DNA of 64,000 bases, from assembly GCF_001905595.1 (NCBI RefSeq), contig NZ_LIXI01000002.1:1-64000 (forward strand), written 5' to 3'. Below the pieces are notes generated by a model, which did not search any database, was not told where the DNA came from, and saw only the letters and a list, made by a program, of their open reading frames with translations. The first letter of the stretch is position 1. Each line of letters begins with the position of its first letter. The position numbers and the translations under genes were made by a program. Positions 1-64,000 of this stretch are shown here, piece after piece. This DNA comes from Streptomyces sp. CB00316 (GTDB lineage: Bacteria; Actinomycetota; Actinomycetes; Streptomycetales; Streptomycetaceae).

Positions 1-300
1 CCTTCGGTCCCGTTTCACCGGGGCCCTCCGGGCGCTTCCCTTCGTTCTTGCGTTTCCGACTCTATCAGACTTTTTCGTGTCCGATTCCCGGTCGAAGCGG
101 GTCAAGCGGTCCTGCTGTTTTTCACTTTCGAGGTTCTTCGCTTTCGCGATTTCCCTTTCCGGCGACTCCGACTCTATCAGATCCTTTCGGGCCTGACTCC
201 CGGTCAGCGGGGCTTGTCTTCCCGGCCGTTGCGCCGTTCCGACGAGTGAGACTTTAGCGGATTCCTGCCCCCCGACGCTAATCGGGGTGCGTCCCTTCGA
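1..300 (-). promoter_or_regulatory. rRNA operon promoter region (multiple promoters, reading left)
   Basis: No convincing gene lies in bases 1-512. Read on the minus strand, the stretch holds three Streptomyces-like -10 hexamers: TAAAGT (251-256), TAGAGT (171-176) and TAGAGT (59-64). The two TAGAGT copies sit in a longer imperfect direct repeat containing TCTGATAGAGTCGGA. The leftmost bases read GTGAAACGGGACCGAAGG. From memory, this arrangement and these sequences match the conserved multi-promoter leader of Streptomyces rrn operons, so the 16S gene should lie just beyond the left edge. The 16S gene itself is not visible. The remaining 300-512 bases, which would be upstream of the promoters, hold a TTCGCGAA palindrome and nothing I can name. 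Confidence 0.72.
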
Positions 301-512
301 ACGCGGATTCCGCATTTCGCGAATGCGCACGAAAAAGCACGCGACACGAGGTCGCTGCTGGTCGTGATCACTGCGGAATGGCTGTCCGGGGACCGACCGA
401 GGTCGGCGCTCACGTCGGACAACTCGGAGCACACTACGGTTCCGGTTCGGGAGTGTCAACCCCCGGGCGCGGGTGCGGCGGCCGGGGGTCGGGCCGGCCG
501 CTCGGGGGCTGG

Positions 513-1322
513 TCAGCCGTTGCCGGAGGCCAGTTCGCGGCTGCGGTCGCGGGCGGCTTCGAGGGCGGCGATGAGCGCGGCCCGTACGCCGTGGTTCTCC
601 AGCTCTCGGATGGCGCTGATCGTGGTGCCGGCGGGGCTGGTGACGGCCTCGCGGAGCTTGACCGGGTGTTCGCCGCTGTCCCGGAGCATGACCGCGGCGC
701 CGATGGCGGCCTGGACGATGAGGTCGTGGGCCTGGGCACGGGGCAGGCCCAGCAGGATGCCCGCGTCGGTCATGGCCTCGACCAGGAAGTAGAAGTAGGC
801 GGGACCCGAACCGGAGAGGGCGGTGGCCGCGTCCTGCTGGGACTCCGGGACGCGCAGGGTCTTGCCGACGCCGCCGAAGATCTCCTCGGTGGTGGTGAGG
901 TGCGCGCCGGTGGCGTGGCTGCCGGCCGAGATGACGGACATGCCCTCGTCCACGAGCACCGGGGTGTTGGGCATGACCCGGACGACCGGGGTGCCCTCCG
1001 TGAGCCGCTCCTCGATGAAGGTCGTGGTGATGCCGGCGGCCGCGCTGATGACCAGGCGGTCGGCGCCGACGTGGGGGGCCAGTTCGTCGAGGAGCTTGCC
1101 CATGTCCTGCGGCTTGACGGCCAGGATGAGGATGTCCGCCGCCTTTGCCGCGTCGGCGTTGCTGACCGATTCGACTCCGTACCGCGTGTGCAGTTCCTGG
1201 GCCCGCTCGCTGCGGCGTGTGGTCACCAGGAGGTCGGCCGGTCGCCAGCCCGCCCGGATCATGCCGCTGAGGAGGGCCTCGCCGATCTTGCCGGTGCCGA
1301 GGACTGCGACTGTCTGGGTCAT
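513..1322 (-). CDS. proC: pyrroline-5-carboxylate reductase
   Basis: ProC performs the last step of proline synthesis, reducing 1-pyrroline-5-carboxylate with NAD(P)H in the cytoplasm. The 269-residue protein is normal length for the family. It opens with a Rossmann dinucleotide loop (AVLGTGKIGEALLSG, residues 6-20). Its C-terminal half carries the family signature around GSGPAYFYFLVEAM and LREAVTSPAGTT. It is the first gene after the rrn promoter region and is followed by 100 bp before the ABC exporter genes. Nothing looks broken. Confidence 0.96.
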   Translation of the reverse strand: MTQTVAVLGTGKIGEALLSGMIRAGWRPADLLVTTRRSERAQELHTRYGVESVSNADAAKAADILILAVKPQDMGKLLDELAPHVGADRLVISAAAGITTTFIEERLTEGTPVVRVMPNTPVLVDEGMSVISAGSHATGAHLTTTEEIFGGVGKTLRVPESQQDAATALSGSGPAYFYFLVEAMTDAGILLGLPRAQAHDLIVQAAIGAAVMLRDSGEHPVKLREAVTSPAGTTISAIRELENHGVRAALIAALEAARDRSRELASGNG

Positions 1323-1425
1323 GAGTTCACTCTCCGGGCGGTGCTGGGGTCGGGGTGCGTCGGATGCGTACCCGTCGTCTTGGCCGTCATCCTCGCACCG
1401 GGGGCTCAGGTCGTGCGGTGGCGTC

Positions 1426-2205
1426 TCAGGCCGTGCGGCGGCGCAGGGTGATGGCGCCCAGGCAGAGGACCAGGAGGCCGCTGCCCGCCACTACCGCGAT
1501 GTCCCGGAGGAAGTCGCCGGTGAGGTCGGAGTGGTGGAGGACCTGGTTCATGCCGTCGACGGCGTACGACATGGGCAGGACGTCCGAGATCGCCTCCAGG
1601 ACCGGGTGCATCTGGTCGCGGGGGACGAACAGGCCGCAGAGCAGGAGCTGGGGGAAGATCACCGCCGGCATGAACTGGACGGCTTGGAACTCGGAGGCGG
1701 CGAACGCCGATACGAAGAGGCCCAGAGCCGTGCCGAGCAGGGCGTCGAGCAGGGCCACCAGGAGCAGCAGCCACGGTGAGCCCATCACGTCCAGGCCGAG
1801 CAGCCAGACCGAGACGGCGGTGGCCAGGGCGGACTGGACGACCGCGATCGCCCCGAACGCGAGGGCGTACCCGGCGATCAGGTCGCCCTTGCCGAGGGGG
1901 AGGGCGAGGAGGCGTTCGAGGGTGCCCGAGGTGCGTTCGCGCAGGGTGGCGATCGACGTCACCAGGAACATCGTGATCAGCGGGAAGATGCCGAGGAGGG
2001 AGGCTCCGATTCCGTCGAACGTGTCGGGGGCGCCGTCGAAGACGTAACGGAGCAGCGTGATCATCGCGACCGGGACGATCAGGAGGAGTGCGATCGTGCG
2101 CGGGTCGTGGTGGAGCTGGCGCAGGACCCTGGCCGCCGTGGCTGCGGTACGGGACGGGGTCAGGGGTCGGCCGGTGGGGACGGGGGGTGCTGTTCGCGTG
2201 GTCAT
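1426..2205 (-). CDS. ABC-2 type transporter permease
   Basis: This 259-residue membrane subunit belongs to an ABC-2 family exporter. It has about six hydrophobic segments and the ERTSGTLERLL motif typical of ABC-2 permeases between the first and second helices. I placed the start at the ATG whose A overlaps the stop of the upstream ATPase gene (ATGA). A much longer reading frame runs upstream but only shadows the ATPase gene. Together the two genes form a simple drug or lipid exporter; the substrate cannot be read from sequence. Confidence 0.9.
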   Translation of the reverse strand: MTTRTAPPVPTGRPLTPSRTAATAARVLRQLHHDPRTIALLLIVPVAMITLLRYVFDGAPDTFDGIGASLLGIFPLITMFLVTSIATLRERTSGTLERLLALPLGKGDLIAGYALAFGAIAVVQSALATAVSVWLLGLDVMGSPWLLLLVALLDALLGTALGLFVSAFAASEFQAVQFMPAVIFPQLLLCGLFVPRDQMHPVLEAISDVLPMSYAVDGMNQVLHHSDLTGDFLRDIAVVAGSGLLVLCLGAITLRRRTA

Positions 2206-3017
2206 GGCGTGGGCTCCTCGGGGTGGGTGCCTCGTGCGGCCGCCTCGTCGACCAGGTGGAGGAAGGCCTCCTCCACCGTCGCCGTGCCGGTGCGGGTGCG
2301 GAGTGCCTCGGGGGTGTCCTCGGCGAGGATGCGGCCCTCGCGCATCAGGAGCAGGCGGTGGCAGCGTTCGGCCTCGTCCATGACGTGGGACGAGATGAGG
2401 AGGGTGGCGCCCCGGTCGGCGGCCAGGCGATGGAAGAGGTCCCACAGGTCGCGGCGGAGTACGGGGTCCAGGCCGACCGTCGGTTCGTCCAGGACCAGCA
2501 GGTCGGGGGTGGAGAGCAGGGCGACGGCCAGGGAGACGCGGCCCCGCTGGCCACCGGAGAGTGCGGCGGCGAGTACGTCGGCGTGGGTGGTCAGGTCCAC
2601 CTCCTCGATGGCGCGGGTGACCGCGGCGCGGCGCGTGTCCCGGTGGGAGCGGCCGGGGTGCAGGACGGCGGCGAAGTAGTCCAGGTTCTGGCGGACGGTG
2701 AGGTCCGTGTAGACGGAGGGCGCCTGGGTGACGTAGCCGATGCGGGGGCGCAGGGCCGGGGCTCCGGCGGGGTGGCCGAGGACGTCGATGGTGCCCGTCA
2801 CCTTGGCCTGGGTGCCGGCGACCGCGCGCATCAGCGTGGTCTTTCCGCAGCCGGAGGGGCCCAGGAGGCCCGTGACGGTGCCGGGTTCGAGGGTGAAGTC
2901 GAGGGTGCGCAGGACCGTGCGGTCGCCTCGTACGACGGTGAGGTCGCAGGCCTGGACCGCTGGGGGTGGGTGGTCTCTTCCAGGTTCTCCGGGTCCGCCG
3001 GGCTTTTTATTCATCAT
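2202..3017 (-). CDS. ABC exporter ATP-binding protein
   Basis: This 271-residue ATPase should energise the adjoining ABC-2 permease. It shows Walker A GPSGCGKT (residues 53-60), signature LSGGQ (153-157) and Walker B LLVLDEP (173-179). It starts with ATGATGAATAAA, an AT-rich start for this genome, and an 18-bp palindrome covers the start codon. I see no dedicated regulator gene next to it. The relationship to drug-export ATPases is clear, but the substrate is unknown. Confidence 0.92.
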   Translation of the reverse strand: MMNKKPGGPGEPGRDHPPPAVQACDLTVVRGDRTVLRTLDFTLEPGTVTGLLGPSGCGKTTLMRAVAGTQAKVTGTIDVLGHPAGAPALRPRIGYVTQAPSVYTDLTVRQNLDYFAAVLHPGRSHRDTRRAAVTRAIEEVDLTTHADVLAAALSGGQRGRVSLAVALLSTPDLLVLDEPTVGLDPVLRRDLWDLFHRLAADRGATLLISSHVMDEAERCHRLLLMREGRILAEDTPEALRTRTGTATVEEAFLHLVDEAAARGTHPEEPTP

Positions 3018-3026
3018 GTGATGAAT
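3009..3026. promoter_or_regulatory. palindrome over the ABC exporter start codon (possible operator)
   Basis: ATTCATCATGTGATGAAT has 8-bp perfect arms around a TG centre, and one further position on each side nearly matches. It overlaps the ATG of the exporter ATPase gene. That position suits a repressor site on a leaderless or very short-leader transcript. Regulators of the TetR, GntR and PadR types use sites of this size. The regulator is not identified here. Confidence 0.45.
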
Positions 3027-3059
3027 TACAGACCCGGATGACCGCGGCCGTCAAGAGGG

Positions 3060-3800
3060 CACTGGGCCCGGCTCGTCGATCTCGGGATGCTCGGGACCGT
3101 GCTGGCCTTCGCCCTGATCGCCTCGGCGGAGTCGCTGTTCAGCGCGGCGGCGGTGGACCGGATGCACCGGGGGCGGCGTACGGACTACGACAAGGAGCTG
3201 ATCGCCCAGGGCGCGGGCAACACCGTGTGCGGGGCGCTCGGTGCGCTGCCCATGACGGCCGTCATCGTGCGGAGCTCGGCCAACGTCCACGCGGGCGCCC
3301 GGACCGAGGCGTCCCGGGTGCTCCACGGGCTCTGGCTGCTGCTCTTCGCGGCCGCGCTGCCGGGGGCGCTCGGGGTGATCCCGGTGGCGGCGCTCGCCGG
3401 GGTGCTGGTGCACGCCGGGTTCAAGCTCGTACCGCTGCGGGTGCTGGTGCCCCTGTGGCGCGGGCATCGTGGGGAGGCCGTCGTGCTGGGTGTGACGGTG
3501 GTGGCGACCAGCCTCTTCGAGAGGGGTGCTGGTGGGGCTGCTGCCGGCCGTCGCCAAGACCGCGTGGGACATCAGCCATGTGCAGGTGGAGACGGTGGAG
3601 GGGCCCGGAGTGCTTGTCGTACGCGTCACCGAAGAGCGACCTTCCTGCGGCTGCCGAAGTTCTGGACGCGCTGGACGCGCTGCCGGCCGACCGGAATGTT
3701 GAGCTGGAGCTGAGCGGGCTGCGGCACACCGACCATGCCTGCGCGGCCGAGCTGGAGGGGTGGGCCGCGCAGCGCGGGGCCCGGCAGGCGGAGGGACGAG
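3060..3800 (+). pseudogene. SulP-family anion transporter remnant
   Basis: Three reading frames must be joined to follow this protein. Bases 3087 to about 3525 encode a SulP-like transmembrane stretch (AESLFSAAAVDRMHRG, then GALPMTAVIVRSSANVHAGA). A second frame from about 3530 continues with LLPAVAKTAWDISHVQVETV. A third, from about 3640, reads VLDALDALPADRNVELELSG, which resembles a STAS domain. The N-terminal portion of roughly 200-300 residues is missing. SulP proteins carry sulfate or bicarbonate; this copy has a 5' truncation and at least two frameshifts, so it should be inactive. The region otherwise holds no intact gene. Confidence 0.8.
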
Positions 3801-3880
3801 GGGGTGCGCGTCGAGGTGAGGAGGGCGGGCAGCGGGAGGGGGCGTTGGGTTCTGCCCCGTGACGTCAGGGGTTCTTCGGG

Positions 3881-4420
3881 TCAGCGGCGCTTCGGGCGCT
3901 TGCGGGCCGCCGGGTTGCCCGTGCGGGACGAGCGGCGCTTCTCGAACTGGGCGCGGGCGCTCTCGTACTCCGTACGGCGCAGCTTCTCGCCCGGGGCCTC
4001 GATGAGCGAGCGGAAGAAGTAGGCGAGCAGCGAGCCGATGAAGCCGATCGACTTCAGGCCGCGCAGGGCGTCCTCGCGGGCCGGGTCCTTGGGGCGGGCG
4101 CGGAAGCCTTCCCAGGTCTTGCGGAACGCGATGGCGCTGCAGACCGCGAACATCACGATCACCAGCATCCCGACGATGCTGCCGACCTCCGCGATCTCCA
4201 GGCCCTGGAAGGCGAAGCGCAGGACGAAGCAGGCGGCCACGGCGGCGGCCAGCGAGCCCACCGCGACGCCGGCGCGCCGCAGGGCGTAGCCGCCTTCGTG
4301 GTCGACCCAGGTCGTCCCGAAGAAGCGGATCGGCTCGGGCTGCGGGCCGGGGGGTGTGCCCGGGGGTGTGGGGGCGCCGGGGGCTTCGGTGTTGCCGCTG
4401 TTGCCGCTGTTCTCGCTCAC
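3881..4420 (-). CDS. conserved two-helix membrane protein, function unknown
   Basis: This 179-residue protein has a Pro/Gly-rich N-terminus (residues 1-30). Two hydrophobic segments follow (about 50-75 and 80-100), then a basic tail ending KRRSSRTGNPAARKRPKRR. I recognise no catalytic motif. The composition is typical of conserved Streptomyces membrane proteins without an assigned role. It reads toward the SulP remnant and lies 61 bp downstream of the SH3-like gene on the same strand. Confidence 0.75.
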   Translation of the reverse strand: MSENSGNSGNTEAPGAPTPPGTPPGPQPEPIRFFGTTWVDHEGGYALRRAGVAVGSLAAAVAACFVLRFAFQGLEIAEVGSIVGMLVIVMFAVCSAIAFRKTWEGFRARPKDPAREDALRGLKSIGFIGSLLAYFFRSLIEAPGEKLRRTEYESARAQFEKRRSSRTGNPAARKRPKRR

Positions 4421-4478
4421 GGGGTCGATTATCCCGGACGGGGGGTCGTGCCCGTGAGCGAGCGGCTCGGCGGTCAGG

Positions 4479-4817
4479 TCAGTCGCAGCGGGGAGCGACG
4501 TAGCCGTCGCTGCCCGTGTAGACGTAGGTGTCCGAGATGAACTCGCCGTTGGCGATGTTGCACCAGAGGTTCGACGTGCCGTACGGGCCGGTGACCCGCT
4601 CCCCCGGCTTCTGGCAGTAGATCGGGACCCTCATCCCGAGCGGGAGCGTCCGCACGATCCGGTAACTGGTGCCGGGGCCGGTACGGACGTTGACCCGGTA
4701 ACCGGGAGCGATTGGGTATCGGTGCGACGAGGCCGGTGCCACCGCCGCGGCCGTGGTGGACTCGGCGGCTTCAGCCGCTCCCTCCGCCGGGCCGATGGTC
4801 TGTTCGTCAACGCCCAT
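4479..4817 (-). CDS. small SH3-like domain protein
   Basis: The 112-residue product has a bacterial SH3 domain (YRVNVRTGPGTSYRIVRTLP, about residues 40-59). Its C-terminal half carries three cysteines (CQK, WCNIAN, final RCD). SH3b domains often bind peptidoglycan. Unusually, the N-terminus is acidic and alanine-rich rather than a signal peptide. The start is supported by a GGGGGAGG ribosome site upstream of the ATG; a far longer frame in the same phase only shadows ilvD and the kinase gene on the opposite side. A function in the wall is an inference. Confidence 0.75.
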   Translation of the reverse strand: MGVDEQTIGPAEGAAEAAESTTAAAVAPASSHRYPIAPGYRVNVRTGPGTSYRIVRTLPLGMRVPIYCQKPGERVTGPYGTSNLWCNIANGEFISDTYVYTGSDGYVAPRCD

Positions 4818-4952
4818 GAGGGGCCTCCCCCGTTGAGAAACGATGTGTACGAAGCCGTACGACGCGCAGGCTAACAAGCCCCACGCCGCTCGCACGCACC
4901 ATCGACTAGGCTCCGTGCGTCGCGCTTGCGCATCAACACACGGGGGTGGGCG

Positions 4953-7124
4953 ATGCCGCCGCTGCCAGGGGCCGGAGCGCATCCGGAAGCGGAGTTTCCG
5001 GAATATGCGGGTACCTACCGCCTTGAGGCATGTCTCGGCTCGGGCGGCATGGGCGTCGTCCATCTGGCGCGGTCCGCCTCCGGGCTCCAGCTCGCGGTGA
5101 AGGTGGTGCACCGGCCGTATGCGGCGGACCCCGAGTTCAGGGCCCGGTTCCGGCAGGAGGTGGCGGCCGCGCGGCGGGTGAGCGGGGCGTTCACCGCGCC
5201 CGTCGTGGATGCCGACCCGGACGCCGAGCGGCCCTGGATGGCCACCCTGTACGTGCCCGGGCCGACCCTCGCCGAGCAGGTCAAGCGGAACGGGCCGCTG
5301 GCCCCCGCCGAGCTGCGCAGGCTGACCGCCGGACTGGCCGAGGCGCTGCGGGACATCCACCGGGCGGGCGTCATCCACCGCGATCTGAAGCCGAGCAACG
5401 TGCTGCTCTCCGACGCGGGCCCGAAAGTCATCGACTTCGGGATCTCCCGCCCGTACGACAGTGATCTGCGCACCGAGACCGGCAAGCTGATCGGCTCGCC
5501 GCCCTACATGGCGCCCGAGCAGTTCCAGCGGCCGCGTGAGGTCGGGCCGGCCGCCGATGTGTTCGCGCTGGGGGCGGTGCTCGTCCACGCGGCGACGGGG
5601 CGGGGGCCGTTCGACTCGGACAGCCCGTACATCGTGGCGTACCAGGTGGTGCACGACGAGGCGGACCTCAGCGGGGTGCCGGAGGATCTCGCGGAGCTGG
5701 TCGGGCGGTGCCTGGCGAAGGACCCGGCGGAGCGGCCGACGCCGGACGAGGTCATGGCGGCGCTGCGGCCGCCGTCGTACGAGGCTGCCGCGTTCATACC
5801 GGCTCCGCGACGGCCGGCGGCTTTCACGGTTGCGGTGGAGGCCGGCGAGCGGGAGGGGGCCGAGGACGCCACGCATGTGCGCGGGGCCGCGGTGCCGGCC
5901 CGGCGGTGGCGGCCGGCGCGCGGGCGGCTGGTCCTCGCGGCCGCACTGCTCCTGCTGGTGGCGGGGGCGGGCGCCGGGGGATTCGCGCTGTGGGGTGGCG
6001 GTGGTGGCAGCCCTGCGCAGGCGCCGGAGCGGGCGGCGGAGGGGAAGGGGGCGGGTGCTGTCGCCTTCTCGCCGTGGAGTACCACGTTGCGGACCGGCGG
6101 TCGCGCCACCCCTGTCTGCTCCTCCGCCGGGGCGGGCGCGGCCCTGTACTGCGCGGTGGCCGGGACCGGGACCGTGCGGATCCACCCGGCGAGCGGACGC
6201 GTCGTCTGGTCGGACCGGAACACCGCGCTCCGTGACGCCTCGGCGCCCATCGTCTCGGGCGGGGTGGTGCTCTCGGCGGGCCCGGACGGGAAGCTGCGCG
6301 CGTACGACCCGGTGAAGGGCGTTTTGGTCCGGGAGACCAGCCTCTCCGCGAGCCCCGGCTCCGCGTTTCCCGCCGGCTCGACCCTGCTGGCCGTCGCGGA
6401 CGGCGGCACGGTCACGGCGCTCGACGGTGCGAGCGGGGTGGAGCGGTGGGAGCGGCCGCTGACGGGGCACACGCGGCCGGACTTCGGGCTGTACGACGAG
6501 GCGTCCGGCCTCGCGTACGCCTTCGAGCACGCATCGGCGGGCACCTCCACCTTGGTGACCGCCGTGGACGCGGCGAGCGGCCGGGCCGCGTGGCAGCGGC
6601 GGCTGGAGGGGGTCCTCACGCCGGTCGCCACCGCCGGGGCCGGGCAGCTCGTCCTGACGGAGATGAACGCGGACATGCAGACGGTCGGGCTGGTGCGGTA
6701 CGCGCCCGGGAAGCGGGAGGCCGCCCGGATCGCGCTGCCGTTCCGGCTGGACGAGCCGCAGGTGGTGATGGGCGGGGACGCCGCGTACCTGCTGGGGCGG
6801 GGCGGTTCGCTGCTGGCGGTGGACACCGGGGCGGGCGGCGGGAAGGCCGAGCTGTGGCGGCTGGAGACCGGGGTGGGGAGGGGGTCCGCGCCGGTGCTCG
6901 GGGAGGGCGGGCACCTGTACTTCTCGGCTGCGGACGGGCGGCTGCTGGCCGTCGACACGGAGCGGGGGGCGCTGGTGGGGCAGACACGGGCGCGGCTGAG
7001 CGGGGGGAGGCTGACCTACGCGTCCGACCTGCCCGCGCCGGTTACGGCGGGGCGGGTAGTCGTGGGGACGGCGCCGGACGGGTCTGTGTTCGCTGTGGAC
7101 GGGCTGGAGCCGGGGGGCTGGTGA
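4953..7124 (+). CDS. Ser/Thr protein kinase with transmembrane segment and PQQ-type beta-propeller
   Basis: The 723-residue receptor kinase has an N-terminal cytoplasmic Hanks-type kinase domain: glycine loop GSGGMG (29-34), catalytic Lys50, HRDLKPSN (142-149), DFG (161-163) and APE (187-189). A transmembrane helix lies at about 325-347. An extracellular region of roughly 370 residues has PQQ/WD-like blade repeats such as GKLRAYDP and GRLLAVDTERG. Such kinases sense an outside signal and phosphorylate cytoplasmic proteins. I chose the ATG at 4953, preceded by GGGGGTGG, over an in-frame TTG at 4926. Its partners are unknown. Confidence 0.93.
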   Translation: MPPLPGAGAHPEAEFPEYAGTYRLEACLGSGGMGVVHLARSASGLQLAVKVVHRPYAADPEFRARFRQEVAAARRVSGAFTAPVVDADPDAERPWMATLYVPGPTLAEQVKRNGPLAPAELRRLTAGLAEALRDIHRAGVIHRDLKPSNVLLSDAGPKVIDFGISRPYDSDLRTETGKLIGSPPYMAPEQFQRPREVGPAADVFALGAVLVHAATGRGPFDSDSPYIVAYQVVHDEADLSGVPEDLAELVGRCLAKDPAERPTPDEVMAALRPPSYEAAAFIPAPRRPAAFTVAVEAGEREGAEDATHVRGAAVPARRWRPARGRLVLAAALLLLVAGAGAGGFALWGGGGGSPAQAPERAAEGKGAGAVAFSPWSTTLRTGGRATPVCSSAGAGAALYCAVAGTGTVRIHPASGRVVWSDRNTALRDASAPIVSGGVVLSAGPDGKLRAYDPVKGVLVRETSLSASPGSAFPAGSTLLAVADGGTVTALDGASGVERWERPLTGHTRPDFGLYDEASGLAYAFEHASAGTSTLVTAVDAASGRAAWQRRLEGVLTPVATAGAGQLVLTEMNADMQTVGLVRYAPGKREAARIALPFRLDEPQVVMGGDAAYLLGRGGSLLAVDTGAGGGKAELWRLETGVGRGSAPVLGEGGHLYFSAADGRLLAVDTERGALVGQTRARLSGGRLTYASDLPAPVTAGRVVVGTAPDGSVFAVDGLEPGGW

Positions 7125-7207
7125 CGGGGGGGGCGTGCCGGGGTGCGGGTGCGCTCGGGGGCGGAGGCCCCGGCCGGTTACCCCCGGAGCTCCGCCCCGG
7201 ACCCCGG

Positions 7208-7230
7208 TCCTCAAACGCCGGAGGGGCTGA
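7208..7230 (+). repeat. dispersed Streptomyces intergenic repeat, copy 1
   Basis: TCCTCAAACGCCGGAGGGGC lies in the gap between the convergent kinase and ilvD genes. Near-identical copies occur at 17503-17525 (inverted), 17605-17626 and 38766-38789, all at gene ends. Function is unknown; terminator or mRNA-end roles are possible. Confidence 0.7.
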
Positions 7231-7289
7231 AGAGCGGGCCCCGGAGCGGCGCGGAGAATCCGCGCGGGAGCGGGCGGCGGGAAGGCTGG

Positions 7290-7313
7290 ACGGGGGAGCC
7301 GGATCCGGCTCCC
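7290..7313. terminator. bidirectional hairpin between kinase gene and ilvD
   Basis: A perfect 24-base palindrome of the form GGGGGAGCCGG/CCGGCTCCCCC lies in the 197-bp gap between two convergent genes, 8 bp beyond the ilvD stop. It has no U-tract, which is common for terminators in GC-rich genomes. Confidence 0.6.
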
Positions 7314-7321
7314 CCGAAGGG

Positions 7322-9169
7322 TCAGCCCAGCTTTGAGACGTCCCTGACCGCGCCTCGGTCCGCGCTCGTCGCCATGGCCGCGTACGCGCGCAGGGCGGCC
7401 GAGACCTTGCGCTCGCGGTTCTTGGGCGCGTACACGCCGTTCAGTGCCTCGCGGCGGACCGCCAGTTCGGCGTCGTCCACCAGCAGCTCGATCGACCGGT
7501 TCGGGATGTCGATGCGGATGCGGTCGCCGTCCTCGACGAGCGCGATCGTGCCGCCGGAGGCCGCCTCGGGTGAGGCGTGGCCGATGGAGAGGCCCGACGT
7601 GCCGCCGGAGAAGCGGCCGTCGGTGACCAGGGCGCAGACCTTGCCCAGGCCCCGGCCCTTGAGGAACGACGTGGGGTAGAGCATCTCCTGCATGCCGGGG
7701 CCGCCACGCGGGCCCTCGTAGCGGATGACGACGACGTCGCCCGGCTCGATCTCCTTGCGGAGGATCTTGTCGACGGCTTCCTCCTGGGACTCGCAGACGA
7801 CGGCCGGGCCCTCGAAGGTCCAGATCGACTCGTCGACGCCGGCCGTCTTCACGACGCAGCCGTCCACCGCGAGGTTGCCCTTGAGGACCGCGAGGCCGCC
7901 GTCCTCGGAGTAGGCGTGTTCGACGTCGCGGATGCAGCCGCCCGCCGCGTCCAGGTCGAGGGTGTCCCACCGCTCCGACTGGGAGAAGGCGGTCGCGGAG
8001 CGGACGCAGCCAGGGGCGGCGTGCCACAGCTCGACGGCCTCGGGGGACGGCGAGCCGCCGCGCACGTCCCAGTTCTTCAGCCACTCGGCGAGGGTGTCGG
8101 AGTGCACGGAGTGGACGTCCTCGTTGAGCAGGCCGCCGCGGTGCAGTTCGCCGAGGAGGGCGGGGATGCCGCCGGCGCGGTGGACGTCCTCCATGTAGTA
8201 CGTGCCGCCGGGGGCGACGTTCGGGGCGACCTTGGACAGGCACGGGACGCGGCGCGAGACCTCGTTGATGTCGTCGAGGTCGTACGCCAGCTCGGCTTCC
8301 TCGGCGGCGGCCAGCAGGTGGAGGATCGTGTTGGTCGAGCCGCCCATGGCGATGTCCAGCGCCATGGCGTTGTCGAACGCGGCGCGGGTGCCGATGGAGC
8401 GCGGCAGGACCGTCTCGTCGTCCTGCTCGTAGTACCGCTTGGTGATCTCGACGACCGTGCGGCCGGCGTCCTCGTACAGGGCCCTGCGGGCGGTGTGGGT
8501 GGCGAGGACCGAGCCGTTGCCGGGGAGGGAGAGGCCGAGGACCTCGGTCAGGCAGTTCATCGAGTTGGCGGTGAACATGCCGGAACAGCTGCCGCAGGTG
8601 GGGCAGGCGTTCTCCTCGATTCGGAGGATGTCCTCGTCGGAGACGGACTCGTCGACCGCGTCGCTGATCGCGTTGACCAGGTCGAGTTTCCGCACCGTGC
8701 CGTCGACGAGAGTGGCCTTGCCGGCCTCCATCGGGCCGCCGGAGACGAAGACGGTCGGGATGTTGAGGCGCATCGCGGCCATCAGCATGCCCGGGGTGAT
8801 CTTGTCGCAGTTGGAGATGCAGATCAGCGCGTCCGCGCAGTGCGCCTCGACCATGTACTCGACGGAGTCGGCGATCAGGTCGCGCGAGGGCAGGCTGTAG
8901 AGCATGCCGCCGTGGCCCATCGCGATGCCGTCGTCCACGGCGATGGTGTTGAACTCGCGCGGGACCGCGCCCGCCGCCAGGATCGCCTCGGAGACGATCC
9001 GGCCGACCGGGGCGAGGTGGGTGTGGCCGGGGACGAACTCGGTGAACGAGTTGGCGACCGCGATGATCGGCTTGCCGATGTCCGCGCTCGCTACGCCCGA
9101 CGCGCGCATAAGGGCGCGCGCGCCCGCCATGTTGCGTCCGTGGGTGACCGTGCGGGACCTCAGCTGGGG
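7322..9169 (-). CDS. ilvD: dihydroxy-acid dehydratase
   Basis: IlvD dehydrates 2,3-dihydroxy acids to 2-keto acids in isoleucine and valine synthesis, and feeds pantothenate synthesis through ketoisovalerate. The 615-residue product matches family length. It shows [10 protein letters not shown] (Cys122) and [10 protein letters not shown] (Cys190/193/196), the iron-sulfur region. I chose the ATG of [10 protein letters not shown], preceded by GAAGGAG; the open frame extends further upstream but that part is not IlvD-like. A 13-bp palindrome (GGACAGGCTGTCC, 9257-9269) lies 88 bp upstream and could be regulatory. Confidence 0.96.
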
Positions 9170-9315
9170 CATCGTCGCTCGCTCCTTCGGCAGGGGAACT
9201 GCCTCCGACAGATAGGAAAAGACTGTCTTCGAGCGTACGCCCCGAATCCAAGATCTGGACAGGCTGTCCGGTATACGGGATGCGGTGGTCGCTCCGTGGG
9301 CACGCGCGTGCGCCG

Positions 9316-9933
9316 TCAGCTCTCCGTCAAGTATCTCTGCAGCGTCGGCGCCACCATCGCGACGATGTCCTCCGGGTCGGCCGATGCGAGCGGCTCGGCG
9401 CGGATCACGTACCGCAGCATCGCGATGCCGATCATGTGCGAGGCTGCGAGCTCCGCGCGGAAGGTGGCGTCGGGGACGTCGAGGTCGGCCGCGATCCGCT
9501 CCAGCAGCCGGCGCAGGACGAAGCCGCGCAGCACCTTCGCCGCCGCCTCGTGGGTGAGCGCCGAGCGCAGGACGGCCAGGAGCGGGGCGCGGGTGGCCGG
9601 GTTCTCCCATACGGAGAGGAAGTAGCGGGCCAGCCTCTCTCCCAGGCCCTCCGGGGGGCCGCCGAGGACCGCGGGGATGACCAGGGCCGGTTCGAAGGAG
9701 AGCTCGACGGCGGCCGCGAAGACCTCGTCCTTCGTACCGAAGTAGTGGTGGACGAGGGCCGCGTCGACCCCGGCGGCCTTGGCGACCTGGCGGATCGAGG
9801 TCTTGTCGTAGCCCCGCTCGGCGAACTCGGTACGGGCCGCCTGCAGAATGCGCGTACGGGCGTCAGGGCCTTCGGCTGCGGCCTGGCGGGAGGGGCGGCC
9901 CCGGCGCCGGGGGGCGGGGGCGTCCTCGGTCAC
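9316..9933 (-). CDS. TetR-family transcriptional regulator
   Basis: The 205-residue protein has a TetR-type helix-turn-helix at about residues 44-67 ([21 protein letters not shown]), after a basic N-terminus. The C-terminal ligand domain ends in [10 protein letters not shown]. The GTG at 9933 is the likely start; the longer open frame upstream shadows the TIM-barrel gene. It lies 49 bp downstream of that gene and 146 bp upstream of ilvD. The ligand and targets are unknown. Confidence 0.9.
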
Positions 9934-9982
9934 GGGCGGTCCGGGGGCAGGGAGGCGGGGTGCGGGGGCCGGCGGTCCGGGG

Positions 9983-10849
9983 TCACGGGCGGCGGCTCCC
10001 GGGGGCCGGGTCGGAGGTTCCACGGGCCGGGGCCTTGGTGGCGGTGGCCGAGGCGAGGTGGAGGCGGGTGAAGGCCAGGGCCTCGGCGAGGTCGGCCTCG
10101 CGTTCGGCGGAGGACATCGCCCGGCGGGTGTTGACCTCGATGACGACATGGCCGTCGAACGACGTACGGGCCAGCCGCTCCAGCAGCTCCGCGCACGGCT
10201 GGCCACCCCGACCGGGCACCAGGTGCTCGTCCTTGGCCGAGCCCTTGCCGTCGGCGAGGTGGACGTGGGCGAGCCGGTCGCCCATCCGGTCGACCATGGC
10301 GAGGCTGTCGGTGCGGGCGGTCGCGGTGTGCGAGAGGTCGACCGTGAAATGCCGGTAGTCGTCTTTGGTGACGTCCCACTCGGGGGCGTACGCGAGCATC
10401 TCGCGGTCCCGGTAGCGCCACGGGTACATGTTCTCGACGGCGAACCGGACATCCGTCTCGTCGGCCATCCGCCAGATCCCGGTCACGAAGTCCTTGGCGT
10501 AGTTGCGCTGCCACCGGAACGGCGGGTGCACCACGACGGTCGAGGCGCCGAGCTTCTCGGCGGCGGATTTCGCCCGCTGGAGCTTGACCCACGGGTCGGT
10601 GGACCAGACGCGCTGGGTGATCAGGAGACAGGGCGCGTGGACCGCCAGGATCGGGACCTGGTGATAGTCGGAGAGCCGGCGCAGGGCCTCGATGTCCTGG
10701 CTGACCGGGTCGGTCCAGACCATGACCTCGACACCGTCGTACCCCAGACGCGCGGCGATCTCGAAGGCCGTCGCGGTGGACTCGGGGTAGACCGAGGCCG
10801 TTGACAGGGCGACCTTCGCATCGGGGATGCGCACCACTGGTTCTGCCAC
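9983..10849 (-). CDS. sugar phosphate isomerase/epimerase-like TIM-barrel protein
   Basis: This 288-residue protein belongs to the AP-endonuclease-2/xylose-isomerase-like TIM-barrel superfamily. Typical strand-end motifs are visible: [51 protein letters not shown] and VVIEVNTR. The conserved His, Glu and Asp residues that bind metal in the family are in place. The substrate cannot be assigned. It sits in a same-strand run from the Ppx-like gene to the TetR gene, with short gaps. Confidence 0.85.
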
Positions 10850-10904
10850 CTGGACAGCGTACGGCCACCGGTGCGCGGCGCCGAGGGGCCCCGGCGGAAA
10901 GTGA

Positions 10905-12761
<1,857 letters not shown>

Positions 12762-12826
12762 CAGCGGCCTGCGTCGTTGCGTGGTCTGCGTCGGGTGTTG
12801 CCTCGTCCCCGTCGGGTGTTCCGTCG

Positions 12827-14719
12827 TCACTCCGTCGGGGCCGGGTCGCTCGGGTCGGTCGGGGGCGGGTCCGTGGGGTCCGGGCCGGGCGGGTCGGTCG
12901 GGTCGGTCGGATCGGGGTCGGTGGGTGTCGGTTCCGTGGGGCCCGGGTCGGTGGGGCCGGGGCCCGGATCGGTCGGACCCGGGTCCGTCGGGCCGGGATC
13001 GGTGGGGCTCGGGCCCGGGTCGGTCGGCCCCGGGTCCGTCGGGCGCGGGCCGGTCCCGTCCGTCGGGGCGGGGGAACCGGGGACGGGGCGCGCCGGGCCG
13101 GGGCTGGTGCTGGGCGGGGCCGTGGCGCCGCGCCCTTCGATGATCACGGCGGAGCCCGACGGATCCAGCGCGATCCGGGCGCGCCACGGGCCGCGCGGGG
13201 CCGCCGCGTGGTTCACGGCGACCGTGACGGTGGTGGACTTCCCGGCCGCGAGGGTGCCCGCCGTACGGCTCAGGCGCAGCCACCGCGCGTCCGTGGTGGC
13301 CGTCCAGTCGACCGGGCCCCGGGCGGAGGCGGTCAGCGTGATCGTCGTGAGCGCGCCGGAGGTCCGGACGGCCACCGTCAGTCGGCCCGCACTCTCCCGG
13401 TCGCCGCCGGTGCTGACGACCTCGGCCGTGACGTCCGGGGAGTGGACACCGCGCCGGTCGCCGGGGCGGGCGTTGCCCGCCTTCTCGTACGAGGTCCCGG
13501 GGGCCTCGCTCCGCTCCCCCGCGCCCTCGATCTCCGTGGCGGTGACCTTGGAGCCGTCGTGGCCCTCGCCGGTGAGCGGGGCTCCCCGGTACGCGGCCCA
13601 CAGGGCGATCACCGGGGCGGCGACCACCGTGGCGACCACCGTCGTCGTCACGACCCGGGCGCGCAGTCGGTCCCGGCGGGCGGCGTGGTCCTTGGGGTCC
13701 AGCGGGTAGCCGGTGCGGCCGAAGCGCGGGCCGCCCGAGCGGGAGCGCCGGGCCTGGGCCAGGGCGACGTGCACCGAGGGGCGGGGGGCCTCGACCAGCG
13801 GCAGCGGGGCGGTCGGGGCGACGGCGGCACCGGGCCAGGGGCCCGCTGCATCGACCCGTTCGGCGGCGCGGCGGCACCGGGGGCAGTCGTCGACGTGCCG
13901 GACCAGCTCGCGGCGCAGCGCGGCGGAGAGCAGCACCTGGTGGTCGCCGGTGAGCCGCGCGACGGTGGGGCAGCCGGCGGTCTCCACGACGGCGAGCGCG
14001 GCGCGGGTGCGCTCGACCTCGCAGGCCGCCGCCGCCAGCAGTTCCCGGGCGGTGAACGGCTCCAGGCCGAGCACGGAGGCGACGGCGCGCGGGGTGAGGC
14101 GGTGGCGTACGGCCAGTTCGAGCGCTTCACGCTGCTCCGGGGTGGTGCCCGCGGCCTCGGGCCAGGCGAGCGTGGCGAGCTCCCGGCGGCGGGCCTCGGC
14201 GGCCGGGGACTCGGCGGGGGCGGGGGTGGTGGCGTCCTCCGGGGTGAGGTGCGCGCCCTCGTGGCCTTCCGCGTCGGCTGACGGGCCCGTCACGGCGGCT
14301 GAGGCGCGCTCTGCGGGCCCCGCGCCCCTTGTCGGCGCCGGGGGCCTGCGGTGGGCCTGCCGGCCGCGCCTGCGCTCGGTGAGGGCGCGCAGGCACGTCC
14401 ACCGGGCCAGGGCGTAGAGCCAGGATTGACGTTCCTCCTCGGCCTCGGGGCACCGGGCGTCGTGCCGGTCCGCGATCGCCAGGACCGCACCGAGCGCCTC
14501 GGTCGCCGCCTCGTGGTCGCAGAGCACGGAGAGGCAGTAGGTGAAGAGTCCGTCGAGGTGCGGCTCGTAACGTGCGGCCGGTCGGTGGGCCGAGGTGTGA
14601 GGTGCTCGTCGGTGCGCCCGGTGTGCGCCGGTGGTGTGCGTAGGGGTCTGCAGCCTGCTGCTCGTCACCCGGCGACCGTAGGCAGAGGAGTACGTCCCCT
14701 TGGCGCCCCTTGAACACAT
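12827..14719 (-). CDS. sigma-factor-like membrane protein with zinc motif and BACON-like domain
   Basis: This single chain of 630 residues combines parts usually found on separate proteins. Residues 50-115 resemble sigma region 2 (LDGLFTYCLSVLCDHEAATE) and 193-245 resemble region 4 (TPEQREALELAVRHRLTP). HVDDCPRC (275-282) recalls the zinc motif of ZAS anti-sigma factors. One membrane helix lies at about 356-377. A BACON-like Ig fold follows at about 430-520, then a 100-residue tail of repeated PTDPGP units. I used the ATG at 14719, which follows AAGGA; the GTG at 14668 is an alternative start. DNA binding is unproven and promoter-contact residues may be lost. It is divergent from radA. Confidence 0.8.
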   Translation of the reverse strand: MCSRGAKGTYSSAYGRRVTSSRLQTPTHTTGAHRAHRRAPHTSAHRPAARYEPHLDGLFTYCLSVLCDHEAATEALGAVLAIADRHDARCPEAEEERQSWLYALARWTCLRALTERRRGRQAHRRPPAPTRGAGPAERASAAVTGPSADAEGHEGAHLTPEDATTPAPAESPAAEARRRELATLAWPEAAGTTPEQREALELAVRHRLTPRAVASVLGLEPFTARELLAAAACEVERTRAALAVVETAGCPTVARLTGDHQVLLSAALRRELVRHVDDCPRCRRAAERVDAAGPWPGAAVAPTAPLPLVEAPRPSVHVALAQARRSRSGGPRFGRTGYPLDPKDHAARRDRLRARVVTTTVVATVVAAPVIALWAAYRGAPLTGEGHDGSKVTATEIEGAGERSEAPGTSYEKAGNARPGDRRGVHSPDVTAEVVSTGGDRESAGRLTVAVRTSGALTTITLTASARGPVDWTATTDARWLRLSRTAGTLAAGKSTTVTVAVNHAAAPRGPWRARIALDPSGSAVIIEGRGATAPPSTSPGPARPVPGSPAPTDGTGPRPTDPGPTDPGPSPTDPGPTDPGPTDPGPGPTDPGPTEPTPTDPDPTDPTDPPGPDPTDPPPTDPSDPAPTE

Positions 14720-14868
14720 TTAATCCTTACGGGTGAACGTATCCCGCGAAAGGGGACGGGGATCACGGATTCCGTTCGACGTGCTTCCGTGCGCCCTCTG
14801 TGCGGAGGAGTTCCCCGCGCCCCCCTGCGCGGGCGGCGCTGTCGAGAGCCCACCTATACGGTGACGCC

Positions 14869-16281
14869 ATGGCTGCCCGTACGAAATCCGCGAAGGACCG
14901 GCCGTCCTACCGCTGTACCGAATGCGGCTGGACCACCGCCAAATGGCTCGGCCGTTGCCCCGAGTGCCAGGCGTGGGGGACGGTCGAGGAGTTCGGCGGC
15001 GCCCCCGCCGTGCGCACCACCGCGGCCGGCCGGGTCTCCACCGCCGCCGTGCCGATCGGCCAGGTCGACAGCCGCCAGGCCACCGCGCGCTCCACCGGCG
15101 TCGGGGAGCTGGACCGGGTGCTGGGCGGAGGGCTCGTGCCGGGGGCCGTCGTGCTGCTGGCGGGCGAGCCGGGCGTCGGCAAGTCGACGCTGCTGCTGGA
15201 CGTGGCGTCCAAGGCGGCGAGCGAGGACCACCGCACGCTCTATGTGACCGCCGAGGAGTCCGCGAGCCAGGTCCGGATGCGGGCCGACCGGATCAAGGCG
15301 ATCAACGACCACCTCTACCTCGCGGCGGAGACCGATCTGTCGGCAGTGCTCGGGCACCTGGACGCGGTGAAGCCCTCGTTGCTGATCCTGGACTCGGTGC
15401 AGACCGTCGCCTCGCCCGAGATCGACGGCGCGCCTGGCGGGATGGCCCAGGTCCGGGAGGTCGCCGGGGCGCTGATCCGGGCCTCCAAGGAGCGCGGGAT
15501 GGCCACGCTGCTCGTCGGCCATGTCACGAAGGACGGCGCGATCGCCGGGCCGCGGCTGCTGGAGCACCTGGTCGACGTGGTGCTCTCCTTCGAGGGCGAC
15601 CGCCACGCCCGGCTGCGCCTGGTCCGCGGCGTCAAGAACCGATACGGGGCGACCGACGAGGTCGGCTGCTTCGAGCTGCACGACGAGGGGATCACCGGCC
15701 TGGCCGACCCCTCGGGCCTCTTCCTGACCCGGCGCGACGTGGCGGTGCCCGGCACCTGCCTGACGGTGACGCTGGAGGGCAAGCGGCCCCTGGTCGCCGA
15801 GGTGCAGGCGCTCACCGTCGACTCCCAGATCCCCTCACCCCGGCGCACCACCTCCGGTCTGGAGACCTCCCGGGTCTCGATGATGCTCGCCGTGCTGGAG
15901 CAGCGCGGCCGGATCAGCGCACTGGGCAAGCGGGACATCTACAGCGCGACGGTCGGCGGCGTGAAGCTCACCGAGCCGGCGGCCGACCTCGCGATCGCGC
16001 TCGCGCTGGCCAGTGCCGCCAGCGACACCCCGCTCCCGAAGAACCTGGTCGCAATCGGTGAGGTGGGGCTCGCGGGCGAGGTCAGAAGGGTCACCGGAGT
16101 CCAGCGGAGACTGGCCGAGGCACACCGTCTCGGCTTCACCCACGCCTTGGTACCGACCGACCCGGGAAGGGTTCCTTCGGGTATGAAGGTCACAGAAGTC
16201 GCCGACATGGGGGATGCTCTGCGGGTCCTCCCGCGCCGGCCTCGTCAGGAGGCACCGCAGGAGGACAACGCGCGCCGGTAG
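14869..16281 (+). CDS. radA: DNA repair protein RadA
   Basis: RadA is a RecA-like ATPase that drives branch migration during recombinational repair. The 470-residue protein has an N-terminal C4 zinc finger (Cys16, 19, 30, 33). Walker A is GEPGVGKST (99-107), the RadA-specific loop is KNRYG, and the C-terminus is a Lon-like domain. The start is the ATG of MAARTKSAK; upstream in-frame codons have no RadA similarity. It is followed 81 bp later by disA on the same strand, the usual arrangement, and the two proteins are known to interact in other bacteria. Confidence 0.96.
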   Translation: MAARTKSAKDRPSYRCTECGWTTAKWLGRCPECQAWGTVEEFGGAPAVRTTAAGRVSTAAVPIGQVDSRQATARSTGVGELDRVLGGGLVPGAVVLLAGEPGVGKSTLLLDVASKAASEDHRTLYVTAEESASQVRMRADRIKAINDHLYLAAETDLSAVLGHLDAVKPSLLILDSVQTVASPEIDGAPGGMAQVREVAGALIRASKERGMATLLVGHVTKDGAIAGPRLLEHLVDVVLSFEGDRHARLRLVRGVKNRYGATDEVGCFELHDEGITGLADPSGLFLTRRDVAVPGTCLTVTLEGKRPLVAEVQALTVDSQIPSPRRTTSGLETSRVSMMLAVLEQRGRISALGKRDIYSATVGGVKLTEPAADLAIALALASAASDTPLPKNLVAIGEVGLAGEVRRVTGVQRRLAEAHRLGFTHALVPTDPGRVPSGMKVTEVADMGDALRVLPRRPRQEAPQEDNARR

Positions 16282-16362
16282 ACTTTGCCCTGGTCTCGCC
16301 CGCCCGTGGACACGGCATGGGGGACGCAAGGGCACCGCAAACCTGTCGACCGGAGGAGTGCA

Positions 16363-17487
16363 GTGGCAGCCAACGACCGGGCGACAGCGCCCGGAAAGTC
16401 CGGCCAAGGCACCGGTAACGAGGCGCTGATGCGCGCCTCGCTGAGCGCGGTCGCGCCCGGAATGGCCCTGCGGGACGGCCTGGAGCGCATTCTCCGGGGC
16501 AACACCGGCGGGCTGATCGTCCTGGGCATGGACAAGACCGTCGAATCGATGTGTACCGGCGGGTTCGTGCTGGACGTGGAGTTCACCGCGACCCGACTGC
16601 GCGAGCTGTGCAAGCTCGACGGGGCGCTGATCCTCGACAAGGACATGACCAAGATCCTGCGGGCCGGCGTGCAGCTGGTCCCGGACGCCTCGATCCACAC
16701 CGAGGAGACGGGTACCCGCCACCGTACGGCGGACCGGGTCTCCAAGGCATGCGGCTTCCCCGTCGTCTCGGTCTCCCAGTCCATGCGCCTGATCGCGCTG
16801 TACGTGGACGGGGAGCGGCGGGTCCTGGAGGAGTCCTCCGCGATCCTGTCCCGGGCCAACCAGGCGCTCGCCACCCTGGAGCGGTACAAGCTCCGCCTCG
16901 ACGAGGTGGCCGGCACGCTCTCCGCGCTGGAGATCGAGGACCTGGTCACCGTCCGGGACGTGACGGCGGTGGCGCAGCGACTGGAGATGGTGCGGCGGAT
17001 CGCGACCGAGATCGCGGAGTACGTGGTCGAGCTCGGCACCGACGGACGGCTCCTCTCGCTCCAGCTGGACGAGCTGATCGCGGGCGTGGAGCCGGAGCGG
17101 GAGCTGGTGGTCCGGGACTACGTGCCCGAGCCGACGGCGAAACGGTCACGCACGGTGGCGGAGGCGCTGACGGAGCTGGACGCGCTGAGCCACACGGAGC
17201 TGCTGGAGCTGCCGGTGGTGGCGCGGGCGCTGGGATACAGCGGCTCGCCCGAGACGCTGGACTCGGCGGTCTCGCCACGGGGTTTCCGGCTGCTGGCGAA
17301 GGTGCCGAGGCTGCCGGGGGCGATCATCGAGCGGCTGGTGGAGCACTTCGGTGGCCTGCAGAAGCTGCTGGCGGCGAGCGTGGACGACCTCCAGACCGTG
17401 GACGGGGTCGGGGAGGCGCGGGCGCGGAGCGTGCGGGAGGGGCTCTCGCGGCTGGCGGAGTCGTCGATCCTGGAGCGATACGTCTGA
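16363..17487 (+). CDS. disA: DNA integrity scanning diadenylate cyclase
   Basis: DisA makes the second messenger c-di-AMP from two ATP while scanning DNA for branched structures. The 374-residue protein has the DAC domain motifs DGA (86-88) and RHR (119-121). A helical linker follows, then a C-terminal RuvA-like helix-hairpin-helix domain ([19 protein letters not shown]). The GTG start at 16363 follows a perfect GGAGGAG. Length and motifs are complete, so the enzyme should be active. Confidence 0.97.
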
Positions 17488-17507
17488 GCTGGCCGCACCG
17501 GACCAGC

Positions 17508-17622
17508 CCGTCCGGCGTTTGAGGACGGAGCCGTTCCCGTGGACGGGGGCGCACTCCCGGGTCGGGTGCCCCCTATGTGTAGCGACCACCCAGCCAGAGT
17601 TCCGTCCTCAACCGCCGGACGG
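17508..17622. terminator. long inverted repeat between convergent genes, built from two dispersed repeats
   Basis: Arms 17508-17529 and 17601-17622 (22 bases) pair with one mismatch across a loop of about 70 bases. Both arms are copies of the TCCTCAAACGCCGGACGG repeat in opposite orientations. The gap lies between disA (rightward) and the next gene (leftward), so a bidirectional terminator is likely. Confidence 0.55.
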
Positions 17623-17668
17623 CGGGATGGCGCTGGACGGGCTGGCGGTGGCGGGCCCGTAAGTGCAG

Positions 17669-18520
17669 CTAGTCCTTCTTGAGGACGAACGAAGCTCGGC
17701 GGACCGGGGTGTCCGGGGCCTCGGCCTCCAGGAGGTACGTGCCCGGGCCCGCCTTCGTCGCCGGCGGGGTGGCGCAGTTGGGGGCCGAGCGGACACGGTT
17801 CCAGTCCACCGTGTGCACGATCGTCGCGCCGGCCGGGACCTGGAGGAAGAGCGGGCCCGGAGTCGCGGGGCAGTCCTTCGAGGACCAGATCACGTCGTCC
17901 TTCTCCGCGCTCGCCTCGGTGACCGTCAGTACCACGTTCTTCGGTCCGAGGTCCGCCTTGCACGTCGCCGACGAGGTGTTGCGGGCGATGATCTCGAACT
18001 CGGGCCGGTCGTCGGGGCCGTAACTGACCTTCGTGCGCAGGGTCAACTCCAGCGCGCCGGGCTCGCACTCGGGGAGCGGGGAGTTCGCCGGCACCTGTCG
18101 GCCCGCCGTGGAGCCGCCGGCGCCCGTGCCTCCGTCGCCCGGACCGGCCGTTCCCGCGCCGCCTGTTGACGTACCGTCGGATCCCGTACCGCCGCTCGCA
18201 CCGCCGGAGCCCGCGCCCGTGTCGCCGCCGGAGCCACTCTCGCCGTCCGAGCCGTCAGAGCCGTCAGAGCCGTCAGAGTCACCCGACTCGTCGCGGCCAC
18301 CCGGCTGTTGGCTGATCGCCGGGCCGGAGCTGCCCGGGCCCGGGGTGATCGACTTCACCGGGTCGGAACCGCCGGGCTTGCCGTCGTCCCTGGTCCCGTT
18401 GCCGCCGACGGTGGTGGCCGCCCAGGCGATCAGCACCGTGAGCAGCGCAACCAGAAGCCCCGCTACCGCCCTTCGGCGCCAGTAGATGCTGGAGGGAAGC
18501 GGACCGACCGGATTGCGCAT
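17669..18520 (-). CDS. membrane-anchored Ser/Gly/Asp-rich protein, function unknown
   Basis: The 283-residue product has a basic cytoplasmic start (MRNPVGPLPSSIYWRRR) and one membrane helix (about residues 18-38). A long low-complexity linker with SDGSDGSDGSD and Gly/Ser/Thr repeats follows. The folded C-terminal domain of about 120 residues has three cysteines. The topology is of an exported domain held on a stalk. I chose the ATG of MRNPVG over an ATG 51 bases upstream because the conserved-looking part begins there. No enzyme motif is seen. Confidence 0.75.
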   Translation of the reverse strand: MRNPVGPLPSSIYWRRRAVAGLLVALLTVLIAWAATTVGGNGTRDDGKPGGSDPVKSITPGPGSSGPAISQQPGGRDESGDSDGSDGSDGSDGESGSGGDTGAGSGGASGGTGSDGTSTGGAGTAGPGDGGTGAGGSTAGRQVPANSPLPECEPGALELTLRTKVSYGPDDRPEFEIIARNTSSATCKADLGPKNVVLTVTEASAEKDDVIWSSKDCPATPGPLFLQVPAGATIVHTVDWNRVRSAPNCATPPATKAGPGTYLLEAEAPDTPVRRASFVLKKD

Positions 18521-18586
18521 AGATCCCACGGGCCAAACTGTACGAGAGATCCGGGCCGTCTCAGGCCCCACCCGCCGCTCCGGTCA

Positions 18587-18629
18587 CAAGTTTTGCCGAT
18601 CATCATCAAGTTTTGCCGATGATCATCAC
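18587..18629. promoter_or_regulatory. 20-bp tandem direct repeat between divergent genes
   Basis: CAAGTTTTGCCGATCATCAT (18587-18606) is followed at once by CAAGTTTTGCCGATGATCAT (18607-18626). The two copies differ at one base. The stretch is strikingly AT-rich for this genome and lies between mutY and the divergent membrane-protein gene. Two tandem operator sites are a plausible reading; the regulator is unknown. Confidence 0.5.
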
Positions 18630-18760
18630 GGAGGCGGGCCGCCGGACCGGTCACAGGGGACAGAACGGGTGGCGTTCTCACCCGCCGGGGCCGCCGAGCG
18701 GGCCGACACCCCCGCACCCGTGACGCCGCTCCCGCCTTCCGTGCCAGGATCGTCAGTGCC

Positions 18761-19675
18761 ATGACTGCCATGACTTCGACTTCCCCCCAGACGCCCTCCG
18801 CCGCCGCCTCCCTCCACACCCCCGTCATCGGGTGGTTCGAGCAACACGCCCGCGATCTCCCCTGGCGCCGCCCCGAAGCGGGCGCCTGGGGGGTGATGGT
18901 CAGCGAGTTCATGCTGCAGCAGACCCCGGTGAGCCGGGTCCTCCCGGTGTACGAGCAGTGGCTCGCCCGCTGGCCCCGCCCCGCCGACCTGGCCGCCGAG
19001 GCGCCGGGGGAAGCGGTCCGCGCCTGGGGCCGACTCGGCTACCCCCGCCGCGCGCTGCGGCTGCACGGGGCCGCGCAGGCGATAGCGGAACGGCACGGCG
19101 GCGACGTACCGAGCGAGCACGGCCAGCTGCTGGCGCTGCCCGGGATCGGCGAGTACACGGCGGCCGCCGTGGCCTCGTTCGCGTACGGGCAGCGGCACGC
19201 GGTGCTCGACACGAACGTCCGCAGGGTGTTCGCCCGCGCCGCGAACGGCATCCAGTACCCGCCGAACGCGACCACCGCCGCCGAGCGCAAGCTCGCCCGC
19301 GCCCTGCTGCCGGACGAGGACGAGCGAGCGGCGCGGTGGGCGGCGGCCACGATGGAACTGGGCGCGCTCGTGTGCACCGCGCGCAACGAGGACTGCGACC
19401 GCTGCCCGATCGCCTCGCAGTGCGCGTGGCGGCTGGCCGGGAAGCCCGCGCACGAGGGGCCGCCGCGCAAGGGCCAGACGTACGCGGGGACCGACCGGCA
19501 GGTCCGCGGACGGCTGCTCGCGGTGTTGCGCGACGCGCTCAACCCCGTACCGCAGGCGGCTCTGGACGCGGTGTGGGAGGAGCCGGTGCAGCGGGCCCGG
19601 GCGTTGGACGGGCTGGTGGCCGACGGGCTCGTGGAACCGCTGGCGGACGGCCGGTACCGGCTCCCGCTGACGTGA
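18761..19675 (+). CDS. mutY: A/G-specific adenine glycosylase
   Basis: MutY removes adenine mispaired with 8-oxoguanine. The 304-residue protein has the family start (WRRPEAGAWGVMVSEFMLQQT), the helix-hairpin-helix LPGIGEYTAAAVASFA with the catalytic Asp nearby (VLDTNV), and a 4Fe-4S cluster with C-X6-C-X2-C-X5-C spacing (CTARNEDCDRCPIASQC). The C-terminal NUDIX-like 8-oxoG recognition domain of the E. coli enzyme is mostly replaced by a short tail, a form also seen in other actinobacteria. No clear ribosome site precedes the ATG. Confidence 0.94.
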   Translation: MTAMTSTSPQTPSAAASLHTPVIGWFEQHARDLPWRRPEAGAWGVMVSEFMLQQTPVSRVLPVYEQWLARWPRPADLAAEAPGEAVRAWGRLGYPRRALRLHGAAQAIAERHGGDVPSEHGQLLALPGIGEYTAAAVASFAYGQRHAVLDTNVRRVFARAANGIQYPPNATTAAERKLARALLPDEDERAARWAAATMELGALVCTARNEDCDRCPIASQCAWRLAGKPAHEGPPRKGQTYAGTDRQVRGRLLAVLRDALNPVPQAALDAVWEEPVQRARALDGLVADGLVEPLADGRYRLPLT

Positions 19676-19724
19676 GCCGCTGACCTGATGCGGTCCTGAA
19701 CCGGCGCTGTTACACAACCGATGG

Positions 19725-19750
19725 GCAGCCGTGCGCCGGCGTACGGCTGC
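19725..19750 (+). other. hairpin in the mutY-sigE gap
   Basis: GCAGCCGT (19725-19732) pairs perfectly with ACGGCTGC (19743-19750). It could end mutY transcription or act as an operator before sigE. A TGACAA hexamer at 19765-19770 is a weak candidate -35 box for sigE; no good -10 follows it. Confidence 0.4.
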
Positions 19751-19830
19751 TCCGCACAACCTCGTGACAACGCCTCCGTAGCGTCTCCGACAGCAGTACA
19801 CGGGGATCCACGGGGACGGAGGCGGTTGTC

Positions 19831-20538
19831 ATGGCGCAGGGCGAGGTGCTCGCATTCGAGGACTACGTACGCACACGGCAGGAGGCGCTGCTGCGCAGCG
19901 CACGGCGTCTGGTCCCCGATCCCGTCGACGCCCAGGACCTGCTGCAGACCGCGCTGGTGCGGACGTACGGGCGCTGGGACGGCATCGCGGACAAGTCCCT
20001 CGCCGACGCCTATCTGCGCCGCGTCATGATCAACACCCGTACGGAGTGGTGGCGGGCGCGCAAGCTCGACGAGGTGCCCACCGAGCAGCTGCCCGACGCC
20101 AGCGTCGACGACGGCAGTGAGCAGCGCGCGGACCGTGCCCTGCTGATGGACATCCTCGGGATCCTGGCTCCGAAGCAGCGCAGCGTCGTCGTGCTGCGAC
20201 ACTGGGAGCAGATGAGCACGGAGGAGACGGCCGCGGCGCTCGGTATGTCGGCCGGTACGGTCAAGAGCACGCTGCACCGGGCGCTGGCGCGGCTGCGGCA
20301 GGAGCTGGAGAGCCGGGAGCTGACGAGCCGCGAGGCGGTCGCCCGGGAGACCGGGGGTCCGCGGCCGGCCGGGAGCGTCCGGAGTGCGGCGCCCGCCGCC
20401 ACCGGCCGGGTCCCGGCCCAGCGGACGAAGGCCTCCGCCACGGCGAAGGTCACCTCCGTCACGGCGGCGCGGGGACACACACCGGCGCCGCACGACAGGC
20501 GTCACGACGAGCGGGGGCGGGAACGGTGCGCGGCCTGA
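19831..20538 (+). CDS. sigE: ECF RNA polymerase sigma factor SigE
   Basis: SigE directs the cell-envelope stress regulon in Streptomyces. Region 2 (residues about 8-75, LLQTALVRTYGRWD) and region 4 (about 100-165, TVKSTLHRALARLRQELE) are intact. The operon order sigE-cseA-cseB-cseC makes the assignment firm. The protein is 235 residues, longer than the usual 170-190, because of a low-complexity tail after residue 165 rich in Ala, Arg and Thr. Its stop overlaps cseA by 13 bases. Family knowledge says CseB activates this promoter when CseC senses wall damage. Confidence 0.94.
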   Translation: MAQGEVLAFEDYVRTRQEALLRSARRLVPDPVDAQDLLQTALVRTYGRWDGIADKSLADAYLRRVMINTRTEWWRARKLDEVPTEQLPDASVDDGSEQRADRALLMDILGILAPKQRSVVVLRHWEQMSTEETAAALGMSAGTVKSTLHRALARLRQELESRELTSREAVARETGGPRPAGSVRSAAPAATGRVPAQRTKASATAKVTSVTAARGHTPAPHDRRHDERGRERCAA

Positions 20539-21335
20539 CAGCCAGCAGCGACGGCAGCGGGAACGGCGAGGGGAACCGCGGCGGGAACCTTGGCGAGAAC
20601 GGCGACGGGAGCGGCGGGACGAGCACCGACGACGGTGCCTCCTCCGGGAGACCCCGCCGGAACCGCGGGTTCCGGGCAGGTATGGCGGCGAGTGGTACGG
20701 CCCTGGCCGGACTCGCCGCCTTCGGGCTGTTCTGCGTCGGCTGCGCCACAGGCGGCACCGGTACCCGTGACGAGGGACCCGCCGGCACGCAGCCGGTCGT
20801 CCAGGTCTCCCCCCGCCCCACCCCCTCCGGCACGGCCCCGCCGACCCGGCGCGTCGACGCCGTGGGCCTCCTCAAGGGCGACCCCGCCGTGAGCGAGCGG
20901 GTCAGGGAGGGGCTCCGGCCCTGCGCCGGCAAGGCCTACCCGGTCGACACGTCCTACGGCTCCATGACCGGCGGCCCGTCCGCCGATGTCGTGGTCAACG
21001 TGATGAGCTGCGCCGACTCGGTGGGGCTGGGGACGTACGTCTACCGCGCCCGCGAGGACGGCTCGTACGAGAACGTCTTCACGGCCGAGGTCCCGGCCGT
21101 CTACGGAACCATCGACCGCGGCGACCTCGTGGTGACGACCCAGGTCTACGGATCGAAGGACCCGCTGGCCTACCCGTCCGGCTCCGAGGTGGTCACCTAC
21201 CGTTGGGCCGAGGGGCGCTTCACCGAGCACGACCGGGTGCACAACGACTTCAGCCGTGCCGTCGACGGCGGCGGTGACATCGAGGCGCCCACGCAGGCGG
21301 AACCGGTGGAACCGGCCGATCCGAGCGGGAACTGA
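20526..21335 (+). CDS. cseA: CseA lipoprotein, negative modulator of the SigE system
   Basis: In S. coelicolor CseA is an extracytoplasmic lipoprotein that dampens sigE expression. Here the 269-residue product has an unusual 50-residue Gly/Asn/Asp-rich start. An arginine cluster, a hydrophobic segment (about 52-70) and the lipobox-like CVGC with Cys73 follow. The exported domain runs from about 100 to 250. A start nearer the hydrophobic segment is possible. The gene overlaps sigE and is followed 18 bp later by cseB. Confidence 0.88.
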   Translation: MRGLTASSDGSGNGEGNRGGNLGENGDGSGGTSTDDGASSGRPRRNRGFRAGMAASGTALAGLAAFGLFCVGCATGGTGTRDEGPAGTQPVVQVSPRPTPSGTAPPTRRVDAVGLLKGDPAVSERVREGLRPCAGKAYPVDTSYGSMTGGPSADVVVNVMSCADSVGLGTYVYRAREDGSYENVFTAEVPAVYGTIDRGDLVVTTQVYGSKDPLAYPSGSEVVTYRWAEGRFTEHDRVHNDFSRAVDGGGDIEAPTQAEPVEPADPSGN

Positions 21336-21353
21336 AAGCGAGATACGACCTCC

Positions 21354-22067
21354 ATGGCCGAGACCCACGTCCTCTTCGTCGAGGACGACGATGTCATCCG
21401 TGAGGCCACCCAGCTCGCCCTGGAGCGGGTCGGCTTCACCGTCACCGCGATGCCCGACGGGCTCCTGGGCCTGGAGGCCTTCCGGGCCGACCGGCCGGAC
21501 ATCGCGCTGCTCGACGTGATGGTGCCGGGGCTCGACGGGGTGAGCCTGTGCCGCCGCATCCGGGACGAGTCGACCGTGCCCGTGATCATGCTCTCCGCGC
21601 GGGCCGACTCGATCGACGTGGTGCTCGGCCTGGAGGCCGGCGCGGACGACTACGTCACCAAGCCCTTCGACGGCGCCGTCCTGGTCGCCCGCATCCGGGC
21701 CGTGCTGCGCCGCTTCGGCCACGCGGCCGGGCCGGAGGGCACAGGCCAGGGCGGTACGGAGGGGGAGACCGAGGGGCTCGGCGGGGTGCTGGTCTTCGGC
21801 GACCTTGAGGTCGACACGGACGGCATGGAGGTGCGGCGCGGCGGTGAGCAGGTGGCGCTGACGCCCACCGAGATGCGACTGCTGCTGGAGTTCTCCTCGG
21901 CGCCCGGCACCGTACTCTCCCGCGACAAGCTCCTGGAGCGGGTCTGGGACTACGGCTGGGGCGGCGACACCCGGGTCGTGGACGTCCACGTCCAGCGGCT
22001 GCGCACCAAGATCGGCCAGGACCGGATCGAGACGGTCCGCGGCTTCGGCTACAAGCTGCGCGGATGA
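21354..22067 (+). CDS. cseB: CseB response regulator
   Basis: CseB is an OmpR/PhoB-type activator of sigE. The 237-residue protein has a receiver domain with Asp11-Asp12, phospho-acceptor Asp54 and Lys103. A winged-helix DNA-binding domain follows (LTPTEMRLLLEF, RVVDVHVQRLRTKIG). The two are joined by a Gly/Glu-rich linker around residue 125. Its stop TGA overlaps the ATG of the tiny repeat-encoded frame that leads into cseC. Confidence 0.95.
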   Translation: MAETHVLFVEDDDVIREATQLALERVGFTVTAMPDGLLGLEAFRADRPDIALLDVMVPGLDGVSLCRRIRDESTVPVIMLSARADSIDVVLGLEAGADDYVTKPFDGAVLVARIRAVLRRFGHAAGPEGTGQGGTEGETEGLGGVLVFGDLEVDTDGMEVRRGGEQVALTPTEMRLLLEFSSAPGTVLSRDKLLERVWDYGWGGDTRVVDVHVQRLRTKIGQDRIETVRGFGYKLRG

Positions 22068-22105
22068 GACGGCTGCGGATGAGACGGCTGCGGATGAGGC
22101 GGCCG
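22061..22105 (+). repeat. three tandem 15-bp repeats at the cseB-cseC junction
   Basis: CGGATGAGACGGCTG occurs twice (22061-22075 and 22076-22090), followed by the variant CGGATGAGGCGGCCG (22091-22105). The repeat spans the cseB stop and each copy carries an ATG in the same frame. Confidence 0.85.
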
Positions 22106-22120
22106 GTGACACGACCATGA
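22064..22120 (+). CDS. 18-codon micro-ORF coupling cseB to cseC
   Basis: The frame MRRLRMRRLRMRRPVTRP starts with ATGA overlapping the cseB stop and ends with ATGA overlapping the cseC start. Translation could therefore pass without a gap from cseB to cseC. The peptide is made by the 15-bp repeats and is very arginine-rich. A coupling role is more likely than a peptide function. I have no evidence that it is translated. Confidence 0.4.
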   Translation: MRRLRMRRLRMRRPVTRP

Positions 22121-23454
22121 AGCGACTGGCGCTGCGGACCGGTGTCCGCTGGAAGATCAGCATCGCCATCGCCGCGGTCGGCGCGCTCATCGCGGTGGCG
22201 CTCAGCCTCGTCGTGCACAATGCGGCCCGGGTCTCGATGATCGAGAACGCCCGCGAGGTGCAGCTGGAGCGGCTGCTGGGCGCGCAGCGGTTCTACGAGG
22301 CGACGAACATGCAGAAGGGCGGGCCCAAGTTCGGGGCGAAGCTCAACGACCCGGCGATCCCGCCGAGCCTGCGCGACGAGGTCCGCAAGAACCGGCGGGC
22401 CACCCATGTGACGGAGACCTCCGACGGGGTGCCCGATGTCTGGGCGGCCGTTCCGCTGGCCAACGGGGATGTGCTCTCGCTGCACACCCGGTTCGCGGAC
22501 CGCTCCGCGACGATCATGGACGACCTGGACCGGGCGCTGATCATCGGCTCGGTCTCCGTCGTCTTCGGCGGCTGCGCCCTCGGCGTCCTCATCGGCGGCC
22601 AGCTCTCCCGCCGACTGCGCAAGGCGGCGGCCGCGGCAGGCCGGGTCGCCGAGGGCCACACCGACGTGCGGGTGCGGGAGGCCGTCGGCGGGGTCGTCCG
22701 TGACGAGACGGACGAGCTGGCGCGGGCGGTCGACGCGCTGACCGACGCGCTGAACGAGCGGATCGAGGCGGAGCGCCGGGTCACGGCCGACATCGCCCAC
22801 GAGCTGCGTACGCCGGTGACCGGGCTGCTCACGGCCGCCGAACTGCTGCCGCCGGGCCGCCCGACCGAGCTGGTACGGGACCGGGCCCAGGCGATGCGGA
22901 CGCTGGTCGAGGACGTGCTGGAGGTGGCCCGCCTGGACAGTGCCTCGGAGCGGGCAGAGCTCCAGGAGCTGCCGCTCGGGGAGTTCGTCAGCCGGCGGAT
23001 CGGGCTGCTCGACCCGGACGTGACCGTGCAGGTGGTGCACGAGTCCTGGGTCTCCACGGACCCGCGCCGCCTGGAGCGCATCCTCGGCAACCTCCTCGGC
23101 AACGCCGCCAAGCACGGCTCCACCCCGGTGGAGGTCACGGTGGAGGGCCGGGTGGTGCGGGTCCGGGACCACGGTCCGGGGTTTCCGGAGGAACTGCTGC
23201 GGGACGGGCCGAGCCGGTTCCGTACGGGCTCCATGGACCGGGCCGGGCACGGGCACGGGCTGGGCCTGACGATCGCGGCGGGGCAGGCAAGGGTGCTGGG
23301 GGCCAGGCTGACCTTCCGGAACGCGGCGCCCTCGGGTGCGTCGGAGGGCACGGGCGGGGCGATCGCGGTGCTGTGGCTGCCGGAGCACGCGCCGACGGCG
23401 ACGGGGAGCTTCCCGATGCCGCGGACGGTGGGCGAGCGGCAGCCGCAGGGGTGA
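22117..23454 (+). CDS. cseC: CseC sensor histidine kinase
   Basis: CseC senses cell-wall damage and phosphorylates CseB. The 445-residue protein has membrane helices at about 14-34 and 141-161, enclosing a roughly 105-residue sensor domain outside the cell. A HAMP linker follows (165-215). The H-box is ADIAHELRTPV (His228) and the ATP-binding domain has N (LLGNAAKHG), G1 (DHGPGF) and G2 (GHGLGL) boxes. The ATG overlaps the stop of the micro-ORF above. All signalling residues are present. Confidence 0.95.
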   Translation: MKRLALRTGVRWKISIAIAAVGALIAVALSLVVHNAARVSMIENAREVQLERLLGAQRFYEATNMQKGGPKFGAKLNDPAIPPSLRDEVRKNRRATHVTETSDGVPDVWAAVPLANGDVLSLHTRFADRSATIMDDLDRALIIGSVSVVFGGCALGVLIGGQLSRRLRKAAAAAGRVAEGHTDVRVREAVGGVVRDETDELARAVDALTDALNERIEAERRVTADIAHELRTPVTGLLTAAELLPPGRPTELVRDRAQAMRTLVEDVLEVARLDSASERAELQELPLGEFVSRRIGLLDPDVTVQVVHESWVSTDPRRLERILGNLLGNAAKHGSTPVEVTVEGRVVRVRDHGPGFPEELLRDGPSRFRTGSMDRAGHGHGLGLTIAAGQARVLGARLTFRNAAPSGASEGTGGAIAVLWLPEHAPTATGSFPMPRTVGERQPQG

Positions 23455-23544
23455 GGCTGCCCTGTCGGTCCTCCGGGGGAACGCCGACGGCGACCCCGAG
23501 GACTGAGCCGTGAGGCTGTCCTCGACGTCGCCGTCGATCGGGTG

Positions 23545-23565
23545 ACCCGGGCGCACGCCCCGGGT
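23545..23565 (+). terminator. hairpin downstream of cseC
   Basis: ACCCGGG pairs with CCCGGGT around the 7-base loop CGCACGC, 91 bp after cseC in the gap before the convergent M23 peptidase gene. There is no U-tract. Confidence 0.45.
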
Positions 23566-23655
23566 ACCGGGGTGTAACGGGTCCACTGACTCTGTTCGGT
23601 TGTGCTGCGCGGTCGCCGGGCCCCCCGGCAGGTCCGCGCGGTTACGCCGGCCGGA

Positions 23656-24369
23656 TCAGATGGAGACGTGCACCGAGCGGAGGAACGCGGCCGGGTTCAG
23701 CGCCGAGCCGTAGTTCGGGGTGGTGCGGATCTCGAAGTGCAGGTGCGGGCCGCTGGAGTTGCCGGTGTTGCCGGACAGGGCGATCTTCTGGCCCGTCGTG
23801 ACCTGCTGGCCGATCTTCACGTTGATCTTCGACAGGTGCGCGTACTGCGAGTACTTGCCGTTGGAGTGCTTGATCACGACGGCGTTGCCGTACGCGGGGC
23901 CGTCGCCGCCGCCGTTCGGGCCGGCCTTCACGATGGTGCCGGTGTGGGCGGCGGTGACCGGGGTGCCGACCGGCACGGCGAAGTCCTGGCCGGAGTGCTT
24001 GGCGGCCCAGCGGGCGCCGCCGGTGCCGTAGCTGGCGCTCAGCGTGTACTTCTTGACCGGGGCCTTCCAGGAGGCGGCGTTCTTCTTGGCCGCCTTCTTC
24101 TTGTCCTCGGCCTTCTTCTTCGCGTCGGAGGCCTTCTGCGCCGCCGTCTTCTTGGCCGTCTCGGCGGCGTTGCTCTGCGCGGTCGCCTGCTGGGCGACCG
24201 ACTGGGCGGTGGTGCCCGAGGCGAGGGGAGCGGCGGCGTCCGCGTTGCCGGCCGCGAACGCCGAGCCCGCACCCAGCACCACGGACGCTCCCAGGCCGGC
24301 GGCCAGGACGGCGCCACGGATGCGGGAGGCGGACGGGCGGATGGTGTGCTGGTTCGTTGCGCGCTTCAT
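23656..24369 (-). CDS. secreted M23-family peptidase
   Basis: The 237-residue product has a signal peptide ending near VLGAGSAFAAGNADA (about residues 22-45) and an Ala/Lys-rich linker that may form a coiled coil (about 60-100). The LytM/M23 zinc peptidase domain follows, with HSGQDFAVP and HLHFEI motifs. Such enzymes cut peptidoglycan cross-links. I chose the ATG of MKRATNQH, preceded by GGAGG; the longer frame reads into the leader. It sits next to the SigE operon, which handles wall stress. A structured leader precedes it. Confidence 0.92.
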   Translation of the reverse strand: MKRATNQHTIRPSASRIRGAVLAAGLGASVVLGAGSAFAAGNADAAAPLASGTTAQSVAQQATAQSNAAETAKKTAAQKASDAKKKAEDKKKAAKKNAASWKAPVKKYTLSASYGTGGARWAAKHSGQDFAVPVGTPVTAAHTGTIVKAGPNGGGDGPAYGNAVVIKHSNGKYSQYAHLSKINVKIGQQVTTGQKIALSGNTGNSSGPHLHFEIRTTPNYGSALNPAAFLRSVHVSI

Positions 24370-24600
24370 ACGGTGAAGTCCTCCGAAGGTGAGTGGACCC
24401 GGCGTGCTGTCCGGGCTTGCTCCACCTTGGTAACCCGCACCCCAGCCGATGCTCAAACACCCCATCTACGAAGAAAAGCCGTAGGAGGGGGGCCGGGAAT
24501 TCGTCGCTGTCGCCCCACTTCGAGTGCCTGAACCGGGCGACGAAATCCTCACCCGAAGGGGGTTCAAACGCTGCTCTGGGGGCACTTTTCCGTACATGGC
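24370..24600 (-). promoter_or_regulatory. structured leader of the M23 peptidase gene
   Basis: Just upstream of the ribosome site, CCCGG pairs with CCGGG, extended by TGGA/TCCA and AAGG/CCTT, giving a three-part stem over about 24375-24430. A second stem, GTCGCCC with GGGCGAC, lies around 24510-24542. Streptomyces wall-hydrolase genes are often controlled by c-di-AMP (ydaO) riboswitches, but I do not find that motif's conserved bases here. A promoter and an RNA element may both be present. Confidence 0.4.
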
Positions 24601-24825
24601 ACCGCGAACGGGCCGTATCGCCCGACACGGGGGCGGGGGCCCCGCCGGCCGGGCCCAACGTCCCTCCACCGCTCCTGACAGCATCCCCTAGCCCTGGTAG
24701 TAGGCCTGTTTCGGCCTGTGCGCCTTGTCACCGCCGGTGGGACCCGAGTCCGTCCGATTCGGGACCTTCGGCCTGCTGCATCACTACGCCGGCGGGAAAG
24801 CGGATCCGCCTCCGCAAGGGGGCCA

Positions 24826-25312
24826 AGGCGGCCTCGTGGCACCGGGCCGCCCGGTCGTCCCAGCCGGACGACGCCGAGGCCCTGGACGGGCTGGAACGCG
24901 ATCTGTCCCGCCAGTTCGCCCGGGAATCCCACGCTGCGTGACCTCGCCCGCACGCCGTTGCTCTGCGCGGCGATCTGCGCCCTGCACCGCCGCCGGGACT
25001 GCTTCCTCCCGGAGACCCCGTGGCAGCTGTACAGCTCGGCCCTGGGGAGGCTCCTCGGCAACCGCGACCGCCGCCGCCGGGTCGGGGGCCCGAGGGCATC
25101 GGGCTGGAGGTCGAGGAACACACCCAGCCGCCCCAGCGGATCGCGGTGCGGCTGGTGCGCGAGGGCCAGTTGAAGTTCGCGCGGGCGCAGGGGCCGCGTC
25201 AGATCGGCCGGGCGCTGACGGGATGGAGCGGGTCGCCGAACAGGGCCCGCCGGAGAAGATCCTGGCCCACCTGCTCAACCTGGGGGGCCTGCTGCAGGAA
25301 CGCTACGGATGA
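24826..25312 (+). pseudogene. NACHT/STAND-type NTPase remnant
   Basis: Pieces of one protein appear in three frames in order: DDAEALDGLERDLSRQFARE, then LRDLARTPLLCAAICALHRR and LPETPWQLYSSALGRLLGNR, then EGIGLEVEEHTQPPQRIAV, and finally GMERVAEQGPPEKILAHLLN. The second block matches my memory of the helical part that follows the NTPase core in bacterial NACHT proteins. The Walker region and the C-terminal sensor are absent. Several frameshifts are needed, so this is a decayed fragment. Bases 24600-24825 show nothing recognisable. Confidence 0.68.
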
Positions 25313-25330
25313 CCGCCTCCTGAGCGCGCA

Positions 25331-25382
25331 GAAGGGGCTGCCCCGGAACCGGTACGGATACCGGTTCCGGGGCAGCCCCTTC
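25331..25382. terminator. strong 24-bp terminator hairpin after clpC
   Basis: Arms 25331-25354 and 25359-25382 are perfectly complementary over 24 bp around the 4-base loop CGGA. The hairpin lies 29 bp past the clpC stop (minus strand) and also just past the end of the NACHT remnant. It is the strongest hairpin in the window. Confidence 0.8.
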
Positions 25383-25411
25383 ACGACAAGCTCACGCCAT
25401 GGGCGCGGGCG

Positions 25412-27940
<2,529 letters not shown>

Positions 27941-28161
27941 CGTTAATCGCTCCTCAGAGCGGTCGGTCAGTGAGGGGTCGGTCCCCTCCCAGTCCTTCCG
28001 CATGCTAGTCCCGCAGGACGGGACAGCTCATTCCAACTGCCGACATCCGTCCGGATCACCCCGCACCGGGCGGGGATTCTTACTGCCGAACAGCTGACAA
28101 CTGCTCCAACCCGATGGTGCGAGACGATGTTCCCGCAGGCCAGGCAGATACCCCTTTCGCC

Positions 28162-28179
28162 AGTACGCCGATGGCGAAC
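28162..28179. promoter_or_regulatory. candidate ClgR-binding site upstream of clpC
   Basis: AGTACGCCGATGGCGAAC matches the ClgR consensus I remember from Corynebacterium, WNNWCGCYNANRGCGWWS, at every fixed position. ClgR activates clp genes in actinobacteria. The site is about 220 bp upstream of the clpC start within the 27941-28390 gap, which otherwise shows no feature I can name. Confidence 0.45.
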
Positions 28180-28390
28180 GTGAGACGCCTCGGCCAGCGT
28201 GTCGCCCCTTCCCACTAGGAAAGTCTTACCCGCAATCACTGACAGTCCATGCGGCGCGCCCCGGTTCCCTCCGCTACGGGCGAACAACCTTGCGCTGCTG
28301 AACGCCCCCGCGCGCCCTTGAAAGCCGGACACAAAGTGCTCACCTGAGAACCCTGCGTAACCTCGCCGTCGGTTCAACGGTTCATCGGAC

Positions 28391-29017
28391 ATGGCCTTCA
28401 CCGTTCCGCCGCCCCGGTCGTCACCCGATGCCGGTCCCGGCGGTGCCGGTCCAGAGCCGATCACTCCCGGTCCCGCCGCTCTCGCCCGCTGGTACGAGCA
28501 GAGGCTCGGCTGGGCGACCGAGGGGCGCTCTCCGGTGCGGCTGCTCACCGGGGTCCGCTTCGACGTGCTGGAACTTCCCGCGGAGGCCGGTCACGCCCTG
28601 CTGCGCCGCCCTGTGCGGACCGGGCCGGTGCTGCTGAGTGGTGACCGGATGGGGCTGCTGGTCGCCGTGGGCGGCGCCGATGAGCTGCCGGGGCTGCTCG
28701 ACTGGCTGGAGTGGGGTCCGATTTCGCTCGATCTGACCGCCGTGGGGGCGGGGGGCCGGATCACGGCTCCGTCACCCCGGGGTGGTGGTGCGGGCTCGCC
28801 GGGGGCCGCCGTCTGGCTGCGGCCCCCCGAGCCGAGGCATGTGCCCGGGCCGACGCTTCCCGCTCTCGCGGGCTTCGGGAGCAGCGGTGGGGATGCCCCC
28901 GATCTCGTACGCCTGGTGGACTCCGCGGCGACGGAATGCCATCGGGTCCGGTTGTCCCGTGCCCGGGCCGGGCTGCGTAAGGGCGGTCCGGCAGATCAGC
29001 CGTTGGCCTTCTCGTAA
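28391..29017 (+). CDS. SCO3374-type conserved protein, function unknown
   Basis: The 208-residue product starts with a Pro/Gly-rich segment. A domain with WYEQRLGWATEGRSPVRLLTG and LLPGLLDWLEWG-like stretches follows, then a Gly/Pro-rich C-terminal half. Its place between clpC and lsr2 matches the conserved Streptomyces gene known as SCO3374. The first domain faintly recalls the start of bifunctional DNA primase/polymerase proteins, but no catalytic acidic residues are clear. It converges on lsr2, and the two coding regions overlap by 22 bases. Confidence 0.75.
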   Translation: MAFTVPPPRSSPDAGPGGAGPEPITPGPAALARWYEQRLGWATEGRSPVRLLTGVRFDVLELPAEAGHALLRRPVRTGPVLLSGDRMGLLVAVGGADELPGLLDWLEWGPISLDLTAVGAGGRITAPSPRGGGAGSPGAAVWLRPPEPRHVPGPTLPALAGFGSSGGDAPDLVRLVDSAATECHRVRLSRARAGLRKGGPADQPLAFS

Positions 29018-29331
29018 GCCTCACGGATCTCGGCGGGAACGCGGCCACGGTCATTCACGTTGTGGCCGTTCTCCCGGGCCCACCGGCGGATTTCCGCGGT
29101 GTCCTTGTTGCCACCGGCCACGGCGCGGCCCTTGCCACGGCCCGTCGCGGCACGGCCACCGGTGCGGCGGCCACCCTTGGTGTAGGGCTCGAGAAGGCCG
29201 CGAAGCTTGTCCGCATTGGCCGTGGTGAGGTCGATCTCGTACGTCTTGCCGTCGAGCGCGAACGTCACGGTCTCGTCCGCCTCGACACCGTCGAGGTCAT
29301 CGACAAGAAGGACCTGAACCTTCTGTGCCAC
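28996..29331 (-). CDS. lsr2: Lsr2 nucleoid-associated xenogeneic silencer
   Basis: Lsr2 binds AT-rich DNA and silences foreign and specialised-metabolism genes. The 111-residue protein has the N-terminal dimerisation domain (VQVLLVDDLDG, TYEIDLTTANADKLRGLLEPY). A basic linker follows, then the C-terminal AT-hook-like domain with RGR (95-97). I chose the GTG before AQKVQ, which follows AAGGAAA; an in-frame ATG lies 15 bases upstream. The 150-bp upstream region is comparatively AT-rich, which would suit self-binding. Confidence 0.95.
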   Translation of the reverse strand: MAQKVQVLLVDDLDGVEADETVTFALDGKTYEIDLTTANADKLRGLLEPYTKGGRRTGGRAATGRGKGRAVAGGNKDTAEIRRWARENGHNVNDRGRVPAEIREAYEKANG

Positions 29332-29485
29332 GGGATTTCCTTTCATCGAAAATGGAGTACGCGGAAAGGAAACCGCTTTTCTCGGGAAAACACAAACCCC
29401 CGGGAGAGGTTCAGGAGCGCGAGAACACGGGAAACGTGCGCGATTCGGACATAGGGATGCAGGGCTTCCGCACATCATCCGCGCA

Positions 29486-30055
29486 TCACAGGTGCAGAAG
29501 CATCCGGCTGTTGCCCAAGGTGTTCGGCTTCACTCGTTCGAGACCGAGGAACTCGGCGACGCCCTCGTCGTAGGAACGCAGCAGCTCGCTGTAGACATCG
29601 GTGTCGACCGGAGTCTCTCCGATCTCGACGAACCCGTGCTTCGCGAAGAAGTCCACTTCGAAGGTGAGGCAGAAAACCCTGCGCACCCCGAGCCAGCGGG
29701 CGGTCTGCAGAAGCTTCTCCAGTACGTGACGCCCCACCCCTGCCCCCTTGATGCGGGGGTCGACGGCGAGAGTCCGGACTTCCGCGAGGTCTTCCCACAT
29801 CACATGGAGAGCGCCACAGCCGATGACCCGGGCGTCCTCGTCGCGTTCCGCGACCCAGAACTCCTGGATGTCCTCATAAAGGGTGACGGTGGCTTTGTCG
29901 AGCAGGATGCCGCCGGACACGTACCCGTCGAGGAGCCGGCGTACGGATGACACATCACTCGTCCTGGCCCGGCGGACGGTGATGGCGGGCCTATTTACCG
30001 ACGGGTCGGTATGAAAGTCGGTATCCGGTTCGGTTTGCGGCTGCTCTGGGGACAT
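29486..30055 (-). CDS. GNAT-family amino-acid N-acetyltransferase (N-acetylglutamate synthase-like)
   Basis: The 189-residue protein is a single GNAT domain with the acetyl-CoA loop RIKGAGVGRHVLEKL and preceding strand DLAEVRTLAVDP. The motifs GCGALHVMWEDLAEV and VFCLTFEVDFFAKHGF resemble the short actinobacterial N-acetylglutamate synthase that begins arginine synthesis. It starts 9 bp after the BlaI-type gene on the same strand, so the two are likely co-transcribed. Substrate specificity is inferred. Confidence 0.85.
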   Translation of the reverse strand: MSPEQPQTEPDTDFHTDPSVNRPAITVRRARTSDVSSVRRLLDGYVSGGILLDKATVTLYEDIQEFWVAERDEDARVIGCGALHVMWEDLAEVRTLAVDPRIKGAGVGRHVLEKLLQTARWLGVRRVFCLTFEVDFFAKHGFVEIGETPVDTDVYSELLRSYDEGVAEFLGLERVKPNTLGNSRMLLHL

Positions 30056-30064
30056 GCCCCGACG

Positions 30065-30559
30065 CTATCGCCCGCCCTCGGGCTCCGCGTCATCGGCCGG
30101 GTCGGAGCCTTCGGGGGCTCCGGCGGTCGGTTCCGGTGGGCCGTCCTCCGGATTGCCCGCCGGGCCGCCCGCCGGATTGTCGGCGGAGTTGTCCGCCGGG
30201 TTCGGGGAAACCATGCGAACAGCGTCCTGAAGTGCTTCGCGCTGCCCCGGCGACATCATGCCGAAGAACGCGACAAGGGCGGCGGCCGGGTTGTCGCTCT
30301 GCGACCAGGCTTCGTTCATCAGTGCGGCCGAGTAGGCAGCCCTGGTGGAGACGGCCGTATATCGATATGCCCGGCCGTCCACTTCCCTGCGGACCCAGCC
30401 CTTCTGATGGAGATTGTCCATTACCGTCATCACCGTCGTGTAGGCGATGGACCGTTCCTGCTGGAGGTCCTCAAGGACTTCCCGCACCGTGACCGGACGG
30501 TTCCATTGCCAGACGCGGGTCATCACGGCGTCTTCCAGCTCTCCCAATTGGCGGGGCAC
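30065..30559 (-). CDS. BlaI/MecI-family transcriptional regulator
   Basis: The 164-residue protein has the winged helix of BlaI repressors (LGELEDAVMTRVWQWNRPVT, then YTTVMTVMDNLHQKGWVRRE) and a C-terminal dimer region to about residue 120. A Pro/Asp/Ala-rich tail of about 45 residues follows. No BlaR1-type sensor protease or beta-lactamase gene is adjacent. Its targets are unknown; the downstream acetyltransferase gene shares its transcript. Confidence 0.9.
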   Translation of the reverse strand: MPRQLGELEDAVMTRVWQWNRPVTVREVLEDLQQERSIAYTTVMTVMDNLHQKGWVRREVDGRAYRYTAVSTRAAYSAALMNEAWSQSDNPAAALVAFFGMMSPGQREALQDAVRMVSPNPADNSADNPAGGPAGNPEDGPPEPTAGAPEGSDPADDAEPEGGR

Positions 30560-30613
30560 GGGACCACTTTAGTGCCAGATGTCCTGAATGGTCGGTTATT
30601 TGCAGAGCCAAAA

Positions 30614-30643
30614 GAGCGCACGGCTCTCATGAGCCGTGCGCTC
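30614..30643. terminator. 13-bp hairpin terminator
   Basis: GAGCGCACGGCTC (30614-30626) pairs perfectly with GAGCCGTGCGCTC (30631-30643) around TCAT. It lies 28 bp past the stop of the small membrane gene on the minus strand; the next bases on that strand include TTTT, which fits an intrinsic terminator. Confidence 0.75.
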
Positions 30644-30671
30644 CAGGGATGCGAGGGGGCGGACCGTGCGG

Positions 30672-30851
30672 TCAGGCGTTCTCCGGACGAGCGGTCTGCT
30701 TTACGGATTCCGCGCGGGCGATCGCGGCGTCCACGGCGCCGTCCTCCTTGGCCTTGTTCGGACCGCCATGGCTCTTGACGATCGTCACGACCAGGCCGAT
30801 GAAGAAGATGGCCATCACCACGGGGGGCACGAGCGCGGATACGTAGTCCAT
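30672..30851 (-). CDS. 59-residue single-helix membrane protein
   Basis: The product begins MDYVSALVPPVVMAIFFIGL and has one membrane helix (about residues 7-26). A charged, helical C-terminal half follows (VDAAIARAESVKQTARPENA). Coding quality is good and a clear terminator follows. It looks like a conserved small actinobacterial membrane protein; I know no function for it. Confidence 0.75.
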   Translation of the reverse strand: MDYVSALVPPVVMAIFFIGLVVTIVKSHGGPNKAKEDGAVDAAIARAESVKQTARPENA

Positions 30852-30947
30852 GCCGTCCAGAGTAGCGAGCCCCGTACGACGGGACGCGGCGACCTCCCGG
30901 TAGAGGCCGCGGCGTTCCCGTCGTACGGGGCGTGCGTGCGGGCCGGG

Positions 30948-31571
30948 TCAGCCCGCGGCGCGCTCCTCCTCCGACGGGGGTGGGGTGGGGCGGCGCCGGG
31001 GCGGGAAGACCTCGGACGGCTTGGGCGCCGGGCGGGGGCCGGGGGCCGGCGAGCGGCCCGGGACGGGGGCGGCCGGGGCCTTGGGGCGGTCCGGCTCCCG
31101 GTCGGCCGCCCGGCCGCCGGGGAGGGCCAGCAGGCGGCTGCGGGGGCCGGGGGCCGACAGGGCGGCGGAGCGGCCGGCGAGCCGGGCGCGTACGGAGCGC
31201 TCGGCGAGGATCTGGCAGCGCTCCAGGAGGGCCGCGGCGAGCGGCTTCCCGCGCAGGGCGCGCAGGGCCGCCAGATCGTCCGGGCGGGGGTCGTAGCCGG
31301 CCGCCAGGGCGTCCTGGAGGAGCTCCAGATAGCCGGCGACGGAGCCGGGGAGGGCGGCGCGGTAGCGGGCGAGGTCGGCGAGGAGGAACGCTCGCAGCCG
31401 GCCCGCCTCCCCGACCGCCTCGTCCACGGAGCCCGCGAGCCGCAGGCAGTCCTGGACATCCTCGTCAGACAGGGGCATGGGGTGGAGGGCGATGGCAAGC
31501 GCACGTCGGAGCACCCGCAGCTCGTCCGCGCTGAACGCCATGCCGCCTCGTGAACCGTAGGGCGTGGGCAT
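30948..31571 (-). CDS. conserved helical protein with proline-rich tail, function unknown
   Basis: The 207-residue product has a helical first half (DELRVLRRALAIALHPMPLS, DVQDCLRLAGSVDEAV, RLRAFLLADLARYRAALPG). The disordered Arg/Pro-rich second half ends in PPPSEEERAAG. I recognise no motif. The ATG of MPTPYGSRGG at 31571 is the likely start; MAFSADE at 31541 is an alternative. The 154-bp region upstream, before coaX, is locally AT-rich and probably holds its promoter. Confidence 0.75.
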   Translation of the reverse strand: MPTPYGSRGGMAFSADELRVLRRALAIALHPMPLSDEDVQDCLRLAGSVDEAVGEAGRLRAFLLADLARYRAALPGSVAGYLELLQDALAAGYDPRPDDLAALRALRGKPLAAALLERCQILAERSVRARLAGRSAALSAPGPRSRLLALPGGRAADREPDRPKAPAAPVPGRSPAPGPRPAPKPSEVFPPRRRPTPPPSEEERAAG

Positions 31572-31725
31572 AACGCGACAATACGTGCTAAAGGGACAAA
31601 ATCCGTTTAACTGGTCGTCGGTGGCGCGGCGCCCGCGAACGTTGGCCGGAGGCCGCGCCGGCACTCCGTCGGCAGCCGTTCCCGCTGGTACGCCGCGCCC
31701 GCGCGGCCGGATCGTGCCGGATCGT

Positions 31726-32523
31726 CTACGACCGGGACACGTTCCGCTCGTAGACCAGACGCAGCCCGATGAGCGTCAGCCACGGCTCGTGCTCGTCGAT
31801 GACGGAGGACTCCCCCAACACCATCGGAGCAAGGCCGCCGGTCGCGATGACCGTGACGTCGTCCGGGTCGGCGGTCAGCTCCTTCTTCATCCGGGTCACC
31901 ACCCCGTCGACCTGGCCCGCGAAGCCGTAGACGATGCCGGACTGCATGGCCTCGACGGTGTTCTTGCCGATCACGCTGCGCGGCCGGGCGAGCTCGATCT
32001 TGCGGAGCTGGGCGCCCTTGACCCCGAGCGCCTCGACGGAGATCTCGATGCCGGGGGCGATGACCCCGCCCGCGTACTCCCCGCGCGCGGAGACCGCGTC
32101 GAAGGTGGTGGCGGTGCCGAAGTCGACGACGATCGCCGGGCCCCCGTACAGCTCCACGGCGGCGACCGCGTTGATGATGCGGTCCGCGCCGACCTCCTTG
32201 GGGTTGTCCATCAGGACCGGGACACCGGTCTTGACCCCGGGCTCCACCAGGACGGCGGGCACGTCACCGTAATAGCGGCGGGTGACCTCGCGCAGCTCGT
32301 GCAGGACGGACGGGACGGTCGCGCAGATCGCGATGCCCTCGATGCCGTCGCCCAACTCCATGCCGAGCAGCGGGTGCATGCCCATCAGGCCCTGGAGCAG
32401 GACCGCCAGCTCGTCGGCGGTGCGGCGGGCGTCGGTGGAGATCCGCCAGTGCTCGACGATCTCCTCGCCGTCGAAGAGGCCGAGGACCGTGTGCGTGTTG
32501 CCGACGTCGATGGTGAGCAGCAT
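31726..32523 (-). CDS. coaX: type III pantothenate kinase
   Basis: CoaX phosphorylates pantothenate, the first step from pantothenate to coenzyme A. The 265-residue protein has the ASKHA phosphate loop DVGNTHTVLGLF at the start and GADRIINAVAA and VVDFGTATTFD in the middle. It overlaps the nadC stop by one base (ATGA), so it belongs to the nadB-nadC unit. Length and motifs are complete. Confidence 0.95.
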   Translation of the reverse strand: MLLTIDVGNTHTVLGLFDGEEIVEHWRISTDARRTADELAVLLQGLMGMHPLLGMELGDGIEGIAICATVPSVLHELREVTRRYYGDVPAVLVEPGVKTGVPVLMDNPKEVGADRIINAVAAVELYGGPAIVVDFGTATTFDAVSARGEYAGGVIAPGIEISVEALGVKGAQLRKIELARPRSVIGKNTVEAMQSGIVYGFAGQVDGVVTRMKKELTADPDDVTVIATGGLAPMVLGESSVIDEHEPWLTLIGLRLVYERNVSRS

Positions 32524-33602
32524 CAGACGTCGGCCCCGTCACTGGTGGTGTCCGTGGCTGCGTCCGCGTCCGCGTCGCGGAAGTCCAGGCCGATGTCGAG
32601 GATCGGCGAGGAGTGGGTGAGCGCCCCGACGGCCAGGTAGTCGACGCCCGCGTCCGCGTAGGCGCGGGCCGAGTCGAGGGTGAGGCGACCGGAGGATTCG
32701 AGGATCGCGCGGCCGTCGACCAGGGCCACCGCCTCGGCCGTCCCAGCCGGGCTGAAGTTGTCCAGCAGGATCAGGTCGACGCCCGCGTCCAGCACCTCGC
32801 GGACCTGCTCCAGCGTGTCGACCTCGACCTCGATGGGCAGGTCGGGGAACTCGGCGCGGACCCGCTTGAACGCCTCCGCCACCCCGCCCGCCGCGATGAC
32901 GTGGTTGTCCTTGACCAGGGCCGCGTCGGAGAGGGACATCCGGTGGTTGACACCGCCGCCGCAGCGCACGGCGTACTTCTCCAGCGCGCGCAGGCCCGCC
33001 GTCGTCTTGCGGGTGTCGCGGACCTGGGCCTTGGAACCCTCCAGCACGTCCGCCCAGGCACGGGTGGCGGTGGCGATGCCGGAGAGGCGGCAGAGCAGGT
33101 TCAGCGCGCTGCGCTCGCCGGTCAACAGGTCGCGGGTGCGGGTGGTGACGGTGAGCAGCTTCTGGCCGGGGGCGACCCGCTCGCCGTCCTCGACGTGCCG
33201 CTCGACCTCGAACTCCTCGGTGCAGACGATCGACAGGACCGCCTCCGCGACCCGGAGCCCGGCCACGACCCCCGCCTCGCGGGCGGTGAAGTCACCGGTG
33301 ATCACGGCGTCCTCGGGGACGGTCGCCACGGTCGTGACGTCCACCCCGCCGTCGAGGTCCTCCTCGATCGCCACATGGGCGACGTCCTCGACCTGGACGG
33401 GGTCGAGACCCGCCTCGGCCAGGAGCAGGGCGAGCGCGGGGTCGAGCCCGCACTCCAGGGCGTCGGGGTCGAATCCGTCGTCACCGCCGCAGCCGCAGTC
33501 GTCGCCGCAACCCCCGGAGGGCGCGGCGGGTGCGGGCGCGCCGACCCGGATCAGCGGTACGTCCACAGGTGTGGGGCGCGGATTCTCTTCGGGCGTGGAC
33601 AC
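32523..33602 (-). CDS. nadC: nicotinate-nucleotide pyrophosphorylase (quinolinate phosphoribosyltransferase)
   Basis: NadC converts quinolinate and PRPP to nicotinate mononucleotide in NAD synthesis. The 359-residue protein has the RDTRKTTAGLRALEKYAVRCGGG and HRMSLSDAALVKDNH motifs and the LILLDNFS strand. It carries a roughly 55-residue N-terminal extension with clustered cysteines (GGCGDDCGCGG; Cys32, 36, 38, plus Cys51), absent from E. coli NadC. I chose the GTG at 33602. It overlaps coaX and follows nadB after 68 bp. Confidence 0.93.
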   Translation of the reverse strand: MSTPEENPRPTPVDVPLIRVGAPAPAAPSGGCGDDCGCGGDDGFDPDALECGLDPALALLLAEAGLDPVQVEDVAHVAIEEDLDGGVDVTTVATVPEDAVITGDFTAREAGVVAGLRVAEAVLSIVCTEEFEVERHVEDGERVAPGQKLLTVTTRTRDLLTGERSALNLLCRLSGIATATRAWADVLEGSKAQVRDTRKTTAGLRALEKYAVRCGGGVNHRMSLSDAALVKDNHVIAAGGVAEAFKRVRAEFPDLPIEVEVDTLEQVREVLDAGVDLILLDNFSPAGTAEAVALVDGRAILESSGRLTLDSARAYADAGVDYLAVGALTHSSPILDIGLDFRDADADAATDTTSDGADV

Positions 33603-33670
33603 GGTTGCGGCTCCTCGGGGCGTGGCGGGTGGTGCGGGTGCGGCTCGCGCCGCTGCTGTCAGCAGTCTGG

Positions 33671-35365
33671 TCAATCCACCGGGCGTACGGGCGGGAATGC
33701 GGCGGTCTCCGTACGGTGGACGACCGGGGTGCGGTCCGGGGCGATACGGACGACCAGGTGGGCGCGCCAGTGCGCGTCGTCGCGGTCGGGCCGGTCCTCG
33801 CGCCAGTGGCAGCCGCGGGTCTCCTCGCGCTCCCGGGCGGCGGCGACCAGGACCCGGGAGACCAGCAGCAGGTTGGTGACCTCCCAGGCGTCGACCCCGG
33901 GGACCGCGTCCTTCGGGTCGGCGGCTTCCACGTCGGCGGCGGCGCTGCGGTGCAGGGCCTCCAGCTCCTCGGCGGCGGCGGCCAGGGACGCGGCGGAGCG
34001 GAGGACTCCGGCGCCCCGGGTCATGATGCGCTGGATCGCCGTACGGGTCTCGGGGGCGAGCAGCGGGACGGGGACGTCGTCGCCCTCGCTCGCGGCCTCC
34101 GCCGGTTCGGTGCGCGGCAGGCGGGTCTCGGCGATGTCGGCGGCGATGCGCTCGGCGAAGACCAGGCCCTCCAGGAGGGAGTTCGACGCCAGCCGGTTCG
34201 CGCCGTGCACGCCCGTGCAGGCGACCTCACCGCAGGCGTACAGGCCGGGGACGGTCGTGCGGCCGCGCAGGTCGGTGCGGATGCCGCCGGAGGCGTAGTG
34301 CGCGGCCGGGGCGACCGGGACGGGCTCGGTGACCGGGTCGATGCCGTGGGCGCGGCAGGCGGCCAGGATGGTGGGGAAGCGCTGCTCCCACATCTGCGCG
34401 CCGAAGTGCCGGGCGTCCAGATACATGTGCTCGGTGCCGTGCTCGTGCATCTGGCGGGTGATGGCCTTGGCGACGATGTCGCGGGGGGCCAGCTCGGCCA
34501 GCTCGTGCTGCCCGAGCATGAAGCGGGTGCCGGTGGCGTCCACGAGGTGGGCGCCCTCGCCGCGTACCGCCTCGGAGACCAGCGGCTGCTGGCCCTCGGA
34601 GTCGGCGCCGAGGAAGAGGACGGTCGGGTGGAACTGGACGAACTCCAGGTCGGAGACCTCCGCCCCGGCCCGCAAAGCCAACGCCACGCCGTCCCCGGTG
34701 GAGACCGACGGGTTGGTGGTGGCGGAGAAGACCTGGCCCATGCCGCCGGTCGCGAGGACGACCGAGGGGGCCCGGACCGCGCCGACGCCGTCGTGCTGGC
34801 CCTCGCCCATGACGTGCAGGGAGACCCCTGCCGTACGGCCTTCGGCGTCGGTGAGCAGGTCCAGGACGAGCGCGTTCTCGATGGTGTGCAGGGCGGCCGA
34901 GCGGACCGCCTCGACCAGGGCCCGGGAGATCTCGGCGCCGGTCGCGTCGCCGCCCGCGTGGGCGATGCGGCGGCGGTGGTGGCCGCCCTCGCGGGTGAGC
35001 GCTATGTCGCCGCTGTCGGTGGTGTCGAACGTGGCGCCGGTGGTGATCAGGCGGCGTACGGCGTCGGGGCCCTCGGTGACCAGGGTCCGTACGGCCTCCT
35101 CGTCGCAGAGGCCCGCGCCCGCGACCAGGGTGTCGTCCAGGTGCTGCTCGGGGGTGTCGCCCTCGCCGAGAGCCGCGGCGATGCCGCCCTGGGCCCAGCG
35201 GGTCGATCCGTCGTCGAGCCGGGCCTTGGTGACGACCACGGTGTCCAGGCCGGCGGCCGCGCAGCGCAGGGCGGTGGTGAGACCGGCGACTCCGGAGCCG
35301 ACCACCACGACGTCCGCGTCGATGGCCCAGCCGGGGGCGGGGGCGGTCAGCCGTATTCCGGTCAC
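33671..35365 (-). CDS. nadB: L-aspartate oxidase
   Basis: NadB is a flavoprotein that oxidises aspartate to iminoaspartate, the first step of NAD synthesis. The 564-residue protein has the FAD loop [14 protein letters not shown] near residue 22. The active-site stretches [16 protein letters not shown] and [16 protein letters not shown] are present. The GTG start at 35365 overlaps the panC stop. The matching nadA is not in the window. Length is normal. Confidence 0.95.
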
Positions 35366-36432
35366 GTCAGGGCTCCGAAGGTGAGGGGGATGTTGTCGAT
35401 GAGGCGGGTGTCCCCGACCCGGGCGGCGACGGCGAGGATCGCCTCTCCGCTCTCGCGGTCGTCGGGGATCTCGGTGAAGTCCGCCGGGTCGACCAGGGCC
35501 AGGTAGTCCAGGACGAGCGGGTGGCTGTCCCGGGCGGCGGCCTCTTCCAGGATGGCGCGCGCGGTGGCCCGTACGGCGGCGGGCGCCCCGTTCGGCCGGG
35601 CCAGCGCCACGGCCTGGGCGTCGGCTGCGGCCCGGGCCTCGCCCAGCCGGTTGAGGCCGGCGGCCCGGTCGCCGCGGGGGGCGGTGGCCTTGGCGCGTTC
35701 GTGCAGGGCCTGCTGGGCGGCGAGGCGGTCCTGGGCCGCGAACAGGGCGCGGGGCAGGGCGAGGGCGGTGTGCCGCTCCTGCGGGGACAGGAACCGGTTG
35801 CGGCTGGAGAGCGCGAGGCCGTCGGGGTCGCGGACGGTGGGCACGCCGGTGATCCGGACGGGGAAGTTCAGGTCGCGGACCATGCGGGTGATCAGGGCGA
35901 GCTGCTGAGCGTCCTTCTGCCCGTAGAACGCCTCGTCGGGGCGGGTGAGGTGGAGGAGCTTGGCGACGACGGTGAGCATGCCGTCGAAGTGGCCGGGGCG
36001 GGAGGCCCCTTCGAGCCGCTCGCCCATGGGGCCCGCGGTGATCCGGACCTGGGGTTCGCCGCCGGGGTAGACCTCGTCCACGCCGGGGGCGAAGACCGCG
36101 GCGGCGCCCGCCGCGGCGGCGGTCTCCAGGTCGGCGTCCAGGGTGCGCGGGTAGCGGTCGAGGTCGGCCGCCTCGCCGAACTGGAGCGGGTTCACGAAGA
36201 CGGTGACCACGACCTGGCCGTCCGGACCCGCGGCCTCGCGGGCGGTGCGGATCAGGGTGGCGTGGCCCTCGTGGAGGGCGCCCATCGTCATGACGACGGC
36301 CCGCGCGGCCCCGGCGGGGCGAGGGAGCGCGTCGAGCTCGGCGGCGGTGCGGAGGAGGGCGGGGGTGGGGGTGCCCTGAGGCCCTGTGGTGCCCGTGTTG
36401 CCGGTCGGGGTGGAGCTGCCGGTCGTGGTCAT
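35362..36432 (-). CDS. panC: pantoate-beta-alanine ligase
   Basis: PanC joins pantoate and beta-alanine to make pantothenate. The 356-residue protein has the class motif [20 protein letters not shown], the FYGQKDAQQ strand and the KMSKS-like [10 protein letters not shown]. It is longer than most PanC proteins (about 280) because of an N-terminal extension and an Ala-rich C-terminal insertion. Its ATG overlaps the stop of the DUF2520 gene and its stop overlaps nadB. Confidence 0.94.
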
Positions 36433-37379
36433 CGGGTCTCCCCCGGTCCGATGGAGCCCGGGCGGCCTTCCTGGTCGGCCAGGGCGACGAGCAGGTCCTC
36501 CGCCAGCTCCGGCTTGAGCAGGCCGTGGGCCAGCGCCCGGTCGGCCGTGGCGCGGGCCATCGCGAGGTAGCCCCTGACCATCTGGGGGGCGTGCGCGCGC
36601 AGCTCGCCCACATGGGCGGCGACCGTGCCCGCGTCGCCCCGGGCCACCGGGCCGGTCAGCGCGGCGTCGCCGGAGCGCAGGGCGTTGTCCAGGGCGGCTC
36701 CCAGCAAGGGGCCGAGCATCCGGTCCGGGGCGGTGACCCCGGCCTTGGCCAGCAGCTCCATCGACTCGGCGACCAGGGTGACCAGGTGGTTCGCGCCGAG
36801 GGCCAGGGCCGCGTGGTAGAGCGGGCGGGACTCCTCGGCGATCCACTCCGGCTCGCCGCCCATCTCGATGACCAGCGCCTCGGCGGCCAGCCGCAGCTCC
36901 TCGGGGGCGGTGACCCCGAACGAGCAGCCCGCGAGCCGCTGGACGTCGACGGAGGTGCCGGTGAACGTCATCGCCGGGTGCAGCGCGAGCGGCAGGGCCC
37001 CGGCCCGCAGCGCGGGGTCCAGGACCCGGGCCCCGTACCGCCCGGAGGTGTGGACGAGGAGCTGTCCCGGCCGTACGGCACCGGTCTCGGCGAGCCCTTC
37101 GACCAGGCCGGGCAGCGCGTCGTCGGGGACGGTCAGCAGCACCAGCTCGGCGCGGGCCAGGACCTCGGCGGGCGTCACCACGGGCACGTCGGGGAGGAGG
37201 GTGGCCGCGCGGCGCCGGGACGCGTCGGAGACGCCCGAGACGGCCACCGGGCGGTGGCCGGCGAGCTGGAGCGCGGCGGCGAGTGCGGGGCCGACGCGGC
37301 CCGCTCCCACGACGCCGACGGTGAGGCGGGCGGGGCGGTCCCTCGCGTCGAGGGGTTCCTTCGGAGCTGTCGTATTCAC
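36429..37379 (-). CDS. DUF2520 Rossmann-fold oxidoreductase-like protein
   Basis: The 316-residue protein has an N-terminal NADP-type Rossmann fold ([18 protein letters not shown], about 22-39). The C-terminal all-helical DUF2520 domain includes [10 protein letters not shown] and [18 protein letters not shown]. It is the first gene of the panC-nadB-nadC-coaX run and overlaps panC. A reductase role in pantothenate synthesis, such as ketopantoate reduction, is suggested only by position. The GTG start at 37379 precedes a divergent promoter region. Confidence 0.85.
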
Positions 37380-37547
37380 GCGGCGATGGCCTTCCGTTCC
37401 AGTCCGCGGGGGGTACCGGACGATTTCTCTGCATGCTACGCCAGCGTTTCGGCGAAGCCCGCCCGCCGCCCACAGCCTGTGGATAACTCCGCGGAGCGGG
37501 CGGGGCCGTGGGGGCGTGCCGTCCGTCGTCCGGGGGATGATCGTCCC

Positions 37548-38723
37548 ATGACAGCCATGGATGAGCAGGAGCAGCGGCGGCGCCGACTGGCCGCCTGGCG
37601 CGGGTCCCACCGGGTGCTGGCCCGCCGGTCCACGGACGGCACGGTGGCCGAGGGGATCGCGGCGCTGACGGCCGGTATCGGGGCCGGTTCCGGGGCCGGT
37701 TCCGTACACGATCCGGACGACGCGGTGGATGTGTACGGGGGCGGGGTCGTCGCCGACCTGGAGCGGCGGGTGGCCGGGCTGCTGGGGACGGAGGCGGCGG
37801 CGTTCTTCCCGACCGGGACCATGGCCCAGCAGGTGGCGCTGCGGTGCTGGGCCGGGCGTACGGGCAACGCGACGGTGGCGCTGCATCCGCTGGCCCACCC
37901 GGAGCTGCACGAGGAGGGGTCGCTGGGGGCGGTGAGCGGGCTGCGGACGGTGCACCTGACGTCGGCGGCCCGGATGCCGAGCGCGGAGGAGGTACGGGAC
38001 CACCCGGAGCCGTTCGGGACGCTGATGCTGGAGCTGCCGCTGCGGGACGCCGGGTTCGTACTGCCCGCGTGGGACGAGCTGGAGGCCGTCGTGGCGGCGG
38101 CCCGGGAGCGGGACGCGGTGGTCCATCTGGACGGGGCGCGGCTCTGGGAGTGCGGTCCGCACTTCGGGCGGGGCCTCCAGGAGATCGCGGCGCTCGCGGA
38201 CAGTGTGTACGTGTCCTTCTACAAGTCGCTGGACGGGCTGTCGGGGGCGGTGCTGGCGGGTCCGGACGCGCTGGTGGAGGAGGCGCGGGTGTGGCGCCAC
38301 CGGTACGGGGGCCAGCTCTTCCAGCAGTACCCGGCGGCGCTCTCCGCGCTGATCGGGCTGGACCGGGAACTGCCCCGGCTGCCGTCGTACGTGGCCCACG
38401 CGAAGGTGGTCGCCGGGGCGATGGCGGAGGGTTTCGCGGCGGCCGGGGTGCCGTGGTTCCGGGTGCATCCGGAGCCGCCGCACACGCACCAGTTCCAGGT
38501 GTGGCTGCCGTACGGGGCCGAGGTGCTGGACGAGGCGTCGTTGCGGCAGGCGGAGGAGACGGGGGTGACGTTGTTCCGGCGGTGGGGGGCGGGGGCGGCC
38601 GGGGCCGCCGGGTTGCCGCCGGGGGTGTCGGTCACCGAGGTGACGGTGGCGGGGGCCGGGCTCGAGTGGTCGGCGGGGGATGTGCGGGAGGCGGTGGGGG
38701 TGTTCGTGGGGCTGCTGGAGTAG
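37548..38723 (+). CDS. threonine aldolase/beta-eliminating lyase family protein
   Basis: The 391-residue PLP enzyme has the family's [19 protein letters not shown] start, the [13 protein letters not shown] helix, [11 protein letters not shown] and the Schiff-base lysine in [12 protein letters not shown]. Members cleave threonine or allo-threonine to glycine and acetaldehyde. The start ATG at 37548 is followed by another ATG three codons later. The gene is divergent from the DUF2520 gene. Exact substrate is not certain. Confidence 0.9.
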
Positions 38724-38765
38724 GGGGCCTCGTGGAGGGGCCGGCCCCCTGGCGTCGGGGTTTCG

Positions 38766-38789
38766 TCCTCAAACGCCGGACGGGCTGGA
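38766..38789 (+). repeat. dispersed Streptomyces intergenic repeat, copy 4
   Basis: TCCTCAAACGCCGGACGGGC with a short extension lies 43 bp past the threonine-aldolase-like gene. It contains the stop codon of the small minus-strand gene at 38769, so that gene's tail is repeat-derived. Confidence 0.7.
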
Positions 38790-38969
38790 GTGGCCGGGCG
38801 GGCCGGGGTGGAGGCGGACGGGCTGATCCGGCGTCGGTGGGTGGGTCAGCCAGTGGTGGTACAGGTCGCGCAGGGTTCTGCGGTCGTGGCGGCCCGGCGG
38901 GGGCGGTGCAGGCTCGCCCAGGCGGGCCGCGCGGTAGGTGTCGAGCATGTGCTGCTGGATGGCGTCCAT
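38769..38969 (-). CDS. small conserved-looking protein, function unknown
   Basis: The 66-residue frame begins MDAIQQHMLDTYRAARLGEP, a helical start that resembles small Streptomyces proteins I have seen, and continues Pro/His-rich. The stop lies inside the dispersed repeat. GGAGG is present but only one base from the ATG, which weakens the case. It is divergent from the ArsR gene with a palindrome between them. Confidence 0.5.
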   Translation of the reverse strand: MDAIQQHMLDTYRAARLGEPAPPPPGRHDRRTLRDLYHHWLTHPPTPDQPVRLHPGPPGHSSPSGV

Positions 38970-39009
38970 GCCTCCAGCGTCCGCCCGTCACCGCAGGTCC
39001 GCGCGTTGA

Positions 39010-39026
39010 TTGACGGCCGCCGTCAA
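39010..39026. promoter_or_regulatory. operator-like palindrome between the ArsR gene and the small divergent gene
   Basis: TTGACGGCCGCCGTCAA has perfect 8-bp arms around one central base and lies 34 bp upstream of the ArsR-family start. ArsR repressors bind such palindromes next to their own genes, so this is a good candidate for self-control of both divergent genes. Confidence 0.55.
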
Positions 39027-39059
39027 ATGAGGCGACGCCCCGTGCCCGTACCCCGCACC

Positions 39060-40187
39060 ATGGGACGCGTGAGCGTGAACATAGACATCGCCGGCCTCCC
39101 CTCCGACCGCGTCGTTTTCGCGGTCTCCCCGCTCACCGAGCTGGGGGACGCGCTGCACGCGCTCTCCGAGCCCGGCCACCACCCCGGCGTGCACGGCTGG
39201 GCCACCGCGACCTCGGCGGCACTGGAGCCCGATCTCGCCGACCGGCTGCTGGAGGCGGAGTTCCTCTGGCGGCACACCTTCTCCGACATCTTCCTGCCGT
39301 ACGCCGGAGTGCGCGGCGGCGACGGCAGGCCCGGGGCGAACCTGGCCGAGGACCTGGACATACTGGACCGGCTGGACGACGAACGGTTCGTCACCTCGGC
39401 GCTGGAGTTCACCTGCGCCGGCCTGGTCGAGCCGGGCAACCCCTCTCCGCTGACGAACGCCGCGATGCGGGCCCGCGCCCTGGACATGGCGGCGGCGCGC
39501 GGCCCGCGGCAGGTGAAGTTCACCGAGCGGCTCCTGGCCGACCCCGTCCGCGTACGCGGCTGGATCCGGCGGCTCTTCGAGGACTGCGACCAGGCGTTCT
39601 TCGCGGACACCTGGCGCCGGGTCTCCGTCCAGCTGGCCGCCGACGCCCGGCACAAGACGGAGGTGCTGCGGCGCAAGGGCGTCCAGGAGGCGATGGGCGC
39701 GGTCTCCGCCGCACTGACCCTGGACGAGGAGGCGGGCCGACTCTCCGTCGACAAGCTGGCCGAGGCCCGGACCACCGCTGTCGACCCGGACGTCGGCACC
39801 GGCCTCACCCTCCTGCCCAGCAGCTTCGGCTGGCCGCACCTGATGGTGCTGCACGCCCCGGGCTGGCGGCCGGTGATCCAGTACCCGGTCCGCCTCCCCG
39901 ACCTGCCGGCCCCCGCCTCCGTCGAACTGCTCCAGCTCCGGATGGAGGCCCTGGCCCACCCGATGCGGATGCGCCTGTGCCGCAACCTCGCCCGCTCCGC
40001 GTACACCACCGGCGAACTGGCCGACGCCCACCGCATCACCGCGCCCGAGGTCTCCCGGCATCTGTCGGTGCTCAAGAAGGCGGGCCTGATCACGACGCGG
40101 CGCCGCGGCCGCTACGTACTGCACCAGCTGGACCTCACGGTCGTCGCCCGCATCGGCAGCGACTTCCTGGAGGGCGTGCTGAGGTAG
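39060..40187 (+). CDS. ArsR-family regulator with DUF5937-type N-terminal domain
   Basis: The 375-residue protein has a large N-terminal domain of about 270 residues (VSPLTELGDALHALSEPGHH, then LLEAEFLWRHTFSDIF). An ArsR winged helix follows at the C-terminus (LAHPMRMRLCRNLARSAYTT, APEVSRHLSVLKKAGLI). This is the DUF5937 arrangement. The metal cysteines of classic ArsR proteins are absent, so the signal is probably a small molecule. Start could be ATG 39060 or GTG 39069; neither has a ribosome site. No transporter gene is adjacent. Confidence 0.87.
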   Translation: MGRVSVNIDIAGLPSDRVVFAVSPLTELGDALHALSEPGHHPGVHGWATATSAALEPDLADRLLEAEFLWRHTFSDIFLPYAGVRGGDGRPGANLAEDLDILDRLDDERFVTSALEFTCAGLVEPGNPSPLTNAAMRARALDMAAARGPRQVKFTERLLADPVRVRGWIRRLFEDCDQAFFADTWRRVSVQLAADARHKTEVLRRKGVQEAMGAVSAALTLDEEAGRLSVDKLAEARTTAVDPDVGTGLTLLPSSFGWPHLMVLHAPGWRPVIQYPVRLPDLPAPASVELLQLRMEALAHPMRMRLCRNLARSAYTTGELADAHRITAPEVSRHLSVLKKAGLITTRRRGRYVLHQLDLTVVARIGSDFLEGVLR

Positions 40188-40201
40188 CCGGTGTCCGGGG
40201 C

Positions 40202-43239
<3,038 letters not shown>

Positions 43240-43278
43240 CCGCCCTGGCGCGGGGCCGGTCAGGGAATACTGGCCCCC

Positions 43279-44421
43279 ATGACGGAGACGACCATCGGCA
43301 TCGGCGGCGCGGCGGAGAGCACCGACATGGTGCTGAACATCGGCCCGCAGCACCCCTCCACCCACGGGGTGCTCCGGCTGCGGATCGTCCTGGACGGTGA
43401 ACGCGTCCAGCACGCCGAGCCGGTCATCGGCTATATGCACCGGGGCGCGGAGAAGCTCTTCGAAGCGCGCGACTACCGGCAGATCATCATGCTCGCCAAC
43501 CGCCACGACTGGCTCTCCGCGTTCTCGAACGAGCTGGGCGTCGTGATGGCCGTCGAGCGCATGCTCGGCATGGAGGTCCCCGAGCGCGCGGTCTGGACGC
43601 GGACGCTGCTCGCCGAGCTGAACCGGGTCCTCAACCACCTGATGTTCCTCGGCTCCTACCCGCTCGAACTCGGCGGCATCACCCCGGTCTTCCACGCCTT
43701 CCGGGAGCGCGAGGAGCTCCAGGCGGTGATGGAGGAGGTCTCCGGCGGCCGGATGCACTACATGTTCAACCGGGTCGGCGGCCTCAAGGAGGACGTCCCG
43801 GCGGGCTGGTCGGGCCGGGTCAGGGACGCCGTCGCCTCGGTCCGCTCCCGGATGGACATCTACGAGAACCTGGTCCTCGGCAACGAGATCTTCCGGGCCC
43901 GTACGCGCGATGTCGGCGTGCTCTCCGCCGAAGCCGTGCACGCGTACGGGGTGTCGGGGCCCATCGCACGCGCCTCGGGCGTCGCCTTCGACCTGCGGCG
44001 CGACGAGCCGTATCTCGCGTACGGGGAGCTCCAGGACACCCTGAAGGTGGTCACCCGGACCGAGGGCGACTGCCTGGCCCGCTTCGAGTGCCTGCTGGAG
44101 CAGACCCTCAACTCGCTGGACCTGGCGGACGCGTGCCTGGACCGGATGGCCGGCCTGGAGCCGGGGCCGGTCAACCAGCGACTGCCCAAGGTGCTGAAGG
44201 CGCCCGAGGGGCACACGTACGCCTGGACGGAGAACCCGCTCGGCCTCAACGGCTACTACCTGGTCTCCAAGGGCGAGAAGACCCCGTACCGGCTGAAGCT
44301 GCGCTCCGCTTCCTTCAACAACATCCAGACGCTCACCGAACTGCTGCCGGGGACGCTGGTCTCCGACATGGTGGCGATCCTGGGGTCGCTCTTCTTCGTC
44401 GTCGGGGACGTCGACAAGTAG
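43279..44421 (+). CDS. nuoD2: NADH-quinone oxidoreductase subunit D, second copy
   Basis: The 380-residue protein is a NuoD/49-kDa subunit: [15 protein letters not shown] (20-34), [12 protein letters not shown] (51-62, with Arg55), [13 protein letters not shown] and the C-terminal VVGDVDK. It is shorter than standard NuoD (about 440). The other nuo genes are not in this window, so it is an orphan copy. It could replace NuoD in a variant complex I or serve an NiFe-hydrogenase-like relative. The ATG has an AATACT hexamer just upstream and may be leaderless. Confidence 0.93.
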
Positions 44422-44439
44422 CCGGACCTCGCAGTCCGG
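44422..44439. terminator. short hairpin between convergent genes
   Basis: CCGGAC pairs with GTCCGG around CTCGCA immediately after the nuoD2 stop, in the 29-bp gap before the end of the next gene. Short, but its position suits a shared terminator. Confidence 0.4.
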
Positions 44440-44450
44440 TCGCGGAGCCG

Positions 44451-45581
44451 TCAGGAGACCGCGCCGCGCAGCTCCGCCACGTCGATCTGCTCGGTCTCGT
44501 CGTGCGCGGTGAGGTCGATGACCTTGCCCACGGCCCGGTTCTGCACCGCGCCCGTGCGGTGGGCGGCGAGCGCTTCCTCGCCGACGACGTCCGCGAGGTC
44601 CTCGTTCTGGACGGACTCGATCGCGGCGTTCGCCTTCTGGGCGTTCTGGGTGCCGAAGAAGTCGAAGCTGCCCTGGGGAACCAGATGGCGGCGGGCCGCG
44701 GCGTACGGCACGACGGCCGAGGCGGCGGGGACCGTGCGCGGTACGTGCACGGGTGCGGCGGAGGCCTGGGGGCGGGCGCCGAGGGCCTGGGGCTTGGCGG
44801 CCGGGGCGGCCTGCGTCATGGGGGCCGGGGCTGCGGGGGCCGGGGCCTTCATGGCCGGGGCGGGCGGGGTGGTCGACGGGCGGCGGTGCTGGTGGTGCTC
44901 GCCCGCCCCGGTGGCCGCCGCGTCCTTCCCCTGCGGGCCTTCCCCGTCCGCACCTTGCTCAGCACTCTGCTCAGCGCCCTGCTCATCGGCAGTGGCAGCG
45001 GCAGCGGTCCGGCGGGCTTCCTGGAGTGCGGCGTTGCGGGTGAGGTTCAGCAGGGCCTCGTCCGCGCGGCGGTAGGCCTCCGGGGTCGGCGTCGAGCGCC
45101 CGTCAGCCAGCTCGGCGGGGGTGGCGGCCGCCTCGATGGCGAGCTGCCTGCGGCCCTCCAGCGCACTGGCCCGCTCGGTCTCGGCGTTGGCGTACCGGCG
45201 CAGCAGGCCCGCGTGCTCGCCGCGCAGTCCGGCGAGCTCCACGCGCTTGCGGCGGAGCTTGGTCTCCAGACGGGTGCGCAGCTCGCGCGACTCCTCCAGA
45301 TCCTGCTCCAGCTCGGCTATCCGCTCCTCGGCCCGCCACTCGTCACGGGTGCGCGCCCGCGTCAGCTCGGCGACCTGCAGCCCAGCGGCCCGGTCCCAGC
45401 TGCGCATCAGATACGCGCCGGTCAGGGCGGCGGCGGCCACGGCGGCCACCAGGCCGCGCAGGGCGAGGGGTTCGGCGAGGAACCAGGCGCCGGAAGCACC
45501 GACGACCGACACTCCCGCCACCACGGAGGGCGGCAGGATTCTGTGCAGGGGTGGCGAATGGCGGTGGCGTCCACGTGGCAT
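44451..45581 (-). CDS. membrane coiled-coil protein, function unknown
   Basis: The 376-residue protein has two hydrophobic segments near the N-terminus (about 18-36 and 40-58). A coiled coil follows (about 70-150, ERIAELEQDLEESRELRTRL), then an Ala/Pro-rich linker. The C-terminal segment is QGSFDFFGTQNAQKANAAIE, followed by a stretch rich in Asp and Glu. The shape suggests a cytoskeletal or division-associated membrane protein, but that is only an inference. Confidence 0.8.
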   Translation of the reverse strand: MPRGRHRHSPPLHRILPPSVVAGVSVVGASGAWFLAEPLALRGLVAAVAAAALTGAYLMRSWDRAAGLQVAELTRARTRDEWRAEERIAELEQDLEESRELRTRLETKLRRKRVELAGLRGEHAGLLRRYANAETERASALEGRRQLAIEAAATPAELADGRSTPTPEAYRRADEALLNLTRNAALQEARRTAAAATADEQGAEQSAEQGADGEGPQGKDAAATGAGEHHQHRRPSTTPPAPAMKAPAPAAPAPMTQAAPAAKPQALGARPQASAAPVHVPRTVPAASAVVPYAAARRHLVPQGSFDFFGTQNAQKANAAIESVQNEDLADVVGEEALAAHRTGAVQNRAVGKVIDLTAHDETEQIDVAELRGAVS

Positions 45582-45613
45582 GGCCTGAAATTTACCGTGT
45601 GTGCGCGCTACTT

Positions 45614-45661
45614 GGGGGGCCGCCCGGCAATCTTTCCCCGCCGGTTACCTGGCGGCCCCCC
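45614..45661 (-). terminator. terminator of the glycine betaine transporter genes
   Basis: GGGGGGCCGCC (45614-45624) pairs perfectly with GGCGGCCCCCC (45651-45661), with extra inner pairing. It lies 59 bp past the substrate-binding protein gene and before the coiled-coil gene on the same strand. Confidence 0.65.
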
Positions 45662-45719
45662 GAGCCCCTGCTTTTTGATCAAGAACACGCCTCGATCAGG
45701 CGCTGATTCCTGATCAGGC

Positions 45720-46688
45720 CTACTTCTCGAGCAGGCCCTTCGACTCCAGATACTCCTTCGCCACGTCGGTGGGTTTCGCCCGCTCGGCGTCGACCTTGCG
45801 GTTCAGCTCGGCGAGATCTTCCGTGGTGAGGGTGTCGGTGAGCTTTCCGAGCGCGGCGGCGATCTCCGGGGCGCCCGCGTCCTTGGCATTGAGGACCGGC
45901 AGGACGTTGTCGGCGTTCTGGAGCTTCTTGTCGTCCTCCAGGAACACCAGGCCGTCCAGCACGGCGTCCGTGGTCGTCGTCAGGACCAGCTCGACCTTGC
46001 CGTCACGGACGGCCTGCTTGGACTGCGGGGTGCCGACGCCCTTGGGGTCGATCCCCGTGACGTCGATGCCGTACGTCTTCTTCAGACCCGGTGCGCAGAA
46101 GGGCCGCACCTCGCACTCGTCGCCCGCCGCGATCTTGACCTTGAGCTTCGACCTTCCGAGATCGGAAAGGGTCTTGAGGTTGTTCTTCTCGGCGAATTCC
46201 TTGGAGACCGCGAAGGCGTTCTGGTCGACGGCCTTCCCGGCCGGGAGCACCTTGAGGCCCAGCGGTTCCGCGAGCTTCTCCAGGGCGGCGACCGTGGCGG
46301 CGGCGTCTCCGGAGGCGAGGGGGGCGTTCTGGGCCCTCTCCGCCCCGTTCACCTTGGCGTTGAGGAATTCGGTGATCGTGGCGGCGTATTCGGGTACGAC
46401 GTCGATCTCGCCCTTCTCCAGCGAGGGCTCGTACAGCTCACGGTTCTTCACCGTGGTGATCGAGGTGCTGTACCCGGCGTCACCCAGGATCTGCGCGTAC
46501 AGCTCGGCGAGCACCTTGGACTCGGTGAAGGCGGCCGAGCCGACGACGAGCGAGCCCTTCTTGCCGTCGCCGCCCGAGGAGCCGGAGCCCTTCTCCTTTT
46601 CCAGGCTGTCGCCGCCGCAGGCCGCGAGCGACCCTGTCAGCGCCACGATGCCGATGACCGCTCCGGCTATCCGCGAGGTCCTGCTCAT
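45720..46688 (-). CDS. glycine betaine/choline-type substrate-binding lipoprotein
   Basis: The 322-residue protein has a lipoprotein signal (LAACGG, lipid Cys24). It is an OpuAC/OsmF-type binding protein: VGSAAFTESKVLAELYAQIL, then VVPEYAATITEFLN and LVLTTTTDAVLDGLVFLED. It captures quaternary amines, probably for osmoprotection, for the two permeases and the divergent ATPase. Its gene is 67 bp downstream of permease 2. The aromatic cage residues cannot be checked by eye. Confidence 0.92.
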   Translation of the reverse strand: MSRTSRIAGAVIGIVALTGSLAACGGDSLEKEKGSGSSGGDGKKGSLVVGSAAFTESKVLAELYAQILGDAGYSTSITTVKNRELYEPSLEKGEIDVVPEYAATITEFLNAKVNGAERAQNAPLASGDAAATVAALEKLAEPLGLKVLPAGKAVDQNAFAVSKEFAEKNNLKTLSDLGRSKLKVKIAAGDECEVRPFCAPGLKKTYGIDVTGIDPKGVGTPQSKQAVRDGKVELVLTTTTDAVLDGLVFLEDDKKLQNADNVLPVLNAKDAGAPEIAAALGKLTDTLTTEDLAELNRKVDAERAKPTDVAKEYLESKGLLEK

Positions 46689-46755
46689 GTCTGTTCTCCG
46701 TCCGAGCTGAAAAAGGTGACCAGGAAAGGAAGGTGGGGGGGGGCCGCCGGGTGCC

Positions 46756-47430
46756 TCACGCGGTCCGGCGACGGCGCAGCGGTGACAGCACCCGGTCCAG
46801 CGCCACCAGCACCCCCTCCACCAGCAGGGCCAGGGCGGCGACCAGGATCGCGCCGGCGAAGACCTGTGCGGTGTCGTAGGTGTTGAACCCGGCGGTGATG
46901 ATCCGGCCGAGACCGCCGAGACCGACCATGGCGGCGATCGAGGCGGTGGCCACGACCTGGACGGCGGCGGAGCGCAGCCCGGTCATGATCATCGGGTAGG
47001 CGAGCGGCAGCTCGACCCGGACGAGGAGCTGCCCGCCGGACATCCCCATGCCCCGGGCGGCCTCCACCACGGACCGGTCCACCTCCCGCATCCCGACATA
47101 GGCGTTGGTCAGCAGCGGCGGCACGGCGAACAGGACCAACGCGATGATCGTGGGCCAGTAGCCGGAGTTGCGCAGGGGCGTGACCATGAAGAGGGCCAGC
47201 ACCGCGAAGACCGGGATGGCCCGCCCCACGTTGGAGATGTTGACCGCGAGCGCGCCGCCCTTGCCGATGTGCCCCAGACACAGGGCGAGCGGCAGGGCGA
47301 TGGCGCAGGCCACCGCGAGGGCGACCCCGCTCACGTACAGGTGCTCGCCGAGCCGGTGCGCGGCGCCGCCGTCACCCGACCAGTTGGCCCCGGTGGTGAG
47401 CCAGGCCCAGGCTTCGCCGATGACTCCCAC
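46756..47430 (-). CDS. glycine betaine ABC transporter permease 2
   Basis: The 224-residue permease has five or six helices and the OpuB/OpuC EAA-loop motif VEAARGMGMSGGQLLVRVEL. It starts with GTG three bases after the stop of permease 1, so the two are translated together. With permease 1 it should form the membrane channel of the importer. Confidence 0.92.
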   Translation of the reverse strand: MGVIGEAWAWLTTGANWSGDGGAAHRLGEHLYVSGVALAVACAIALPLALCLGHIGKGGALAVNISNVGRAIPVFAVLALFMVTPLRNSGYWPTIIALVLFAVPPLLTNAYVGMREVDRSVVEAARGMGMSGGQLLVRVELPLAYPMIMTGLRSAAVQVVATASIAAMVGLGGLGRIITAGFNTYDTAQVFAGAILVAALALLVEGVLVALDRVLSPLRRRRTA

Positions 47431-47433
47431 GGG

Positions 47434-48201
47434 TCAGCCCGCCTCCACCTTCGCCGGGGCGGGTATGCCCGCCGGACCGCCCGGGTGTTCGCCCGACGCG
47501 TCGCCCGCACCCGTACGCGTATCCCCCGTCGCCGCCGGTATACGCGTCCAGGGCGTCAGCAGCCGCTGGAGGCCGAGGAGCAGCAGGTCGGCGGCGACCG
47601 CGAGCAGAACGCACAGGACGGAGGCGGCGAGCACCTGGGCCTTGAAGAAGCTCGGCAGCGCGTCCTCGATGAGATTGCCGAGGCCGCCCTTGCCGACTAG
47701 CGAGCCGACCGTGGTCAACGCGACCGTCGACACGGTGGCTGTGCGCAGCCCCGCCATCAGTGCGGGCAGCGCGAGCGGGAGCTCCACCTCCCACAGCAGC
47801 CGCCCCGGCCCGTACCCCATGCCCCGGGCGGCCTCCTTTGCCTCCTCGGGCACCGCTTCGAGGCCGGCCAGGATGTTCCGTACGAGGATGGTGAGTGAAT
47901 AGAGGACCAGGCCCGTGACGACGAGCGCGGCGGAGAGCCCGAACAGGGGCAGCAGCAGCGAGAACATCGCCAGCGAGGGCACGGTGTAGAGAATCGTCGT
48001 CAGCCCGAGCACCGGCCCGGCGAAGCCACGGCCCCGGCGGGCGAGCAGCGCCAGCGGAAAGGCGACCGCGAGCCCGATGAGCACCGAGACGACCGTGATC
48101 CCGATGTGCTGCACGGTGGCGTCGGTCAGCTCCTGGCTGCGGGAGCGCAGATACTCGCCGCAGATCCAGTCGTTCGTCGCCAGGCAGTTCCCTTCGGCCA
48201 T
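47434..48201 (-). CDS. glycine betaine ABC transporter permease 1
   Basis: The 255-residue permease has six helices, the EAA loop KEAARGMGYGPGRLLWEVEL, and a Gly/Pro-rich C-terminal tail of about 40 residues. I chose the ATG of MAEGNCLATN, preceded by GGGAGGTGGGG; the longer frame enters the divergent promoter region. The divergent ATPase gene starts 141 bp away, so both directions are probably controlled from this gap. Confidence 0.92.
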   Translation of the reverse strand: MAEGNCLATNDWICGEYLRSRSQELTDATVQHIGITVVSVLIGLAVAFPLALLARRGRGFAGPVLGLTTILYTVPSLAMFSLLLPLFGLSAALVVTGLVLYSLTILVRNILAGLEAVPEEAKEAARGMGYGPGRLLWEVELPLALPALMAGLRTATVSTVALTTVGSLVGKGGLGNLIEDALPSFFKAQVLAASVLCVLLAVAADLLLLGLQRLLTPWTRIPAATGDTRTGAGDASGEHPGGPAGIPAPAKVEAG

Positions 48202-48342
48202 CCGGCCCCCACCTCCCGTCTCCCTTGTCGCGGCCGTGTCGAACTGATGCCTGGCGAGCCTATCCTCGACCACTGACAATCACGGATGCTGTCGCATTCC
48301 GGCAACACGCCCTTCACAGAACGCCCTCCACCATGGGGAATC

Positions 48343-49509
48343 ATGATCCGTTTCGAGCACGTCACCAAGCGGTACGCGGACGGCACCACCGCCGTCGACG
48401 ACCTTTCGTTCGAGGTCGCCGAGGGTGAACTGGTCACGCTCGTCGGACCTTCCGGCTGCGGCAAGACGACCACCATGAAAATGGTGAACCGGCTGATCGA
48501 ACCGACCGAGGGCACGATATTCCTCGACGGGGAGGACATATCCGCCGTCGACCCCGTCGAACTCCGCCGCCGCATCGGCTATGTGATCCAGCAGGTGGGC
48601 CTCTTCCCGCACAAGACGGTGCTGGAGAACACCGCGACCGTCCCCCATCTCCTGGGCTGGAAGCGCGGAAAGGGACGCGAACGCGCCGCCGAACTGCTCG
48701 ACCTCGTCGGACTCGACCCCTCCGTCTACGGCGACCGCTATCCGGAACAGCTCTCCGGCGGGCAGCGCCAACGCGTCGGGGTCGCCCGCGCCCTGGCCGC
48801 CGACCCGCCCGTGCTGCTGATGGACGAGCCTTTCGGCGCGGTCGACCCGGTCGTGCGCGAACGGCTCCAGAACGAATTCCTGAAACTCCAGGCACAGGTC
48901 CGTAAAACCGTCCTGTTCGTCACCCACGACATCGAGGAGGCCGTCCGCCTCGGCGACCGGATCGCCGTCTACGGGAACGGCCGCATCGAGCAGTTCGACT
49001 CCCCCGCCACCGTCCTCGGCGCCCCCGCGACCCTCTACGTGGCCGACTTCGTCGGCGCCGACCGCGGGCTCAAGCGGCTCTCGGTGACCCCGATCGAGGA
49101 GAGCGACCTCGACCAACCCCCGGTCGTCCACCTCGACGACTCCCTCGCCGAGGCCACCGCACGCCTCCGGTCCGAGGGCGCGCGCTGGGCCGTCGTGCTG
49201 GACGGCCGGGACAACCTGCACGGCTGGATCCCCGCCGAGGCGGCCACCGCCGCGAAGGGCACCGTCCGCGAGCACGCCCGCCGCATGGAGGCCTGGCTCC
49301 CGCTCGGCTCCCCGCTCAAGCAGGCGTTCGCCACCATGCTCCAGCACGACGCGGGCTGGATCGCGGTCATCGACAAGGAGAGCGAGGGCCGCTTCCTCGG
49401 CGTACTGACCCCCGCCCGGCTGCACGAGGCGCTGCGCCGCTCGATCGACGCCGACGCGCAAGCCGTACCGCGCGCGGAGGTCGCCGTCGAGACGGTCGCC
49501 ACCGCGTAG
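48343..49509 (+). CDS. glycine betaine ABC transporter ATP-binding protein with CBS region
   Basis: The 388-residue ATPase is of the ProV/OpuCA type: Walker A GPSGCGKT (35-42), signature LSGGQRQR, Walker B VLLMDEPFGAVDP and the switch HDIEEAVRLGDR. A CBS-like pair follows at about 265-375, the region that senses ionic strength in OpuA. The ATG at 48343 follows GGGGAA. It is divergent from the permease and binding-protein genes. Confidence 0.93.
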   Translation: MIRFEHVTKRYADGTTAVDDLSFEVAEGELVTLVGPSGCGKTTTMKMVNRLIEPTEGTIFLDGEDISAVDPVELRRRIGYVIQQVGLFPHKTVLENTATVPHLLGWKRGKGRERAAELLDLVGLDPSVYGDRYPEQLSGGQRQRVGVARALAADPPVLLMDEPFGAVDPVVRERLQNEFLKLQAQVRKTVLFVTHDIEEAVRLGDRIAVYGNGRIEQFDSPATVLGAPATLYVADFVGADRGLKRLSVTPIEESDLDQPPVVHLDDSLAEATARLRSEGARWAVVLDGRDNLHGWIPAEAATAAKGTVREHARRMEAWLPLGSPLKQAFATMLQHDAGWIAVIDKESEGRFLGVLTPARLHEALRRSIDADAQAVPRAEVAVETVATA

Positions 49510-49520
49510 CCGGGGCGCCG

Positions 49521-49583
49521 CTCACTGTGCGCTGCCGGGCCCACACTGCGCACTGCCGGGCCCTCACTGTGCGCTGAGGCGCC
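49521..49583. repeat. three tandem 21-bp repeats at the esterase gene end
   Basis: Units 49521-49541, 49542-49562 and 49563-49583 share CTCACTGTGCGCTGCCGGGC with small changes. The last unit encodes the final residues and stop of the esterase. Likely slippage duplication of its 3' end. Confidence 0.75.
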
Positions 49584-50685
49584 CGCTCAGCCACTCCAGC
49601 GCCGGCGGGACCTCCCTCCGCCACGTCGTGAAGTTGTGCCCGCCGCTGTCCAGCACGATCGAGGACACCCGGGCGGGTGCCTTCACCTTGTCGATGAACC
49701 TCATCGTGCTCTTCAGGTTCCCCTCGCCCTGCCGTGACGTCGTCACCAGGAACGAACCGCCGGACGGCGGCCGGTTCTCCAGCGTCCACATCAGGTCCGC
49801 ACGGTCGCGCAGCGCCTGCTTCCCGTGGAACAGGTCGCCGGTCGTCGGGTCCTCGGCGGCCTTGTAGTACGCGGAGAGTCCGGCGCTCGCCGCGTACCGG
49901 TCCGGGTGGTGCAGCCCGATCTTCAACGCGCAGTAGCCGCCGGTCGAGTTGCCGATGATGCCCCAGTTGCGGGCCTGCTCGCCGACCCGGTACGACTGTG
50001 TGATCGCCTCCGGGAGGTCCTTCGCGAAGAACGTCTCCGTCTGCGGCCCCTTCGGTATGTCCACGCACTCGGTGTCCCGGGGCGGCGCCACCGTCGGCCG
50101 CAGCATCACCAGGATCATCGGCTGCGCCTTGCCCGCCTTCACGCGCTCGTGCGCCGTCTGGGGATAACGCAGGCCCTTGAGGAGGTTTTCCGCCGTGCCC
50201 GGGTAGCCGGTCAGCACCACCACCGCCGGGAACGTCCGCTTGGCGTAGGCGCTGCGGAAGTACTCAGGCGGCAGATAGACGTACGCCGGGGACTCGATCC
50301 CCGACAGCCGCCCCGAGACCACCACCTTGTCGATCCGCCCGCCCGCCGTCGGCACCCCGCCGCCCGGCACGTCCGGGCGCTGGGTGCCGATCCGCGTCAT
50401 GTTCCGTGAGCCGGGCCCCCCGCCCGTGTGGTCGCTGACCACGCCCAGCTCCTGCTTCTGACCGAAGAGGTCGGCCCAGGAGCCGTAGAAGAGGAACGCG
50501 TTGTTCGCCGCCAGGCCGACCGAGGCGAACAGCGTCAGCTGGGTCGCCAGCAGCAGCCCGACCCGGCCCGTCACGGCGGCGGCGCTCCGCCGGGCCAGGC
50601 GTGGCCAGAGCCAGACCGTGGCGGCGAACAGCGCCACGGCCGAGGCCGCCACGACCGCCAGAACTACCTTGCTGGTGAGACCCAT
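49564..50685 (-). CDS. membrane-anchored esterase-D-type alpha/beta hydrolase
   Basis: The 373-residue protein has two hydrophobic helices in the first 60 residues. An exported alpha/beta hydrolase domain follows with the nucleophile elbow GNSTGGYCAL and catalytic His region SGGHNFTTWRRE. It resembles the esterase-D/mycolyl-transferase (antigen 85-like) group. Substrate is unknown. The start ATG at 50685 is only about 200 bp from the divergent lipid-synthase gene, hinting at joint control of envelope lipids. Confidence 0.88.
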   Translation of the reverse strand: MGLTSKVVLAVVAASAVALFAATVWLWPRLARRSAAAVTGRVGLLLATQLTLFASVGLAANNAFLFYGSWADLFGQKQELGVVSDHTGGGPGSRNMTRIGTQRPDVPGGGVPTAGGRIDKVVVSGRLSGIESPAYVYLPPEYFRSAYAKRTFPAVVVLTGYPGTAENLLKGLRYPQTAHERVKAGKAQPMILVMLRPTVAPPRDTECVDIPKGPQTETFFAKDLPEAITQSYRVGEQARNWGIIGNSTGGYCALKIGLHHPDRYAASAGLSAYYKAAEDPTTGDLFHGKQALRDRADLMWTLENRPPSGGSFLVTTSRQGEGNLKSTMRFIDKVKAPARVSSIVLDSGGHNFTTWRREVPPALEWLSGRLSAQ

Positions 50686-50881
50686 GAGTGAGCTTTCTCT
50701 GCGTTCCGACTGCGTTCCGACTGCTTTTGTCTGTGTTCTGCCCGCGCTTCCGAGCGGAAATTTCCGGAATGTGGATGAACCCTCGCCACTCGGCCCCCGT
50801 CCTAGAGGGAGCACACCGTCCGGAACGGCGACGGCCGACGGACTCAAGGAATCTGCGATCTCATCTGGAGCCACGGAAGCG

Positions 50882-52705
50882 ATGTCTGTCACGGTAGATG
50901 GGGATAAAACGGTGTCGGTTCCGCAACGTGTGCGGCGGCTGCTCCGCGGCCCGCGCCCCGAAGCCGTACCGGCCGTCGTCGGCGCCGCCTGCACCGTCGT
51001 CGGGCTGATCGACATCGCGGCCGGGGTCTTCCCCCGCTTCCGGCACAGCCGGATGCACACCCTCGCCGAGGTGCTCCCCGGGGCGCTCGGCCCGTTCGCC
51101 GCCGCGCTCTCGCTGAGCGCCGGTGTGCTGCTGCTCCTGCTCGCGCACGGGCTGAAGCGGCACAAGCGGCGGGCCTGGCGGGCGGCGGTGGTGCTGCTTC
51201 CGGCGGGGGCCGTGGCGCAGTTCGCGTACCGCCACTCCATCGTCGGCGTCCTGGTCTCCCTGACGCTCTGCTGCCTGCTCGTCCACCACCGGGACCAGTT
51301 CCGCGCGCTGCCCGACCCGCGCAGCCGGTGGCGGGCGCTGGCCAACTTCGTACTGCTCGGGGCCTCTTCGCTGGCGCTCGGGCTGGTCATCGTCTCCGTC
51401 CACCCCGGCCGCGTCGTCGGCGACCCTTCCATCGCGGACCGGCTCCAGCACGTGCTCTACGGCCTGTTCGGCATCGAGGGCCCGGTCGACTACGCCGGGC
51501 GGACCAGCTGGACCGTCGCCTACTCGCTCGGCGCCCTCGGCCTGCTGACCGCCGTCACCACGATCTACCTCGCCTTCCGCCCCGAACACCCGGCCGCCCG
51601 CCTCACCGAGGACGACGAGAGCCGGCTGCGGGCGCTGCTCGCGACGCACGGTGGCCGCGACTCGCTCGGCCACTTCGCGCTCCGCCGCGACAAGGCCGTC
51701 GTCTTCTCCCCCAGCGGCAAGGCCGCCGTCTGCTACCGGGTCGTCTCCGGGGTGATGCTGGCCGGCGGCGACCCCATCGGCGACGTGGAGGCCTGGCCGG
51801 GCGCCATCGAACGCTTCATGGACGAGGCGAAGGCGCACTCCTGGACCCCGGCCGTGATGGGGTGCAGCGAGCGCGGCGGCGAGGTCTGGACCCGCGAGAC
51901 CGGACTCACCGCCCTGGAGCTGGGCGACGAGGCGGTGGTCGATGTCGCGGATTTCTCCCTCGCCGGGCGGGCCATGCGGAACGTACGCCAGATGGTGGGG
52001 CGCATCGAACGCAACGGCTACGAGACCCGGGTCCGGCGAGCACGTGACATCGGCGCCACCGAGCTGGAGCGCATCCGCCGGGCCGCCGCCGACTGGCGCG
52101 GCACCGACACCGAGCGCGGCTTCTCCATGGCGCTCGGCCGGATCGGCGACCCCGCCGACGGCGACTGCGTGATCGCCACCGCCCACCTGCCCGGCTCCGG
52201 GGACGGACCGCACGGCGACCTGAAGGCGGTCCTCCACTTCGTCCCGTGGGGGCGCGACGGGATGTCCCTGGAGCTGATGCGCCGCGACCGCTCGGCCGAC
52301 CCCGGCATGAACGAGCTGCTGATCGTCGCCTCGCTCCAGGCCGCCGGGAAGCTGGGCGTCGCCCGGGTCTCGCTGAACTTCGCGATGTTCCGCTCGGCGC
52401 TGGCGCGCGGCGAGCGGCTCGGCGCGGGACCGGTGCTGCGCTGCTGGCGGGGGCTGCTGATCTTCCTCTCCCGCTGGTTCCAGATCGAGTCGCTGTACAA
52501 GTTCAACGCCAAGTTCAGGCCCCGCTGGGAGCCCCGCTTCGTGGTCTTCCGCACCAGCCGCGACCTGCCCCGCATCGGGATCGCGGCGATGCAGGCGGAG
52601 GGGTTCGTGAACTTCTCGCTGCCCCGCCCGTTCCGCTCCCGCGCCCAGCGCCCCTGCGGCCACACGCTGCGCAGCGCCCCGGAGCACGGGGTACACGCGG
52701 CGTAG
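50882..52705 (+). CDS. MprF-like phosphatidylglycerol aminoacyltransferase
   Basis: The 607-residue protein has about six membrane helices in residues 30-240. A C-terminal DUF2156 catalytic domain (about 260-590) follows, with FSPSGKAAVCYRVVSGVMLAGGDPIG and LMRRDRSADPGMNELLIVASLQA. Such enzymes move lysine or another amino acid from tRNA onto phosphatidylglycerol, lowering surface charge. There is no separate LysRS domain. The ATG at 50882 is the best start; the frame runs open 380 bases upstream. Confidence 0.88.
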   Translation: MSVTVDGDKTVSVPQRVRRLLRGPRPEAVPAVVGAACTVVGLIDIAAGVFPRFRHSRMHTLAEVLPGALGPFAAALSLSAGVLLLLLAHGLKRHKRRAWRAAVVLLPAGAVAQFAYRHSIVGVLVSLTLCCLLVHHRDQFRALPDPRSRWRALANFVLLGASSLALGLVIVSVHPGRVVGDPSIADRLQHVLYGLFGIEGPVDYAGRTSWTVAYSLGALGLLTAVTTIYLAFRPEHPAARLTEDDESRLRALLATHGGRDSLGHFALRRDKAVVFSPSGKAAVCYRVVSGVMLAGGDPIGDVEAWPGAIERFMDEAKAHSWTPAVMGCSERGGEVWTRETGLTALELGDEAVVDVADFSLAGRAMRNVRQMVGRIERNGYETRVRRARDIGATELERIRRAAADWRGTDTERGFSMALGRIGDPADGDCVIATAHLPGSGDGPHGDLKAVLHFVPWGRDGMSLELMRRDRSADPGMNELLIVASLQAAGKLGVARVSLNFAMFRSALARGERLGAGPVLRCWRGLLIFLSRWFQIESLYKFNAKFRPRWEPRFVVFRTSRDLPRIGIAAMQAEGFVNFSLPRPFRSRAQRPCGHTLRSAPEHGVHAA

Positions 52706-52736
52706 GGGGCGGCCCTGCGGGGCCTAGGCTGGTCGT

Positions 52737-53597
52737 ATGAGTACGACACGCACGCGGGGCACGGTACGAGGGCTGCCGGAGTGGGACCGCTGTGCGGTCA
52801 TGGGGGTCGTCAACGTGACGCCCGACTCCTTCTCCGACGGCGGCCGCTGGTTCGACACCACGGCCGCGGTCAAGCACGGCCTCGACCTGGTGTCCGAGGG
52901 CGCCGACCTGGTCGACGTCGGCGGCGAGTCGACCCGCCCCGGCGCCAGCCGGGTGGACGAGTCGGAGGAGCTGCGGCGGGTGATCCCCGTCGTGAAGGGG
53001 CTGGCCTCCGAGGGCGTCACCGTCTCCGTGGACACCATGCGCGCCCGCGTCGCCGAGAAGGCCGTCGCGGCCGGGGCCGTCCTGGTCAACGACGTGAGCG
53101 GAGGCCTCGCGGACCCGGCCATGATCCCGGCCGTCGCCGCCGCCGGGGTCCCGTTCGTCGTGATGCACTGGCGCGGCTTCAGCGAGTCCATGAACAGCCG
53201 CGCGGTGTACGAGGACGTGGTCGCCGAGGTCCTCGACGAGCTGCGGCAGCGGATGGACGCGGTGGTGGCGGGCGGTGTGGCCCCGGAGCGCGTCGTGATC
53301 GACCCCGGCCTCGGCTTCGCGAAGCTGGCCCCCCACGACCTGGCCCTCGTCGCGCACCTGGACGAGCTGCACGCGCTGGGCCGCCCGCTGCTGGTGGCAG
53401 CCTCCCGCAAACGCTTCCTCGGCCATGTGCTGGCAGGCCCCGGCGCCGCCCTGCCGCCCGCCCGCGAACGTGACGCGGCCACCGCGGCGGTCTCCGCCCT
53501 CGCCGCCCGGGCCGGGGCCTGGGCGGTCCGCGTCCACGAGGTGGGGGCCAGCGCCGACGCCGTACGGGTCGCCCGCGCCGTCGAGGGAGCCGCGTGA
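52737..53597 (+). CDS. folP: dihydropteroate synthase
   Basis: FolP joins pABA to the pterin pyrophosphate in folate synthesis and is the sulfonamide target. The 286-residue TIM-barrel protein has MGVVNVTPDSFSDGG, VDVGGESTRPGA and the phosphate-binding VAASRKRFLG. Its stop overlaps the start of the NTF2-like gene, and folB and folK follow. Length is normal. Confidence 0.95.
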   Translation: MSTTRTRGTVRGLPEWDRCAVMGVVNVTPDSFSDGGRWFDTTAAVKHGLDLVSEGADLVDVGGESTRPGASRVDESEELRRVIPVVKGLASEGVTVSVDTMRARVAEKAVAAGAVLVNDVSGGLADPAMIPAVAAAGVPFVVMHWRGFSESMNSRAVYEDVVAEVLDELRQRMDAVVAGGVAPERVVIDPGLGFAKLAPHDLALVAHLDELHALGRPLLVAASRKRFLGHVLAGPGAALPPARERDAATAAVSALAARAGAWAVRVHEVGASADAVRVARAVEGAA

Positions 53598-54067
53598 ACG
53601 AGGACCACGCGTCGGCCGCCGCCGACATCGCGGAGGTCGAGACGGCCAACACCGCCTTCTACGAAGCCCTGGAACGCGGCGACCACGAGGGCCTCTCCGA
53701 CCTCTGGCTGCCGGGCGAGGACCTCACCGTCTCCTGCGTCCACCCGGGGTGGCCGGTGCTCACGGGGCGGGGCGACGTGCTGCGCAGCTACGCCCTGATC
53801 ATGGCGAACACCGATTACATCCAGTTCTTCCTGACGGACGTCAACGTCGCGATGACCGGCGACACCGCCCTGGTCACCTGCACCGAGAACATCCTCAGCG
53901 GCGGCCCGGCAGAGGAGGGCAACGCCCTGGGGCCGCTGGTGGGCCAGCTGGTCGTCGCCACGAACGTGTTCCGGCGCACGCCCGAGGGGTGGAAGCTCTG
54001 GTCCCACCACGGCTCGCCCGTCCTGGCGGAGACCGACGAGGACGACGAGGAGGAACCGTCCACCTGA
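53594..54067 (+). CDS. NTF2-like (SnoaL fold) protein in the folate operon
   Basis: The 157-residue product has the nuclear-transport-factor-2 fold pattern: ANTAFYEALERGDHEGLSDL, then VSCVHPGWPVLTGRGDVLRS and GWKLWSHHGSPV. The GTG start overlaps the folP stop (GTGA), so translation is coupled. Its role is unknown; the position between folP and folB is suggestive of a folate-linked function. Confidence 0.85.
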   Translation: MNEDHASAAADIAEVETANTAFYEALERGDHEGLSDLWLPGEDLTVSCVHPGWPVLTGRGDVLRSYALIMANTDYIQFFLTDVNVAMTGDTALVTCTENILSGGPAEEGNALGPLVGQLVVATNVFRRTPEGWKLWSHHGSPVLAETDEDDEEEPST

Positions 54068-54167
54068 TGACGGGAAGCCACCCCCACGTGTGGACAGGGG
54101 TTGGAAGCCACGGCCGCGGGGTATGGGCGGCTACCAGCCCGCGAGGCGCTGTCCATGGCCCCCACGG

Positions 54168-54238
54168 GCGAGCACTGCCGGTGCTCGCAGGTAGATTCGA
54201 AAGAAGGCACCTTGCCGCCCGCACGCGGCCGGGTGCCT
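54168..54238 (+). other. two hairpins in the folB leader
   Basis: GCGAGCAC (54168-54175) pairs with GTGCTCGC (54181-54188), and AGGCACC (54205-54211) pairs with GGTGCCT (54232-54238). They lie in the 201-bp gap between the NTF2-like gene and folB. They may end the upstream transcript or regulate folB. I cannot match them to a known riboswitch. Confidence 0.4.
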
Positions 54239-54268
54239 CTTGGACCAACGACAGCAGGAGTGATTCGC

Positions 54269-54628
54269 GTGGATCGTGTCGCGCTGCGCGGCCTCAAGGC
54301 CCGTGGGCACCACGGCGTCTTCCCCCGGGAGCGGGAAGAGGGCCAGACCTTCATCGTCGACCTGGTGCTCGGCCTCGACACCCGCCCCGCGGCAGCCACC
54401 GACGACCTGGCCCGCACCGTGCACTACGGCGTCGTGGCCGAGGAGGTCGTCGAGGTGGTGACGGGCGAGCCGGTCGACCTGATCGAGACGCTCGCCGAGC
54501 GCATCGCCCAGCAGTGCCTGAAGCACGAAGGTGTCCAGGAGGTCGAGGTCGTGGTCCACAAGCCGGACGCACCGATCACCGTCCCCTTCGACGACGTGAC
54601 CATCACCATCATTCGGAGCCGAGCATGA
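54269..54628 (+). CDS. folB: dihydroneopterin aldolase
   Basis: FolB cleaves dihydroneopterin to hydroxymethyl-dihydropterin and glycolaldehyde. The 119-residue protein has DRVALRGLKARGHHGVFPRE, the catalytic Glu and Tyr regions (YGVVAEEVVEVV, LIETLAERIA) and KPDAPI near the end. GTG start after GCAGGAG. Its stop overlaps the folK start. Confidence 0.95.
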   Translation: MDRVALRGLKARGHHGVFPREREEGQTFIVDLVLGLDTRPAAATDDLARTVHYGVVAEEVVEVVTGEPVDLIETLAERIAQQCLKHEGVQEVEVVVHKPDAPITVPFDDVTITIIRSRA

Positions 54629-55236
54629 CTGCGTTTTCCACCGAGGGGCAGAGCGATCCGACCGTACAGCCGGTGCCCGACGCCGTCGTCAAGCAGGTGG
54701 ACGCCGCCGACACCACCCTTTCCAACCCCAAGATGGCCGTGATCGCCCTCGGCTCCAACCTGGGCAACCGGCTGGAGACCCTCCAGGGCGCCGTCGACGC
54801 GCTGGAGGACACCCCGGGCCTGCGGGTCAAGGCGGTCTCCCCGGTGTACGAGACGGAGCCCTGGGGCGTCGCGGCGGACAGCCAGCCGTCGTACTTCAAC
54901 GCGGTCATCCTCGTGAAGACGACGCTGCCGCCGGCATCCCTGCTGGAGCGCGGCCAGGCCGTCGAGGAGGCCTTCGACCGGGTCCGCGAGGAGCGGTGGG
55001 GCCCGCGCACCATCGACGTCGACATCGTGGCGTACGCGGACGTCCTCTCCGACGACCCGGTGCTCACCCTCCCCCACCCCCGCGCCCACGAGCGGGCCTT
55101 CGTCCTCGCCCCCTGGCACGACGTGGACCCCGAGGCCCAGCTCCCCGGCGCAGGCCCGGTCTCCGAGCTGCTCGCCGGGGTCGGCCGCGAAGGCGTCCTG
55201 CCCCGCGCCGACCTGGAACTGCGCCTGCCGGAGTAG
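54625..55236 (+). CDS. folK: 2-amino-4-hydroxy-6-hydroxymethyldihydropteridine diphosphokinase
   Basis: FolK activates the pterin with ATP before FolP acts. The 203-residue protein has ALGSNLGNRLETLQGAV, SPVYETEPWG and the signature RWGPRTIDVDIVAY. It carries a 35-residue N-terminal extension. The ATG overlaps the folB stop (ATGA). Confidence 0.95.
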   Translation: MTAFSTEGQSDPTVQPVPDAVVKQVDAADTTLSNPKMAVIALGSNLGNRLETLQGAVDALEDTPGLRVKAVSPVYETEPWGVAADSQPSYFNAVILVKTTLPPASLLERGQAVEEAFDRVREERWGPRTIDVDIVAYADVLSDDPVLTLPHPRAHERAFVLAPWHDVDPEAQLPGAGPVSELLAGVGREGVLPRADLELRLPE

Positions 55237-55338
55237 TCGTTAGGCTCGACGGGCACGAGCTCAGGAACACGGGCTCAGGGCTCACAGGCTTCGGGATCAC
55301 GGGCTCAGGAACACAGGCGACGAAGGGCGGCTCACGCG

Positions 55339-55830
55339 GTGAAGCAACTACGGCTCGGGGTACTGGCGGGCCTCTTCGCCGCCGCCGGCGTCCTCTCCTG
55401 GGGCGGCGCCCGCCTCTGGGACTCCCTCGGCACGCTCCCGAGCGTCCCGCTGGCCGCGTCGATCGTGCTCGCCGTGATCGCGGTGATCCTCCTGGCCACC
55501 GCGCTCTCCATCCGCACCCGCCTCCGCGCCCAGCGGGAGCGCCGCCCCGGCGCCAAGGGCGTCGAGCCCCTGATGGCGGCGAGGGCGGTCGTCTTCGGCC
55601 AGGCGAGCGCCCTGGTCACCGCCCTGGTCGCCGGGATGTACGGCGGCACGGGCGTCTTCCTGCTCAGCTTCCTCGACGTCCCGCCCCGCCGCGACCAGGC
55701 CATCTACGCGGGCGCGGCGGCGGTGGCGGGCATCGGAGTCATCGCGGCCGCCTTCTTCCTGGAACGCGTCTGCCGCCTCCCCGAGGACGGCGAGAACAAC
55801 CACGACGGCACGGGCACGGCGACCGCTTAG
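55339..55830 (+). CDS. DUF3180 membrane protein
   Basis: The 163-residue protein has four membrane helices (about 5-25, 38-58, 80-100 and 118-140) and the typical MKQLRLGVLAGLFAAAGVLS start. DUF3180 genes commonly sit after folK in actinobacteria. Function is unknown. The 102-bp gap before it holds imperfect repeats of GGCTCAGGAACAC. Confidence 0.85.
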   Translation: MKQLRLGVLAGLFAAAGVLSWGGARLWDSLGTLPSVPLAASIVLAVIAVILLATALSIRTRLRAQRERRPGAKGVEPLMAARAVVFGQASALVTALVAGMYGGTGVFLLSFLDVPPRRDQAIYAGAAAVAGIGVIAAAFFLERVCRLPEDGENNHDGTGTATA

Positions 55831-55874
55831 GGCGGCGGGCCGGCCAGTACCGTCGGGGCCGTCGTCAGGCGATG

Positions 55875-56480
55875 TCAGCGGGCCATGATGAGGCTCATCG
55901 CCTCGGCGCGCGTCGCGGGGTCGCGGAGCTGGCCGCGCACCGCGGAGGTGAGGGTCTTCGCGCCGGGCTTGCGGATCCCCCGCATGGACATGCACATGTG
56001 CTCGCACTCGACGACGACGATGACTCCGCGCGGCTCCAGGATCGACATGAGGGACTCGGCGATCTGGGTCGTCAGCCGCTCTTGGACCTGTGGGCGGCGG
56101 GCGTAGACGTCCACCAGCCGGGCCAGCTTGGAGAGACCGGTGATCTTGCCGGTGGCCGCCGGAATGTAGCCGACGTGCGCGACGCCCCGGAACGGCACCA
56201 GGTGATGCTCACAGGTGCTGAACACCTCGATGTCCTTGACCAGGACCATCTCGTCATGACCCAGGTCGAATGTGGTCGTCAGGACGTCTTCGGGCTGTTG
56301 GTACAGGCCCGCGAATATCTCCTTGTACGCCCGCGCCACCCGCCCCGGTGTCTCCCTGAGGCCCTCGCGGTCCGGGTCCTCCCCGACGGCGACGAGCAGC
56401 TCGCGTACGGCCGCCTCGGCCCGCTTCTCGTCGAAATCGCCGATCGATCCCTGGCCGTCGAGCGTCACCGGGTCGGTCAT
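55875..56480 (-). CDS. folE: GTP cyclohydrolase I
   Basis: FolE converts GTP to dihydroneopterin triphosphate, the first step of folate synthesis. The 201-residue protein has the zinc and active-site motifs [10 protein letters not shown] and [11 protein letters not shown]. It is on the strand opposite to folP/B/K and convergent with the DUF3180 gene. A terminator separates it from ftsH upstream. Confidence 0.96.
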
Positions 56481-56547
56481 CTGTGCCTCGTTCCTCTGTG
56501 CTGCCCCGTGCGCGGTTCGCACGTGGACATCGCAGGCATACGGAAAA

Positions 56548-56584
56548 GCCGCGCCCCCACAGGCTAAAACCTGGGGGGCGCGGC
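56548..56584 (-). terminator. intrinsic terminator after ftsH
   Basis: On the minus strand a 15-bp stem (GCCGCGCCCCC/GGGGGCGCGGC plus CCTG/CAGG, one bulge) is followed by TTTT. It lies 60 bp past the ftsH stop and before folE, so folE should have its own promoter. Confidence 0.8.
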
Positions 56585-56643
56585 ATCCATTCCGGACCTG
56601 GTGAGACCCCCGTGACGGAGGTCTCACCGGATGCGCTGCGGAT

Positions 56644-58704
56644 CTAGCTCTCGGGACGGTCCTCGGGGATCCCCTCCGTGGAGGGGGCGATGTCCTTCGT
56701 GAGGTCCGTCGCCGGGGCGATCTCCGGCGGGGTGGCCGAGCCGTTGGCGGTGGAAGCGCCGTTGGTGAGGGCCAGCTCCTTCGGGGAGAGCACCGGAGGC
56801 CGCGTCGACGGGGTGCGCCGGGCGGAGCCGGTCCACGCCGGGCGGGCGGGACGCTTGACGATCGGGGCGAAGATCTCCGCGATCTCGTCCTTGCCGAGCG
56901 TCTCCTTCTCCAGGAGTTCGAGCACGAGGGCGTCGAGGATGTCGCGGTTCTCGACGAGAATCTCCCACGCGTCGTTGTGGGCGCTCTCGATGAGCTTCTT
57001 GACCTCTTCGTCGACGAGCGCCGCGACCTCTTCCGAGTAGTCGCGCTGGTGGCCCATCTCACGGCCCAGGAAGGGCTCGGTGTTGTCGCCGCCGAACTTG
57101 ATGGCGCCGAGCCGCTCCGTCATGCCGTACTGCGTGACCATCGCGCGGGCCGTCGCCGTGGCCTTCTCGATGTCGTTCGCGGCGCCGGTGGTCGGGTCGT
57201 GGAAGACCAGCTCCTCGGCCGCGCGCCCGCCCAGCATGTATGCCAGCTGGTCGAGCATCTCGTTGCGCGTCGTGGAGTACTTGTCCTCCTCCGGGAGCAC
57301 CATCGTGTAGCCGAGGGCGCGGCCGCGGGAGAGGATCGTGATCTTGTGGACCGGGTCCGACTGGGGGGAGGCCGCCGCGACCAGGGCGTGGCCGCCCTCG
57401 TGGTACGCGGTGATCTTCTTTTCCTTCTCGGACATGATCCGGGTCCGCTTCTGCGGGCCCGCCACGACGCGGTCGATGGCCTCGTCGAGCATCTCGTTGT
57501 CGATGAGCTTCTTGTTGCTGCGCGCCGTCAGGAGCGCGGCCTCGTTCAGCACGTTCGACAGGTCGGCACCGGTGAAGCCGGGCGTCCGGCGGGCGACGGC
57601 GCCGAGATCGACGTCCTTCGCGACCGGCTTGCCCTTCTGGTGGACCTTGAGGATCTCCAGCCGGCCCAGCATGTCGGGACGGTCGACCGCGATCTGCCGG
57701 TCGAAGCGTCCCGGGCGCAGGAGGGCCGGGTCGAGGATGTCCGGGCGGTTGGTGGCGGCGATCAGGATGACCCCGCCCTTCACGTCGAAACCGTCCATCT
57801 CGACGAGCAGCTGGTTGAGCGTCTGCTCGCGCTCGTCGTGGCCGCCGCCCATGCCGGCACCGCGGTGCCGGCCGACGGCGTCGATCTCGTCGACGAAGAC
57901 GATCGCCGGGGCGTTCGCCTTGGCCTGCTCGAAGAGGTCACGCACCCGGGAGGCACCGACACCGACGAACATCTCGACGAAGTCGGACCCGGAGATCGAG
58001 TAGAACGGCACGCCCGCTTCGCCGGCGACGGCGCGTGCGAGCAGCGTCTTGCCCGTACCGGGCGGCCCGTAGAGCAGGACGCCCTTGGGGATCTTGGCGC
58101 CGACGGCCTGGAACTTCGCCGGCTCCTGGAGGAACTCCTTGATCTCGTGGAGTTCCTCAACCGCCTCGTCGGACCCCGCCACATCGGCGAAGGTCGTCTT
58201 CGGGGTGTCCTTGGTGATCAGCTTGGCCTTGGACTTGCCGAACTGCATGACCTTGGAGCCGCCGCCCTGCATCTGGTTCATCAGAAACAGGAAGACGACG
58301 ACGATCAGGACGAAGGGCAGCAGCGAGAGAAGGATCGAGACGAACGGGGACTGCTTCGACGGCGAGACGGTGTAACCCTTCTCGATGTCACCCGCTTCGA
58401 ACTTCTGCTGGAGCGTGTCGGCGAGCTGGACGCCCTGGTTGCCGATGTAGCTCGCCTGGAACTTGGTGCCGGACTCGCCGGCAAGCTTCTGGCCGTCCTT
58501 AAGTTCGATCTTGAGAATCTGTTCGTCACCGGTGGTCAGCTTGGCCTGCTCCACCTGGTCCTTGCTGATCGCCTGGATCACCTTGGCGGTGTCCACCGTC
58601 TTGTAGCCGCCCGACGAGCCGACGACCTGCATCAACACGACCACGGCGAGGACGGCCAGCACGATCCACATGACCGGCCCACGGAAGTATCGCTTCACGT
58701 CCAT
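56644..58704 (-). CDS. ftsH: ATP-dependent zinc metalloprotease FtsH
   Basis: FtsH is a membrane AAA+ protease for misassembled membrane proteins and regulators. The 686-residue protein has membrane helices at 11-28 and about 122-142, Walker A GPPGTGKT (213-220) and zinc motif HEGGH (435-439). A Pro/Ser-rich C-terminal tail follows. The 186-bp gap upstream, before hpt, should hold its promoter. Confidence 0.96.
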
Positions 58705-58890
58705 CCATACGGAGCGAAGACGCCCCGTCCCTCCTGCCCGTAGGTAAATGCTGCTGTGTTTGAAAGCTCTGTTGGAAAAGAGTGCTCTTCGGACGGTACC
58801 CCAGCTAGGAGGCCCGCGACCGCTGCGTGCGGCGGAGAAACCCGCTTTCGAAGCTTCAACGGCCCGCGGGCGGCCAGGGTTCCCCGGGGG

Positions 58891-59445
58891 TCAGCCGCCG
58901 TAGACGTGCGGGGCGAGCGTGCCGACGAAGGGGAGGTTGCGGTACTTCTCCGCGTAGTCCAGCCCGTACCCGACGACGAACTCGTTGGGGATGTCGAAGC
59001 CGATCCACTTCACGTCGATCGCGACCTTCGCGGCGTCCGGCTTGCGCAGCAGGGTGCAGACCTCCAGGGAGGCAGGCTCCCGGGAGCCCAGGTTGGACAG
59101 CAGCCAGGACAGCGTCAGGCCGGAGTCGATGATGTCCTCGACGATCAGGACGTGCTTGCCCTTGATGTCGGTGTCCAGGTCCTTGAGGATCCGGACGACA
59201 CCCGAGGACTGGGTGCCCGCCCCGTACGAGGAGACGGCCATCCAGTCCATCGTGACGGGGGTGGACAGCGCGCGCGCCAGGTCCGCCATGACCATCACCG
59301 CACCCTTGAGGACGCCGACGATCAGCAGGTCCTTGCCCGCGTACTCCGCATCGATCTTCGCGGCCAGCTCGACGAGCTTCGCGTCGATCTCTTCCTTGGT
59401 GAGGAGCACCGACTGAAGGTCGGTACCCATGTCCTTCTCGTTCAC
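58891..59445 (-). CDS. hpt: hypoxanthine phosphoribosyltransferase
   Basis: Hpt salvages hypoxanthine and guanine to IMP and GMP. The 184-residue protein has the PRPP loop [14 protein letters not shown] and the purine-binding [15 protein letters not shown]. It follows tilS after 84 bp on the same strand, a widely conserved pairing with ftsH. Confidence 0.95.
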
Positions 59446-59529
59446 CCACGTCTCTTTCTCTGCCTGCCGGGCCCAGGGTGCGCCCCGGGTCCGGCCCGGC
59501 TGTTCGCCTGCGTTTCAGCCGCTCGCGCG

Positions 59530-60660
59530 TCAGCTCTGCCGAATGACCAGTCTGCCACCCTGCCGTCGGGCCTCGACGCGGCCGGGCAGGTTGATGGCCC
59601 GCTGGCCGCGCCAGCCGGTGATCAGACGGTCGACTTCTTCGAGGTGGCGGGCGAAGAGGGAGCCGGCCGGCGCCCCGGCCTCGATGACGGCCCGGCGCAG
59701 CACCCGGCGGCGTACCGCGGGGGGCAGGACGTAGAGCTTGGCGCACTCCAGCCGGCCGGTCTCGTCGCGTACGGCGAGCTCGGCCTCGGCGGCCCAGGTG
59801 TCCAGCGCGTCGGCGTCGTCGCGGGAGAGCTGGGCCGTCCGGGCGAGGGCTTCGACGACGCCCTTGCCGAGCGCCTTCTCCAGGGCGGGCAGGCCCTCGT
59901 GGCGGAGCCGGGAGCGGGTGTAGGCGGGGTCGGTGTTGTGCGGGTCGTCCCAGACGGGGATCGACTGGACCAGGCAGGCCTTGCGGGCGGTCTGCCGGTC
60001 GAGCTGGAGGAACGGGCGGCGGTAGCGGCCGGCCGGCCCGGAGGCGGCGGCCATGCCGGAGAGCGAGCGGATGCCGGAGCCGCGGGCGAGGCCGAGGAGG
60101 ACGGTCTCGGCCTGGTCGTCACGGGTGTGGCCGAGCAGCACGGCGGCGGCGCCGTGGCGTTCGGCGGCGGCGTCCAGCGCGGCGTAGCGGGCGTCGCGGG
60201 CGGCGGCCTCGGGGCCGCCCTCGCGTCCGACATGCACGGCGACGGCCTCGACGGGGTCGAGGTCCATGGCGGCGAGCCGGGTGACGACCTCGGCGGCGCG
60301 GAGGCCGGATCCCGGCTGGAGGTTGTGGTCGACGGTGATGCCGCCGGCCCGGACGTCGAGCTTGCGGGCCTCGAAGGCGAGGGCCGAGGCGAGCGCCATG
60401 GAGTCGGCGCCGCCGGAGCAGGCGACGAGGACGAGGGGGGCGGCGGGCCGTTCGGGGAGGGCGGGCCGTTCGGGGAGAGTGAGCCTGCCCGCCGCGCCGG
60501 CCTCGGCGTAGCGGGAGGCGGCGGGCGCCGAGCGCCCGGCCTCGTCGGCGGGACGGTCGAGGCCGCCGGGGCCGCCGTGACGGTGGAATTCGGTGAGGAC
60601 GTCGTGGAGTACGCGGCGGACCGCCAGGCGTATCGCCGCGACCGCAGGATGGGGACCCAT
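59530..60660 (-). CDS. tilS: tRNA(Ile)-lysidine synthase
   Basis: TilS modifies the wobble cytidine of tRNA-Ile(CAU) so that it reads AUA. The 376-residue protein has the PP-loop SGGADS (82-87), DHNLQPGS and the [15 protein letters not shown] strand. A low-complexity insertion before the PP-loop contains [12 protein letters not shown], encoded by a small DNA duplication (60458-60480). The start is the ATG at 60660. Confidence 0.94.
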
Positions 60661-60823
60661 GTCCGGTGCCCTTCATGGAGGTTCGGGAGGAGCGTCGAGC
60701 GCCGGAACGCGTGAGTCCCGTCACTCAGAGTGCGTCGATGGTGACAGAGGCGAGCTGTTCATCGAGCATTGCACGCCTTCCCATGCCCTCATGGTCCCTC
60801 GGATGGGTGATTGAGGGGCAGTT

Positions 60824-60842
60824 TCCCGGCCCTGAGCCGGGA
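60824..60842 (-). terminator. hairpin after the zinc protease gene
   Basis: TCCCGGC pairs with GCCGGGA around CCTGA, 6 bp past the stop of the minus-strand zinc protease gene. The remaining bases of the 187-bp gap to tilS show nothing clear. Confidence 0.45.
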
Positions 60843-60847
60843 GAGGG

Positions 60848-61984
60848 TCACGATTCCGCCGTGCGGTGCACCCGCGCGACCCACTCGGCGGGTTTGGCGA
60901 TCTCCGCCTTGGTCGGGAGGGTGTTGGGCGAGGTCCAGACGCGGTTGAAGCCGTCCATGCCGACCTCTTCGACGACCGATCGTACGAACTTCTCGCCGTC
61001 CTTGTACTGCCGGAGCTTGGCGTCCAGTCCGAGCAGCTTGCGCAGCGCCTGGTCGAGCCGGCCGGCGCCCTGGGCACGGCGGCGCTGGAACTTCTCCCGG
61101 ATCTCGGCGACGGAGCCGACGACCTCGGGACCGACGCCGTCCATCACGAAGTCCGCGTGGCCCTCAAGGAGGGACATCACCGCGGTGAGGCGGCCGAGGA
61201 CCTCGCGCTGGGCGGGGGTCTGGACGATGTCGACAAGGCTGCGTCCGCTCTCCTCGCCGCGTTCGCCCTCGGGGCGGCCGGCGCCGGAGAGCGACTGGGC
61301 GGCCTCGCGGAGCCGCTCCAGGAAGGTCATCGGGTCGACGTCGGTCTCGTCCAGGAACGTCTGGATCTCGCCCTGGAGGTGGTCGCGGAGCCAGGGGACG
61401 CCGGTGAACTGGGTGCGGTGGGTCTCCTCGTGGAGGGCTACCCAGAGCCGGAAGTCGTGCGGGTCGACGTCGAGTTCCCGCTCGACGTGGACGATGTTGG
61501 GCGCGACCAGGAGCAGTCGTCCGCCGCCGTCGGCGGAGCCGGGGAGCTCGCGGGTGGCGGGGGCGAACGTCTCGTACTGGCCGAGGATCCGGGAGGCCAG
61601 GAACGAGAGCAGCATGCCCAGCTCGACGCCGGTGACCTTGCCGCCGACCGCGCCGAGCACGGCTCCACCGGGTCCGCCGGGGCGGCGGCTCTCCATCTTG
61701 GCGAGCAGCGGGCGCAGCAGTTCGCGGAAGCCCGCGGCGTTGGCCTTGATCCAGCCGGCCCGGTCGACGACCAGGACGGGGGTGTCCTCCGGCTCGGTCC
61801 CTTCCGGGATCATCCGGGTGAAGAGCCGGACGTGCTCCTCGGAGGCCTTGGCGTGCCGCCGGAGCTCCGCGACGACGGCGCGGGCCTCCTCGCGGCTGAT
61901 CTCGGGCCCGGGCCGCACCAGTCGGGTCGCGGTCGCGACCGCGAGGTTCCAGTCGACCATCTCTGCACCACCGATGCTCGTCAT
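60848..61984 (-). CDS. DUF2342 zinc-dependent metalloprotease
   Basis: The 378-residue protein has the zincin motif LHEETHRTQF (HEETH, 185-189), LLLVAPNIVHVERELDVDP before it and LLEGHADFVMDGVG after it, the DUF2342 pattern. Annotation pipelines link the family to F420-related proteins, but its substrate is unknown. It lies between dacB and tilS on the same strand. Confidence 0.88.
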   Translation of the reverse strand: MTSIGGAEMVDWNLAVATATRLVRPGPEISREEARAVVAELRRHAKASEEHVRLFTRMIPEGTEPEDTPVLVVDRAGWIKANAAGFRELLRPLLAKMESRRPGGPGGAVLGAVGGKVTGVELGMLLSFLASRILGQYETFAPATRELPGSADGGGRLLLVAPNIVHVERELDVDPHDFRLWVALHEETHRTQFTGVPWLRDHLQGEIQTFLDETDVDPMTFLERLREAAQSLSGAGRPEGERGEESGRSLVDIVQTPAQREVLGRLTAVMSLLEGHADFVMDGVGPEVVGSVAEIREKFQRRRAQGAGRLDQALRKLLGLDAKLRQYKDGEKFVRSVVEEVGMDGFNRVWTSPNTLPTKAEIAKPAEWVARVHRTAES

Positions 61985-62066
61985 GCGTCAACCGTACGTG
62001 AGCGACTCGCCCGGTGGTGGGGTGTTGCGCCGCCCTTCGGGTGGGGGTCCTTCAAAGGAGCGGGGC

Positions 62067-63542
62067 TCAGCCGCCCGGTCCGGCGAGGGCGGCGGCCAGT
62101 GCGTCGAGGGCGGATTCGGCCGCGGACGGCGATGTGGAGCCGGAGGCGAGGAAGGCGAAGGCGAGCAGTCGGCCCTGCGGGTCGACGACGGTTCCGGCGA
62201 GGGAGTTGACGCCGGTGAGGGTACCGGTCTTGGCGCGGATCAGGCCGCTCGCGCCGGTGTCGTCCCGGTAGCGGGTACTGAGAGTGCCGTTGAAGCCGGC
62301 GACAGGGAGGCCGGTGAGGACGGGGCGCAGTCCGGGCCGCTCCGGATCGGCGGCGCGGGCGAGGAGCGCGGTGAGGAGGGCGGGGGTGACCCGGCCCTCA
62401 CGATCGAGTCCACTGCCGTCCGCGAGGCGGGCTCCGGCGGTGGGTACGTCGAGCTTCCTGAGTTCGGCGGTGACGGCTCGGCGGGCGCCCGCGAAGTCGG
62501 CGCTCTCACCCTTGGCGATGGCGGTCTGCCGGGCGAGGGCCTCGGCGATGTCGTTGTCGCTGTTGGTGAGGGCGCGCTCGACGAGAGCGGAGAGCGGGGC
62601 GGAGTGGTGGGTGGCGACGGTACGGGCCGTGTCGGCCGCCCGGGCCGCGTGGGGGGCGCCGGAGACCTCGACGCCCGCCTTCTTCAGCTCGGCGGCGAAG
62701 GCGCGGGCCGCGTCGCCCGCAGGGTCGTCGGTACGCGGGGCGTGGCCGTGATCCGTGCCGTTGAGGCGGCCCTCGTCGACCATCAGGGCGGTGACGGGGG
62801 CGATGTTGGGGTTCTTGCCGATGGGGTGGCGTTCGGGTCCGGTGTAGCGGGAGGTGTCGTAGGCGAGCCGTACGGAGTTCTCGCCCTCGCGCAGGGCCGT
62901 GGCGGCCTCGGTGGCCATCGAGCGCAGGGCGGCCTTGCTCAGGGTGGGGTCGCCGCCGCCGACGAGGGTGAGGGTGCGGTGGTCCTCGGAGACCCGGACG
63001 GTGGTGGCGATGCGGTGGTCGGGGCCGAGGGCGGAAAGCGCCGCGGTGGTGGTGGCGATCTTGACGGTGGAGGCCGGGGTCATCGGGGTGGCGGCGCCAC
63101 GCCCGTACAGCTGCTCGCCGGTGGCGGTGTCGATGACGGAGGCGGCGACCTGGGTGCCCAGGGCGGGTGCGCCGATGAGCGGGGCGAGGGCGGTGCGCAG
63201 ACCCGCGGGGTCCTGGGGGGCGGAACGGGTGACCGCGGTGTCGAGCGCGCCGAGGACGGCGGGGGCGCTGGGGGCCGGTTCCGGGGCGCCGGGGAGCCTG
63301 CGGCCGTGATGTGCGCCACCTGTACGGTCCGCGGCGGCTGCGAGCTGCCGCTCGGCCTTACGCTGACCGTTGTCCCAGGGACCGGCGGCGAGGACGGCGC
63401 CGGTGGCCACGACCAGGCCGAGCACGGCGGAGCCTGCGACGACCTGCCAGGTGTTGGACCCGTTGCGCTTGCTCTTCAGGTTCTTGATCCGGCCCCAGGG
63501 GTCCGACGGGCGGTTCGACGGTTCTTCCACCGGCTCGGCCAC
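62067..63542 (-). CDS. dacB: D-alanyl-D-alanine carboxypeptidase/PBP4-type (DacB family)
   Basis: The 491-residue protein has a membrane anchor (about 33-54). The serine penicillin-binding domain has SxxK (Ser157, STVK), SDN in [12 protein letters not shown] and KTG in RAKTGTLTG, with the large PBP4 insertion between. It trims peptidoglycan cross-links outside the membrane. I chose the GTG at 63542; a GTG 45 bases upstream is possible. It is divergent from ppa. Confidence 0.92.
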
Positions 63543-63628
63543 CGTTGACCAGCCCCTTTCGCGAGCACTCTTCTGCGTGGGGGACACTTAACCACCAGTC
63601 GTATGTGTTGATCATGGAGGAGCCACCC

Positions 63629-64000
63629 GTGGAGTTCGACGTCACCATCGAGATCCCGAAGGGTTCGCGGAACAAGTACGAGGTGGACCACGAGACCGGT
63701 CGGATCCGCCTGGACCGTCGACTCTTCACCTCGACCAGTTACCCGGCCGACTACGGCTTCGTCGAGAACACCCTCGGCGAGGACGGCGACCCGCTGGACG
63801 CGCTGGTCATCCTGGACGAGCCGACCTTCCCCGGCTGCCTCATCAAGTGCCGCGCCATCGGCATGTTCCGGATGACGGACGAGGCCGGCGGCGACGACAA
63901 GCTGCTGTGCGTCCCGGCCTCGGACCCGCGGGTGGAGCACCTGCGCGACATCCACCACGTGTCGGAGTTCGACCGCCTGGAGATCCAGCACTTCTTCGAG
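63629..64000 (+). CDS. ppa: inorganic pyrophosphatase, 5' part, cut by the window edge
   Basis: Only the first 124 codons are present. [28 protein letters not shown] and the metal-binding DGDPLDALV are those of family I soluble pyrophosphatases, which drive biosynthesis by removing pyrophosphate. The GTG start follows GGAGGAG; an ATG 15 bases upstream is in frame. The rest of the gene lies beyond 64000. Confidence 0.95.

Follow-up and report, generated by a model that had tools for sequence, protein, structure and literature searches.

Streptomyces genomes carry, next to radA, a gene for a single protein chain that joins a sigma-like pair of helical domains, an anti-sigma-like zinc motif of the ZAS type, one membrane helix and a predicted extracellular BACON domain, and in which the signature residues of a sigma factor are lost although the fold remains under strong selection. 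On balance, we favor the view that this protein is a membrane-anchored pseudo-sigma/ZAS module that arose from a working fused ECF sensor and probably serves now as a binding platform. The gene was analyzed in a window of 64,000 nucleotides, namely positions 1 to 64,000 of contig NZ_LIXI01000002.1 of Streptomyces sp. CB00316.

Results

Gene, start codon and upstream region

The original prediction placed one gene at window positions 12827-14719, and an open reading frame (ORF) of 630 amino acids on the minus strand matches these coordinates exactly. The reality of the gene is attested by syntenic orthologues at 80 loci and by dN/dS values far lower than 1 for the membrane helix and the cytoplasmic domains; a pseudogene or a chance ORF is ruled out by the dN/dS values obtained against 6 orthologues. 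The predicted start, however, lies 17 codons too early. Among 81 aligned upstream regions, the ATG at ORF residue 1 shows no conservation, whereas the GTG at residue 18 or, in some, the next codon, ATG, at residue 19 is the conserved start. Because of this pattern, the protein of the window probably comprises 613 amino acids, with the start at position 14668. Residues are numbered here from the first codon of the listed ORF.

The same 81 regions revealed a strongly conserved block of about 43 bp directly before the listed ORF. No second copy of its 18-base core was found elsewhere in the genome of this strain at up to 2 mismatches; at up to 3 mismatches, there were 7 genome matches in all, compared to 0 for the reversed control. 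Rfam gave no match within positions 10800-16500. The conserved motif may be a regulator site instead of an autoregulatory promoter.

From the N-terminus, the protein consists of a sigma2-like domain, a linker, a sigma4-like domain, the ZAS zinc motif, the membrane helix, the BACON_2 domain and a tail of about 100 residues, with the following coordinates.

12827..14668, minus strand: whole gene with the conserved start (GTG, ORF residue 18); the listed ORF extends to 14719
14720..14762, minus strand: conserved block, probable promoter or leader, from 81 aligned upstream regions
14366..14569, minus strand: sigma2-like domain (residues 51-118), without the Asp/Gln signature of region 2.2
14198..14365, minus strand: variable linker (residues 119-174), from conservation, dN/dS and the model
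13976..14197, minus strand: sigma4-like domain (residues 175-248), recognition helix neutral
13850..13972, minus strand: ZAS-like zinc motif C250-x24-H275-x3-C279-x2-C282 (residues 250-290), from alignments
13580..13663, minus strand: one membrane helix (residues 353-380), with many Arg on the side of the zinc domain
13130..13399, minus strand: BACON_2 or Ig-like domain, predicted extracellular (residues 441-530), from Pfam and the model
12830..13129, minus strand: Pro/Asp/Thr tail (residues 531-630), poorly conserved

Domains, conservation and selection

Orthologues were taken as the best 80 loci from a scan of species genomes, which together with the protein of the window make up the set of 81. 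A broader alignment, A1, holds 27 of 31 trimmed homologues from three groups, with L019 and three second-copy genes left out. The four zinc ligands, C250, H275, C279 and C282 (C204, H229, C233 and C236 in A1 numbering), are invariant in 27/27 homologues of A1 and in 81/81 orthologues, so that the zinc motif claimed in the original prediction stands. The corresponding Pfam model, zf-HC2, scores 12.7 bits in the window protein, below the cut-off of 22.2, and is listed for 43/73 scanned orthologues, with a best E of 0.025 that is likewise under the curated cut-off. BACON_2 (PF19190) is the sole Pfam match over the cut-off (residues 454-510, 30.8 bits vs 25) and is listed in all 73 scanned orthologues at E<=0.1. 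Neither the Pfam sigma2 model (Sigma70_r2) nor a receiver domain is among the matches of the window protein at E<=1, and NCBIfam gave only sub-threshold sigma-70 models, the best with E 2.3e-4 over residues 30-236.

The remaining parts of the predicted layout are also borne out. A single membrane helix is placed at about residues 353-380 by hydropathy, and, downstream of the zinc motif, a hydrophobic helix is present in 75/80 orthologous loci, some of which stop at contig ends; the outside Ig-like domain corresponds to BACON_2; and the stalk of about 100 residues rich in Pro, Asp and Thr is found at about residues 531-630, among the least conserved parts of the protein. Conservation peaks in the cytoplasmic motifs (residues 191-200, 231-240 and 271-280, with 98-100% mean identity) and in the membrane helix; the BACON domain is weakly conserved, and the linker and the tail are the least conserved of all. 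Rough dN/dS values, calculated over short stretches against 6 of the 80 orthologues, were 0.19-0.44 for sigma2, 0.07-0.23 for sigma4, 0.05-0.39 for ZAS, 0-0.19 for the membrane helix, 0.57-0.85 for BACON and 0.38-1.71 for the linker.

Predicted fold

Two AlphaFold2 models were built. Model 1 covers residues 36-530 and used alignment A2 (the window protein and 72 of the 80 orthologues); its mean pLDDT is 73.4 and its pTM 0.56, with pLDDT of about 90 in sigma2, about 75-88 in sigma4 and about 92-97 in BACON. Model 2 covers the cytoplasmic residues 45-300 and used alignment A3 (the window protein and all 80 orthologues), with a mean pLDDT of 75.6 and a pTM of 0.46. The comparison with ECF sigma factors that had been proposed as a check of the original prediction yielded an ECF-like sigma fold in both VIA and Foldseek. 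Bearing in mind that VIA scores below a Z of about 13 can be common among helical folds, the matches of model 1 were RpoE/NepR (5uxx; Z 11.7, rmsd 3.0, 146 aligned), SigW/RsiW (5wuq; Z 10.8, rmsd 3.8, 142 aligned), SigG1 (7qh5; Z 9.7) and PhyR (4qic; Z 9.4), and those of the cytoplasmic model were 9m9d (Z 9.8, rmsd 3.1, 76 aligned) and SigH (6kop; Z 9.5, rmsd 2.1, 71 aligned); taken by domain, sigma2 of the latter model matches ECF sigma factors with Z 8-10, and sigma4 matches 3hug and 2h27 with Z of only 4.7-5.2. The BACON part of model 1 matches the GH115 structure 4zmh (Z 10.2) as well as MSP/PapD-like domains. In Foldseek, the first 29 rows for the cytoplasmic model are sigma factor or PhyR chains by their entry titles, none of them at E<=0.001.

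These predictions suggest an ECF-type sigma2-sigma4 fold that is well supported for sigma2 and moderately supported for sigma4; model confidence is moderate overall, so that any packing of the domains, including that of ZAS on the sigma-like part, is tentative. Searched by sequence against solved structures, the single protein gave no match, and the four rows obtained with the orthologue profile (E 0.026-0.33), which comprise three PhyR-like entries and, as the top row, an unrelated peroxygenase, are given no weight.

Distribution and descent

Matches to the window protein were found in 38/41 genomes searched, its own included. Within the genus, 22/24 genomes match, and the two without a match are draft assemblies of 630 and 740 contigs. 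Across the class, the A1 profile matches 57/296 genomes at E<=1e-10, 28 of them in the family to which the strain belongs. All of the best 80 orthologous loci are Streptomyces by title except L071 ('Actinobacteria bacterium OV320'). No viral relatives were detected in the scan of viral contigs or in PHROGs. In the genome of the strain itself, the family profile retrieved, besides the gene, two plain ECF-like ORFs (E 6e-6 and 1e-3).

The product of the adjacent, divergent gene in the window was identified as RadA, as the original prediction had it, and this arrangement is nearly universal: radA adjoins the gene on the opposite strand in 79/80 Streptomyces loci, the sole exception being L084, a locus of 7.4 kb with no radA, and disA is on the opposite strand in 79/80 as well. 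On the other side, ppx lies on the same strand as the gene in 67/67 loci longer than 12 kb. A tandem pair of sigma-ZAS-membrane genes occupies the interval between radA and ppx in six loci from two other families (L135-L140). Among the loci in which the first-copy gene was scanned, six (L023, L024, L027, L029, L135 and L138) have no H-x3-C-x2-C motif in it. A quick tree, rooted on a single long ECF52 branch and including 14 chosen radA-linked Streptomyces rows, grouped the radA-linked proteins of Streptomyces with the second genes by radA from the two other families in one clade (support 99). Adjacent to this clade, at lower support (82), stands L111, which adjoins radA on the same strand and has a sigma2 match of 42.4 bits.

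Loss of sigma signature residues

The 81 orthologues were aligned with two other groups, namely 17 ECF-like references from the genome of the strain and 22 distant fused relatives. The 17 references were picked as ECF-like from 30 fetched of the 47 sigma2 matches in the genome and include the fused proteins L154, L164 and L170; the 13 dropped are primary-like factors and other sigma groups (among them L158), and one reference that was kept, L168, aligns poorly in sigma4. In region 2.2, Asp at position 74 is present in 16/17 of the references and 17/22 of the distant relatives, but in only 4/81 orthologues, and Gln at position 77 is present in 15/17 and 10/22, respectively, compared to 0/81 orthologues, all 81 of which have Gly. 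The Asn of the 2.3-2.4 helix, found in 10/17 references and 11/22 relatives, is replaced by Trp in 81/81 orthologues. Arg at positions 227, 230 and 232 occurs in 10/17, 13/17 and 8/17 references and in 3/22, 15/22 and 20/22 relatives, and in 0/81 orthologues at each position. We take the Asp and Gln of region 2.2 to be contacts with core polymerase and the basic positions of region 4.2 to be contacts with -35 DNA. Consistently, the net charge of the recognition helix falls from +3.4 in the references and +1.5 in the distant relatives to 0.0 in the orthologues. Residues W100, R197, L202 and L208, which are expected to hold the fold, are present in 81/81 orthologues.

The Pfam matches show a similar divergence. 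At E<=0.1, the sigma2 model is listed for 6/73 scanned orthologues, with a best E of 0.014 that does not reach the cut-off, whereas this cut-off is passed by 9/10 scanned relatives, the exception being the radA-linked second gene L135. The model of the PhyR sigma-like domain, PF22233, is listed for 24/73 (best E 0.002). Because the contact signatures were lost while purifying selection stayed strong, the sequences argue for a changed role rather than decay.

Several features run against this interpretation. Region 2.2 remains acidic (net charge -2.0 in the references, -2.6 in the distant relatives and -2.1 in the orthologues) and the 2.3-2.4 helix remains basic (+3.3, +3.9 and +3.2, respectively), so that contact with core or with the -10 element is possible. 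Two of the lost residues are often missing in relatives, most of which, among those scanned, pass the Pfam sigma2 cut-off: Arg227 is the rarest of the three arginines there, and Gln77 is not universal, with His in 7/22. Asp74 is retained in 4/6 radA-linked homologues outside Streptomyces, and weak matches to the Pfam sigma4_2 model persist in 41/73 scanned orthologues (best E 1.3e-4, under its cut-off).

Genomic neighborhood

In Streptomyces coelicolor, SCO3351 is RadA (part of PMC3897704) and SCO3348 is a candidate exopolyphosphatase (part of PMC4433243), with one other gene in between; from this position, the orthologue is inferred to be SCO3350. A search of papers, outside their supplements, by the locus tags SCO3347-SCO3352 found none that names SCO3350. 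Between the sigma-like gene and ppx in the window, at approximately 11906-12761 on the plus strand, a protein gene convergent with the sigma-like gene reads PKTKKAKQ... About 5 kb away from the sigma-like gene, at 19831-23454, lies a cell-envelope stress locus that consists of a SigE-family sigma factor, a small protein gene, CseB and CseC; the NCBIfam matches for the SigE family, CseB and CseC are over the cut-off.

Discussion

Fused proteins of this kind have precedents. ECF48, ECF52 and ECF53 are described, in the part of PMC8999054 that deals with them, as sigma factors that carry a fused zinc finger together with one or two membrane helices and are expected to become active through proteolysis. 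The ECF52 protein SCO4117 consists of sigma, a zinc finger, a membrane helix, a Pro-rich region and a carbohydrate-binding module (part of PMC5826349), and ECF52/53 proteins may bear glycosyl hydrolase or carbohydrate-binding domains (part of PMC10766802). Like SCO4117, the window protein combines in a single chain sigma2-sigma4, a ZAS zinc finger, a membrane helix, a Pro-rich region and a domain on the outside. In ECF52, however, sigma2 is over the Pfam cut-off and an NPCBM domain is C-terminal, whereas the window protein has lost the sigma signatures and carries BACON before the Pro-rich tail. Membership in ECF52 is ruled out: no carbohydrate-binding module follows the Pro-rich region, and the genome encodes a separate ECF52-like ORF of 725 amino acids with NPCBM (L179). 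ECF48 and ECF53 are likewise actinobacterial sigma proteins, with a zinc finger at the C-terminus and either one or two membrane helices, a general plan that the window protein shares. Three more ORFs of the genome combine sigma, the ZAS motif and a membrane helix with outside CAP or AbfB domains (L154, L164 and L170, detected through sigma2 rather than the family profile), and sigma2 is over the Pfam cut-off in these three and L179 (4/4); by inference, L154, L164 and L170, along with the distant relatives L112-L130, are candidate members of ECF48/ECF53. Hence the architecture itself has been described before, and the radA-linked branch, which has BACON but not the sigma signatures, represents a variant of it. 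A literature search that combined BACON domains with sigma factors in Streptomyces brought up one, apparently unrelated, paper. The protein also resembles class I (ZAS) anti-sigma factors, such as RsiW and RslA, whose zinc motif likewise lies on the cytoplasmic face of one membrane helix, and its sigma part matches SigW as found with RsiW; it differs from them in that the ZAS domain is covalently joined to a sigma-like part and zf-HC2 is below the Pfam cut-off.

The original prediction offered two readings, namely a single membrane sensor made by fusion of a sigma with an anti-sigma, or a scaffold that was once a sigma factor. The first holds by descent; the architecture has been described in Actinobacteria and occurs four more times in this genome. 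The second fits better by residue content, and we prefer it because the signatures for core binding and for -35 recognition are lost across the 81 orthologues while the fold is under purifying selection; a scaffold or antagonist function would accord with such a pattern of residues.

Under the model that we favor, the inner part would have lost the capacity to start transcription and would act as a binding platform at the membrane. Sigma2 and sigma4 would probably be clamped in cis by the ZAS domain fused to them. A signal perceived by BACON could be relayed through the helix by a change of shape or by regulated proteolysis, and would then expose one of two surfaces: the sigma-like one, for binding of a free anti-sigma factor in the manner of PhyR, or that of ZAS, for binding of a free sigma factor. 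By analogy, the sigma-like domain of PhyR is the closest functional precedent: it has a sigma fold that does not serve as a sigma factor, it matches the model (4qic), and the weak PF22233 matches point the same way. The window protein differs from PhyR in that it has no receiver domain, is anchored in the membrane and possesses its own ZAS domain. One conceivable form of the mechanism, which we advance tentatively, is a membrane-tethered sigma mimic like PhyR, in one chain with its own ZAS, in which BACON gates the capture of a free anti-sigma (or sigma) factor; another ECF regulon would thereby be controlled post-translationally, with the mimic itself not transcribing.

Somewhat doubtful, in our estimation, is the alternative of an ECF sigma factor that has diverged but still works, with its anti-sigma fused to it, and that proteolysis frees from the membrane, as has been proposed for SCO4117. 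The domain order as far as the membrane helix is the same as that given for SCO4117 in the part of the source cited above, the sigma fold is kept along with the charges of region 2.2 and the 2.3-2.4 helix, and the sigma2 of relatives from other families passes the Pfam cut-off. However, Gln77 and the basic recognition-helix positions are gone from every orthologue, leaving that helix neutral, and none of the 73 scanned orthologues has sigma2 over the cut-off. Moreover, a shared autoregulatory promoter was not seen, the upstream block having no second copy at up to 2 mismatches, although the matches at up to 3 exceed the control.

It is improbable, too, that the ZAS part acts in trans as the anti-sigma for a separate sigma factor, such as the nearby SigE, with the sigma-like part as an internal plug. 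The invariance of the zinc ligands, the place of ZAS among the most conserved parts and the presence of the sigE-cse genes in the same window are all compatible with a function of this type. Yet the proximity to sigE, across radA-disA, may be due to chance, and SigE is controlled by CseB/CseC and is not known to be under an anti-sigma. A role of the cytoplasmic part in the service of its neighbors RadA or DisA (DNA repair or c-di-AMP), not transcription, is very unlikely despite the divergent linkage in 79/80 Streptomyces loci and in the six tandem-copy loci of other families, because no domain connects the protein to them, separate promoters would fit into the intergenic region, conserved linkage does not by itself prove joint function and, in L111, the gene is on the strand of radA rather than divergent from it.

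Fused sigma/anti-sigma proteins are known and are presumed to release an active sigma factor. The protein described here, which is retained across Streptomyces, has lost the sigma signatures, yet strong selection still acts on its fold. If the pseudo-sigma reading is true, it traces a route in Actinobacteria from a one-component sigma sensor to a sigma mimic, a state best known from the alphaproteobacterial PhyR, and implies that annotation by sigma-like domains overcounts sigma factors.

As a separate observation, the sigma-like part contains additional conserved cysteines: C62, C109 and C233 are invariant in the 81 orthologues and C67 is present in 80/81, a pattern for which a redox or metal role is possible.
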